A stretch of DNA of 48,277 nucleotides from Actinomycetota bacterium. Lineage in GTDB: Bacteria; Actinomycetota; Actinomycetes; Actinomycetales; Kineosporiaceae. Made by a program: the position numbers and the translations under genes. The stretch is taken from NCBI GenBank assembly GCA_030837345.1, contig JAUPKQ010000139.1:1-48277 (forward strand). The letters are read 5' to 3'. How positions within the stretch are numbered: position 1 is the stretch's first letter; each line of letters opens with the position of its first letter. Of the stretch, positions 1-48,277 are shown in pieces. Under the pieces are notes generated by a model that did not search any database, was not told the origin of the DNA, and saw only the letters and a program-made list of their open reading frames with translations.

Positions 1-396
1 CACCGGGGCTGCGGGAGCCGGAGCGGCGGGCGCCGGTGCCACGGGCGCCGGGGTAGTGGGCGCCGCGGCGGCCGGAGCCGGAGCGGCGGGAGCCGGTGCC
101 GACGGTGCCGGCGGTCCCGGGCGAGGGGCCGGCGACGGTCCGGGACGACCTCCCGGAACCGGGGCGGCCGGACGGGGACCGGGAGTTGCCCGAGGACCCG
201 GCTTGGCGACCGGACGGGGGGACGGGGAGGACCCGCCCTCGGTGCTCAGCTGCTCGCGCAGCCGACGGACGACGGGCGGTTCAACGGTCGACGACGCCGA
301 CCGGACGAACTCGCCGAGCTCTTGGAGCTTGGTCATCACGACCTTGCTCTCGACCCCGAGCTCCTTGGCGAGCTCGTAGACCCGGACCTTTGCCAC
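1..396 (-). CDS. infB: Translation initiation factor IF-2, N-terminal fragment (C-terminus outside window)
   Basis: IF-2 is the GTPase that brings fMet-tRNA to the 30S ribosome. Only the first 132 codons are in the window. The GTG at 396 is preceded by AGGAGAGAA, a good ribosome-binding site. The first residues ([18 protein letters not shown]) are the conserved IF2-N helical domain. After about residue 52 the sequence becomes the Pro/Ala/Gly-rich disordered linker usual in actinobacterial IF-2, with blocks such as [10 protein letters not shown]. The GTPase domains lie beyond the left edge. It follows nusA and ylxR on the same strand, the classic nusA-infB order. Identification rests on the N-terminal domain and the gene order. 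Confidence 0.93.
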
Positions 397-491
397 TTCT
401 CTCCTGTCTCGGTCCGACCGGGACAGGACGGACCGTCATTACAGCTGGGGGCTGCTCATCGCTGCGTGCTCATCGCGCGCTCATCGGGTGC

Positions 492-938
492 TCATCGCTC
501 TCGACCCGCTTCCGACGTGGACGGTTCTGGCTGAATCACGTGCCCCGGGTCAGACCCGGGAAGGGTTTCACGCCCGGCTGAGACGGACGCCCGTAACGGC
601 GCGAGGTCCAGCGGGCCCGGATGTCGCAGGGCCCGCGGGAACGCCCGACGGCGTTCAGCGGCGTCCAGGCAGGACGGTTCGGGGTGCAACCAGGCACCTC
701 GGCCGCCCGACCGGCGATCGGGATCGGGGAGGACGGACAGGCGTCCGTCCACCTCGGCCACGATCACTCGCAGCAGGACGGTCCGGAGACCACGTTCCCG
801 ACATCCTACGCACGTTCGAACAGGCCCCTGAAGGAGCCTGGCGTCGTGAGTGGGAGCGGGGAGCGCGTCACCGGACCCGGACAGTCTAGCGCGCCGTTCG
901 CCGCCGGATTTCCCAGGACGAACAGTCGTCCGGGTCAC
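492..938 (-). CDS. ylxR: YlxR/DUF448 RNA-binding protein
   Basis: Small RNA-binding protein of the nusA-infB operon; in other bacteria YlxR (RnpM) has been linked to RNase P. The core is visible: [11 protein letters not shown], then [20 protein letters not shown], matching the DUF448 fold with its conserved Cys pair and GRGA(W/Y) motif. The GTG start at 938 overlaps the nusA stop (GTGA), which favours translational coupling, but the ribosome-binding site is weak. With this start there are about 40 residues before the core and about 40 after it, longer than the usual 90-100 residue family member. A later start is possible, though no better-placed start codon with a ribosome-binding site was seen. 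Confidence 0.85.
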
Positions 939-1915
939 CGGTCCGGAGAGGATTCGACGTCCGGCCGGATGTCGATCCGCCAGCCGGTGAGTTTGGCGGC
1001 CAGCCGGGCGTTTTGCCCCTCCTTGCCGATGGCCAGTGACAACTGGTAGTCGGGGACGACGACCCGCGCCGAGCGGGCGGCCGCGTCGACGACCTGGACG
1101 GCGTCGACCTTGGCCGGGGACAGCGCGGCCGCCACGAACCGGGCCGGGTCCTCGCTGAAGTCAATGATGTCGATCTTCTCGCCGTGCAGCTCGTTGACGA
1201 CGGCACGCACCCGTGTCCCCATCGGACCGATGCAGGCGCCCTTGGCGTTGACCTCCGGAACCGTCGAGCGCACCGCGACCTTGCTGCGGTGCCCGGCCTC
1301 GCGGGCGAGAGCGACGATCTCCACGGTCCCGTCGGCGACCTCCGGGACCTCCAGCGCGAAGAGCTTGCGCACGAGGTTCGGGTGGGTGCGCGAGAGGGTG
1401 ATCGAGGGACCCTTGGGGCCCTTGCGGACACCGATCACGAAGCACCGCAGCCTGGTCCCATGGGTGTACGGCTCCCCCGGCACCTGCTCGGCGGGCGGCA
1501 GGACGGCCTCGACCGAACCGAGGTCGACATGGACCATGCGCGGGTCGCTGCTCTGCTGGACCACCCCGGTGACGATGTCACCCTCACGGCCGAGGAACTC
1601 GCCGAGGACCTGCTCGTCCTCGGCGTCCCGCAGCCGCTGGAGGATGGTCTGGCGGGCGGTCGTCGCCGCGATCCGGCCGAAGCCCTCCGGGGTGTCGTCC
1701 CACTCGCGGACGACGGCACCGGCCGCGTCGACCTCCTGCGCCCAGACGACGACGTGGCCGCTGGCGCGGTCGAGCTCCGCCCGGGCGTGGGTCTCCGCGC
1801 CCTCCGTGCGGTGGTAGGCGATCAGCATGGCCTGCTCGATCGTGCGGACCACCAGATCGAAGGGGATCTCCTTCTCGCGTTCCAGTGCACGCAGGGCCGC
1901 CATGTCGATGTCCAT
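935..1915 (-). CDS. nusA: Transcription termination/antitermination factor NusA
   Basis: NusA binds RNA polymerase and nascent RNA and modulates pausing, termination and antitermination. The 326 residues show the N-terminal polymerase-binding domain ([20 protein letters not shown]), an S1 domain around residues 110-175 ([12 protein letters not shown]), then KH1 and KH2 with the hallmark [20 protein letters not shown] and [20 protein letters not shown]. The length is normal for actinobacteria, which lack the acidic repeats found in enterobacteria. The ATG at 1915 overlaps the rimP stop (ATGA), and its own stop overlaps the ylxR start, so rimP-nusA-ylxR are tightly coupled. Confidence 0.97.
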
Positions 1916-2454
1916 CAGATCTCCCCCGTTTCGTCGTCCGGACCGTCGCCGGTTCCGTTCCCGTCGCCGGTTCCGTTCCCGTCGTCAGGGGCCTCCGGGC
2001 GCGAGAACTCCAGTTCCACGCGCCCCGACCGCAGATCGCCCCAGGGCACCGTCGCCTCGTCGATCCGGACCCCGTCGTCGTCCGCGGACACCAGCCGGCC
2101 CGTCACGGTCCGGCCGTCGGCGAGGACGGCGGTGACGAGACGTGTCCTGGCCCGGATCCAGTGCCTGCGTTCGGTCAGCGGGCGGTCGGCGCCCGGTGAG
2201 GAGACCTCCAGGACGTAGGGAGCGCCGCCCATGAGGCCCCCGGAGTCGAGAAGCTCGGAGAGAGCCTGCGACACCGTGGTCACCGCATCCATCGGGACAC
2301 CACCCAGGGCGTCGTCCGGAAGGTCGACGACAACCCGGAGGACCCTCCGACGCCCAGCGGGAGTGATCGTGACATTCTCGACGACGAGTCCCGCGGCGGA
2401 CGCGGCAGCCCCGGCCAGCGCCCGGACGCCGTCGACCGGCGACGACGTTGCCAT
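1915..2454 (-). CDS. rimP: Ribosome maturation factor RimP
   Basis: RimP acts late in 30S subunit assembly. The ATG at 2454 is chosen because GGGAGG lies just upstream and because the family N-terminus begins here; the open frame upstream has no family similarity. The two-domain pattern is visible: an N-terminal alpha/beta domain ending near [20 protein letters not shown], the family hallmark, then the Sm-like domain ([17 protein letters not shown]). The last 20 or so residues are an acidic tail with two copies of GNGTGD, encoded by a perfect 18-bp tandem duplication at 1945-1980. First gene of the rimP-nusA-ylxR-infB run. Confidence 0.95.
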
Positions 2455-2589
2455 GACGCCTCCCTTACATGCCGATGCCGCCGGACCCGTGTCCCGGCGG
2501 TCGGCACAGCCTATCCCGGGACGAGCGTCACGATGTCCCCCGTGATGAGGCGGGCACCGGGACACCCGAAGGCATGACAGGATCGCCTC

Positions 2590-3738
2590 GTGACGAGCGG
2601 TTCCGGTCCCGGACGACGGTCGATCCTCCTCGGGACGGCCCTGAGCGTCACCTGTCTGGTCACCGGGTGCGGCTTCCTGCGCGGGGACCCGAGGCCCTCG
2701 CCCGTCCCCGCCCCGCCCTCACCCGACGAGCTCGCCGCGGGGCGCGCGGCCCGGACCGCGCGGGCCCTGCTCGCCGCGGGAGTCTCGTTCACCGCGCCAC
2801 CGCCCAGGCTCACCACCGCCCTGCGGCAGTTGACGGGCGGGCACAGGGAGCACCTCGCGGCCCTCGGTCTTCCCGAGCCCGAGACGTCGGCGAGTGCCTC
2901 CGCGGCCGGGGGGAGTTCGGCTGCCGGGGGGAGTTCCGGTCCGGGAGCAAAGACCTCCCCCGCCCCAGCGGCTCCTTCCGCCGCCCGTGCGGCGGCTGCC
3001 TCGCTGGCGGCGTCCGAGTGGGCAGGGGCCAAGGAGGCGCTCGCCGATGTGTCGATCACCACTCCGGCGACGGCAGGCCTGCTCGCACGGATCGCCGCGG
3101 CCCGCGCCGTCCACGCGGACCTGATCCGCGCCGCGGCCGGCCTCGCTCCCCTGGGCGACCTCGTTCCGCCCGCGCCGCCGGCCCCGGCCACGGCGTCCGG
3201 CTCAGCACCCGCGGACGGCTCAGCACCCGCGGACGGCTCAGCACCCGCAGGGGGCTCCCGGTCGGGAACGGACGCCACGAGTCCCTCCCCGACCGGCCCT
3301 TCGCTGGAGGCGGCGGACGAGACGGCCCTGACCTCGCTGCTCGCCGGGGAACACGCGGCAGTGTTCGCGTACGGCCTCGTCGTCGCGCGGGTGCCCGCGG
3401 CCCGGGAGAAACTCGCCCGCTCGTTCTGGCAGGACCACCGGCGTAGAAGGGACGAACTCGAGCGCCGCCTGGCTACGGCGGGGCGTGTCCCCGCAGCGGC
3501 CGAGCCCGCCTACGACCTGGGGGCGCTCCCCACCACCCCTGCCGGGGTCGCCGCTCTGGCCGTCAGGGTCGAGGAGGGCCTCGCCGCGGCGGCGTTCGGC
3601 GCGGTCGCCGGGGCCGAGGGTGAGGGTGAGGTCCGGGAGGAGGCTGCGGCCGATCTCGTGCGGGCCGCCCGGCGGGCTGCAACGTGGAGGGGCGGTCCGG
3701 TGCCGTTACCGGGAGGACCGGCGTCCGGACGCGCCTGA
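2590..3738 (+). CDS. DUF4439 ferritin-like domain lipoprotein
   Basis: Predicted exported lipoprotein: a short N-terminus with RR, a hydrophobic segment and a lipobox LVTGC with the lipidated Cys near residue 27. The 382-residue protein has two Ala-rich helical halves (about residues 45-180 and 240-360) separated by a Pro/Ser/Gly linker. The second half (SLLAGEHAAVFAYGLVVARV, then AREKLARSFWQDHRRRRDEL) fits the DUF4439 ferritin-like fold often found divergent from rimP in actinobacteria. Its function is not known. The linker contains a SAPADG repeat encoded by near-identical 18-bp units around 3199-3251. Start is GTG at 2590. The usual metal ligands of ferritins are not obvious, so iron binding should not be assumed. 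Confidence 0.8.
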   Translation: MTSGSGPGRRSILLGTALSVTCLVTGCGFLRGDPRPSPVPAPPSPDELAAGRAARTARALLAAGVSFTAPPPRLTTALRQLTGGHREHLAALGLPEPETSASASAAGGSSAAGGSSGPGAKTSPAPAAPSAARAAAASLAASEWAGAKEALADVSITTPATAGLLARIAAARAVHADLIRAAAGLAPLGDLVPPAPPAPATASGSAPADGSAPADGSAPAGGSRSGTDATSPSPTGPSLEAADETALTSLLAGEHAAVFAYGLVVARVPAAREKLARSFWQDHRRRRDELERRLATAGRVPAAAEPAYDLGALPTTPAGVAALAVRVEEGLAAAAFGAVAGAEGEGEVREEAAADLVRAARRAATWRGGPVPLPGGPASGRA

Positions 3739-4170
3739 CGCGACGCCGTTGCGCCTGAGTGCTGACGCTGATGCTGCAGTCCCGTCTTGCGCTGGGACGG
3801 TCCGGGTCCAGGACGGTTGGGGGAGTCGGTGAGGATGAGTCGAGGACCGGGTAACGCATCCGTGTCGCGGACCACGGGACATCAGTGTGTGCAATCACCG
3901 TCGCGATAACGACAGCTACTGCACACACTGATCCCTCAATGCCGGGACGGCGGGTCGGTCACCCGGTATTAGCATGCAAGATGCGATCACCGCTGAGCGA
4001 TCAAGGGACGCGATCCTTTGATCATCGCTTCGCTCCAGGTTCTGAACCACACGATCACGAACCTCGGTCACGCAAGGCCATCAACCATTACACGGAAAGG
4101 GACACCGCCCATTCCTTCACGTTCACGCCATGACTCCAGCGCACTTCTGAGCACTTCTGAGCACAGATTG
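3739..4170. other. Convergent intergenic region, AT-richer than surroundings, with several repeats
   Basis: This 432-bp gap lies between the 3' ends of the DUF4439 gene (plus) and the HAD gene (minus). From about 3880 it is clearly richer in A+T than the flanking genes. It holds a 12-bp palindrome GCGTCCGGACGC at 3721-3732 overlapping the end of the upstream gene, and a GTCCC/GGGAC hairpin at 3779-3798. A 13-bp inverted repeat at 3881-3932 is listed separately. Three GCGATC boxes lie at 3983, 3997 and 4010, with an inverted GATCATCGC at 4020. A 10-bp tandem repeat GCACTTCTGA lies at 4141-4160. No convincing coding frame was seen. It could be a scar of a lost element, a regulatory region or a terminator zone. 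Confidence 0.6.
3881..3932. repeat. Perfect 13-bp inverted repeat with 26-nt spacer
   Basis: ATCAGTGTGTGCA at 3881-3893 is exactly repeated in inverse at 3920-3932. A nested GTCG/CGAC pair (3900-3903 and 3910-3913) would extend the structure as RNA. It sits between convergent genes, which suits a bidirectional terminator, but the long spacer and the lack of a T-tract are unusual for one. Paired recognition sites for a dimeric protein, or the ends of a vanished small element, are alternatives. Confidence 0.7.
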
Positions 4171-4911
4171 TCAGCTATTGCAGCCCCACCGGTCGACGTG
4201 CCCGAGGATGTCCACGAGCCGCGCCGCGACGCCGTCCGGCCGGACGTCGACGGGGACGCGCTGACTGGGCGGGATGTCCGAGTGGGGCACGAGGATCGCG
4301 CGCATCCCCGCCCGCTGGGCCCCGTGGATGTCCTCGAACACCCGGTCGCCGACGTAGACGCAGGCGGCCGGATCGTCGACGCCGACCGCCGCCATCGCGG
4401 TGCGGAACGCCTCCCGGTGCGGCTTCCCGTGGTCGATCTCGGAGGTGTAGACCGAGCCGTCGACGAGGTGCAGCACGCCGTCCCTCGCGAAGATCCGTTC
4501 GTGGTAGTCCCGGGACCAGATCGTGTTGCTGAGGACGCCGACCCGCACCCCGCGTTCGCGCAGCCCGGTGAACAGCGGCACGACGTCCGGGTCGGTGATG
4601 GTGTGCGGCTCCCAGAACTCCTCGTAGGCCGCGAGGGCGGCCGAGTGCCCCGGACGGTCGGTGTCGACCCCGGCCGCTTCGAGCACCTCGGTGAGGTGCG
4701 CGCTGCCGTCGCCCGCCCGGATCCGTGCCCAGGCGTCGTCCTCGGCGGCGACGATGCGGGCCGCCAGGGCGGTGGCAGCCGCACGGTCCGGCGCGTACTC
4801 GGCGGCGTAGGCGTCCCACTGACGGGCGAGATCGACGACGTGCCAGGGCGTCAAGGTGCCACCCCAGTCGAAGATGACGGCCCGGACCGGCCTCACGGTG
4901 CCCGGCCTCAC
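4171..4911 (-). CDS. HAD-family hydrolase (phosphatase-like)
   Basis: Haloacid dehalogenase superfamily enzyme, probably a cytosolic phosphatase of unknown substrate. Motif I is [12 protein letters not shown], motif II is VGVLSNTIW, and the motif III/IV region is HGKPHREAF then [19 protein letters not shown]. In motif I the second catalytic Asp (DxD) is replaced by Gly (DWGG). This occurs in a HAD subgroup, but it means phosphatase activity should be tested rather than assumed. The GTG at 4911 overlaps the proS stop (GTGA); an in-frame GTG at 4896 with GAGG upstream is an equally good start. It is the last gene of the long minus-strand run that begins with the pot genes. Confidence 0.85.
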
Positions 4912-6677
4912 CGCGCCCGCACGACCGCGACGATGTGCGCGGCGGCCTCCCCGACGGGGACCTCCTCGCGGTCCCCGCTGCGACGGTCCTTCACCTCGAC
5001 CACGCCGGTGGCCAGGCCCTTCCCGACCACCACGATCGTCGGCATGCCCAGGAGCTCGGCGTCCTTGAACTTCACCCCGGCCGACACCTTCGGGCGGTCG
5101 TCGAGAAGAACCGTGATCCCGGCGGCCTCCAGGTCGGCCGCGAGCCGCTCGGCGGAGGCGAAGATCGACGGGTCCTTGCCGGTGGCGACGAGGTGGACGT
5201 CGGCGGGGGCGACCTCGCGGGGCCAGCACAACCCGAGCCGGTCGTAGCTGGTCTCGACCACCGCGGCGACCGCCCGGCTCACGCCGATCCCGTAGGAGCC
5301 CATGGTCACGGTGACGAGCTTGCCGGACTCGTCGAGGACCTGGAGGCCGAGGGCGTCGGCGTACTTGCGGCCGAGCTGGAAGATGTGACCGATCTCGATG
5401 CCGCGGGCGCTGTGGAGGGAACCGCCGCACGCCGGGCAGCTGTCGCCGTCGCGGACCTCGGCGGCCTCGACGGTGCCGTCGGCGGTGAAGTCACGCCCCG
5501 CGACGAGGTCGAAGACATGGCGGCCCGGCTCGTCGGCCCCGGTGATCCAGGCCGTTCCGGGGACGACGCGCGGGTCGAGCAGGTACCGGATGCCGCTCGC
5601 GGCCTTCTCCCCGAGGACCCCGGGACCGATGTAGCCCTTGACCAGCGCGGGGTTGGCGGCGAAGTCCGCCTCGTCGAAGGCCTCCACCTCCGCGGGGGCG
5701 ACGGCGGCCTCGAGCCGTTTGGTGTCGACCTCGCGGTCGCCGGGCAGGCCGACGCACAGGGGCTCGCGGGTGCCGTCGGGCAGGACGAGGGTGACGACGA
5801 CGTTCTTGAGGGTGTCGGACGCCGTCCACGCCCGGCCGTCGGCGCGGGGGAAGGTCTCGTTGGCGCGGGCGACGAGCGTCTCGATCGTCGGTGTGCCCGG
5901 GGTGTCCTCCGCATGTGCCGCGGGCAGGTCGTCCCACGCGATCGGGGAGGGAACGGGGGTGGTGACGGCTTCGACGTTCGCGGCGTACCCGCAGCCGTCG
6001 CACCGGACGAAGGTGTCCTCACCGACCTCGGTCACCTGGAGGAACTCCTCGCTGCGCGACCCGCCCATCGCCCCGGACATCGCCGAGACGATCACGTAGT
6101 CGAGACCGAGGCGGTCGAACGTGCGAATGTACGCGTCGCGGTGCTTGGCGTAGGACCGTTCGAGCCCGGCGTCGTCGACGTCGAACGAGTAGCTGTCCTT
6201 CATGACGAACTCGCGCCCACGCAGCAGGCCGGCGCGGGGACGCGCCTCGTCGCGGTACTTCGTCTGGATCTGGTAGATCGACAGCGGCAGATCCTTGTAC
6301 GAGCTGTACAGGTCCTTGACGAGGAGGGTGAACATCTCCTCGTGCGTGGGGCCGAGGAGCATGTCGACGCCCCTGCGGTCCTTCAGCCGGAAGAGGTTGT
6401 CGCCGTACTCGGTCCAGCGGCCGGTCGCCTCGTAGGGCTCCCGGGGCAGCAGCGCCGGGAAGTGGACCTCCTGGAAGCCCGCCCCGTCCATCTCCTCGCG
6501 GACGATCCGTTCGACGTTGCGGTAGACGAGGTACCCGAGCGGCAGCCAGGAGTAGACCCCCGGCGCGGCGCGCCGGATGTACCCGGCACGCACCAGTAGC
6601 CGGTGACTGGGCACCTCAGCATCGGCCGGGTCCTCGCGGAGGGTCCGCAGGAACAAGGTGGACATCCGCAACAGCAC
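4908..6677 (-). CDS. proS: Prolyl-tRNA synthetase, bacterial type
   Basis: Charges tRNA-Pro with proline. The 589-residue protein has class II motif 2 ([17 protein letters not shown]) and motif 3 ([14 protein letters not shown]), the [10 protein letters not shown] segment, an editing/insertion domain between them (about residues 225-400, including [16 protein letters not shown]) and the anticodon-binding domain at the C-terminus ([12 protein letters not shown]). This is the long bacterial form with the INS domain. The GTG at 6677 is preferred because AGGAGG lies six bases upstream; an ATG four codons further in is the alternative. The gene overlaps the HAD gene at its 3' end. Confidence 0.97.
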
Positions 6678-6739
6678 AGGGAACCTCCTGGTCGGGTCGC
6701 GCCCAGGCTACCGGCGCGGCGACGGTGATCTCACCGGGG

Positions 6740-7723
6740 TTACGGCTCCCGCCGCCCGAGTTCGTCCCTGGCGCGCCGTCGCTCCGCCGGTCCGGCGCCG
6801 TGGCGGACGAGGGAACGGTCCAGCGCCCCCGCGACGGGAGGAAGGCCGAGGACCCGGACGCCGGCCGAGGGGGCCCACCGGGTCACCCCGTCCCGGAGCC
6901 GGTCGAGCAGAATCGCCGGGGCGTTCTGCATGGTGCCGCCGCCGAGGACCACCGGGGCGGGACGGCGCAGCAGCCGCAGACGGCGCAGGGCCGCGACGAC
7001 CATGACGGCGACCTCGTCCGCCTGCCGGTCTGCGATCCGCCGGGCGACCGGGTCGCCGTCCGCGGCGCACGCCAGCACGACCGGGGCGAGATCGAGCAGC
7101 GCCGACCTCGCCAGACGCCCGGTCATCACCGCGACGGCGACGGCCTCGGGGGTCGAAAGACCGACCGCCGGGGGCAGGACACGGCGCAGGGCCGTCCCCG
7201 GCCCCCTCCCGTCGCCGGCGCGCACCGCGGCGCCGAGCCCGTCCGTCCCCAAGCAGTACCCGCCGCCCCAGTCCCCGCTGATGTCGCCGAGGCCGAGGAA
7301 ACGCGCGACGCGCCCGTCAGGGTGGACCCCGACGGCGTTGACGCCGGCGCCGCAGGCGACCGCGACGCCCCATCCCTCGGGCGCCCCCGCCCAGAGCACC
7401 GCGAACGTGTCGTTGTGGACCTCCAGGTGCGCGGCGAGCCCCAGCCCGGTCAGCTCGCGGGTCAGCGCCCGTTCGACCGGCCGGGTGTCGACGTTGGCGA
7501 GGCACCCGGCCCAGGCGCCGACGTGGTCGCCGGGGCCCGCTCCGGCGCGCTCCAGCGCCGAGGCCGTCAGCTCGGCGAGCATCGTCGCGGTCGCGGGGAC
7601 ACCGACGACGTCAGGATGCGTCCCCGGTCCCTGGAGCCGGGCGAGGATCTGCCCGGCGGCCGTGGCGACGACGACGTCCGTCTTGGAGTTGCCGCCGTCG
7701 ACGCCGACGGCGAGCTCAGCCAC
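6740..7723 (-). CDS. BadF/BadG-family sugar kinase (N-acetylglucosamine kinase-like)
   Basis: ASKHA-fold kinase of the BadF/BadG/BcrA/BcrD type, 327 residues. Phosphate-1 motif GVDGGNSKTDVVVA lies at the N-terminus, phosphate-2 is around ACGAGVNAVGV, the family segment GDISGDWGGGYCLG is near the middle, and the adenosine motif VVLGGGTMQN is near residue 265. Family members phosphorylate GlcNAc, glucosamine or (MurK type) MurNAc and GlcNAc; the substrate here cannot be read from sequence. The GTG start overlaps the end of the GH4 gene by eight bases (GTGGCTGA), so the two are translationally coupled and probably act on the same sugar route. They sit between the GNAT gene and proS, within an otherwise housekeeping run. 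Confidence 0.85.
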   Translation of the reverse strand: MAELAVGVDGGNSKTDVVVATAAGQILARLQGPGTHPDVVGVPATATMLAELTASALERAGAGPGDHVGAWAGCLANVDTRPVERALTRELTGLGLAAHLEVHNDTFAVLWAGAPEGWGVAVACGAGVNAVGVHPDGRVARFLGLGDISGDWGGGYCLGTDGLGAAVRAGDGRGPGTALRRVLPPAVGLSTPEAVAVAVMTGRLARSALLDLAPVVLACAADGDPVARRIADRQADEVAVMVVAALRRLRLLRRPAPVVLGGGTMQNAPAILLDRLRDGVTRWAPSAGVRVLGLPPVAGALDRSLVRHGAGPAERRRARDELGRREP

Positions 7724-9023
7724 GGCGGGCGTCCCCGTCCCCGTCCCCGAAGGCGGGGAGGAACGGCCGGTTCGCGTCGACGAGGGCGTCGAACAGCCGG
7801 GTCGAGACGTCCCAGTCGCGCACGAGGGGGTTGGCGAGCAGGGCTCGGAGGGCGACGTCCCGGCGTCCTGTCAGGGCGGCCTCGACGGCGAGCGTCTCGT
7901 ACGCCGTCACGTGCTGGACGAGCCCGAGCATCTCCGGCGGCAGCGGCGGTACGGGCACGGGACGCGCCCCGTCGAGGCCGACCGTGGCGGGCACCTCGAC
8001 GACCGCCTCGGGGGGAAGCCCCTCGACGACGACGCCCTCGCCTCCTGGCGCCACGTTGCGCACGTTGACGTAGTGGTGAGCGCCGTCGCCCGTCAGCAAG
8101 CTGGTGACGAGAGCCGCCGCGGCCTCGCTGTAGTACGCCCCGCCGCGCTGCTCCAGCTGGGCCGGTTTGTGGTCCAGGGCGGGGTCGGAGTACAGGGCGA
8201 GGAGCTCCGCCTCCAGACGCATCACCTCGTCGGCGCGTGCCGGCCCGGTCCGCTGGGCCCGCAGCTCGTCCTGCTCGCAGTAGAAGTAGTGCAGGTAGTA
8301 CGAGGGGATCGCGTCAAGCGTCCGCAACAGGTCGGCGGGGAGCCCGATCTCGTCCGCGAGCCAGGCGAGGTGGTCGCCGCGCAACAGGTCGGGCAGGCGC
8401 TCGGCGCCGTCCACCGTCACCGACCGGATCCAGCTCAGGTGGTTGAGACCCGCGTGGCCGAGACGCACCTGCTCCGGGACGACGCCGAGCCGTGCGGCGA
8501 GACGCCGCTGGAAACCGATCGCGACGTTGCAGAGGCCGATCGCCCGGTGCCCGGCGTCCAGCAGGGCACGGGTGACGATGCCGACGGGGTTGGTGAAGTC
8601 GACGATCCAGGTCTCCGGCCCGGCGAGGGCCCGGACCCGGTCGGCGATCCCGAGGACGACGGGCACCGTCCGGAGCGCCTTGGCGAACCCGCCGGGGCCC
8701 GTCGTCTCCTGGCCGAGTCGGTCGAACCCGTGCGGCAGGGTCTCGTCGACGAGACGGGCGGCCTGGCCACCGACCCGGAGCTGCACCAGCACGGCCCGGG
8801 CCCCCTCGACGGCTCCGTCGAGGCCGGTGGTGAGCGTCAGCCTCCCCGGCCACCCGGAGGCGCGAAGGATGCGCCCGGCGAGCCCTCCGACGACGTCCAG
8901 CCGCTCGCGGGAGACATCGTGCAACACGAGCTCGTCGACGGGGAGCACGTCCGCCCGGCGGGCGAACCCCTCGACCAGTTCCGGGGTGTAGGTGCTGCCT
9001 CCACCGATGACGGCGATCTTCAT
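7716..9023 (-). CDS. Glycoside hydrolase family 4 (6-phospho-beta-glucosidase-like)
   Basis: NAD-dependent, metal-dependent glycosidase that cleaves phosphorylated disaccharides by an oxidation/elimination route. The ATG at 9023 has AGGAGG upstream and starts the Rossmann fold directly (MKIAVIGGGSTYTPELVEGF). Other GH4 signatures are DFTNPVGIVTRALL, GLCNVAIGF with the metal-binding Cys, and GHAGLNHLSWIRSV with the metal-binding His. At 435 residues it has family length. The sequence looks most like the 6-phospho-beta-glucosidase branch, but specificity within GH4 is hard to assign by eye. No PTS or sugar ABC transporter is in the window, so the substrate may be phosphorylated by the adjacent kinase after entry or salvage. 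Confidence 0.87.
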   Translation of the reverse strand: MKIAVIGGGSTYTPELVEGFARRADVLPVDELVLHDVSRERLDVVGGLAGRILRASGWPGRLTLTTGLDGAVEGARAVLVQLRVGGQAARLVDETLPHGFDRLGQETTGPGGFAKALRTVPVVLGIADRVRALAGPETWIVDFTNPVGIVTRALLDAGHRAIGLCNVAIGFQRRLAARLGVVPEQVRLGHAGLNHLSWIRSVTVDGAERLPDLLRGDHLAWLADEIGLPADLLRTLDAIPSYYLHYFYCEQDELRAQRTGPARADEVMRLEAELLALYSDPALDHKPAQLEQRGGAYYSEAAAALVTSLLTGDGAHHYVNVRNVAPGGEGVVVEGLPPEAVVEVPATVGLDGARPVPVPPLPPEMLGLVQHVTAYETLAVEAALTGRRDVALRALLANPLVRDWDVSTRLFDALVDANRPFLPAFGDGDGDARRG

Positions 9024-9096
9024 GTGGCCCTCCTGAGGGCGGCTTCCTCGGCGAGGCCGACGGCGGTGCCGACGGCTCCGGTCAGGGGGAGATGGC

Positions 9097-9954
9097 TCAG
9101 AACAAGACGGTCGCGAAGGTTCCGGCGCGGGTGAAGCCGACCCTCTCGTACGCCCGGACGGCACGGGCGTTGTAGCCGTTGACGTAGAGGGTGACCAGAG
9201 GGGCGACCCCGGCCCGCACCTGGTTGACCACGGCAGCCATCCCGGGCGCCGCCAGTCCTCTCCCCCGGGAGGCGGGAGCGACCCAGACGCCCTGCACCTG
9301 GACGGAGGCGGGGGTCACCGAACCCAGCTCCGCCTTGAAGGTGACCTCCGGACCGTCCGGGCCGGCGTCCATCCGGACGAACGAACGCCCGGCGGACACC
9401 AGGCCGGTCACCTGCGCACGGTAGAGCGCCCCGCCGTCCGCGGCGACCGGCGAGTAGCCGACCTCCTCCGTGAACATCGCCACGCAGGCCGGGACGATCA
9501 GCGGCAGCTCCTCCGGCCGCCCGCGGCGGACGGCCGGGTCCGGGGCGACGAGAGGCGGTCCGTCCAGGGCCATGAGCGGCTGGTCCCCCCGCACGTCACG
9601 CGCGGGGCCCCAGAACGGTTCGAGACGGCTCCAGAGGTCGAGCACGGTCTCCGAGGGGCCCACGAGAGAGGAACAGTGACGGCCCTGACGCCGCGCCCGG
9701 GCCGCGAACGCCTCGATCGCGTCCGGGGTCGCCTCGACCGGCACGAGATTGGCACCCGCCCAGCACAGGGACCGAAGCTCCCCGCCGTCGTAGTACCCCC
9801 AGAGCTCCCCCGCCGCTCGCGACTGGAGGCCACCGGCGTGGAGACGGGCCGCGACGAACGTGTTCGCCGTGAGATCGCGGGAGCACAGGGCGAGGGCCTC
9901 ATCGAGATCGCCCCGGTCCAGAAGGCTCACCGTGGAACGCAGCACGTGACGCAT
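9097..9954 (-). CDS. GNAT N-acetyltransferase with DUF4081 domain
   Basis: Two-domain protein of 285 residues. The N-terminal half (DUF4081) includes FVAARLHAGGLQSRAAGELWGY; the C-terminal GNAT domain has the acetyl-CoA loop region GVWVAPASRGRGLAAPGMAAV and the closing VTLYVNGYNARAVRAYERVGF. The ATG at 9954 has GGGAGAGG upstream and fits the family start; open frame further upstream lies in the ispG 3' region. This gene follows ispG in many actinobacteria, as with Rv2867c next to gcpE in M. tuberculosis. Its substrate is unknown. Confidence 0.88.
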   Translation of the reverse strand: MRHVLRSTVSLLDRGDLDEALALCSRDLTANTFVAARLHAGGLQSRAAGELWGYYDGGELRSLCWAGANLVPVEATPDAIEAFAARARRQGRHCSSLVGPSETVLDLWSRLEPFWGPARDVRGDQPLMALDGPPLVAPDPAVRRGRPEELPLIVPACVAMFTEEVGYSPVAADGGALYRAQVTGLVSAGRSFVRMDAGPDGPEVTFKAELGSVTPASVQVQGVWVAPASRGRGLAAPGMAAVVNQVRAGVAPLVTLYVNGYNARAVRAYERVGFTRAGTFATVLF

Positions 9955-10040
9955 CCTCGCGTACCTCTCCCGTGGACGGGGAACGAACGTGACACCGGTC
10001 GGAGAGCTCGACCGGGCTGCCTGCCGCGACCTTGAGGATC

Positions 10041-11189
10041 TCAGCCGACCGACACCTCGACGGAGCCTTCGGCGGCCTCCCCCATCTCCGCCGCGAGACG
10101 CCCGGCCTCCTCGATGAGGGTCTCGACGATCGCCGACTCCGGGACGGTCTTGACGACGCGCCCCCGGACGAAGATCTGGCCCTTGCCGTTGCCCGACGCG
10201 ACGCCGAGATCCGCTTCCCGCGCCTCCCCCGGCCCGTTGACCACGCAGCCCATCACGGCGACCCGCAGGGGGACCGTGAGGCCCTCGAGACCCGCCGTCA
10301 CCTGTTCCGCGAGCGTGTAGACGTCGACCTGGGCCCGCCCGCACGACGGGCACGAGACGATCTCCAGCTTGCGGGGACGCAGGTTGAGGGACTGGAGGAT
10401 CTGCAGGCCGACCTTGACCTCCTCCACCGGAGGGGCGGAGAGGGAGACCCGGATCGTGTCCCCGATCCCCTTGCCGAGCAGCGCCCCGAACGCGACCGCC
10501 GACTTGATCGTGCCCTGGAACGCCGGGCCCGCCTCGGTGACGCCGAGGTGGAGCGGCCAGTCCCCCCGCTCGGAGAGGAGCTCGTAGGCACGCACCATCA
10601 CGACCGGGTCATTGTGCTTCACGGAGATCTTGAAGTCGTGGAAGTCGTGCTCCTCGAAGAGGGACGCCTCCCACACCGCCGACTCGACGAGGGCCTCGGG
10701 CGTCGCCTTGCCGTACTTCTCGATCAGGCGAGGGTCGAGGGAGCCCGCGTTGACGCCGATCCGGAGCGACACCCCGGCGTCCGCCGCTACCTTCGCGATC
10801 TCCTTGACCTGGTCGTCGAACTGGCGGATGTTGCCCGGGTTGACCCGGACGGCGGCGCATCCGGCGTCGATCGCCGCGAACACGTACTTCGGCTGGAAGT
10901 GGATGTCCGCGATCACCGGGATCTGCGACTTGCGGGCGATGAGGGGCAGGGCGTCGGCGTCGTCCTGGCTGGGACAGGCGACGCGCACGATGTCACAGCC
11001 CGCGGCCGTCAGCTCCGCGATCTGCTGGAGGGTCGCGTTGACGTCGGAAGTGGGGGTCGTCGTCATCGACTGCACGCTGACCGGGGCTCCCCCTCCGACC
11101 GTCACCGCGCCGACCCTGATCGCGCGGGTGGCGCGACGGGGGGCGAGGACGGGCGGCGGGAGGGCGGGGATTCCGAGCGAGACGCTCAT
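10041..11189 (-). CDS. ispG: 4-hydroxy-3-methylbut-2-en-1-yl diphosphate synthase (flavodoxin/ferredoxin)
   Basis: Penultimate MEP-pathway enzyme: converts methylerythritol cyclodiphosphate to HMBPP with a [4Fe-4S] cluster. The N-terminal TIM barrel carries [20 protein letters not shown] and VRVNPGNI; the C-terminal cluster domain carries [11 protein letters not shown] and [12 protein letters not shown] with the three cluster Cys and the nearby Glu. The ATG at 11189 (MSVSLGIP) is preferred, with AGGAG upstream; ATGs at 11210 and further upstream are possible. 382 residues, normal length. It shares a minus-strand run with dxr and rseP, as in mycobacteria. Confidence 0.96.
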
Positions 11190-11237
11190 CGGGAAGGCAC
11201 TCCTGGTCATGGGGGAAAGGATCACGGACCGGTCGGG

Positions 11238-12569
11238 TCACCCGCCGAGACGCACCGGACTGACGAGGTCGGCGTACATCAGCAAGCCGCCCATCACGAC
11301 GAGCACGGACGCGACGGCGTAGATCAGGGGAAGGGCCCTGACGGTGTCGACCGGCCCCGGGTCGGGACGGCGCAGGAGGCGGTTGGCCGTACGGCGCAGG
11401 GCCTCCCACAGCGCCCCGGCGACGTGGCCGCCGTCCAGCGGCAGCAGAGGAATCAGGTTGAAGACGAACAGCGCCAGGTTGAGGCCTCCCAGAAGGGCGA
11501 GAACCCCGACGGTGCGATCGGTGACCGTACTGTCCTTCGCCAGGGCCGAACCGCTCGCGACCTCACCCGCCATGCGGCCGACACCGATGATGCTGACGAG
11601 GCCGTTCGGGTCGCGTTTCTCCAGGCCGAACACGGCCTTGGTCACGCCGACCATCTTGGCCGGGACGTCGAGCACGACGTCCAGGGTGCCGGACACCTGG
11701 CCCCAGATGATCCCCGGGACGGCGGTCACGGGCTGCTTGACGACGGCGGAGGCGGCCGTCAGCCCGGCGAAACCGACCTTCTCGGTGACCCAGGCGCCGT
11801 TGTCGCCCTTCACCGGGCCGCCGTCGGGCCCGAGGACCGGGCGCTGGGCGCTCACCGGGGTCATCGTCAGCCGGAGTTCCTTGCCGCCGCGTTCGACGGT
11901 CAGGTCGACGGTTCTGTCGCCGTTGTCACGGATGAGGCGGCGCGTCTGGTCCCAGGAGGACACCCGCTGCCCGGCGAAGGTCAGGAGACGGTCGCCCGGG
12001 AGCACCCCGGCCGCCGCGGCCGGCGCCGGACGGTCGGTGGCGGAGCACGTGGCGTTCTCGGAGGCGTCGGCCGGCAGGACGCAGCGGGAGACCGACCGGA
12101 TCGTCGTCGTCTGCTGGGCGATCCCGTACCCGACCGCGATCCCCCCGATGATGACGGTGGCGAGGATGAGGTTCATCGTCGGGCCGCCGAGCATGATGAT
12201 GATCCGCTGCCAGACGGGCCGCTGGTAGAACTGCCGGTCCCCGTCGTCGGGGCCGACCTCGGCGCGCGCGTCGTCACGCGCCTGCTCGATCAGGGAGGCC
12301 CAGCGGCCACGGCGGACGATCCCGTCCCGCGACGGCGGCTTGGGGGGATACATCCCGATCATGCGCACGTAGCCGCCGAACGGGACCGCCTTGACGCCGT
12401 ACTCGGTCTCACCGACCTTGCGGGACCAGAGGGTCGCGCCGAAACCGATCATGTACTGGGGGCACTTGACGCCGAACAGCTTCGCGGGCAGGAGATGCCC
12501 GAGTTCGTGCCATCCGATGGACAGGGGGATCCCGATGACGATCACCATCACCCCGAGCAGGTACTCCAT
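11238..12569 (-). CDS. rseP: Site-2 intramembrane zinc metalloprotease (RseP/Rip1 type)
   Basis: Membrane protease of family M50 that cleaves substrates such as anti-sigma factors within the membrane. 443 residues. The first membrane helix carries the zinc motif HELGH near residue 21; a PDZ domain lies around residues 175-260 (AAAGVLPGDRLLTFAGQRV); the third zinc ligand is in NLIPLLPLDGGH near residue 390; two further hydrophobic segments close the protein. The ATG at 12569 overlaps the dxr stop (ATGA), with GGAGGGG upstream. The ortholog in mycobacteria (Rip1, Rv2869c) sits in the same dxr-rip1-ispG order. Which sigma factors it controls here is not visible. Confidence 0.95.
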   Translation of the reverse strand: MEYLLGVMVIVIGIPLSIGWHELGHLLPAKLFGVKCPQYMIGFGATLWSRKVGETEYGVKAVPFGGYVRMIGMYPPKPPSRDGIVRRGRWASLIEQARDDARAEVGPDDGDRQFYQRPVWQRIIIMLGGPTMNLILATVIIGGIAVGYGIAQQTTTIRSVSRCVLPADASENATCSATDRPAPAAAAGVLPGDRLLTFAGQRVSSWDQTRRLIRDNGDRTVDLTVERGGKELRLTMTPVSAQRPVLGPDGGPVKGDNGAWVTEKVGFAGLTAASAVVKQPVTAVPGIIWGQVSGTLDVVLDVPAKMVGVTKAVFGLEKRDPNGLVSIIGVGRMAGEVASGSALAKDSTVTDRTVGVLALLGGLNLALFVFNLIPLLPLDGGHVAGALWEALRRTANRLLRRPDPGPVDTVRALPLIYAVASVLVVMGGLLMYADLVSPVRLGG

Positions 12570-13807
12570 CACGCCGACCCCTCCCCGGACCGGTGCGGTC
12601 CGGATGACACCGATAGCGTCCGCCGGGCCTCGTCCCGCGCCCAGGCGTCGGCGGCGAGCACCCCGGGAAGGTCCAGTTCCCCCGCCGGTGGCCGGTAGGC
12701 CGAGACGACCCGGTCGACCGTGTCGACGATGTCGAGGAATCCGATCCCGCCGGAGAGGAAGGCGTCCACACACACCTCGTTCGCCGCGTTGTACACCGCA
12801 GGATACGTGCCCCCGGCGACCCCGGCCTTCCGGGCGAGGCGGACGGCGGGGAACGCCTCGTCGTCCAGCGGGAAGAACTCCCAGCGTGCGGCGGAGGTCA
12901 GATCGATCGGACGGGCGGCATCCGGCACCCGATCGGGCCATCCGAGGCCGAGGGCGATCGGCAGGCGCATGTCGGGCGGCGAGGCCTGCAGGACGCTCGA
13001 CCCGTCGGTGAACTCGACCCAGGAGTGGACCATCGACTGGGGGTGGACCATCACCTCGATGCGGTCGAACCCGATCCCGAACAGCAGGTGGGCCTCGATG
13101 ATCTCGAGCCCCTTGTTCACCAGGGAGGCGGAGTTCGTCGTGACCACAGGCCCCATCGCCCAGGTCGGATGGGCCAGGGCCTGGTCAGGGGTCACGCCGG
13201 CGAGCTCCGCGCGGGTGCGGCCGAGGAAAGGACCTCCGCTGGCGGTGAGCACGAGCCGGGAGACCTCGTCGGGGCCACCGGCCCGCAGGCACTGCGCGAC
13301 GGCGGAGTGCTCGGAGTCGACGGGCACGATCTGGCCCGGTGCCGCGGCCCGCGTCACCAGGGAGCCTCCGACGATCAAAGATTCCTTGTTCGCCAGTGCG
13401 AGGGTGCTCCCGGCCGCGAGCGCCGCGAGCGTCGGGCGCAGCCCGATCGAACCGGTGATCCCGTTGAGGACGACGTCGGCGCCCCTGCCCGCGAGCTCCG
13501 GGGCGGCGTCCGGCCCGACGAGCACCTGGACGCCCGCTGGGGCCCCCGCCCGGCGCAGCGCCTCCCGGAGGGCGGGCTCCGCCTCCGCCTTGGCGATCGC
13601 GACGGTGGGGACCCTCAGGCGGGCCGCCTGGTCGGCGAGCAGCTCGACCCGGCCTCCGTCGGCGGCGAGACCGACGACGCGGAACCGGTCGGGGTTGCGC
13701 GTGACGACATCGACCGCCTGGACCCCGATGGAGCCGGTGGAACCGAGCAAAACGACGTCACGGGACGGGCGAGGGCGACCTGTCGGCCGCGCGGCGGGTG
13801 AACTCAC
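12569..13807 (-). CDS. dxr: 1-deoxy-D-xylulose 5-phosphate reductoisomerase
   Basis: Second enzyme of the MEP isoprenoid pathway: DXP to MEP with NADPH and a divalent metal. The NADPH motif [16 protein letters not shown] is at the N-terminus; [33 protein letters not shown] and HPTWAMG(P) are the catalytic and metal-binding signatures; [15 protein letters not shown] closes the active site. The GTG at 13807, about eight bases after GCAGGA, gives 412 residues, near family length. An in-frame GTG at 13888 would start just after potC, but its spacing to AAAGG is too short. Last common neighbour of the pot genes, so it may be co-transcribed with them. Confidence 0.96.
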
Positions 13808-13894
13808 CGGGTCATCCTGCCGCGTTCCGACCCCGAGGACGAACTCTTCGAGTGATCGCGAGAGCGCCCTGGATCGGGTACCCGTCACGACCTT

Positions 13895-14698
13895 TCAGCG
13901 CGAGGCGCGCCGACGGCGGAACACCTCCCCCGCGAAGACCACGAACAGGGCGATGAAGAACATCGCCGTCCCGACGACGTAGGCCTGGGCGGGTATCCCC
14001 CGCTGGGCGGCCACGTAGACGAACTTCGGGAAGGTGTTGACGTCCCCGGAGTTGAAGCTGGTGATGATGTAGTCGTCGAACGAGAGGCTGAAGGCCAGCA
14101 GCGCGGCGCCCCCGATCCCCGGTGCGACGAGCGGCAGGGTGATCCGCAGGAACGACTGGGTCTCGGTGGCGTAGAGGTCCATCGCCGCCTGCTCCAGGCG
14201 GGGGTCGAGGCTCGCCACGCGGGCCTTGACCGCCACCACGACGAAACTGATGCTGAACATCACGTGCGCGATGACGATCGTCGTCATCCCGAGCGGAATG
14301 CCCAGGTTGAGGAACAAGGTCAGCAGCGACGCCGCCAGGACCACCTCGGGGGTGGCCATCGGGAGGAAGATCATCAGGTTGGTCGGGGTGCGCCCGGCGA
14401 ACCGGTAGCGGGTGAGCGCGAAAGCGATCATCGTCCCGAGCACCGTCGCGATCGCCGTCGAGAGGAGACCGATCTGCAGGCTGTTGCCCACGGCCTGGCA
14501 GACGTCGGCTGCCCCGCAGGGATCGAGCCAGTTGTCCAGCGTGAACCCGCGCCAGACGATGTTGGTCTTCCCGCCGTCGTTGAACGAGTACATCGTCACG
14601 TACGCGATCGGCAGGAAGATATAGGTGAACGCGACGACCGCGTACAGACGCAGCGAGTTGCGGCCCAGCCACCGCCGGGCGCGGTACAGCCCGTTCAT
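13895..14698 (-). CDS. potC: Spermidine/putrescine ABC transporter permease PotC
   Basis: One of two membrane permeases of the polyamine importer. 267 residues with about six hydrophobic segments. The EAA loop that docks on the ATPase is seen at EQAAMDLYATETQSFLRITLPLVAPGI. The FSLSFDDYIITSF segment is typical of PotC. The ATG at 14698 overlaps the potB stop (ATGA). Order potD-potA-potB-potC. Confidence 0.93.
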   Translation of the reverse strand: MNGLYRARRWLGRNSLRLYAVVAFTYIFLPIAYVTMYSFNDGGKTNIVWRGFTLDNWLDPCGAADVCQAVGNSLQIGLLSTAIATVLGTMIAFALTRYRFAGRTPTNLMIFLPMATPEVVLAASLLTLFLNLGIPLGMTTIVIAHVMFSISFVVVAVKARVASLDPRLEQAAMDLYATETQSFLRITLPLVAPGIGGAALLAFSLSFDDYIITSFNSGDVNTFPKFVYVAAQRGIPAQAYVVGTAMFFIALFVVFAGEVFRRRRASR

Positions 14699-15624
14699 AC
14701 GAGGTCCTCCGTGCCCGACCGGCGGATGTAGACGGTGACGAGCAGCAGGATCGCCAGCATGAGCAGGAACGACAGCGCCGCCGCCGTCGGGTAGTCGACG
14801 AAGCGGAAGAAGCGTGACTCGATGACGTTCCCGACCATCGTCGTGTTGCGGTTCCCGAGGAGGGTCGCGTTGACGTAGTCGCCCGCCGCGGGGATGAAGG
14901 TCAGCAGGGTCCCCGAGACGATGCCCGGCATCGACAGGGGCAAGGTGACCTTCCGCAGGACGACGAGCGGACGCCCGTAGAGGTCCGAACCGGCCTCGAG
15001 CAACCGGGTGTCGATCCGCTCGATGCTCGCGTACAGGGGCAGGGTCATGAACGGCAGGAAGTTGTACGTCAGCCCCGTGATCACGGCGAGGGCGCTGGCC
15101 GTGACCGCGTAGTCGGCCGGGAGGATGTGCAGCCACTTGAGGGTGGGCGTGACCGGCCCGTCCTCGGCGAGGATCTGCCGCCAGGCGACCGTTCGCAACA
15201 AGAAACTCGTGAAGAACGGGGCCACCACGAGCACGAGCAGCACGTTGCGCCACTGCCCGGCCTTGAAAGCGATCATGTAGGCGAGGGGGTACCCGATGAG
15301 CAGGGCGAGTACGGTCGCGGCCCCGGCGTAGAGCAGGGCCCGGCCGAACTGGACGTCCGCGGCCCCGAAGGCGTCCAGGTAGTTGGCGAACCGGAATGTC
15401 TGCTCGTAGTCACCGACCCCGCCGCCGTCGACCTTGGTCTGCAGCGAGGTGCCGAACAGGGTGAGGATCGGGACGACGAAGAACACCCCGAGCCAGGCGA
15501 GTCCCGGCAGGAGCAGGAGGTACGGGACGCCCGACCTCCCGGCGCGCGGTCCGGACGACGAGGCGCCGCCGTCCGGACCGCTCCCGCCCGGGACACCGCT
15601 GACATGGGTGATGGTGACGGCCAC
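14695..15624 (-). CDS. potB: Spermidine/putrescine ABC transporter permease PotB
   Basis: Partner permease of PotC, 309 residues. A short hydrophilic, Gly/Ser-rich N-terminus is followed by the first membrane helix (YLLLLPGLAWLGVFFVVPIL) and about five more. The EAA motif region is LEAGSDLYGRPLVVLRKVTL, followed by FIPAAGDYVNATLLG, a PotB signature. The GTG at 15624 lies three bases after the potA stop, consistent with coupling. Confidence 0.93.
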   Translation of the reverse strand: MAVTITHVSGVPGGSGPDGGASSSGPRAGRSGVPYLLLLPGLAWLGVFFVVPILTLFGTSLQTKVDGGGVGDYEQTFRFANYLDAFGAADVQFGRALLYAGAATVLALLIGYPLAYMIAFKAGQWRNVLLVLVVAPFFTSFLLRTVAWRQILAEDGPVTPTLKWLHILPADYAVTASALAVITGLTYNFLPFMTLPLYASIERIDTRLLEAGSDLYGRPLVVLRKVTLPLSMPGIVSGTLLTFIPAAGDYVNATLLGNRNTTMVGNVIESRFFRFVDYPTAAALSFLLMLAILLLVTVYIRRSGTEDLV

Positions 15625-15627
15625 GAC

Positions 15628-16815
15628 TCACCCGATCCCCGCGCCGACCCGCACGTCCTCGACGCTCTCGCCCGCGTGGGCGTCCCCGGCGAGGCCGAAC
15701 GTGTGCTCGGCGTCCCAGATGAGGTCGACCACGCTGCCGGGACCGAAGCGCCTGCCGACGTCGAGGTTCTGGGCGAAGACGGCCACCGGCTGGCCCCACG
15801 GCAGCCGGACGACGTACTGCGTCGAGACCCCGGCGAAACTCGCGTCGGTGATCACGGCGCCGGTGAGCCTGTTGCGCCCGCCGATCGGTCCGTGCCCGCC
15901 GCCCGCCCCCGGAGGCGTGAGGAGGATCTTCTCCGGCCGGACGCCGACGAGCACGTTGTCGTTCGGCGCGCGGCAGCGGGACGCCGGCATCGTCAGCATC
16001 TGCCCGCCCACGTCGACGGCGAGCATGGGACCGTGCCCGACGACCTGGCCCGTCAGGAGATTCGACTGGCCGAGGAAGTTCGCGACGAACGTCGTCAGGG
16101 GCGACTCGTAGAGGTCGACGGGACTGCCGAGCTGCTCGATACGCCCGTGGTTCATCACGGCCACGTGGTCGGCCATCGTCATGGCCTCCTCCTGGTCGTG
16201 CGTGACGTGGACGAAGGTGATGCCGACCTCCGTCTGGATCCGTTTGAGCTCCAGCTGCATCTGACGGCGTAGCTTCAGGTCGAGCGCCCCGAGCGGCTCG
16301 TCCAGCAGCAGGACCTGCGGCCGGTTGACGATCGCCCGGGCCAGCGCGATCCGCTGCTGCTGCCCGCCGGAGAGCTGCGACGGCTTACGCCGGGCCAGGT
16401 GCGGCAGCTCGACGAGTTCGAGGGCGGCCGTCACCCGGCCGGCGACGTCCCTCTCCCCCCGCCGCCGCAGGCCGAACGCCACGTTCTCGAAGATGTCGAG
16501 GTGCGGGAAGAGGGCGTAGCTCTGGAACACCGTGTTCACCGGCCGCTTGTAGGGCCGGTGGTGGGTGATGTCGGCCGCCCCGAGGTGGATCGTGCCGGAC
16601 GTCGGGTCGTCAAGCCCGGCGATCATCCGCAAGGTGGTGGTCTTCCCGCAGCCGGAGGGACCGAGCAGGGCGAAGAAGGACCCCTGCGGGATGATCAGGT
16701 TCAGGTCGTCGACCGCGACGAACGACCCGAATCGTTTGACCAACCGGGTCAGGCGGAGGTCCGATCGCTCTCTCCTCGACTCCGTCCGTCCGTCGCCGGG
16801 CGGTGTCGTGGTCAC
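15628..16815 (-). CDS. potA: Polyamine ABC transporter ATP-binding protein PotA
   Basis: Energises polyamine import. 395 residues: Walker A LLGPSGCGKTTTLRMIAG, Q-loop FQSYALFPHLDIFENV, signature LSGGQQQRIALARAIV, Walker B LLLDEPLGALD, switch His in VHVTHDQEEAM, then a C-terminal TOBE/OB domain of the PotA/MalK type from about residue 250. The GTG at 16815 overlaps the potD stop (GTGA). A long Thr/Arg-rich N-terminus of about 20 residues precedes the core. Confidence 0.95.
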   Translation of the reverse strand: MTTTPPGDGRTESRRERSDLRLTRLVKRFGSFVAVDDLNLIIPQGSFFALLGPSGCGKTTTLRMIAGLDDPTSGTIHLGAADITHHRPYKRPVNTVFQSYALFPHLDIFENVAFGLRRRGERDVAGRVTAALELVELPHLARRKPSQLSGGQQQRIALARAIVNRPQVLLLDEPLGALDLKLRRQMQLELKRIQTEVGITFVHVTHDQEEAMTMADHVAVMNHGRIEQLGSPVDLYESPLTTFVANFLGQSNLLTGQVVGHGPMLAVDVGGQMLTMPASRCRAPNDNVLVGVRPEKILLTPPGAGGGHGPIGGRNRLTGAVITDASFAGVSTQYVVRLPWGQPVAVFAQNLDVGRRFGPGSVVDLIWDAEHTFGLAGDAHAGESVEDVRVGAGIG

Positions 16816-18095
16816 GCGCCCAGCACCTCCTGGTAGATGCCGGTGAAGTCGCGCTCCTCCTGGGTGGAGAGGCTGCGGAAGATCTCGACCCTGCCCAGGT
16901 CCTCCGCGGTGGGGAAGATGTACGGGCTCTTGACGATTTCCCGGCTGACCCCCTTGAGCTTCGCGATCTCTTCCTGGGCACCCTTGACCGGGCAGATGTA
17001 GTTCACGTAGGCGGCGACCTTCGCGGCGACCGCGGGGTCGTAGTAGTAGTTCATGAGGATCTCGGCGTTGCTCTTGTGCCGGGCGCCGATGGGAACGATC
17101 ATGTTGTCGTTCCAGAGGAGACCGCCGGACTCGGGAAGCGCGAAACCGTACTTCTGCCCCTTGGCCTCGCTGTTGAGCTGGAAGATGTCACCGGACCAGC
17201 AGATGGCCGCCACGGCGTCCCCGCTCACCAGATCCTCCTTGTAGGAGTTTCCCTTCACCTGGCGGATCTGACCGCTGGAGAGCTGCTTCTCCAGCACATC
17301 CATCGCGGCGTCGAACTGGTTCGTGGTGAACTTCTCGCCGACCTTCACGTTCTGCGATTTCATAATGAGACCGACGGTGTCCCGCATATCCGACAGGACC
17401 TCGATCCGGCCCTTGAGTTTCGGGTCCCACAACTCATCAAGGGTGCGCAGTTCGGTCTTGCCGGTGAGGGCCTTCAACCGGGCGACGTTCCAGCCGAGAC
17501 CGGTGTATCCGGACTGCCAGGTGAGGGAGTAGTTCCGGCCGGGGTCGTAGTCAATGTTCTTCAAGGTGTCGAGAAGGTTCTTCTCGCCATTCGGGATGTT
17601 CTTCTTGTCCAGTTTCTGGACCCAGCCCGCCTTGACGACCCGGGAGGCCATCCAGTCGGTGAAGACGACGAGGTCACGATCGAAGTCCTGCCCCTGACGC
17701 CACTGGCCCTGGTGCTTGCCGTAGAACGAGTCGTTGTCCTCCACCTCCTCCTGATAGTTGACCGTGATCCCGGTGCTCTTGGTGAACTCCATCAGGGTGG
17801 GGCTGGTCTTGCTGTCCTCGTTCTTGTCGATGTAAAGGGTCCAGTTCGCCCAGGCGAGCGTCTTCTCGGTGTCCGAGACGTCCTTCGCCTGGGGCGGCTT
17901 CGGGGTGGCCCCCTGCGCCGAGGCGCCCGTGCCCCCACTGGTCCCACTGGTCCCGCACCCCGCCAGTCCGGCCCCCAGGCCGAGCACGCCGGCGCTCCCG
18001 AGGAGCGAACGGCGAGACAGCCGGCCGGAGGAGGAGAGGGCACGGACGACGGCCGCGGCCTCCGGGCCGAGAGGCGGATGCTTCGAGCTGGGCAT
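16812..18095 (-). CDS. potD: Spermidine/putrescine-binding lipoprotein PotD (Tat-type signal)
   Basis: Extracellular substrate-binding protein of the polyamine importer. The N-terminus has a twin-arginine motif (SRRSLLG) followed by a hydrophobic stretch and a lipobox LAGC with Cys near residue 47, so it is probably a Tat-exported lipoprotein. The mature part shows the periplasmic-binding fold of the PotD family (LYIDKNEDSKTSPTLMEFTK near the start, TWQSGYTGLGWNV, FALPESGGLLWNDNMIVPIG). 427 residues. First gene of potDABC. Its leader (18096-18553) carries a 17-bp tandem repeat with TGATCA palindromes that may be regulatory. Confidence 0.94.
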   Translation of the reverse strand: MPSSKHPPLGPEAAAVVRALSSSGRLSRRSLLGSAGVLGLGAGLAGCGTSGTSGGTGASAQGATPKPPQAKDVSDTEKTLAWANWTLYIDKNEDSKTSPTLMEFTKSTGITVNYQEEVEDNDSFYGKHQGQWRQGQDFDRDLVVFTDWMASRVVKAGWVQKLDKKNIPNGEKNLLDTLKNIDYDPGRNYSLTWQSGYTGLGWNVARLKALTGKTELRTLDELWDPKLKGRIEVLSDMRDTVGLIMKSQNVKVGEKFTTNQFDAAMDVLEKQLSSGQIRQVKGNSYKEDLVSGDAVAAICWSGDIFQLNSEAKGQKYGFALPESGGLLWNDNMIVPIGARHKSNAEILMNYYYDPAVAAKVAAYVNYICPVKGAQEEIAKLKGVSREIVKSPYIFPTAEDLGRVEIFRSLSTQEERDFTGIYQEVLGA

Positions 18096-18553
18096 GGTGT
18101 TCCCTTCTGTGATCAGCGAACAGGGCCGATGATCACGGGGCGGTACTGATCACGGGATGGTACGAGGACGGAGGTCGGGCCGAGGCGGATACCCACCAGA
18201 ACAACTGATGCGACACCTTCCCGGACCACGCGACCGGGCCGGCGGTCGCGGTGCGCCCCCGTAGGGACAGCCCCCCGGCTGCACACTCAGGGTCACCAGA
18301 ATACGGGACTGTCGCCCCGGGGGTAACGGTACGTCGCCTCGGCATCCCGGGGATAGTGGCATGACAACCGAGTACGACTCAACCGGTACGTCTGGATTTC
18401 GTCGCCTGGAGGCCCGGACGCAACGGATTCGTTACACCTGGAGTTTTTTCACCACCACTCCCGATTGTCCGACGGAAATCTCACCCCCAGAAGTACACGC
18501 AGAGTGAGCACCCTTACCCAGCACATTGTGCCTGAACGAACGATCTACGATGG
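18096..18553 (-). promoter_or_regulatory. Leader/promoter region of potDABC
   Basis: A 458-bp gap between the dehydrogenase gene and potD, both on the minus strand. Read toward potD, a possible promoter is TTGAGT (about 18385) with CACTAT 18 bases downstream, a weak match. GCACATTGTGC at 18521-18531 is an 11-bp palindrome just after the dehydrogenase gene. The TGATCA repeat block near potD is listed separately. No clear rho-independent terminator and no convincing small gene were seen. The long gap suggests potDABC can be transcribed from its own promoter rather than only from the dehydrogenase promoter. Confidence 0.5.
18110..18163. repeat. TGATCA palindromes and 17-bp tandem repeat upstream of potD
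   Basis: TGATCA occurs at 18110, 18130 and 18147. The second and third head two adjacent 17-bp units, 18130-18146 and 18147-18163, that differ at two positions (TGATCACGGGGCGGTAC and TGATCACGGGATGGTAC). They lie 15-70 bases upstream of the potD start codon. Spacing of about two helical turns is typical of operator arrays. A chance duplication within the leader is the alternative. Confidence 0.7.
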
Positions 18554-19996
18554 TCACCACGCTGTCATCACATGCTTGATCCGCGTGTAGTCCTCGAACC
18601 CGTACAGCGAAAGGTCCTTTCCGTACCCGGAGTGCTTGAAACCCCCGTGCGGCATCTCGGCGACGATCGAGAGATGGGTGTTGATCCACACGCACCCGAA
18701 GTCGAGGAGCCGGGACACCCGCAGGGCCCTGCCGTGGTCGGACGTCCAGACGGACGACGCCAGGCCGTACCTGACACCGTTGGCCTGTCGCAGGGCCTCC
18801 TCCTCGTCGGCGAACGGCTGCACGGTGATCACCGGCCCGAAGACCTCCTCCTGGACCGCCTCGTCGTCCTGCCGGAGCCCGGCGACGACGGTCGGGGCGT
18901 GGAAGAAGCCCCCGCCGAGCGTGGTGATCCGGTCTCCTCCGGCGACCACGGCGGCGTGAGCGGGAAGGCGCTCCAGGAATCCCGTCACCCTCTCGAGCTG
19001 GGCCGAGGTGATGACGGCCCCGACGGAGGCCTCCTCGTCGTCCGGCAGGCCCACCCGGGTCCGGCGCGCCTGCTCGGCGAGGGCCGCGACGAAGTCGTCG
19101 TGGACGCGGGCGGCGACGAGCACGCGGGAGGCGGAGGTGCAGTCCTGCCCCGCGTTGAAGAAGCCCGCGTCCGCGATCGCCCCGGCCACGGCCTCGACGT
19201 CCACGTCGTCGAACACGATGACCGGCGACTTGCCGCCCAGCTCCAGGTGGACCCGTTTGACGCCGCGGGACGCCGACTCCGCGACCTCGGTGCCCGCCCG
19301 GACCGATCCCGTGATCGCCACGAGGTGCGGGACCGGGTGCTCGACGAGGGCCCGGCCGGTGTCCCGGTCCCCGGTGACCACGTTCAGCACGCCCGGCGGC
19401 AGGAACTCCGCCGCCAGCTCGGCGAGGAGAAGGGTCGTCTCGGGCGTCGTGTCGCTCGGCTTGAGGACGACGGTGTTGCCGGCCGCGATCGCCGGGGCGA
19501 ACTTCCAGACCGCCGTCATCATCGGGTAGTTCCACGGCGCGACCTGCCCGACGACGCCGATCGGCTCCCGGCGGATCCAGGAGGTGTGCCCTTCGAGGTA
19601 CTCCCCCGCCGAGCGGCCTTCGAGCACACGGGCGGCCCCGGCGAAGAACCGGAGGTGGTCGACCGTCGAGGGGATCTCGTCGGACGTCATCTGGGCGTGA
19701 GGCTTGCCCGTGTTCGCCGACTCCAGCCGCACGAGATCGTCGGCCCGGGCCTCGATCGCGTCGGCGATCCCCAGCAGGGCCCGCTGCCTCGTCGCCGGCG
19801 TGGTGTCCCGCCAGCCGGCGAAGGCCTCCTCGGCGGCGCGGTACGCGAGGTCGACGTCCTCCGGGCCGCTGACCGGGGCGGACGCGACGACCTTGCCCGT
19901 GGAGGGATCGACGACGTCGCTACGGCGGTCCGAGCGGGGCGGTCGGTACTCGCCACCGATGAAGTTGCTCAGCGCACGGGGGTTCGGCTCGCTCAT
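18554..19996 (-). CDS. patD: Gamma-aminobutyraldehyde dehydrogenase-type aldehyde dehydrogenase
   Basis: NAD(P)-dependent aldehyde dehydrogenase, 480 residues. Family signatures: APWNYPMMTAVWKFAPA, the coenzyme-binding ITGSVRAGTEVAESAS, the catalytic Glu in HLELGGKSPVIVF, the catalytic Cys in FFNAGQDCTSASR, and EVFGPVITVQPF. FFNAGQDC together with the PNPR..FIGGEY-type N-terminus is typical of the 4-aminobutanal dehydrogenases (PatD/PuuC-like), which fits its place beside potDABC and a polyamine-type aminotransferase: putrescine to 4-aminobutanal to GABA. The ATG at 19996 has GGGAG upstream. It is transcribed divergently from the Lrp/AsnC gene, with a 19-bp repeat array between them. Confidence 0.9.
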   Translation of the reverse strand: MSEPNPRALSNFIGGEYRPPRSDRRSDVVDPSTGKVVASAPVSGPEDVDLAYRAAEEAFAGWRDTTPATRQRALLGIADAIEARADDLVRLESANTGKPHAQMTSDEIPSTVDHLRFFAGAARVLEGRSAGEYLEGHTSWIRREPIGVVGQVAPWNYPMMTAVWKFAPAIAAGNTVVLKPSDTTPETTLLLAELAAEFLPPGVLNVVTGDRDTGRALVEHPVPHLVAITGSVRAGTEVAESASRGVKRVHLELGGKSPVIVFDDVDVEAVAGAIADAGFFNAGQDCTSASRVLVAARVHDDFVAALAEQARRTRVGLPDDEEASVGAVITSAQLERVTGFLERLPAHAAVVAGGDRITTLGGGFFHAPTVVAGLRQDDEAVQEEVFGPVITVQPFADEEEALRQANGVRYGLASSVWTSDHGRALRVSRLLDFGCVWINTHLSIVAEMPHGGFKHSGYGKDLSLYGFEDYTRIKHVMTAW

Positions 19997-20069
19997 GTCG
20001 TGGCTCCCGAGAGACGAAAAGGACCCGGCTGCGAGGACAGGCAGTGCACAGACGCTTGGGGCGCAGTCC

Positions 20070-20139
20070 GGCGGATCAGACGGTACTCGACGGATCGGAC
20101 AGCACTCGGCGGATCAGACGGCACTCGGCGGATCAAATG
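20070..20139. repeat. 19-bp tandem repeat array between divergent patD and lrp genes
   Basis: Three complete 19-bp units lie head to tail at 20070-20088, 20089-20107 and 20108-20126, and a partial fourth starts at 20127. The consensus is GGCGGATCAGACGGCACTC; unit 1 differs at one base and unit 2 at a few. The array fills the space between the dehydrogenase start (19996, minus) and the regulator start (about 20201, plus). Lrp/AsnC proteins bind as octamers to phased repeats, so this is a likely operator for the adjacent regulator; this is inferred from position and periodicity. Confidence 0.85.
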
Positions 20140-20200
20140 ATGCCCGGGGCCCTTCGACGACGAAAACCCTGGATTCCTCGCCCTCCAGCAACGGAATCAC

Positions 20201-20719
20201 TTGCCAAAGGGCATCCTCAACAGTCACCATCGGCGGGTGGTCCAGCGTCCCGTACGTTCCAGAGCCGTCGCACCGCAGCTCGACTCCGTCTCGAAGCGGA
20301 TCATCGAGCAGCTGCAGGAGGACGGCCGACGGCCGTACGCGACCATCGGCAAGGCCGTCGGGCTCTCCGAAGCGGCTGTCCGCCAGCGTGTCCAACGCCT
20401 GGTGGACGCCGGAATCATGCAGATCGTGGCGGTGACCGACCCGACACAGGTCGGGTTCTCCCGCCAGGCCATGATCGGAATCCGCGTGACCGGCGAACTG
20501 GAGCACGTCGCCGAACGCCTCGCCGAGATGCCCGAGGTCGACTACGTCGTCGTCACCGCGGGCTCCTTCGATCTGCTGGTCGAGGTGGTCTGCGAGGACG
20601 ACGACAGCCTGCTGGAACTCATCTCGCACCGGATCCGCACCATGCCGGGCGTGATCAACACCGAGACGTTCGTCTACCTGAAACTTCTCAAACAGCTCTA
20701 CAACTGGGGAACCCGATGA
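20201..20719 (+). CDS. Lrp/AsnC-family transcriptional regulator of polyamine genes
   Basis: Feast/famine regulator with an N-terminal winged HTH (LDSVSKRIIEQLQEDGRRPY, then GLSEAAVRQRVQRLVDAG) and a C-terminal RAM ligand domain (VDYVVVTAGSFDLLVEVVCE, GVINTETFVYLKL). Start choice is uncertain: TTG at 20201 gives 172 residues, GTG at 20237 gives 160; neither has a strong ribosome-binding site. Its stop overlaps the ATG of the aminotransferase (ATGA), so both are made together. Similar Lrp-aminotransferase-dehydrogenase-pot clusters occur in other actinobacteria such as Streptomyces. The likely effector is a polyamine or a breakdown product; this is inference from neighbours. Confidence 0.9.
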   Translation: MPKGILNSHHRRVVQRPVRSRAVAPQLDSVSKRIIEQLQEDGRRPYATIGKAVGLSEAAVRQRVQRLVDAGIMQIVAVTDPTQVGFSRQAMIGIRVTGELEHVAERLAEMPEVDYVVVTAGSFDLLVEVVCEDDDSLLELISHRIRTMPGVINTETFVYLKLLKQLYNWGTR

Positions 20720-22119
20720 GCACCGGCCCGCAGGCCACCTCCGAACAAGGCCCGAGCACGATCGCCGGCACCGCTCGCGATCACCTCTGGATGCACTTCA
20801 CACGACACTCCACCTTCGAGGACGGCACCGGCCACCTTCCCGTGATCGTCCGCGGCGAGGGTGCGTATGTGTGGGACGACGCGGGACGGCGGTACCTCGA
20901 CGGTCTCGCCGGGCTCTTCGTCGTCCAGGTCGGCCACGGCCGGGAGGAGCTGGCGGAAGCCGCCGCTCGCCAGGCCCGCCAGCTGGCGTACTTCCCGCTC
21001 TGGTCGTACGCGCACCCGGCGGCGATCGAGCTCGCCGGCCGGCTCGCCGGATACGCCCCGGGCGATCTCAACCGCGTGTTCTTCACCACCGGCGGCGGCG
21101 AGGCCGTCGAGTCGGCGTGGAAACTCGCCAAGCACTACTGGAAGCTCCGGGGAAAGCACGGGAAACACAAGGTGGTCTCGCGGTCGGTCGCGTACCACGG
21201 GACCACTCAGGGCGCTTTGTCGATCACCGGGATCCCTGAGGCGAAGGAGATGTTCGAACCTCTCGTCCCGGGGGCGATGAAGGTCCCGAACACCAATATC
21301 TACCGGGCACCGGAACCGCTCCGCGGCGACCCCGAACGATTCGGCAGATGGGCCGCGGACCGCATCGCCGAGGCGATCGAGTTCGAGGGACCTGACACCG
21401 TCGCGGCCGTTTTCCTGGAACCGGTCCAGAACTCCGGGGGGTGTTTCCCGCCGCCGCCTGGATACTTCGCCAGGGTGCGGGAGATCTGCGACGAGTACGA
21501 CGTCCTGCTCGTTTCCGACGAAGTGATCTGCGCCTTCGGCAGGATCGGCGGCATGTTCGCCTGCGAGGAACTCGGCTACGTCCCGGACATCATCACCTGC
21601 GCCAAGGGAATGACGAGCGGGTACTCCCCGATCGGCGCCATGATCGCGAGTGACCGGTTGTTCGAGCCCTTCCGCCACGGGACGACGTACTTCCCGCACG
21701 GCTACACGTTCGGCGGCCATCCCGTCTCGGCGGCGGTCGCGATGGCCAACCTCGACATCTTCGAGAGGGAAGGCCTCAACCAGCACGTCCGGGACCAGGC
21801 CCCGGCCTTCCGCACGACGCTGGAGAAGCTGCTCGACCTGCCGATCGTCGGCGACGTCCGCGGCGAGGGCTACTTCTACGGGATCGAACTGGTCAAGGAC
21901 AAGGCCACCCGGGAGACCTTCGACGACGCCGAGAGTGAGCGGCTGCTGCGCGGCTACCTCTCCCAGGCCCTGTTCGACGCGGGACTGTACTGCCGCGCCG
22001 ACGACCGCGGCGACCCGGTGATCCAGCTCGCGCCGCCGCTGATCGTCGGGCAGAGCGAGTTCGACGAGATCGAGTCCGTGCTCCGGACGGTGCTCACCAA
22101 GGCCTGGAGCCTCCTCTGA
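20716..22119 (+). CDS. Class III aminotransferase, probably putrescine/diamine aminotransferase
   Basis: PLP enzyme of 467 residues that likely moves an amino group from putrescine or a related diamine to a keto acid, giving the aldehyde used by the adjacent dehydrogenase. Signatures: VFFTTGGGEAVESAWKLAKH, AYHGTTQGALSITG, the PLP-phosphate Asp in LLVSDEVICAFGR, the Schiff-base Lys in ITCAKGMTSGYSPIGA, and YTFGGHPVSAAVA. The ATG at 20716 has GGGGA upstream and overlaps the regulator's stop. The closest relatives by eye are the putrescine-pyruvate (SpuC-like) or omega-amino acid transaminases; the exact donor and acceptor are not certain. Confidence 0.88.
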   Translation: MSTGPQATSEQGPSTIAGTARDHLWMHFTRHSTFEDGTGHLPVIVRGEGAYVWDDAGRRYLDGLAGLFVVQVGHGREELAEAAARQARQLAYFPLWSYAHPAAIELAGRLAGYAPGDLNRVFFTTGGGEAVESAWKLAKHYWKLRGKHGKHKVVSRSVAYHGTTQGALSITGIPEAKEMFEPLVPGAMKVPNTNIYRAPEPLRGDPERFGRWAADRIAEAIEFEGPDTVAAVFLEPVQNSGGCFPPPPGYFARVREICDEYDVLLVSDEVICAFGRIGGMFACEELGYVPDIITCAKGMTSGYSPIGAMIASDRLFEPFRHGTTYFPHGYTFGGHPVSAAVAMANLDIFEREGLNQHVRDQAPAFRTTLEKLLDLPIVGDVRGEGYFYGIELVKDKATRETFDDAESERLLRGYLSQALFDAGLYCRADDRGDPVIQLAPPLIVGQSEFDEIESVLRTVLTKAWSLL

Positions 22120-22206
22120 GACCGTTCGCACGACGGTGATCTCCGCGACGGTGCTTTCCGCGACGGTTTCCTCCCTGGCGTAGGACCGTCGGCCCCGGCC
22201 GGGACG

Positions 22207-22246
22207 GTCCGGGAATTCGTCACCCCGGACTGCTCCAGCCGGAGCA
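22207..22246 (+). terminator. Two adjacent hairpins after the aminotransferase gene
   Basis: GTCCGGG/CCCGGAC (22207-22213 and 22224-22230) is followed at once by TGCTCC-AGCC-GGAGCA (22231-22246), a perfect six-pair stem with a four-base loop. They lie in the 208-bp gap before the next plus-strand gene. No T-tract follows. They may end the lrp-aminotransferase transcript or form a leader for the downstream wall-protein gene. The start of the same gap (22127-22173) has three loose GCGACGGT repeats. Confidence 0.5.
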
Positions 22247-22327
22247 GGGCTAGGCCGAAGGAGTGAGGGCGGACCCCCGTCGTCACCGGTCGCCTGGCCG
22301 GGACGCCGTCCCGCTCGGAGGAGCACC

Positions 22328-23686
22328 GTGAGCAGCACGCCCAACTCGACAGCCACGACGCCGGACCGTCCCCGGCCCGGCAGACGCCGTCGGCCCCGCC
22401 CCGCGACCAGGGCGGGCATCGCTCTCGGGACAGCCGCCGCGTTGTCCGCCCTCGTCGTCGCCGGTTTCCTCCCGGGGACGGCGCGCGCGGCCGGGCCCGG
22501 CGGTTCCACGGTCGGGACGTCCGGCCCCGCGCCCGGGGCGGTGACCGCGCCCCGGCCCGTCCCCGACGTCCCGTCCGGGATGCCCCGGGCCATCGAGGCC
22601 TTGGCCCCGTATGTGGGCCAGGTGTCCTGCGAACCGCGGGCGAAACCCGGGACGCTGGCTCTCGCCCGCCTGCTGACGACGACCTATTCCGGCACCGGGT
22701 ACGTCGTCGAGCACGACTGCGGTGCGGATCCCATCGCCAGCGAGCACGCCGACGGGCGGGCGTTCGACTGGATCGTCCCGGCACGCTCGACGGACCGGAG
22801 GACCCAGGCGGAGGCGCAGGCGTCCGTGGAGGCGGTCCTCACCTGGATGCTCGCCGCCGATTCGGCACGCAGGCCTTTCGCCGTCGCCCGTCGCCTCGGC
22901 GTCATGTTCATGGTCTGGAACGACCGGATCTGGAGCTCGCACGACCCGGCTGGGTGGCGGCCCTACTCCACCTGCCGGAAGCATCCCGAGGCGTCGGCCG
23001 ACGCCATCTGCAACCGGGACAGGCTGCACGTCTCGCTGTCCTGGGCGGGCGCGACGGCGCGCACCTCGTTCTGGAGCCGGACAGTCGCCGCCGAGGACTA
23101 CGGACCGTGCCGTCCGAAGGACCTCAACTGGGCTCCCCCGCATCGGGGGAAGAACCCGGCGCGGTGCGGTTCCCACACGCCGGTGACCGCCTCGTCACGC
23201 ACGGACGCCCTGGGCACCGCCCTGCTCCGTTTCTCCGGCGCGACCGTGGGCCCCGGCGACGCCGGACCGGTGGTGAGGGCCGTGCAGCAGGCGCTCACGG
23301 TTCCTCCGGACGGCACGTACGGACCGTTCACGGCCGACGCGGTCGCCGCGTTCCAGACCCGGCGTTCCCTGCCGATCACCGGGACGATGAACGCCGACAC
23401 CTGGAGGGCGCTGCTCATCGCGTCCGGGGCACGCAGCGCGGTCCCGGAGAAGCCGGTCGTCGTCCTCACGTCCCCCGCCACGAAGCTGGCCAGGTACAAG
23501 AAGACCGTGCTCCGGTTCGGGAGCCGGGGGCCCGCGGTGCTCGCCCTCCAGAAGCATCTGCGCGTCACGCCCAGCGGCTGGTTCGGACCGCAGACGACGT
23601 CGGCCGTCATGGCGGCCCAGAAGCGTGCGAAGCTGCCGGCGACCGGGATCGTCAACGCCGTCACCTGGCGCGCGCTCGGCGCCTGA
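22328..23686 (+). CDS. Secreted M15-like domain protein with two peptidoglycan-binding domains
   Basis: Exported protein of 452 residues. The basic N-terminus plus a hydrophobic stretch and TARAAG form a likely Sec signal peptide ending near residue 55. The middle domain (about residues 85-255) has SEHADGRAFDWIV, close to the SxHxxGxAxD zinc motif of M15 peptidases, and a later RDRLHVSLSW that could supply the third ligand. Four Cys (SCEP, HDCG, STCRK, ICNRD) may pair. Two PG_binding_1 domains follow (about 295-360, DGTYGPFTADAVAAFQTRR; about 390-452, GWFGPQTTSAVMAAQKRA). The GTG at 22328 has GGAGGAG upstream. It is probably a cell-wall hydrolase or remodelling factor; peptidase activity is not proven by sequence. 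Confidence 0.85.
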   Translation: MSSTPNSTATTPDRPRPGRRRRPRPATRAGIALGTAAALSALVVAGFLPGTARAAGPGGSTVGTSGPAPGAVTAPRPVPDVPSGMPRAIEALAPYVGQVSCEPRAKPGTLALARLLTTTYSGTGYVVEHDCGADPIASEHADGRAFDWIVPARSTDRRTQAEAQASVEAVLTWMLAADSARRPFAVARRLGVMFMVWNDRIWSSHDPAGWRPYSTCRKHPEASADAICNRDRLHVSLSWAGATARTSFWSRTVAAEDYGPCRPKDLNWAPPHRGKNPARCGSHTPVTASSRTDALGTALLRFSGATVGPGDAGPVVRAVQQALTVPPDGTYGPFTADAVAAFQTRRSLPITGTMNADTWRALLIASGARSAVPEKPVVVLTSPATKLARYKKTVLRFGSRGPAVLALQKHLRVTPSGWFGPQTTSAVMAAQKRAKLPATGIVNAVTWRALGA

Positions 23687-23718
23687 GGACAGGACCCGGA
23701 GCCGCCACATCGCCGGTC

Positions 23719-24318
23719 TCAGACGGTGGCGACCACGAGCAGTTCGACGACGCGGTCGAGGAAGGCGTCCACCGCAGCCTCCCGGTACCCCCGTGACCCG
23801 CGGCGGCTCTTGAAGACCGCCAGCCGCACGGCGTCCGGCGCCATCGGCCGTCCGCTGGCGAAGGCCGCCTCGACGCGCTCGCACAGCTCGTCGACCTGTT
23901 CGACGTCGTAGGTGAGTTCGAGACCCGTCCCCCGGGGGAAACGCTGGCCGTCGGGGCGCGCCAACTGGGCCCGCAGGGACTGCTCCTGGGTGCGCAGCTG
24001 GTTCTGCCAGCCGGCCGCACCGGCGCGCTCCTCGCCCCGCTGCTTCTCGCGGCGGGCGAAGGCGTCCTCGATGCGGTCGAGGGCCGCGTCGACGGCCTCG
24101 ACCTCGTACCCTCCCCGAACAAGGTCGAAGCCGACGGTACGGACATGCCAGGACGTCATGGCAGGCCCCCGCCCGCTGTCCTCGTAGGCCGCTCGGGCCC
24201 GGGTCAGGAACGCCTCGACCTGCTCGACGTCGTACCCCTTCCCCATCTTGCCTTCGCGGGGGAACGTCTCGGCGTAATCCGCGCCCAGCTTGCCGTCGCG
24301 GGGGAACCTGTCTGCCAC
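23719..24318 (-). CDS. DivIVA-domain repeat protein
   Basis: 199-residue cytosolic protein made of four related segments, each with a G-Y/F-x-x-x-x-V-D/E-x-F/L pattern typical of the DivIVA N-terminal domain: KMGKGYDVEQVEAFLTRA, LVRGGYEVEAVDAALDRI, LELTYDVEQVDELCERV and RGSRGYREAAVDAFLDRV. This fits the actinobacterial DivIVA-repeat family rather than Wag31 itself, since the long C-terminal coiled coil is missing. GTG start at 24318. It is adjacent to rlmN on the same strand. A role in polar or septal organisation is inferred from the domain only. Confidence 0.82.
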   Translation of the reverse strand: MADRFPRDGKLGADYAETFPREGKMGKGYDVEQVEAFLTRARAAYEDSGRGPAMTSWHVRTVGFDLVRGGYEVEAVDAALDRIEDAFARREKQRGEERAGAAGWQNQLRTQEQSLRAQLARPDGQRFPRGTGLELTYDVEQVDELCERVEAAFASGRPMAPDAVRLAVFKSRRGSRGYREAAVDAFLDRVVELLVVATV

Positions 24319-24369
24319 GTCTCCAGATTCTGCCCCATCCTCGCTGCTTCAGGGCACGGAAACGCCAGG

Positions 24370-25530
24370 TCACACCTCGGAGCTTGCCGCCAGTTGCCCG
24401 CAGGCACCGTCGATCTCACGTCCCCGGGTGTCCCGCACCGTCACCGGCACCCCGTGGACACGCAACTGTTCGACGAAGGCGTCCTGCGCCGACGGGTCGC
24501 TGGCCGTCCACCTCGACCCGGGAGTCGGGTTGAGCGGGATCGGGTTGACATGCACCCAGCCCTTGCCGCGAGCGGCCAGCAACCGGCCGAGCCGGTCAGC
24601 CCGCCAGGCGTGATCGTTGACACCACGGATCAAGGCGTACTCGACGCTCACCCGACGTCCTGTCACGTCGAAGTACCGCCGGGCCGCGTCGAGCGTCGTC
24701 CCGACCGGGAACCTGGTGTTGATCGGTACGAGCTCGTCGCGCAGAGCGTCGTCCGGGGCGTGCAACGACAGGGCCAACGTGACGGGGAGCCCCTCCCCCG
24801 CCAGACGGTCGATCGCCGGGACGAGCCCGACGGTCGAGACGGTGATGCCTCGCGCCGAGATACCGAGCCCCGCCGGGGCGGGATCGGTCAGCCGGCGGAC
24901 CGCGCCCACGACGGCGTCGTAGCTGGCCAGCGGCTCCCCCATCCCCATGAACACGACGTTCCCGATCCGGTCGCTCGCCCCGGGACGCCCGCCGGGGATC
25001 TCCCCCCGGGCCACGGATCTCGCCGCCGTCATCACCTGTTCCACGATCTCGGCCGTGGAGAGGTTGCGGGTGAGCCCGGCCTGACCGGTGGCGCAGAACG
25101 GGCAGTTCATTCCGCATCCGGCCTGGCTGGAGACGCACACGGTCACCCGGTCGGGGTAACGCATGACGACGCTCTCGACCACGGCGCCGTCGAACAGGCG
25201 CCAGGCGGTCTTGACCGTCCTCCCCCGGTCGCAGTCCTGGCGACGGAGGGGGGTGATCAGTGTCGGCAGCAGACCGGCGCCGAGGCGGGCACGGGCCGCC
25301 GCGGGGAGGTCAGTCATCGTCGCCGGATCGTCGGCGAGGCGTTCGAAGTAGTGGACGGACAGCTGGCGGGCCCGGAACGGCTTCTCACCGAGGGCGCTGG
25401 CCGCTGCCGCCCGCTCATCGACGGTGAGATCCGCCAGGTGGCGCGGCGGCTTCGGACGGCGGGGGGCGACAAGGGTCAGGACGCCGGGCGCCGGGGCGGC
25501 CCCGGAAGCGGCTGGGGAGGAGGACGACAT
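24370..25530 (-). CDS. rlmN: 23S rRNA (adenine2503-C2)/tRNA methyltransferase RlmN
   Basis: Radical SAM methyltransferase that modifies A2503 of 23S rRNA and A37 of some tRNAs. The CxxxCxxC cluster motif is in [35 protein letters not shown] is the SAM-binding signature; [20 protein letters not shown] is family typical; the acceptor Cys is in the C-terminal [11 protein letters not shown]. The ATG at 25530 is chosen (386 residues, family length plus a short Ser/Ala-rich N-terminus); an upstream in-frame start at 25578 reaches into the phosphoketolase promoter region and is less likely. Confidence 0.96.
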
Positions 25531-25618
25531 CGTCCTCAGTGTCGCACGTGGGTTCCGCCCGGCGGCGTCGGCGGACAAGATGCGCCGACGGTGAACCAGG
25601 GAGACGATGGGCGGCGGT

Positions 25619-25633
25619 AGGACTTTGGTCGGT
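25619..25633 (+). promoter_or_regulatory. DosR/DevR-like site upstream of phosphoketolase
   Basis: The sequence AGGACTTTGGTCGGT matches 10 of 14 positions of the mycobacterial DosR dyad GGGACTWWAGTCCC; the left half-site is good, the right one poor. It lies about 75 bases upstream of the phosphoketolase start. Fermentative or hypoxia genes are plausible DosR targets, but one partial match of this length may be chance. Confidence 0.3.
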
Positions 25634-25709
25634 CAGTTCGTCCCGGCACCCAGACGACGCACCCTCGGGGCGGCCCCGATCCGCTCACACCACCGACATG
25701 AGGACTGCG

Positions 25710-28187
25710 ATGACTCTGAGGCACGCGCACGAAACAGCCGGAGGGGTTCCAGAACCCCACGCCGCGATCGCCGAGGAAACAACCCGCTCCGTCGACGACC
25801 CGGCGTACGCCCCGGCGTACGCCCCGGCGGGGACTTATCTGGACGACGGGGACCTGGAGGCGTTGAGCGCCTGGTGGCGTGCGGCGAACTACCTCTCCGT
25901 CGGACAGATCTACCTCCTCGGCAACCCCCTGCTGCGCGACCCCCTCCGACCCGAGCACGTCAAGCCCCGGCTCCTCGGCCACTGGGGAACGACCCCCGGC
26001 CTGAACTTCGTGCACGCCCACCTCAATCGGGCGATCATCCAGCGCGATCTCGAGATGATCTACATCTACGGCCCGGGGCACGGGGGCCCGGGTGCTGTCG
26101 CCGCGGCGTGGCTCGACGGCCGGTACAGCGAGGTCTACCCCGAGGTGCCGCTGGACGAGCGGGGCATGAAACGCCTGTTCACGCAGTTCTCCTTCCCCGG
26201 CGGCATCCCCTCCCACGTCGCGCCGGAGACACCCGGCTCCATCCACGAGGGCGGCGAGCTCGGCTACGCCCTGTCACACGCGTTCGGCGCCGCGTTCGAC
26301 AACCCCGGCCTCGTCGTCGCATGCGTCATCGGCGACGGCGAGGCGGAGACGGGGCCGCTCGCGACGAGCTGGCACTCGAACAAGTTCCTCGACCCCGTGG
26401 GGGACGGCGCCGTCCTGCCGATCCTGCACCTCAACGGGTACAAGATCGCAAATCCCACCGTGCTGGCGCGCATCCCCGAGGTCGAACTCATCGCGCTGCT
26501 GCGGGGCTACGGCTGGGAACCGGTGATCGTCTCCGGCTCCGATCCCTCCGCCATGCACCACGCCTTCGCCCGCGCCCTGGACGGCTCGCTCGACACCATC
26601 CGGGAGATCCAGGACGAGGCGCGCCGCGGTGAGGCGAAGGGCCGCCGACGGTGGCCGATGATCGTCTTGCGGTCCCCCAAGGGATGGACCGGCCCGGCCG
26701 AGGTCGACGGCCTGCCGAGCGAGGGCACCTGGCGCTCCCACCAGGTGCCGTTCGCGGACACCCGCAAGAACGCCGTCCATCTGCGCCTGCTCGAAAGCTG
26801 GATGCGCTCGTACAAACCGGAGGAACTCTTCGGAGAGGACGGCGCCCCGGTGTCCCTCGTCCGTTCCCTCTCGCCCGAGGGCACGCGCCGTATGAGCGCC
26901 AACCCTCATGCCAATGGCGGGGAGCTCCTCCGCGACCTGCATATGCCCGACTTCCGCGAGTACGCCGTCCCCGTCGAGAAACCCGGGACCGGAGCGGTCG
27001 AGGCCACCCGGGTGCTCGGCACCTTCCTCCGCGACGTGATGCGGGAGAACCTGGAGCAACGCAACTTCCGGGTCTTCTCCCCCGACGAGAACAACTCCAA
27101 CCGTCTCCAGGACCTGCTGGACGTCACCGACCGGTCCTGGTCGGCGATGCTCCGGCCGGACGACGACCATCTGGCGGTCGGCGGACGGGTGATGGAAGTC
27201 CTCTCGGAGCACACCTGCCAAGGCTGGCTCGAGGGATATCTCCTCACGGGACGGCACGGCCTTTTCAACTGCTACGAGGCCTTCATCCACATCATCGACT
27301 CGATGTTCAACCAGCATGCCAAGTGGATGAAGACGACCAAGAACCTGCCGTGGCGCCGTCCCGTGGCGTCCTTGAACTACCTGCTGACCTCGCATGTGTG
27401 GCGGCAGGACCACAACGGCCTCTCCCACCAGGACCCCGGCTTCATCGACCATGTGGTCAACAAGAAGGCCGAGGTCATCCGGGTCTACCTCCCGCCGGAC
27501 GCCAACACCCTCCTCTCCGTGGCCGACCACTGCCTGCGCAGCCGCGACTACGTCAACGTCATCGTCGCGGGCAAGCAGCCGGCCCTGCAGTACCTGTCGA
27601 TGGACGACGCGATCGTGCACTGTACGAAGGGCATCGGGATCTGGGAGTGGGCGAGCACGGACTCCGGCCAGGAGCCCGACGTCGTCTTCGGGTGCGCCGG
27701 TGACGTGCCGACGCAGGAAGCCCTCGCCGCCGTCGAGATCCTGCTCGGGTACTTCCCGGACCTCAAGATCCGCTTCGTCAACGTCGTGGACCTCATGCGC
27801 CTCCAGGACGACCACGAACACCCCCACGGCTTGTCCGCCACGGCGTTCGACGCCCTGTTCACCCGGAACAAGCCGGTGATCTTCGCGTATCACGGCTATC
27901 CGTGGCTGATCCACCGCCTCACCTACCGGCGGACGAACCACTCCAACATCCACGTGCGCGGGTACAAGGAGGAGGGCACCACAACGACACCGTTCGACAT
28001 GTGCGTGATGAATCAGATCGACCGCTACCACCTGGCGATCGACGCCATCGATCGGATGCCCCAGCTGGGAGACCGGGGATCCCACGCCCGCCAGCAACTC
28101 CAGGACAAGCTGATCCGTCACCGCCAGTACATCCGGGCCGTCGGGGAGGACCCCGCGGAGATCCTTCAGTGGTCCTGGTCCCGCTGA
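25710..28187 (+). CDS. xfp: Xylulose-5-phosphate/fructose-6-phosphate phosphoketolase
   Basis: Thiamine-diphosphate enzyme that splits X5P or F6P with phosphate to acetyl-phosphate plus GAP or E4P, a carbon-saving bypass of glycolysis. About 825 residues. Signatures: [78 protein letters not shown] (TPP/Mg motif) and the central [19 protein letters not shown]. The ATG at 25710 has GAGG six bases upstream; an ATG at 25698 is four codons earlier. The N-terminus has three PAYA repeats. Flanked by rlmN (divergent) and a strong hairpin after the stop. No acetate kinase is in the window. Confidence 0.96.
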
Positions 28188-28238
28188 CGGTCCTGAGGAG
28201 ACCCCGGGCACCGGGGACTCCGGGCGCCTGAACCCGAG

Positions 28239-28280
28239 AGGGCCCCTGACGGGACCGGCACCGGTCCCGTCAGGGGCCCT
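28239..28280. terminator. Perfect 20-bp inverted repeat between convergent xfp and cdsA
   Basis: The arms at 28239-28258 and 28261-28280 are exact reverse complements; as RNA they form a GC-rich stem of at least 17 pairs around a small loop (GGCACC). There is no T-tract on either strand. The position between two convergent genes makes it a likely bidirectional terminator of the T-less type common in high-GC actinobacteria. Confidence 0.85.
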
Positions 28281-28338
28281 GTCACGAGCCGGACCAGACG
28301 GTCGTTCCGACGACAGCTGACGCGGGACGCCGGTTCCC

Positions 28339-30309
28339 TCAGCCGATCGGTACGAGAAGACTGAGGATCACGTAGACGACCGGAGCGGTGAGGAGGAGCG
28401 AGTCGACCCGGTCGAGCATGCCGCCGTGCCCGGGCAGGATACGGCCCATGTCCTTGATACCGAGATCGCGCTTGATCAGTGACTCGCAGAGATCCCCGAC
28501 GGTCGCCGTCACGACGGCGGCTCCTCCGACCGCCAGACCCGCCCACCACGGGCCGTCCAGGAGGAACACAACGGCGGCGACCCCGGCCCCGGAGCAGGCG
28601 ATCACCGATCCGGCGAAACCCTCCCACGACTTCTTCGGGCTGACCGTCGGCGCCATCGGATGCCGTCCGAAGAGGACTCCGGCGATGTACCCGCCGGTGT
28701 CGCTCGAGATCGTGACCAGAATGAAGGTGATCACCCGCATCTGGCCGTCGGGAGCGCCCAGCATCAACATCGCGAAACCGGCGAGGAAGGGGATGTAGGC
28801 CGCCGTGAACACACTCGCCACGACGTCGCGGGCGGAGTCGTCCAATCCGTCGATCAATCGCCACAGCAGAGCGCCGAAGGCGGTGAGACCGAACGATACG
28901 AGCAGACCGTCCTCACCGGCGACGAAGGCCGACACCAGCATCCCGACAGCCCCCACGGCGAGGGGGACCACCGGCACCAGGATGTCCTTGGCTCCGAACG
29001 CCCGGGCGATCTCCCAGACGCTGAGGACGGCGGCGACTCCGACGAGACCGATGAAGGCCTCCTTGCGGACGAGCAACGATGCGAGGACCACCGCGGACAG
29101 GGCCGCCCCGACGAGGATCGCCATCGGCAGGTTGCGCCCGGCCCGCGAGGGGACCTCCTCGGAGAAGGACTCGTCGGGACGGAGGTCGTCGTCCTCGCCC
29201 CACCTCTCCCGCTCCTCGGCGAAACCCCGGACGTCGTCACCGGAGTCCTGCATGATCCCTGCGGACAGATCGGGGAAAGGCGGGGCAGGCGCCGGCGGAG
29301 GCATGACCATGGAGACATCCTCCGAGGACCGCCGGGACCGCCGGGAACCCCGGCGAGCGGGTTCCTGACCGGATTCGCCGGGCCAGGAACGACCGGAGTC
29401 ATGAGATGTCTGTTGCGCGGTCGACGCGGCCTCGTCGAAGGAGACGACACCGGTCGGTGGAGCCCCCATCGGCGCGGAGGGGAAGGGCACCGGCGAACTG
29501 GGAGTGGCGGTCCTGATCGCCATCGTTTCCTTCTCCGGCTCGTCGTCGAAGCCTACGGGGAGACCGATGGTGTGACGCTGCCTCATCTGGCCGGTCCCCG
29601 GACCGGCGAATCCGATCTGCCCGGTCGGGGGCGCCCCCGGGGGCGGAGCGTCGACAGCCGACATCATGATGGCCCCGGTGGCGGGAGCCGGCGGACGCGC
29701 GGGTCCGAAGTCCCCTCTCAGACCCGGAGGAGTCCGGGGAGGCGCGGTCAGCGCGTCGAGGTCCAGGACTTCCGGCGGGGCGTCGAACGGCACGGGAGGA
29801 CTCGTTCTCACCGGGGTGGTCGGAGCCGCCGGTGGATCGGAGAACCAGTCGCCTCGGTCCGCCGAAGGGCCGCCGGTGAGCCGCTGGGGAGCGACGGGCC
29901 CTCCGAAGCCGGGGGGTCCCCCGAAACCGGGCGCCCCTCCATAGCCAGAGGCCCCTCCGAAACTGGGCGCTCCCCCGTAGCCGGGCGCCCCTCCGAAACC
30001 GGGCACCCCGCCGAGAGGCTGCCCACCGGACAGTCCCCCCGGTCCGGAAGGCCCTGCCTGTCCGTCGGACACGGGCGGGGCTCCATACACCGGAGCACCG
30101 GCGAATCCCGGAACAGGGGAGGTCCCGGGACCACCGCCGTAAGCCGCGAGACGGGCCGCCCGGCGGGAACCGGGCTGTGGCGGCGCCTGTCGTCCGGTGC
30201 CCGCCGACACGGACGACGAGACGTCAACGACCTGCGCGGCGTCCGCGCGAACCCGTCGACGACGGGTGCGGGCCGCTTCCGGCCCGGAGGGAGTGTCCGG
30301 CACGCTCAC
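28339..30309 (-). CDS. cdsA: Phosphatidate cytidylyltransferase with a long repeat-containing N-terminal extension
   Basis: Makes CDP-diacylglycerol for phospholipid synthesis in the membrane. The last 265 residues are the enzyme: about seven membrane helices, [19 protein letters not shown], and the CDS signature from [13 protein letters not shown] through [13 protein letters not shown]. Before this lie about 391 Pro/Gly/Ser-rich residues (encoded at about 29137-30309), much longer than usual for the family. They include six GG(A/V/P)(P/S)xF/Y repeats and several Met-rich PPxG blocks. The GTG at 30309 overlaps the frr stop (GTGA), which supports this start, but internal Mets could give shorter forms. 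Confidence 0.9.
29896..30012 (-). repeat. cdsA: Six-residue GGxPxF/Y repeats within the CdsA extension
   Basis: An 18-bp unit repeated six times plus a half unit encodes [30 protein letters not shown] and GGPPGF. Aromatic residues alternate with Gly/Pro at a fixed spacing, as in sequences that form weak multivalent contacts. DNA copies are imperfect, so the peptide period is better conserved than the DNA. Confidence 0.88.
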
Positions 30310-30863
30310 ACCTCGAGCAGTTCGTTCTCCTTGTGCTTCAGCAGCTCGTCGATGATGTCGACGTGCCGCTTCGTCACGGCCTCAAGTTCCTTCTCGGCCC
30401 GAGCGACATCATCCTCCCCCGCCTCGCCGTCCTTGGCGATTCGGTCAAGCTCTTCCTTCGCTCGGCGGCGGATATTCCGGACAGAAACCCGCGCATCCTC
30501 CGCCTTGTGCCTGGCGATCTTGATGTAGTCGCGGCGGCGTTCCTCCGTCAGGATCGGAAGCACGAGGCGGATGATGACGCCGTCGTTCGACGGGTTCACC
30601 CCGAGGTCGGAGTCACGGATCGCCCGCTCGATCGCCGCCATGCTTCCCTTGTCGTACGGCGACACGATGACCGTGCGCGCCTCAGGAGTCTGGAACGAGG
30701 CAAGCTGCTGCAACGGGGTCGGGGCCCCGTAGTAGTCGACCATGATCTTACTGAACATCGCCGGATTGGCTCGGCCGGTCCGGATGGCCGCGAAGTCGTC
30801 CTTCGCGACGTCCACGGCCTTCTCCATCTTCTCCTCGGCCTCGAAGAGGGTTTCGTCGATCAC
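30306..30863 (-). CDS. frr: Ribosome recycling factor
   Basis: Splits post-termination ribosomes with EF-G. 185 residues, exactly family length. The N-terminus [20 protein letters not shown] and the conserved [14 protein letters not shown] and [12 protein letters not shown] are typical. The GTG at 30863 is chosen over a GTG at 30869 because AAGGAG would overlap the earlier codon and sits five bases before the later one, and because the family starts at (M)IDE. The stop overlaps the cdsA start. Confidence 0.97.
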
Positions 30864-30962
30864 CGTCACTCCTTCGACCCTGCCCGGACGCCTGGCGGCT
30901 CCGGTGTGCGTTCGCTGTCGCTGTCACTGACCCACCGTGCCGCCCGCCCTGATCGGCGTCGG

Positions 30963-31754
30963 TCAGCCAGCGGTGACGAGCGTTCCGATCCTCTCACCCC
31001 TGATCGCCTTCACCACATTCCCTTCGGCCTCCATACCGAAAACAATCATGGGGAGACGGTTGTCCATGCACAGGCTGAACGCGGTGGTGTCCACCACCTT
31101 CAGCCGCTGCCGGAGAGCTTCGGAGTACGAGATCTCATCCAGTTTGCGTGCCGCGGGATCCTTCCGGGGATCAGAGGTGTACACCCCGTCCACTCCGTTC
31201 TTGCTCATCAGCACGACATCGGCGTGGATCTCGAGAGCCCGCTGGGCCGCCGTCGTGTCCGTCGAGAAGTAAGGAGATCCCAGACCCGCACCGAAGATCA
31301 CAACCCGCCCCTTCTCCAGGTGGCGGACGGCGCGGCGAGGGATGTACGACTCGGCGACCTGCCCCATGGTGATCGCGGTCTGGACCCGGGTGTCAATACC
31401 TCGCTGTTCGAGGAAGTCCTGGAGCGCGAGACAGTTCATCACCGTGCCGAGCATGCCCATGTAGTCGGCCCGGGCACGATCCATCCCCCGTTGCGACAAC
31501 TCGGCGCCCCGGAAGAAGTTGCCACCCCCGACGACGACCGCCACCTGGACCCCGTCGTGGACGACCCCGGCGATCTGCGCGGCGAGACGGCCCACGACGT
31601 CCGGGTCGACACCGAGCGCGCCGTTGCCGAACGCTTCGCCGGACAGCTTGAGAAGCACCCGCCGGAACCGCGGCCCCTGACCCGACTCGCCCGCGACCTG
31701 CCCGTTCACCAAAGCCTCACCCTCCGCTGCCGGGATCTTGCGTGCCGTGTCCAC
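30963..31754 (-). CDS. pyrH: Uridylate kinase
   Basis: UMP to UDP, amino acid kinase family, a regulated hexamer in pyrimidine synthesis. Core: [66 protein letters not shown] and the C-terminal [10 protein letters not shown]. Start is uncertain: the GTG at 31754 (263 residues, GAGG four bases upstream) and the GTG at 31709 (248 residues, GAGG five bases upstream) are both good; a longer open frame to 31835 is unlikely. Order tsf-pyrH-frr-cdsA is standard. Confidence 0.95.
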
Positions 31755-31879
31755 ACTGCCTCTTCCCGCCCGGCTCCTCAGCCAGCCTGTCCGCAGTCTG
31801 CCGTACTTCGCAGCCCCCGGGGTCCGAGAGCGCACATGCGACAGCGGCCGCCCCGAATCGAGGCGGCCGCCGCAGGTGT

Positions 31880-32707
31880 TCAGGCTCCGACGCGGAACCG
31901 GACGAATCCAGTCGGGGTGACCTTCGCCTCAGCGAAGACCTGCTTCACGGTCTTCTTGCTGTCCTTGGCGAAGGACTGCTCCAGAAGCACGTTCTCCTTG
32001 TAGAACCCGCCGACACGACCCTCGACGATGCGGGGCAGAGCCTGCTCGGGCTTGCCCTCCTCGCGAGCGGTCTCCTCGGCGATCCGCCGCTCGTTCGCCA
32101 CGACCTCGGCGGGGACCTCGTCCCGCGTCAGGTACAGCGGCGACATCGCGGCGATGTGCATCGCGACGTCCCGTGCCACGTCCATGGGAACGTCGGTGCC
32201 GACAAGCACACCGATCTGCGGGGGAAGATCCGGGTTCGTCCGGTGGAGGTAGAGCGACACGTTCGCCGACTCCAACCGTGCCACCCGACGGAGCTGGAGC
32301 TTCTCCCCGATGGTCGCCGCGGACTCGTCGATCAGCTGCTGGACCGACCGGCCGTCGTCGAGCTGGGCCCGAAGGAGGACGTCCGCATCGACGGCGCCGG
32401 TCCTCACGGCCGACGCGAGGATCGCTTCACCGAGAGCCGCGAACGGATCGCTCTTCGCCACGAAGTCGGTCTCGCAGTTCACCTCGACGAGGGTTCCGAC
32501 GCCGTCGGCGACATGGGCGGTGACGAGCCCGTTGGACGTCGCACGCCCCTCGCGCTTGGTGATGCCCTTGAGGCCCTTGACGCGCAGGTACTCGACGGCC
32601 TTGGAGAAGTCACCGTCGTTCTCTGCGAGCGCGTTCTTACAATCCATCATGCCGGCGCCGGTCTGCTCCCGCAGACGCTTGACGTCAGCGGCGCTGATGT
32701 TCGCCAT
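31880..32707 (-). CDS. tsf: Elongation factor Ts
   Basis: Guanine nucleotide exchange factor for EF-Tu. 275 residues. The N-terminal UBA-like domain carries [20 protein letters not shown]; the core carries [14 protein letters not shown], and the C-terminal part carries the conserved [20 protein letters not shown] start at 32707, with AGGAGATCT upstream at a longish spacing. It follows rpsB by 37 bases. Confidence 0.97.
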
Positions 32708-32744
32708 GACTGTAGAGATCTCCTGTCGTGATGTCCGGTCGCCG

Positions 32745-33710
32745 TCAGGCCTGCTCGGCGGGGGGAACCTCGCCGGCCTCGGCGGAGGCCTCCACGCTCT
32801 CCGGAGCGGCGTCAGCCACGGGCGCCTCAGCCGGAGCGGCGTCGGCTGCGGGCGCGTCGGCCGGAGCGGCGTCAGCCACAGGCTCGTCGGCCGGAGCGGC
32901 GTCGGCAGCGGGCGCGTCGGCCGGAGCGGCGGTCTGGCCCTGCAGCAGCTCCCGCTCCCACTCGGCGAGCGGTTCGTCGACGGCGACGGCGCTCGTGTCG
33001 GGCTTGGTCTCGTTGCCGCGGGAACGGGCGATCAGGCCCTCGGCGACGGCGTCCGCCACCACGCGGGTGAGCAACGTGACCGACCGGATGGCGTCGTCGT
33101 TCCCGGGAATCTTGTAGTCGACCTCGTCGGGGTCGCAGTTGGTGTCGAGGATCGCGACGACCGGGATGCCGAGCTTGCGCGCCTCGTCGACGGCGAGGTG
33201 CTCCTTCTTCGTGTCGACGATCCACACCGCGCTCGGCACCTTGGCCATGTCGCGGATGCCGCCGAGGGTCTTGAGGAGCTTGTCCCGCTCCCGGCGCAGA
33301 ACCAGGAGCTCCTTCTTCGTCATGCCGCTCTTCGCGACATCGGCGAAGTCGATCTCCTCGAGCTCCTTGAGGCGCTGAAGGCGCTTGTGGACGGTGCTGA
33401 AGTTCGTGAGCATGCCGCCGAGCCAGCGCTGGTTGACATACGGCATCCCGACGCGGGCCGCCTGTTCGGCGATGGGCTCCTGCGCCTGCTTCTTCGTCCC
33501 GACGAAGAGGACCGTGCCTCCGTGGGCGACGGTCTCCTTGACGAACTCGAACGCACGGTCGATGAACGACAGCGACTGCTGGAGATCGATGATGTAGATG
33601 CTGTTGCGCTCGGTGAGGATGAAGCGCTTCATCTTCGGGTTCCAGCGACGGGTCTGGTGCCCGAAGTGGACGCCGCTCTCGAGCAGCTGGCGCATCGTGA
33701 CGACAGCCAT
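32745..33710 (-). CDS. rpsB: 30S ribosomal protein S2 with a repetitive acidic C-terminal tail
   Basis: Structural protein of the small subunit. The first 230 or so residues are conserved S2 ([64 protein letters not shown]). The rest is a tail made of four 10-residue Ala/Pro/Asp units ([10 protein letters not shown] and variants with VAD), then [18 protein letters not shown]. Actinobacterial S2 proteins often have acidic tails; the regular decamer period here is the notable point. The ATG at 33710 has AGGAG upstream; a longer open frame to 33932 lies in the leader and is not used. Confidence 0.97.
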
Positions 33711-34121
33711 GTGACTCTCCTGCCGGTGCCACGCCTGTCGGCGCCGCACCCCTCGGTTCCTCGCACCACCCGGGCGGGCGGTGCGCCTGGCGTCCGCGAC
33801 GACATCGAGGCCGGACGAACCGGACCGAGAGATGCGCCCACCGTCAGAGGACGGCGTCAGATCGGACGCGCGATGTCCGGTGAGACCTACCACCGGCAGC
33901 CTGATGATACGACCCCGACGGTCAGCGACCAAACCGGGTCGCCCGGCGTCTCCTCGCCAGTCGCGACGACGCGTTCATTCGTCCACAGGCGGCCGTTCCC
34001 GTCCCGTCGTCCACAGGCCGCGAGCGGCATCCGCCGAGCTGACGCCCGCCTCGGCACGCTGGGCCCTTGACGTCCTCTTTCCGGCCCCGGCGGGCCGGTG
34101 CTTCTCTCATAAGGAGATCTG
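33711..34121. promoter_or_regulatory. Divergent promoter region between rpsB and the M23 gene, with hairpins and paired TCGTCCACA sites
   Basis: A 411-bp gap. On the rpsB side a stem formed by CGCACC-CCCG and CGGG-GGTGCG with one mismatch spans 33762-33785, 52-75 bases upstream of the S2 start; a second weaker stem lies at 33723-33745. They could be part of an S2-binding autoregulatory leader. TCGTCCACA occurs at 33979-33987 and 34007-34015, one base from the DnaA box. On the M23 side CCGGCCC-CGGC-GGGCCGG (34081-34098) precedes a strong AAGGAG. TTGACG at about 34066 is a candidate -35, but no -10 was seen. No coding frame is supported. Confidence 0.5.
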
Positions 34122-36110
34122 ATGACAGGTTCGGTTCCCGCCGCCCTGATCGCCACGATCCTCCTGGGCGGGGTGGCGATGCTCTCGCTCGCACGTTCCC
34201 CGGCCGGGCGGCTCGCCGCGGTGCCCGACCTCCCTGCCCTCCCCACCCCGACAGGTTCCCTCCCCACCCCGCCGGGGCGGCACGAGCTACCCGCCACCCC
34301 CTCCGCACCGGGTTTCGGCTGGCCTCTTCGCCCTCGGCCTCAGGTGCTGCGTCCGTTCCGGGTGGGTCCGGAACGCTGGTCGCCCGGGCACCGCGGCATC
34401 GATCTCGCCGCCGTCCCGGGCCAGGAGGTCCTGGCGGCCGGGGGCGGGGTGATCGGGTTCGCCGGGCAGGTCGCCGGGCGTCCGGTCGTCACCGTGATCC
34501 ATCCCGGGGGGTTGCGGACGACGTACGAGCCGGTGGTCGCGGCCGTCCGCCGGGGACAGGTCGTCCGCCGGGGTGAGGTCCTGGGGTCTCTCGCGCCCCG
34601 AAACCACCACTGCGATCCGACTTGTCTGCACTGGGGAGCCCTGCGCGGCACGGACTACACCGATCCATTGGGCCTGGTCGCAGACGGGCCACCGGTGCTT
34701 CTGCCGTTGGCCTCCCCGGTGCGGTTCCCCGCCCGGCTCCCCAGGCAGCTCCCCAGGCAACCGTCTGGACGATCGACCGCGCCGCAACGGGATGGCCTCG
34801 TCCTCGCCCTCACCATGAGAACCTGGATTGCTCCATGTGCCTGCTTCTTCTCAGCACGGCCCGTACCCACCTGGGTGAACGGACCGGTTGCCTGCAGCCA
34901 TACAAGTACGACACGGCATACTGGGGCACCCGTGTGCCGTGGCGATCGGCGGCCTGATCAGGATCGGGGGCAATCGTTGACCGTCGCGTCTGATCTCCCC
35001 GACCAGTCGTCCGGGAGTTCTCCTGGTACGTCCGCCGTGAGTCCCTGCGCGGGCGAACCCCTGATCGCCGTCCAGGGCCTGTGGAAGGTCTTCGGACCAC
35101 GGGCCGACTCCGTCCCGTCCTCCGAGGAACTGTGCGGCCTCGACCGTGCGGAGCTCATGCGCCGCCGGGGGAACACGATCGCCGTACGCGATGTCTCGTT
35201 CGAGGTCGCTCCGGGTGAGGTCTTCGTGGTGATGGGCCTTTCAGGTTCCGGCAAGAGCACCCTCATCCGTTGCCTGACCCGCTTGATCGAGCCCACCGCC
35301 GGTGAGCTCCGGTTCGAGGGTGAGGACCTCCGCCGGGCATCCCCCCGCCGACTGCGGGATCTTCGACGACACAAACTCGCCATGGTCTTCCAACACTTCG
35401 GGCTTCTTCCGCACCGGCGTGTGGTCGACAACGTCGGCTACGGCCTGGAGGTCCGGGGAACCCCTCGGGCCGAGCGGACACGGCGGGCCATGGACGTCCT
35501 GGATCTCGTGGGCCTCTCCGGGTACGAGAACGCCTACCCCGACGAGCTCTCCGGGGGTATGCAGCAGCGGGTCGGCCTGGCCCGGGCTCTCGCGGTCGAG
35601 CCCGATGTGCTGCTCTTCGACGAACCGTTCTCGGCTCTCGACCCTCTGATCCGCCGTGAGATGCAGACCGAGGTCGCACGGTTGCATCGTGACCTCGGGA
35701 CCACCATGGTCTTCGTCACCCATGACCTCTCCGAGGCGTTACGGCTCGGCGACCGAATCCTGATCATGCGTGACGGTGAGGTAGCCCAGGTGGGAACGGG
35801 TGCGGAACTCGTCGCCGCCCCTGCCGACGACTACGTGCGCGATTTCGTCCGTGACGTCCCGCGGGGGGACGTCCTCACGCTCCGCTGGCTCATGAGGCCC
35901 CCGAGACCCGGCGATCTCCTCGACGGTCCGGAGCTCAGTCCCGATCTCGTCGTCCGGGAGGCCATCCGTCCAGTCCTCGCCGCGGACCGACCGGCGCGTG
36001 TCGTCTCCTGCGGCCGGCTCCTCGGGATCGTGGACGACGAGGAGATCCTCGCGGTGGTGAGTCCGGACCACCACACCGCAGCCTCGGTTCTCGGCCGGGC
36101 CTCAGTCTGA
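34122..36110 (+). CDS. Open frame: M23 peptidase domain running without a stop into a betaine ABC ATPase
   Basis: From a strong start (AAGGAGATCTG then ATG) the frame encodes an export-type hydrophobic segment (residues 5-24) and a LytM/M23 domain (about 65-195) with zinc motif HRGID and the closing CLHWG. M23 genes beside rpsB in actinobacteria normally end just after a VLLPL-like segment; here that segment is near residue 196. The frame then continues through about 90 residues of unconserved, Cys/Trp-containing sequence and into a complete ProV-type ATPase (residues about 286-662). An exported peptidase and a cytosolic ATPase make little sense as one protein. A lost stop, a junction from insertion of the transporter genes, or a sequence error are likelier than a real fusion. 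Confidence 0.75.
34977..36110 (+). CDS. proV: Glycine betaine/proline-type ABC transporter ATP-binding protein (probable own start)
   Basis: ATPase of a compatible-solute importer (ProV/OpuAA/OpuCA type). Signatures: [17 protein letters not shown], Walker [49 protein letters not shown], Walker [31 protein letters not shown] short C-terminal region (about 80 residues) has one CBS-like pattern ([16 protein letters not shown]). The likely start is TTG at 34977, with GGGGG six bases upstream; GTG at 35037 is the alternative. Its own start would make it independent of the M23 frame. It overlaps the permease start by one base (TGATG). Confidence 0.85.
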
Positions 36111-38131
36111 TGACCACGATCATCACCGACCCGGGCTCCCGGGTCCTTCGACCGGTGCGGCGCCGATGGGGCGTTGTCGCCGTCGTCACCCTCTGGATAC
36201 TTCTCGGGACTCTCCTGAGCGGCCGGGACACCCTCGCCCTCGGTTCGGCGGACATCACCTCCTTCCACCGATGGCTGAACGACCTCCGCGCCTCCATCGA
36301 GACCGGGCTGGCCGGGGGCTCCCCTGTCTCGGCCCTGATCACCGGGGTTCGAACGACCATCGGCGCCGTCGTCGGCTTCGGGCAGGATCTCGTCGCACGC
36401 CCGTCGTTCGGACGTCCTGTGCCGGGGATCGGCTGGCTCGGAGTCGTGGCGATCGCCGGATACGTGACGGCGGCCCTCGCCGGGGCCCGGGTCGCCGTTC
36501 TCACCGTGACCGGCCTGACCTTCCTCGGCCTGCAAGGGCTCTGGCAGGACAGCATGGACACCCTCACCCTCACAGCGGCCGCCGTCGGACTCGCGCTGGT
36601 GATCGGGTTGCCCATCGGAGTCGCCGCCGGGGTGAGCCCCCGGACGAGACGTCTGGTCACTCCCGTCCTGGACGTGGCGCAGACGATGCCCGCTTTCGTG
36701 TACCTGACCCCCCTGACCTTGGTCTTCCTGATCGGACCGGCGTCCGCGACCATCACGACCTTGATCTACGCCTTGCCACCGGTGATCAGGCTCACCGTCC
36801 ACGGGATCCGAACCGTTCCCGGGGACTCGGTCGAGGCCGCCGTCTCCCTCGGGACGACAGGCAGACAGCGGCTGGTCCAGGTCCTCCTGCCGATGGCCCG
36901 TCGCACGATCGTGCTCGGCATCAATCAGACGATCATGGCAGCGCTGTCCATGGTGACCATCGCCGCCCTGATCGACGCCCCAGGACTCGGCCGCACCGTG
37001 CTCAAGGCGCTCGAAACCCTCGACGTCGGCGTGGCGTTCAACGCGGGTCTGGCGATCGTCGTCCTGGCGGTCATGCTCGACCGCATCACGAGCACGGTGG
37101 CCGACCGCGGGGCACGGCCCCGCCGGGACACCGGCCGTGCCCGGATCCGGGCGGTGGCTCTCGCCGTCGGGGGCCTGACGACACTCTGGCTCGTCCAGCT
37201 GTCACGCACCTACCTGTGGGCCGCAAGGTTCCCGGAAACCATCACGACACCGTGGGGCCCGCTCGAGGTACGTCTCGGCGACGACATCGCCCGAGGGGCG
37301 TCCCTGGTCACCCGCGCCGTCGAGACATCTGCCTCCGGTGTCACCTCGACCGTGAAGGACGCCGGAACCATCCTGCTGATCGACCCTCTGCAGGCCTTGC
37401 TGTCCGGCAGCCCGTGGTGGCTCGTCACCGCTGCGGCCGTGGCGATCGCCTGGCTCGTCGCGGGGACCCGTGCAGCCGTGACAGCCCTCACCTGTCTCCT
37501 GCTCGTCCTCGCCACCGGGCTCTGGTCGGACTCCATGGTCACCCTCGCCGCGACCGGTGTCGCCACCGCGGCCGTCATGCTGCTGGGAGTGATCCTGGGC
37601 GTCTGGATGGGCAGGGACCGCCGGGTGGAAGCAGTCCTCCGACCCCAGTTGGACGCGGGGCAGACCATGCCCGCTTTCGTCTACCTCGTTCCGTTCGTCG
37701 CTCTGTTCGGGGCCAGCCGGTTCACGGCGATCGCCGCAGCGGTGTTGTACGCGGCGCCGGCCGCCGTGAAAATCGTCGCCGACGGCGTCCGCGCCGTGCC
37801 GGTGGAGACGCTCGAGGCCGCCGTGGCCTCCGGGTCGACGACGTGGCAGGTCATCACCAAGGTTCAACTGCCGATGGCCCGCCCGGCGTTGGCCCTCGCC
37901 CTCAACCAGGGGCTCATGTACGTGCTGTCCATGGTCGTCGTCGGAGGTCTGGTCGGCGCCGGAGCACTCGGCTACGACGTGGTGGCCGGTTTCTCCCAGG
38001 GCGAGATGTTCGGCAAAGGGCTCGCCGCAGGTCTTGCCATCGTCGTCATGGGGATCCTGCTAGACCGTGTCAGCCAGGCCGCCGCCCGCCGGGTCGGGGC
38101 CGTGGGATCGCAGCTTCACACCAGGAGGTAG
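36110..38131 (+). CDS. proW: Double-length betaine-type ABC permease (two fused permease units)
   Basis: 673 residues with two consecutive BPD_transp_1 units. Each has about six membrane helices, QDSMDTLTLTAAAV or SDSMVTLAATGV before the core, and DVAQTMPAFVYLTPL or DAGQTMPAFVYLVPF in it. The EAA regions are PGDSVEAAVSLGTTGRQRLV and VPVETLEAAVASGSTTWQVI. Most systems use a single ProW-like subunit that pairs with itself; here both halves are on one chain, as in some actinobacteria. The halves are diverged, so the duplication is not recent. ATG at 36110. Confidence 0.93.
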   Translation: MTTIITDPGSRVLRPVRRRWGVVAVVTLWILLGTLLSGRDTLALGSADITSFHRWLNDLRASIETGLAGGSPVSALITGVRTTIGAVVGFGQDLVARPSFGRPVPGIGWLGVVAIAGYVTAALAGARVAVLTVTGLTFLGLQGLWQDSMDTLTLTAAAVGLALVIGLPIGVAAGVSPRTRRLVTPVLDVAQTMPAFVYLTPLTLVFLIGPASATITTLIYALPPVIRLTVHGIRTVPGDSVEAAVSLGTTGRQRLVQVLLPMARRTIVLGINQTIMAALSMVTIAALIDAPGLGRTVLKALETLDVGVAFNAGLAIVVLAVMLDRITSTVADRGARPRRDTGRARIRAVALAVGGLTTLWLVQLSRTYLWAARFPETITTPWGPLEVRLGDDIARGASLVTRAVETSASGVTSTVKDAGTILLIDPLQALLSGSPWWLVTAAAVAIAWLVAGTRAAVTALTCLLLVLATGLWSDSMVTLAATGVATAAVMLLGVILGVWMGRDRRVEAVLRPQLDAGQTMPAFVYLVPFVALFGASRFTAIAAAVLYAAPAAVKIVADGVRAVPVETLEAAVASGSTTWQVITKVQLPMARPALALALNQGLMYVLSMVVVGGLVGAGALGYDVVAGFSQGEMFGKGLAAGLAIVVMGILLDRVSQAAARRVGAVGSQLHTRR

Positions 38132-38138
38132 ACCGACC

Positions 38139-39134
38139 GTGCCCCGATCATGGATCTCCCCCCGTGCGCGCGCGAGCGCGCTCGCCGCCGTCACGGCCCT
38201 GGCGTTGGCGGGGTGCGGCGGCGCGACGATCGACAGTGCCGCGAGCGGCACCTCGGACGCCTCGCCGTCGGGTTCGAACCGCCCGTGCGGGACCGTCAAT
38301 CTGGCGGTGAGCCCCTGGGTCGGCTACGAGGCCAATGCGGCCGTCTACCGCCATGTCGCCGAGAAGCGCCTCGGCTGCACCGTCGTCACGAAGAACCTGA
38401 AGGAAGAGGTCTCCTGGCAGGGGTTCTCGACCGGCGAGGTCGATCTCGTCCTCGAGAACTGGGGTCACGCCGATCTCGTGAAGAAATACGTCACCGAGGC
38501 CAAGGTCGCGGTCGATCTCGGGCCGACGGGGAATCGCGGAATCATCGGCTGGTACGTGCCGCCGTGGCTGGCGAAGGAACACCCTGAGGTCCTCGACTGG
38601 AAGAACCTGAACACCTTCGCCCAGAAGTTCGCCACCTCGGAGTCGGGCGGCAAGGGTCAACTGCTGGACGGCGATCCCTCGTACGTCACCAACGACGCCG
38701 CCCTGGTGAAGAACCTCGGCCTGAACTTCGCCGTCGTCCAGGGGGGCAGCGAAGCGACGCTGATCCAGTCGTTCCGTCAGGCCGAGGCGAAGAAGACCTG
38801 GCTACTCGCTTATTTCTACGAACCCCAGTGGTTCTTCAACGAGCTCAAACTGCAACGGGTGAACCTGCCGACGTACACCCCCGGCTGTGACGCCGACCCC
38901 CAGAAGGTGGCGTGCGATTACCCGCCCTACGAACTGAACAAGATCGCTCGTGTCTCCTTCGCCTCGACCGGGAGCCCTGCTGCAGCCCTGGCAAAGGCGT
39001 TCCGGTGGACCAACGAGGACCAGAACGAGGTCTCCCGGTCCATCGCCGTCGACAAACTGTCCCCGGCGGACGCGGCGAAGAAGTGGGCCGACGCCCACCC
39101 CGACATCGTCGACGGCTGGCTGAAGAACCGCTGA
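38139..39134 (+). CDS. proX: Glycine betaine/choline-type substrate-binding lipoprotein
   Basis: Extracellular binding protein of the importer (OpuAC/ProX family). The GTG at 38139 has AGGAGG upstream, and the N-terminus is a lipoprotein signal with lipobox LAGC, Cys near residue 25. The mature protein has VNLAVSPWVGYEANAAVYRHV, STGEVDLVLENWGHADLVKK and WLLAYFYEPQWFF; the aromatic residues (Trp, Tyr, Phe) are typical of an aromatic cage for quaternary ammonium groups. 331 residues. The three-gene order ATPase-permease-binding protein is typical. The solute (glycine betaine, choline or proline) is not decided. Confidence 0.93.
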   Translation: MPRSWISPRARASALAAVTALALAGCGGATIDSAASGTSDASPSGSNRPCGTVNLAVSPWVGYEANAAVYRHVAEKRLGCTVVTKNLKEEVSWQGFSTGEVDLVLENWGHADLVKKYVTEAKVAVDLGPTGNRGIIGWYVPPWLAKEHPEVLDWKNLNTFAQKFATSESGGKGQLLDGDPSYVTNDAALVKNLGLNFAVVQGGSEATLIQSFRQAEAKKTWLLAYFYEPQWFFNELKLQRVNLPTYTPGCDADPQKVACDYPPYELNKIARVSFASTGSPAAALAKAFRWTNEDQNEVSRSIAVDKLSPADAAKKWADAHPDIVDGWLKNR

Positions 39135-39146
39135 CCATACGGTCCT

Positions 39147-39220
39147 TCCTGCAGGCGGCGGTGGAAGAACGCGGCCTGGAAAGAGCACTCAGCCACGGAA
39201 TCCAACCGCTGCCTGCAGGA
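39147..39220. terminator. Inverted repeat between convergent proX and DUF1707 genes
   Basis: TCCTGCAGGCGGCGG (39147-39161) and CCGCTGCCTGCAGGA (39206-39220) pair at 14 of 15 positions, with a 44-base loop. It sits in the 100-bp gap between converging genes, consistent with a two-way terminator, but the large loop would weaken one. Confidence 0.55.
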
Positions 39221-39234
39221 GTACCCCCAGCGCT

Positions 39235-39765
39235 TCAGCGTCGCCTCTTGTCACCGTCCCGCTGCTTCTTGTCCTGCCGCTTCCTGTCCCCGTCCGGGCC
39301 GAAGAGCAGGATCGCCACAATCGGGATCATGAGGAACCAGATCCAGGTGCCGGTTCCGAAGAAGAGCAGCAAGGCGGCGAACGGGGTCAGCGCCATGACT
39401 GATTCCCTCGCCCGGGCGGGCAGTCTCGCCCCGAGCAGCCCGACCGGCGCTGGCTCCGAGCCGTAACGCTCGACCGGCGCAGCCATGCCCGCCATCCCGT
39501 GGTCCTTCCCCGCGGCCGGCGGAACGACAAGCGCTCCCCGGTCCGGAACAGCGAGGTCAGGCGGCATGCCCACCGGATGGGGCTTCGGCAGATCACCGAA
39601 CAACGGCCCGATCTCCGTCCAGGTCCGGGCCCGCGACGCGGTGACCTGCCGCTCCTCGAACTCGATCGGATCCAGACGCCCTTCCTCCCGGTGGACGCTC
39701 AACGCGTCGACGGCCGCCTGCCGCTCCTTGTCGCCGATACGCACCGGGACCCCCTGCTCATCCAT
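39235..39765 (-). CDS. DUF1707 membrane protein
   Basis: 176 residues. The first 60 are a DUF1707 domain (RIGDKERQAAVDALSVHREEG then GRLDPIEFEERQVTASRART), a small domain found in many actinobacterial proteins of unknown role. A Pro-rich linker is followed by two membrane helices near residues 125-158 (ALTPFAALLLFFGTGTWIWF, then LMIPIVAILLFGP) and a Lys/Arg-rich cytosolic tail. ATG at 39765, 46 bases after the whiG stop. Probably the last gene of this minus-strand run. Confidence 0.85.
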   Translation of the reverse strand: MDEQGVPVRIGDKERQAAVDALSVHREEGRLDPIEFEERQVTASRARTWTEIGPLFGDLPKPHPVGMPPDLAVPDRGALVVPPAAGKDHGMAGMAAPVERYGSEPAPVGLLGARLPARARESVMALTPFAALLLFFGTGTWIWFLMIPIVAILLFGPDGDRKRQDKKQRDGDKRRR

Positions 39766-39811
39766 GGCGCCATCTTCCCCCTCGGCGACGGCGATCCGAA
39801 AGGACCCAGGT

Positions 39812-40624
39812 TCACGACACCTCGGCGAGTTTCGCCCTCAGCTGCAGGACGGCCTTCGTGTGCATCTGACAGATCCGGGATTCGGTTACTCCGAGCACCC
39901 GGCCGATCTCGGCGAGTGTCAGCCCTTCGTAGTAATAGAGGGTGACCACGATCTTCTCCCGCTCGGGCAACTGATTGATCGCCCGGGCCAGCATGAACTT
40001 CGTCTCCTCGGTCTCGAAGGCGACGACCGGATCCTCCGCCTTCGTGTCCTCAAGAGTGTCGACGAGGGACAGTTTGTCCCCCTTCTCACCGCCCACGCTG
40101 AGGAGCTCATCGAGTGCCACCACATTGACGTAAGAGACCTGCGAGAAGATCTGATGCAGGTCATCGAGCCCGATCCCCAGCCGCTGAGCTACCTCGACCT
40201 CCGTCGGCGTCCGGTGCAGCTCACCCTCAAGCGCGGCGTAGGCCCGCTCCACCTCTCGCGCCTTGAACCGGACAGAACGCGGGATCCAGTCAATGGCCCG
40301 CAATTCATCGATGATGGCGCCCCGAATGCGCGAAATGGCATAGGTCTCGAACTTGATCGACCGATCGATGTCGAACTTCTCGATCGCGTCGATCAGTCCG
40401 AAGATTCCGTACGAGACGAGATCCGCCTGCTCGATGTTCGGGGGGAGACCGACACCGACACGACCGGCCACGTACTTGACCAATGGGGAGTAGTGGAGGA
40501 TCAGGCGCTCACGGGTCGACGGATCCCCCGTGCTCTTGAATCGTTCCCAGAGAGCACGCAGGGCCGCTTCGTTGGCCGCGACGGGATCGACCATCTCGTC
40601 AACCTGCCCCTCGTCGGCAACCAC
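39812..40624 (-). CDS. whiG: RNA polymerase sigma factor, WhiG/FliA type
   Basis: Sigma-70-family group 3 factor, 270 residues. Region 2 carries [40 protein letters not shown] and [19 protein letters not shown]; region 3 carries [20 protein letters not shown]; region 4 has [20 protein letters not shown]. Sequence and location (between xerC/dprA and the M23/rpsB locus) match Streptomyces whiG, which controls sporulation; the same family drives flagellar genes in motile actinobacteria. No flagellar or spore genes are in the window, so the regulon is unknown. GTG start at 40624, with GGGGA upstream at long spacing. Confidence 0.95.
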
Positions 40625-40682
40625 GGCGACCGGTCCCCTTCCCCTTCATGCCCTTGCCTGGCGCGTTCATCGTCATGTGAGC

Positions 40683-40713
40683 GTAGCGTCACTATCCGAC
40701 TTCGGAACGCTAC
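40683..40713. repeat. Inverted repeat around a GGATAGT -10-like element upstream of whiG
   Basis: GTAGCGT (40683-40689) and ACGCTAC (40707-40713) are exact inverted copies with a 17-base spacer. On the minus strand the spacer holds GGATAGT, a possible -10 for whiG about 60-80 bases from its start; no good -35 is seen. It could be an operator over the promoter. The rest of the 163-bp gap shows nothing clear. Confidence 0.4.
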
Positions 40714-40787
40714 AGGTCGCCGTGCCGTACTCCAGAGGAGCAAGGACACCCGAACGGCCGATACGACGGTCCCGGACCGGCCGCCGG

Positions 40788-41765
40788 TCAAGCCCGGGGA
40801 TGCGCCTGGCGGTAACCGGCGCGCAGCCGCTCGATCGACACATGGGTGTAGATCTGCGTCGTCGCGAGCGAGGCGTGTCCGAGAATCTCCTGGACGGACC
40901 GCAGATCCGCGCCGCCGTCGAGAAGATGGGTCGCCGCCGAATGCCGCAGCCCGTGCGGGCCGACGGCGGGAGCTCCGTCTACGTGATCCACCAGATCGTG
41001 CACGATCTCACGAACCTGACGAACCCCCATCCGACCGCCCCGGATCCCGAGGAACACCGCGGATCCGGACCGAGGCCCCGCCAGAACAGGGCGGCCTCGG
41101 GCAACCCAGGCCTGTAGGGCATGGTCCGCCGGGAGCCCGAAGGGAACGACGCGTTCCTTGGACCCCTTGCCCATGACCCTAAGAGTCCGTCGTTCGTGAT
41201 CGATGTCCTCCACGTCTGTCCCCACCAACTCGGACACCCGCACACCTGTCGCGTACAGAACCTCGATCAGGGCTCTGTCCCGGAGGGCGACCGCCGCCGC
41301 GGCTGGATCCAGGGACGTCGCCGAACCGGCCGGTTCCTCCGTTCTACGCGCCGCCACGGCCATGAGCTCCGACGCCTGCTCCTGACGCAGCACCCCGGGC
41401 AGAGATCTTCTCGCCTTCGGCGAGCGCAACCGCAGCCCCGGATCGTCGGGCGTCCGGCCCGTCCGGAACAGCCAGGCCGTGAAACGCCGGGCGCTCGCCG
41501 CTCTGCGGGCCACGCTGGTGCGCGCGGCACCATCCACCGTCATCGCTGCGAGCCAGGACCTCAGGACGGCAAGATCCAGGAGCTCCACGGCTGGTCGGTC
41601 AGGGGGCGTCGCCCTGTTGCCATCGATGGTGCCGACGAACTCCATCAGGGCCCGGACGTCCCCCAGATAGGCCCTGGTGGTGTGGGGCGAGCATCCTCGT
41701 TCCACGGCGAGATGACGTTCGTAACAGCGGAGGAGCTCCTCCATCTGATCCGCGGACCTGGTCAC
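40788..41765 (-). CDS. xerC: Tyrosine recombinase XerC
   Basis: Site-specific recombinase that resolves chromosome dimers at dif with XerD. 325 residues. N-terminal SAM-like domain (LAVERGCSPHTTRAYLGDVR); catalytic Arg in ATGVRVSELVG, Lys in MGKGSKERVVPFG, HGLRH with His and Arg, LGHASLATTQIYTHV with His and the nucleophile Tyr. The GTG at 41765 is chosen, with GGGAGG eight bases upstream; the open frame upstream reaches into dprA and has no similarity. Normal host gene, not part of a mobile element here. Confidence 0.94.
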   Translation of the reverse strand: MTRSADQMEELLRCYERHLAVERGCSPHTTRAYLGDVRALMEFVGTIDGNRATPPDRPAVELLDLAVLRSWLAAMTVDGAARTSVARRAASARRFTAWLFRTGRTPDDPGLRLRSPKARRSLPGVLRQEQASELMAVAARRTEEPAGSATSLDPAAAAVALRDRALIEVLYATGVRVSELVGTDVEDIDHERRTLRVMGKGSKERVVPFGLPADHALQAWVARGRPVLAGPRSGSAVFLGIRGGRMGVRQVREIVHDLVDHVDGAPAVGPHGLRHSAATHLLDGGADLRSVQEILGHASLATTQIYTHVSIERLRAGYRQAHPRA

Positions 41766-41838
41766 GCCCACCGCCTCCCGTGGGATCTCGCGGATCACAG
41801 TACGCCGCGGGCCCGAACAGCCTCCGGAGAACCGGGCG

Positions 41839-43056
41839 TCACCGTCGATCGGTACTCCGGCCGCGCGGAGACCGCCGCAACGGCGTGTCGAGCAGAGTGT
41901 CCGGCCGACGGAACGGCACACGGCGCCAGCGTGTCCCCACTCTGGCCGCTCTTCCTGCGATTTCGAGCCGCGCAAGGGAGCCGAGGAGAAGGGCCTGGTC
42001 GAGCCCGGCGGTCGCGGTGAGCCTCTCGACACCGACAGCGGTGTTCACCGGGAGAGCGTCGAGGACGCGGAGGTCGACCTCGTCGAGGCCGTCGTGCTCG
42101 GCAACGGGCACGGAGGGCGCCGGGGCGGGGTGCTCCCCCACGGCGGAGAGCAGTTCGGCGATCTCGGCAGCATCGGTGACGCACACCGCGCCTTCCCGGA
42201 GGAGCCTGTGGCATCCCGCCGACGTCGACGAGGTCACCGGGCCGGGGACCGCCGCGACGTCCCGGCCGATCAGGGCCGCCTCGCGGGCAGTGATCGATGC
42301 CCCGGACCGCCAGGCCGCCTCGACCACCACGGTGGCGAGGCCCAAGGCCGCGATCAGCCGGTTGCGAGTGATGAATCGCCACCGGGTGGGGGACGAGCCG
42401 GGCGGTAGCTCGCTCACGAGGGTGCCTCTGGCCGCGATCTGTTCGATCAGTTCTTCGTTGCCCCGGGGATAGGGCCGGTCGACACCGCAGGCGAGCACGG
42501 CGACCGTCGGCCCGTGGACGGCGAGAGCCCCTCTGTGAGCAGCCGCATCGATCCCGTAGGCCGCGCCGGACACGACGGTGATCCCCCGTTCGACGCAGCC
42601 GGACGCCAGCTCCGCCGCGGTCCACTCGCCGTACCGGGAAGACGCGCGGCATCCGACGATGGCGACGGCGCGACGGGTCGTCACACCGAGGGATACGGGT
42701 CCGCGCGCCCAGAGCGCCACTGGCTCCCGATCACCGAGGAGGGCCATCCCCGTCGGCCACTCGTCGTCGCCCGGGACGACCAAGCGCCCGCCGAACCTCC
42801 GCATCGTGGCCAGGTCACGTCCAGGATCCACCTGCGAGAGCCGGGCACGCCAGTTGGCCACGGGCCGGGGATCGCGAAGGACCGTCCCGAGTCTCTCGGA
42901 ACGCTCCATCAGGGCCAGCAGGGCGTGACCCGGACGAAGCAGACGCAAGCAACGGACGACCGCGACGTCCCCAGGTTCCGCCAGCCGGCTCCAGGCCGCC
43001 CGGGCCGTGCGGTCGTCCTCAGGGTCGAACCACTCCGGTGTCGTGCGACCGTTCAT
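41839..43056 (-). CDS. dprA: DNA-processing protein DprA/Smf
   Basis: Loads RecA onto incoming single-stranded DNA during transformation. 405 residues. The Rossmann-like DprA core (about residues 130-330) has VAIVGCRASSRYGEWTA, VVSGAAYGIDAAAHRGAL, VAVLACGVDRPYPRGNEEL, SELPPGSSPTRWRFITRNRL and WRSGASITAREA. A C-terminal winged-helix-like DML1 region follows (LDALPVNTAVGVERLTATAG). The ATG at 43056 overlaps the comM stop (ATGA). The presence of comM and dprA does not prove natural competence. Confidence 0.95.
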   Translation of the reverse strand: MNGRTTPEWFDPEDDRTARAAWSRLAEPGDVAVVRCLRLLRPGHALLALMERSERLGTVLRDPRPVANWRARLSQVDPGRDLATMRRFGGRLVVPGDDEWPTGMALLGDREPVALWARGPVSLGVTTRRAVAIVGCRASSRYGEWTAAELASGCVERGITVVSGAAYGIDAAAHRGALAVHGPTVAVLACGVDRPYPRGNEELIEQIAARGTLVSELPPGSSPTRWRFITRNRLIAALGLATVVVEAAWRSGASITAREAALIGRDVAAVPGPVTSSTSAGCHRLLREGAVCVTDAAEIAELLSAVGEHPAPAPSVPVAEHDGLDEVDLRVLDALPVNTAVGVERLTATAGLDQALLLGSLARLEIAGRAARVGTRWRRVPFRRPDTLLDTPLRRSPRGRSTDRR

Positions 43057-44621
43057 GCCGCCGCCACCGCCCCTCGGCAGCGCAGGAGCAACGCTTGCCC
43101 GACGTCGTCCCGGTCCGGGACGTTCCGTCCAGCGAGATCGGCCAGAGACCACGCGATCCTCAGCACACGGTCGTAGCCACGGATCGACAGGCGCCCTCGG
43201 TCCACGGCGAGGTCGAGATCCCGGGTGGTTCCGGAAGCCAGGCGCCAGCGTCCCCGCAACCAGGCGCCCGGGACGTCAGCGTTGCAGGCCCAGGGAAGAC
43301 CCGTGAACCGGACGGCCGCCGTCTCCCTCGCCGCACGGATCCGGGCCCCCACGCGGGCGGTGGACTCGGGAGCGGTTGCCCGGGCCATCTCCGCACGGGA
43401 GACCGCCTGGACCTCGACCTGAAGATCGACCCGGTCGAGCAGGGGGCCGGACAACCGCCCGAGGTACCGGCGTCTGGACAACGGGCTGCACACGCAACGG
43501 TCACCCTTGCCTCCGGACATCCCGCAGGGACACGGATTCGCCGCCATGACGAGCTGGAACCGGGCGGGGAAGCGTGCGACGCCCATGGCGCGCTGGATGA
43601 CCAGCTGCCCGTGCTCCAACGGCTGACGGAGCGCTTCGAGAGCCCGGGCACCGAACTCGGGCGCTTCGTCGAGAAATAGAACGCCTCGATGCGCCCGTGA
43701 GGCCGCACCCGGCCGAGGAATGCCGCTGCCGCCTCCCACGAGCGCCGCGACGGTCGTGGTGTGGTGCGGGTTCTCGAATGGCGGACGCCGCCGGAGACCG
43801 GCGTCGGGGTCGAGCGTTCCGGCGAGGGAGTGGACGGCGGTGACCTCCAGGGCAGCGGCCTGCGTGAGGTCGGGCAAGAGCCCCGGCAGGCGTTCGGCCA
43901 GCATCGTCTTGCCCGCCCCAGGAGGGCCGACCATCAGGAGGTGGTGCCCGCCCACGGCTGCGACCTCCAACGCATGACGCCCGTCGGGCTGGCCCACGAC
44001 GTCCGCGAGGTCGGGCGCGGGACGTGACGCCTCCTTCCCGGACGGATGCGGGACCCGGTCGCCGAGGAGACGACCGCCGTGAGGCAGAACCCCCTCCAGG
44101 GAGGGAGGAGGCTCGCCCCGGTGAAGGGCCACGACGTCCAGCAGGTGGCGCACGCCTGTCACCTCGGCCCCCGGCACGAGCCGGGCCTCCAGCGTGTTCG
44201 CCTCCGGCACGACCAACCGGGGCCGCCCCGCCGCCACGGCAGCCACGACCGCGGGCAACACCCCCCGAACCGGACGGACACGGCCGTCAAGCCCCAGCTC
44301 CCCCAGGTGGACCCGCCCGGCGACAGACGCCGCCGGGACCGTCCCGGACGCCGCGAGCAAGGCCGCTGCGACAGCGAGATCGAAAGCGGTACCGGCCTTG
44401 GGCAGAGCCGCGGGTGACAGATTGACGGTGATCCGCCGGGAGGGCAACGGGCACCCCGCGTTCGCCGACGCCGCCCGGACGCGGTCGCGGGCCTCGGTCA
44501 GCGCCGCGTCCGGAAGGCCCACGAGCGTGAACGCCGGTAACCCGTTCGCCACGTCAGCCTCGACCTCGACCAGATGCCCTTCCAAGCCGACCAACCCCAC
44601 GGAGAGGCTCCGCCCCAGCAT
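43053..44621 (-). CDS. comM: ComM/YifB-family Mg chelatase-like AAA+ ATPase
   Basis: Hexameric helicase that in naturally competent bacteria extends DNA branch migration during transformation. 522 residues. N-terminal Lon-like domain (GLVGLEGHLVEVEADVANGL, FTLVGLPDAALTEARDRV, ITVNLSPAALPK); Walker A MVGPPGAGKTMLAERLPGLL; HTTTVAALVGGGSGIPRPG; Walker B GVLFLDEAPEF; zinc-binding Cys cluster NPCPCGMSGGKGDRCVCSP; C-terminal YDRVLRIAWSLADL. The ATG at 44621 has GGAGGTGG upstream; seven codons of open frame before it are not needed. Confidence 0.95.
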   Translation of the reverse strand: MLGRSLSVGLVGLEGHLVEVEADVANGLPAFTLVGLPDAALTEARDRVRAASANAGCPLPSRRITVNLSPAALPKAGTAFDLAVAAALLAASGTVPAASVAGRVHLGELGLDGRVRPVRGVLPAVVAAVAAGRPRLVVPEANTLEARLVPGAEVTGVRHLLDVVALHRGEPPPSLEGVLPHGGRLLGDRVPHPSGKEASRPAPDLADVVGQPDGRHALEVAAVGGHHLLMVGPPGAGKTMLAERLPGLLPDLTQAAALEVTAVHSLAGTLDPDAGLRRRPPFENPHHTTTVAALVGGGSGIPRPGAASRAHRGVLFLDEAPEFGARALEALRQPLEHGQLVIQRAMGVARFPARFQLVMAANPCPCGMSGGKGDRCVCSPLSRRRYLGRLSGPLLDRVDLQVEVQAVSRAEMARATAPESTARVGARIRAARETAAVRFTGLPWACNADVPGAWLRGRWRLASGTTRDLDLAVDRGRLSIRGYDRVLRIAWSLADLAGRNVPDRDDVGQALLLRCRGAVAAA

Positions 44622-44765
44622 GTGACCACCTCCTCGAACCACTTTGGCCGCCCGCGCACCCGTCCGCCCGCCCCTCGACGCGCCCTGTGGACGACAGCAC
44701 CGCAGAGGGTGCCTGTGGACGAGTCGACCGGACAGCCAGGCCTCGGGCAGCCAGGCCCCGGGCCG
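44622..44765. promoter_or_regulatory. Gap between yraN and comM with two TGTGGACGA sites
   Basis: This 144-bp gap holds TGTGGACGA at 44686-44694 and again at 44714-44722, 28 bases apart and on the comM-upstream side. They match the DnaA box (TTGTCCACA on the other strand) at eight of nine positions. No promoter or hairpin is evident. Confidence 0.4.
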
Positions 44766-45128
44766 TCACTCCACCCCTTGCAGGTGGGTGATGCGCGCGG
44801 CTCCGGATCTCGGCAGCAGGACCGTGACGACGTCGATCCTCACCGCCGGCCACGACCCCTGTTGCTGCCCGAGCCAGAGGCCCGTGAGCAGTCTCAAACG
44901 GGCGATCTTGGCAGGGGTCACCGCTTCCTCGGGAGTACCCGCCGTCAGCGACCGCCGGGTCTTCACCTCGACGACAACGAGACACCCGTCGTCCACGGCG
45001 ACGATGTCGATCTCGCCGCGACGACAACGCCAGCGGCGTGCGAGAACCGTGAACGCACGCTGTTCCAGGTACCGGACGGCGAGATCCTCGCCGTAGCGGC
45101 CCACCGCCTCCGTCGCTCCCACACCCAT
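44766..45128 (-). CDS. yraN: UPF0102/YraN-family endonuclease-like protein
   Basis: 120 residues, family length. Restriction-endonuclease-like fold: GRYGEDLAVRYLEQRAFTVL, RRGEIDIVAVDDGCLVVVEV with the D-x-n-ExK pattern (VEVKTR), and AKIARLRLLTGLWL. Always near rnhB and comM in many genomes; proposed role in DNA processing, not settled. The ATG at 45128 is chosen; a GTG one codon before is possible. The open frame continues upstream to 45395 through the 15-bp repeats but has no similarity to the family. Confidence 0.9.
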   Translation of the reverse strand: MGVGATEAVGRYGEDLAVRYLEQRAFTVLARRWRCRRGEIDIVAVDDGCLVVVEVKTRRSLTAGTPEEAVTPAKIARLRLLTGLWLGQQQGSWPAVRIDVVTVLLPRSGAARITHLQGVE

Positions 45129-45220
45129 CACCCCGAGGCACTCTCGACCCGACGAGGCGGACCACGCACTCCCGCAGCAGCTCCCTGTGGACAACGCACC
45201 ACGAAGCCCACCTGTGGCCG

Positions 45221-45280
45221 GGTCGGCCGGAGCCCGGTCGGCGGGAGCCCGGTCGGCGGGAGCCCGGTCGGCCGGAGCGA
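45221..45280. repeat. Four 15-bp tandem repeats between DUF2469 and yraN
   Basis: Four units (45221-45235, 45236-45250, 45251-45265, 45266-45280) of GGTCGGC(G/C)GGAGCCC lie head to tail in the 274-bp gap. Units 2 and 3 are identical. The same gap has TGTGGACAA at 45186-45194, an exact DnaA box on the minus strand. If the yraN frame were longer the repeat would encode RAPAD, but no start supports that. Confidence 0.75.
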
Positions 45281-45402
45281 ACCTTCCCGCACCGCGGTTT
45301 GTACTTAGAGCGACCGGCAACAAGGCGGATCGAGATGCGCCGGGCCGGTGTCCGCTGTGGCGCGGAAAGAAAATCAGTGGGTCAGAACTCGGCACAGAGG
45401 GA

Positions 45403-45729
45403 TCAGACGCCGGGGAAACCGCCGGTCTTGGGCATCTCGAGCTCGCTCTTGGCGAGTTCCTCGACGTTGACGTCCTTGAAGGTCACGACGCGCACCGACT
45501 TGACGAACCGTGCCGGACGATAGACGTCCCACACCCAGGCGTCGCTCAGGGTGACTTCGAAGAAGACCTCACCCCCGGCGGAACGCACCTGCAGGTCGAC
45601 CTGGTTGGCGAGGTAGAAGCGCCGCTCGGTCTCGACCACGTAGGAGAAAAGCCCTACAACATCCCGGTACTCCCGATAGAGCTGCAGCTCCATCTCGGTC
45701 TCGTAGTTCTCGAGGTCCTCGGCGCTCAT
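45403..45729 (-). CDS. DUF2469 conserved actinobacterial protein
   Basis: 108 residues. MSAEDLENYETEMELQLYRE, YLANQVDLQVRS and FKDVNVEELAKSELEMP are typical of this small, acidic family found beside rnhB in most actinobacteria. No catalytic motif is seen and its function is unknown. The ATG at 45729 has GGAG only at long spacing. It is separated from rnhB by 201 bases with a stem-loop. Confidence 0.9.
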   Translation of the reverse strand: MSAEDLENYETEMELQLYREYRDVVGLFSYVVETERRFYLANQVDLQVRSAGGEVFFEVTLSDAWVWDVYRPARFVKSVRVVTFKDVNVEELAKSELEMPKTGGFPGV

Positions 45730-45870
45730 TGTGGACTGGTCGCTCCGGGTCAGGTTCGGCCGCACGGTTGCGCGGCGGGGGCCAGGGGCGCCGGGACCGG
45801 CGCCGCCCTTCATCCTCCTCCATCTTGACGTAGGCCGCCGGACGCGACAGAACCGCCACCCCGGATGCCC

Positions 45871-45915
45871 CGTCCCGGACACGGGTGCCGTGGCCAGGCG
45901 CCGTGTCCGGGGACG
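45871..45915 (-). terminator. Strong stem-loop just after rnhB
   Basis: 45871-45889 and 45897-45915 pair over about 17 bases with one bulge and one mismatch (core GGACACGG/CCGTGTCC), with a loop of seven. It lies 16 bases after the rnhB stop. No T-tract follows. It may attenuate transcription into DUF2469-yraN-comM, or stabilise the rnhB 3' end. Confidence 0.6.
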
Positions 45916-45930
45916 CCGGGAGGTCCGTGA

Positions 45931-46869
45931 TCATCGCCCGTCCACGTCGAGGGCCAGGCCCGCCGGATCCCGCAGACCCGCCGGATCCAGCAGGGCAGTC
46001 GGATCCCGGGGGTCCGTCAGATCGAGCAGCTCGTCGAGCAGATCCCCGCCGAGGAAAGCGTCCTCCGGGACATCGTTCCCCGCAGAGACCCCGGGCAGGC
46101 TCCATGACCGCCGGTGCTGTTCGCAGGCCCCGAGTTCGGCGAGAGCGGCGAGATGATCCGGCGCCGCGTAGCCTTTGTTGTCGCACCAGCGGTACCGGGG
46201 GAAATCGGCCGACCGGGCCACCATGATCGCATCCCGTTCCACCTTGGCCAGCACGCTCGCGGCGGCGACGGCGGCGCACCGCAGGTCGGCCTTGACGAGG
46301 GTCCGGACCTCCGGCTGGCCGTGGAAGGGTTCCGTCGGGGAAGGCTCCGTGGGTCGTCCCCGCACGGCGTCCAGTTCGAACAGCGGTTCGGTGAGGAACA
46401 CCGTTGTCCCCTCGGTCTCACCGCCGCGCGGGCCCGGCGGTGTCAACCAGTCGTGGGACCCGTCGAGCAGCACGCACGGAGGCATCTCCGGCAGGGCGGT
46501 GAGGGCCCGTCGTCCGGCGAGGCGGAGCGCGCCGATGATGCCGTGGCGATCGATCTCGTCCGGCTCGGCGTGTCCGACGGCGTGCGCGGTGGCCCAGCGC
46601 CGCAACCGTGGCACGAGTGCCTGCCGCGCGGCGGGGGTCAGGAGCTTCGAGTCACGGACCCCGGACGGCGCCGCGCGCACCGAGGCGTCGACGACGACGA
46701 CTCCCACGGTGACCGGCCCCGCCAGGGCCCCTCGCCCGACCTCGTCCATCCCCGCCACGAGCCGGTTCCCGGCACGAAGGAGCTTCCGTTCCTCCCTCAA
46801 AGTCGGTATCTGCGAACGACGACCCCCCCGAGAACGCCCGGTGCCGGGCGTGACCGCCGAAGGTGTCAC
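45931..46869 (-). CDS. rnhB: Ribonuclease HII
   Basis: Cleaves RNA in RNA-DNA hybrids and removes misincorporated ribonucleotides. 312 residues. The first two catalytic acids are in [14 protein letters not shown], the third in VLLDGSHDW, the fourth region is [23 protein letters not shown] 35-residue loop rich in Pro, Thr and Glu (about 155-195, including [16 protein letters not shown]) is inserted between the third acid and the fourth region, longer than usual. C-terminus has loose [13 protein letters not shown] repeats. The GTG at 46869 overlaps the lepB stop (GTGA). Confidence 0.94.
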
Positions 46870-48277
46870 TTCTGACCGGCGGCTGGTGGATCAGGGACAC
46901 GGGCGAAGACCTCAGGCGGGCCGCTCAGCCCCGTGAAGCGGGAGAAGGGCCAGACGAGGACGAAGGCTTTCCCCACGACGTTCGCTATCGGGACCTGCCC
47001 CTGAGTCGCTTCCTTGACATGGAACCGGGAGTCGTAGGAATTGCTCCGGTTGTCGCCCAGGACCCATAGGTGATCGGGTTTGACGGTCGTGGTGAATGGA
47101 TCGTTGGAGGGTTTGACCCCCTCTTTGAGGTAGGTCTCGGTGATGGGTACTCCGTTGACGGTCAGCTTGCCCTCGGCGTCGCAACACTTGACCGTGTCTC
47201 CGGGAAGCCCGATCACGCGCTTGATCAAGTGTTGTCCGGCGTCCTGCGGCAAAAGGCCGATGAAGGTCAGCGCCGCCGTCAGCCCTCGCTGGACCGCTCC
47301 CTGCTGTTCGGTTTCCTGGTGCTCCTGCAGCCAGCCACCCGGGTCCTTGAAGACGACAACGTCGCCCCGGCTCAGCGACATCGGGCTGGGTGTCAGTTTG
47401 TTCACCAGCACCCGGTCACGGAAAGTCAGGGTGTCCTGCATGGACTCGGACGGAATGAGGAACGCCTGGATCAGGAACGTCTTGATGACCAGCGACAGGG
47501 CAAGCGCCATCCCCAGGACGACGAACACCTCCGACACGACGGACAGCACCGCCTCGGCGGGAGTCTGGGGTTCCCTCTTCTCCTCGGTCTTGCGCTCTTT
47601 CCCCTGCCGACCTGGAAGGTTCAGCCCCGTCCGGCCCCGACGAGAGGAACGGTCCTCTGTCACGGGCCCGGTCCGGGTGGGGACGGCGCCCGTCCGGGTG
47701 GGGACGGCGCCCGTCCGGGTGGCGACCGCGCCCGTCCGGGCCGAGGGGACGGCGCCGGCGGTCCGGGTGGAGATCGGACCGCTGCGCGCGGAGACGGCCC
47801 CGGTGCCGTAGCCCTTGCCGGATCCACGCTGCGAACGCCGTGGCGGGTCAGAGATCCCCGTCCAGGAGTCATCACCGCGAGGTCGGACCACCTGACGTCC
47901 GGTCGCCGTCCGCCGATCGGCGTCCTCCCGGGCGTACGGACCCCCACCGCCGGCCGCGCCGTTGCCGTTCGCCGGAGCGGACGTCTCCGCCCCGGACGAC
48001 GACCGGCCCGCGGGAGCGGCAGGAGAGCTTGTCTGTCCGTACTGCTGGTAGCCGTAGTCCTGCGCCGTACCGGCCTGCGCGGCGGCACCGGGCTGGGCGT
48101 ACCCCGCTGCGGCGGCACCGGGCTGGGCGGCACCGGGCTGTCCGTACTGCTGGTAGCCGTAGTCCTGCGCCGTACCGGCCTGCGCAGCGGCACCGGGCTG
48201 GGCGTACCCCGCTGCGGCGGCACCGGGCTGGGCGGCACCGGGCTGTCCGTACTGCTGGTAGCCGTAGTCCTGCGCCG
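46866..48277 (-). CDS. lepB: Signal peptidase I with a long repeat-rich N-terminal extension (5' end outside window)
   Basis: Cleaves Sec signal peptides at the membrane. The catalytic part is encoded at 46866-47560: a membrane helix ([20 protein letters not shown]), Ser in [12 protein letters not shown], Lys in [13 protein letters not shown] and the closing [12 protein letters not shown]. Upstream the same frame stays open to the window edge with structured repeats: seven-residue AVPTRTG units (about 47660-47745), then Tyr/Gln/Gly-rich 35-residue units (48034 on). A GTG at 47891 could start the protein, but the in-frame 105-bp repeats upstream argue for a longer N-terminus. A separate small gene upstream is the alternative. 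Confidence 0.88.
48034..48277 (-). repeat. lepB: 105-bp tandem repeat encoding a 35-residue YGQ-rich unit
   Basis: The sequence starting TGTCCGTACTGCTGG recurs at 48034, 48139 and 48244, exactly 105 bp apart, and the copies are nearly identical. 105 is a multiple of three, and in the lepB frame each unit reads [18 protein letters not shown], then a longer Ala/Gly/Gln part. The array continues past the right edge. Near-identity suggests recent expansion; copy number probably varies between strains. Confidence 0.95.

Follow-up and report, generated by a model that had tools for sequence, protein, structure and literature searches.

At one end of the 48,277-nucleotide stretch of actinomycete DNA analysed here, which we call the window, lies a gene for signal peptidase I, lepB2. 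We are highly confident that lepB2 is a single gene for an enzyme that retains its catalytic residues and bears a cytosolic tail at least 497 residues long, with a second contig of the same assembly (C30) joined to the window. Accounts of bacterial signal peptidase I usually present a lone, small membrane enzyme whose cytoplasmic end is short. In LepB2, a repeat-built tail makes up about two thirds of the chain, and the gene is coupled to a sister gene, lepB1, the product of which has no active site. A very long repeat tail beside a dead sister gene suggests that the tail might cluster or anchor secretion machinery. The locus lends itself to asking if signal-peptide cleavage is spatially organised in bacteria and if a pseudo-signal-peptidase can act as a subunit. 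Because long tails are found at lepB2 in several actinomycete families, the question is wider than one genome, and draft assemblies may conceal the trait, since such repeats can break contigs, as at C30 and at C224, the contig of the window.

The lepB2 frame and its repeats

The window is the whole of C224, one of 269 contigs in a draft assembly, and it terminates within a 105-bp repeat. On the minus strand, to which all features of the window described here belong, the LepB2 frame has no stop from 46866 to the window edge (469 codons). The catalytic domain (46869..47474) was identified by matches to PF10502 (6.7e-42, spanning residues 249–442 of the window part) and TIGR02227 (4e-39), both above cut-off. 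It is preceded by a single predicted N-terminal membrane helix (47475..47561, residues 239–267 of the window part), placed by the AF2 model and by hydropathy, which has its maximum of 2.51 at residue 246. The codons of the catalytic Ser, within the motif IPSESM (47442..47444), and of the catalytic Lys (47220..47222) fall in invariant columns of a nine-sequence LepB alignment. With the S26 domain, the Ser nucleophile, the Lys base, and the N-terminal helix all present, LepB2 fits the type I signal peptidases, in which the protease domain is located outside and the N-terminal tail inside. LepB2 breaks one trait of these enzymes, the short cytoplasmic N-terminus, with 238 residues in the window alone and at least 497 if C30 is joined. 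We take this trait to be common rather than defining, as relatives break it too. The statement of the sequence-only reading that LepB normally has a short N-terminus is right for the textbook enzymes and too general for other Actinomycetota, in which long, unrelated tails recur. The next gene, rnhB (RNase HII; 45931..46869; profile matches and frames), starts with a GTG overlapping the LepB2 TGA by 4 nt; at 12 of the 13 loci from genomes of the same family, the lepB genes are likewise followed by an rnhB frame.

The extension within the window (47562–48275) lies ahead of the predicted membrane helix. Its outermost part is a 105-bp tandem unit encoding 35 residues of Tyr/Gln/Gly/Ala character (48033..48277; TRF, 2.3 copies, 99% matches), and the two full copies in the window are unlike at 1 of 105 sites. 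Then come a Ser/Ala/Gly-rich linker (47934..48032), defined by translation and modelled by AF2 as coil with pLDDT mostly below 50, and an Arg/Thr/Gly-rich region with a basic juxtamembrane end (47562..47933), defined by composition, hydropathy, and AF2. The latter contains AVPTRTG heptads encoded by a 21-bp unit (47662..47740; TRF, 3.8 copies, 93% matches). The open frame upstream of the catalytic part with its heptads and 105-bp units, as first described in the sequence-only reading, was thereby confirmed. With C30 included, the order of the tail from the start is a Gly/Pro/Tyr head, Tyr-Pro-Gln octads, the 35-residue Tyr/Gln units (C30 and the window together show two complete and two partial copies), the linker, and the Arg/Thr/Gly region.

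The composition of the tail is extreme within the window. Among 68 coding-like frames, picked by GC3 well above GC2 and including some that are not genes, the LepB2 frame contains the densest Tyr stretch (11 per 100) and has an entropy of 2.77, below that of all the others; when the C30 part is included, the values become 14 Tyr per 100 and 2.37. The 249 residues of the C30 part include 28 Tyr, 40 Gln, 48 Gly, and 12 charged residues, and their highest 19-residue hydropathy mean is −0.01, while residues 111–240 of the window part contain 22 Arg. AF2 modelled residues 1–238 of the window part as coil, with no helix or strand before 239 and 10-residue pLDDT means of 34–50 up to residue 230. The charge–hydropathy rule assigns the two Tyr/Gln blocks to the folded class, but it depends on charge and is a poor guide for low-complexity sequence with few charges. 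The tail is most likely cytosolic and disordered, as had been proposed from the letters alone, because its complexity is low and the model shows coil up to a single N-terminal helix.

Repeat copies also bear on selection. Each of the three differences among the 105-bp copies is a synonymous change at a third codon position. When nine octads were delimited by nothing but the 24-bp period, all nine had Tyr and both Gln, each encoded by synonymous codons in a ratio of 7:2, while the other five octad positions vary in residue. This pattern lends modest support to selection on the tail protein, since the repeat copies share history and independent events are few.

The gene start and the sister gene on C30

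C30 is the second contig that ends inside a 105-bp unit, with one partial copy at its end. No contig other than C224 and C30 was found to have the unit (a first search scored 40 of 224 candidates, a second 54 of 54); a match on C243 (E 4.2e-4) was dropped since its frames looked like chance GC-rich similarity. A protein search at the default cut-off found no other carriers of the repeat in the genome, and a YGQP-like DNA pattern was not enriched there (13 matches, three of them in lepB2, versus 18 for the reversed control). The genes on C30 follow the order rplS, lepB1 (L006:5172-5873), and the start of lepB2; rplS was identified by profile matches, and rimM and trmD ahead of it represent our reading of the frames. 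The family gene order is rplS-lepB1-lepB2-rnhB.

The candidate start of lepB2 on C30 is a GTG with GGGAGGA 6 nt ahead and a 4-nt overlap (GTGA) with the stop of lepB1. The 249 codons that it opens lead into the 35-residue unit in the same frame as in the window; Pfam and NCBIfam gave no match in this 249-residue part. The in-frame NTGA overlap of 4 nt is found at 18 of 19 lepB–lepB junctions of family loci, the 19th spanning an N-run and therefore not open to judgement. In a looser count of 94 tandem lepB pairs from all families, the overlap start is the first possible start in 33. The C30 copy is unlike each full window copy at 2 of 76 sites, and no exact overlap of 20–599 nt was found between the ends of C30 and C224; the C30 copy is therefore distinct from the window copies. 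At the least spacing allowed by the repeat phase, the frame across C30 and C224 closes at exactly 728 codons. Given this join, which rests on the repeat and the gene order, with no read or long contig spanning it, we infer that LepB2 has at least 728 residues, of which at least 497 precede the membrane helix, and that the window carries up to about two thirds of lepB2. Two contig ends within the repeat fit a copy number left unresolved by the assembly.

A GTG is also present at 47891, and the repeats could belong to a separate gene or be untranslated if LepB2 started near there. By eye, however, no AGGAGG-like run exists in the 25 nt ahead of that GTG, the frame is open to the window edge, and the well-placed coupled start lies upstream on C30. 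We rejected this reading, which we regard as extremely improbable. The sequence-only reading had attributed the repeats to the LepB gene and had called for an extension of the contig to find the true start, warning that a stop or separate start just beyond the right edge would split the repeats off. Instead, the frame runs on into the coupled C30 start, so that one gene is most likely, and the GTG that opens the 249 codons on C30 is the likely true start, provided that the two contigs are joined as proposed.

LepB1 has an intact frame of 233 codons, in which the catalytic Ser is replaced by Ala and the Lys by Arg, and in the region we take to be box E, Ser is replaced by Pro and Asp by Gly. 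LepB1 keeps 49 of 62 columns that are invariant in ten other LepB1 of the family, and its 13 changed columns include all four of these active-site positions. The Ser and Lys are both kept by 185 of 188 LepB domains, LepB1 being one of the three exceptions (28 of 216 frames had been left out as short or masked). When 149 genomes of the order were searched with LepB1, 57 of 58 LepB domains at the 30 best loci have the dyad, LepB1 being the only one without it (two of 60 matches dropped as short). At L097:3899 and L132:3821, the ends of first lepB genes after rplS, Ser is kept and Lys is lost (Ala and Gly, respectively); these two group in the tree on long branches, and the grouping may be false. 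In this tree, a quick one without bootstrap, LepB1 is placed beside family LepB1 that retain the dyad (SH-aLRT 96 with G003); the loss therefore fell on the branch of its own lineage.

The domain match of LepB1 (PF10502, 1.2e-27) and its predicted structure (mean pLDDT 71.4) are still those of a signal peptidase. In a Foldseek search with the model, SipA and SpsB came first among solved folds, at modest TM-scores (E ~1e-7 to 4e-8; TM 0.45–0.49 by query). We infer that LepB1 might be a non-proteolytic partner or peptide binder and not a second enzyme. The coupled LepB1 without an active site is the new element of the locus.

Long tails among relatives

We searched 58 genomes, including the source, for LepB and found a match in 57; the sample of relatives comprised 40 stretches from 38 relatives and 79 named loci. 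As an upper bound on the N-terminus we used the distance from the stop of the detected upstream gene to the catalytic Ser; over 204 frames its median is 91 codons. Single bounds can be off, because the Ser finder caught an upstream PxxxM in some rows (e.g., PRPAM, PEGWM, PEHEM, PGQAM, and PATPM); in G004, for instance, Ser lies ~210 codons from the start rather than 170. Much longer distances were observed for a lepB following the first lepB in G001 (331 codons), G005 (439, across an N-run), G003 (169), G004 (~210), Pedococcus and L063 (227), Knoellia koreensis (199), and a Sporichthyaceae MAG (208). Values of 186–204 codons occur in some first and third lepB genes too. At L055, a lepB directly after rplS has 283 codons to Ser; this gene (end 2870) has a long low-complexity N-terminus, with 270 codons from the first start to Ser and a short GKQDS-like repeat. 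Where measurable, LepB2 of relatives has 265 to 520 codons, and the genomes taken for Kineosporia have a short LepB2 of 265–303 codons in total.

The tails of the relatives are unlike in sequence and mostly not Tyr-rich, being Pro/Ala/Arg- or Asp/Glu-rich; among their LepB2 tails, only that of the Sporichthyaceae (L118, end 4840) is clearly Tyr-rich, at 8%. Judged by these sequences, the Tyr/Gln repeats are not a conserved tail feature. Pedococcus, Knoellia koreensis, and L063 (lepB2 at L063, L120, and L127) have a common acidic tail of 160–188 residues with three similar Trp-Leu motifs (e.g., WLGWE, WLRHDL, and WLAPEL), which might mark the binding of a partner. Further long tails may be concealed by broken assemblies, because an N-run at the lepB2 tail of G005 is flanked by a repeated stretch and the contigs of G007 and G009 end near the lepB2 tail. 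At L044:2966-3021, L058:1-174, and L048:1-575, from one other genus, the lepB2 tail coincides with a repeat-flanked N-run or with contig ends. A long-tailed LepB recurs in several actinomycete families, and LepB2 described here is unusual in size and make-up. A tie between long tails and the loss of the LepB1 dyad found no support: at the long-tailed loci L039, L063, L118, L120, and L127, the first lepB retains both Ser and Lys.

A third gene, lepB3 (L007:2708-3517, contig C234), encodes an enzyme with Ser and Lys kept and a short N-terminus. LepB3 adjoins LepB2 in the tree (SH-aLRT 96), though it is on another contig. The tail is therefore not required for every LepB.

Possible roles of the tail and comparison with known systems

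The spaced Tyr residues, with Arg nearer the membrane, would let LepB2 associate with itself or with a partner under the membrane, and such association would concentrate signal-peptide cleavage at sites of secretion or growth. LepB1, with its active site lost and its predicted fold kept, would serve as a partner or peptide binder. That the tail clusters or tethers LepB2 is a tentative proposal to which we give somewhat less than an even chance. The reading as a whole, combining the anatomy of the gene with a multivalent tether and LepB1 as a non-proteolytic partner, seems to us evenly balanced between right and wrong. A stricter division of labour, with LepB1 as the signal-peptide-binding or scaffold subunit and the Tyr/Arg sticker tail of LepB2 condensing the pair and the Sec export site, is improbable in our estimate.

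The main rival supposes that the tail is a tolerated passenger, with slippage and GC-rich drift lengthening a disordered N-terminus that has no job, and that LepB1 is decaying. The 99% identity of the 105-bp copies in the window would be expected from it, as would the range of 265 to 520 codons in the LepB2 of relatives with tails of differing make-up; LepB3 has a short N-terminus, and SpsB works with a fluorescent protein at its N-terminus (PMC11898559). However, the frame, the Tyr, and the Gln are kept through synonymous change, albeit in few events, long tails recur at lepB2 in several families, and LepB1 retains an intact frame of 233 codons and 49 of 62 family-invariant columns, with the active-site residues among the 13 lost. 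We consider the passenger account doubtful, with a real minority chance of being correct.

The tail might otherwise recruit LepB2 not by self-association but by binding a specific partner, either through short motifs or through a Thr/Arg region open to phosphorylation. The AVPTRTG heptads would supply repeated Thr/Arg sites, and the tails with common Trp-Leu motifs at lepB2 in Pedococcus, Knoellia koreensis, and L063 point in the same direction, but by eye no such motif is common to the LepB2 tail and the tails of its own family, and we consider this recruitment unlikely.

FET-type prion-like domains, such as that of FUS, combine Tyr-rich low-complexity sequence with Arg as stickers. By analogy of composition, the spaced Tyr followed by Arg in the LepB2 tail resembles this pattern, with Tyr/Gln/Gly-rich repeats and an Arg-rich region in one chain. 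Up to 14 Tyr per 100, the entropy of 2.37, and the low pLDDT agree with a prion-like composition, whereas the charge–hydropathy rule disagrees for the Tyr/Gln blocks. Unlike FUS, LepB2 is bacterial and membrane-anchored, with no family match in its C30 part, and the likeness comes from composition. The long-tailed LepB2 of some genomes of the same family, of Pedococcus and Knoellia, and of the Sporichthyaceae MAG occupy the same place after the first lepB and have a long low-complexity tail; they are shorter where measurable and, the Sporichthyaceae tail apart, not clearly Tyr-rich. Our literature searches turned up no published account of a LepB with a repeat tail, a weak sign that none exists.

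LepB, SipS, and SpsB (PF10502 and TIGR02227) share with LepB2 the S26 domain, the Ser-Lys dyad, box E, and one N-terminal helix. Members of this family are described with a short cytoplasmic sequence (PMC12445088), whereas LepB2 has a tail of at least 497 residues instead. In Staphylococcus aureus, an N-terminal mCherry–SpsB fusion is reported to be functional and enriched at the septum (PMC11898559), which shows that the enzyme tolerates a large cytosolic domain at its N-terminus and that a signal peptidase can be positioned. Signal peptidase homologues without catalytic residues, as LepB1 is, have been described as well: SpsA of S. aureus, which adjoins SpsB, has two catalytic residues missing and is dispensable (PMC12445088), and SipA of Streptococcus pyogenes, without which pili are not assembled, has neither Ser nor Lys (PMC4049620). 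LepB1, with its predicted signal peptidase fold and lost dyad, belongs with this SpsA/SipA-like class by likeness and not by descent. It differs from both in having Ala and Arg at the dyad, in being coupled to a long-tailed LepB2, and in grouping, in the quick tree, with those LepB1 of its own family that keep the dyad.
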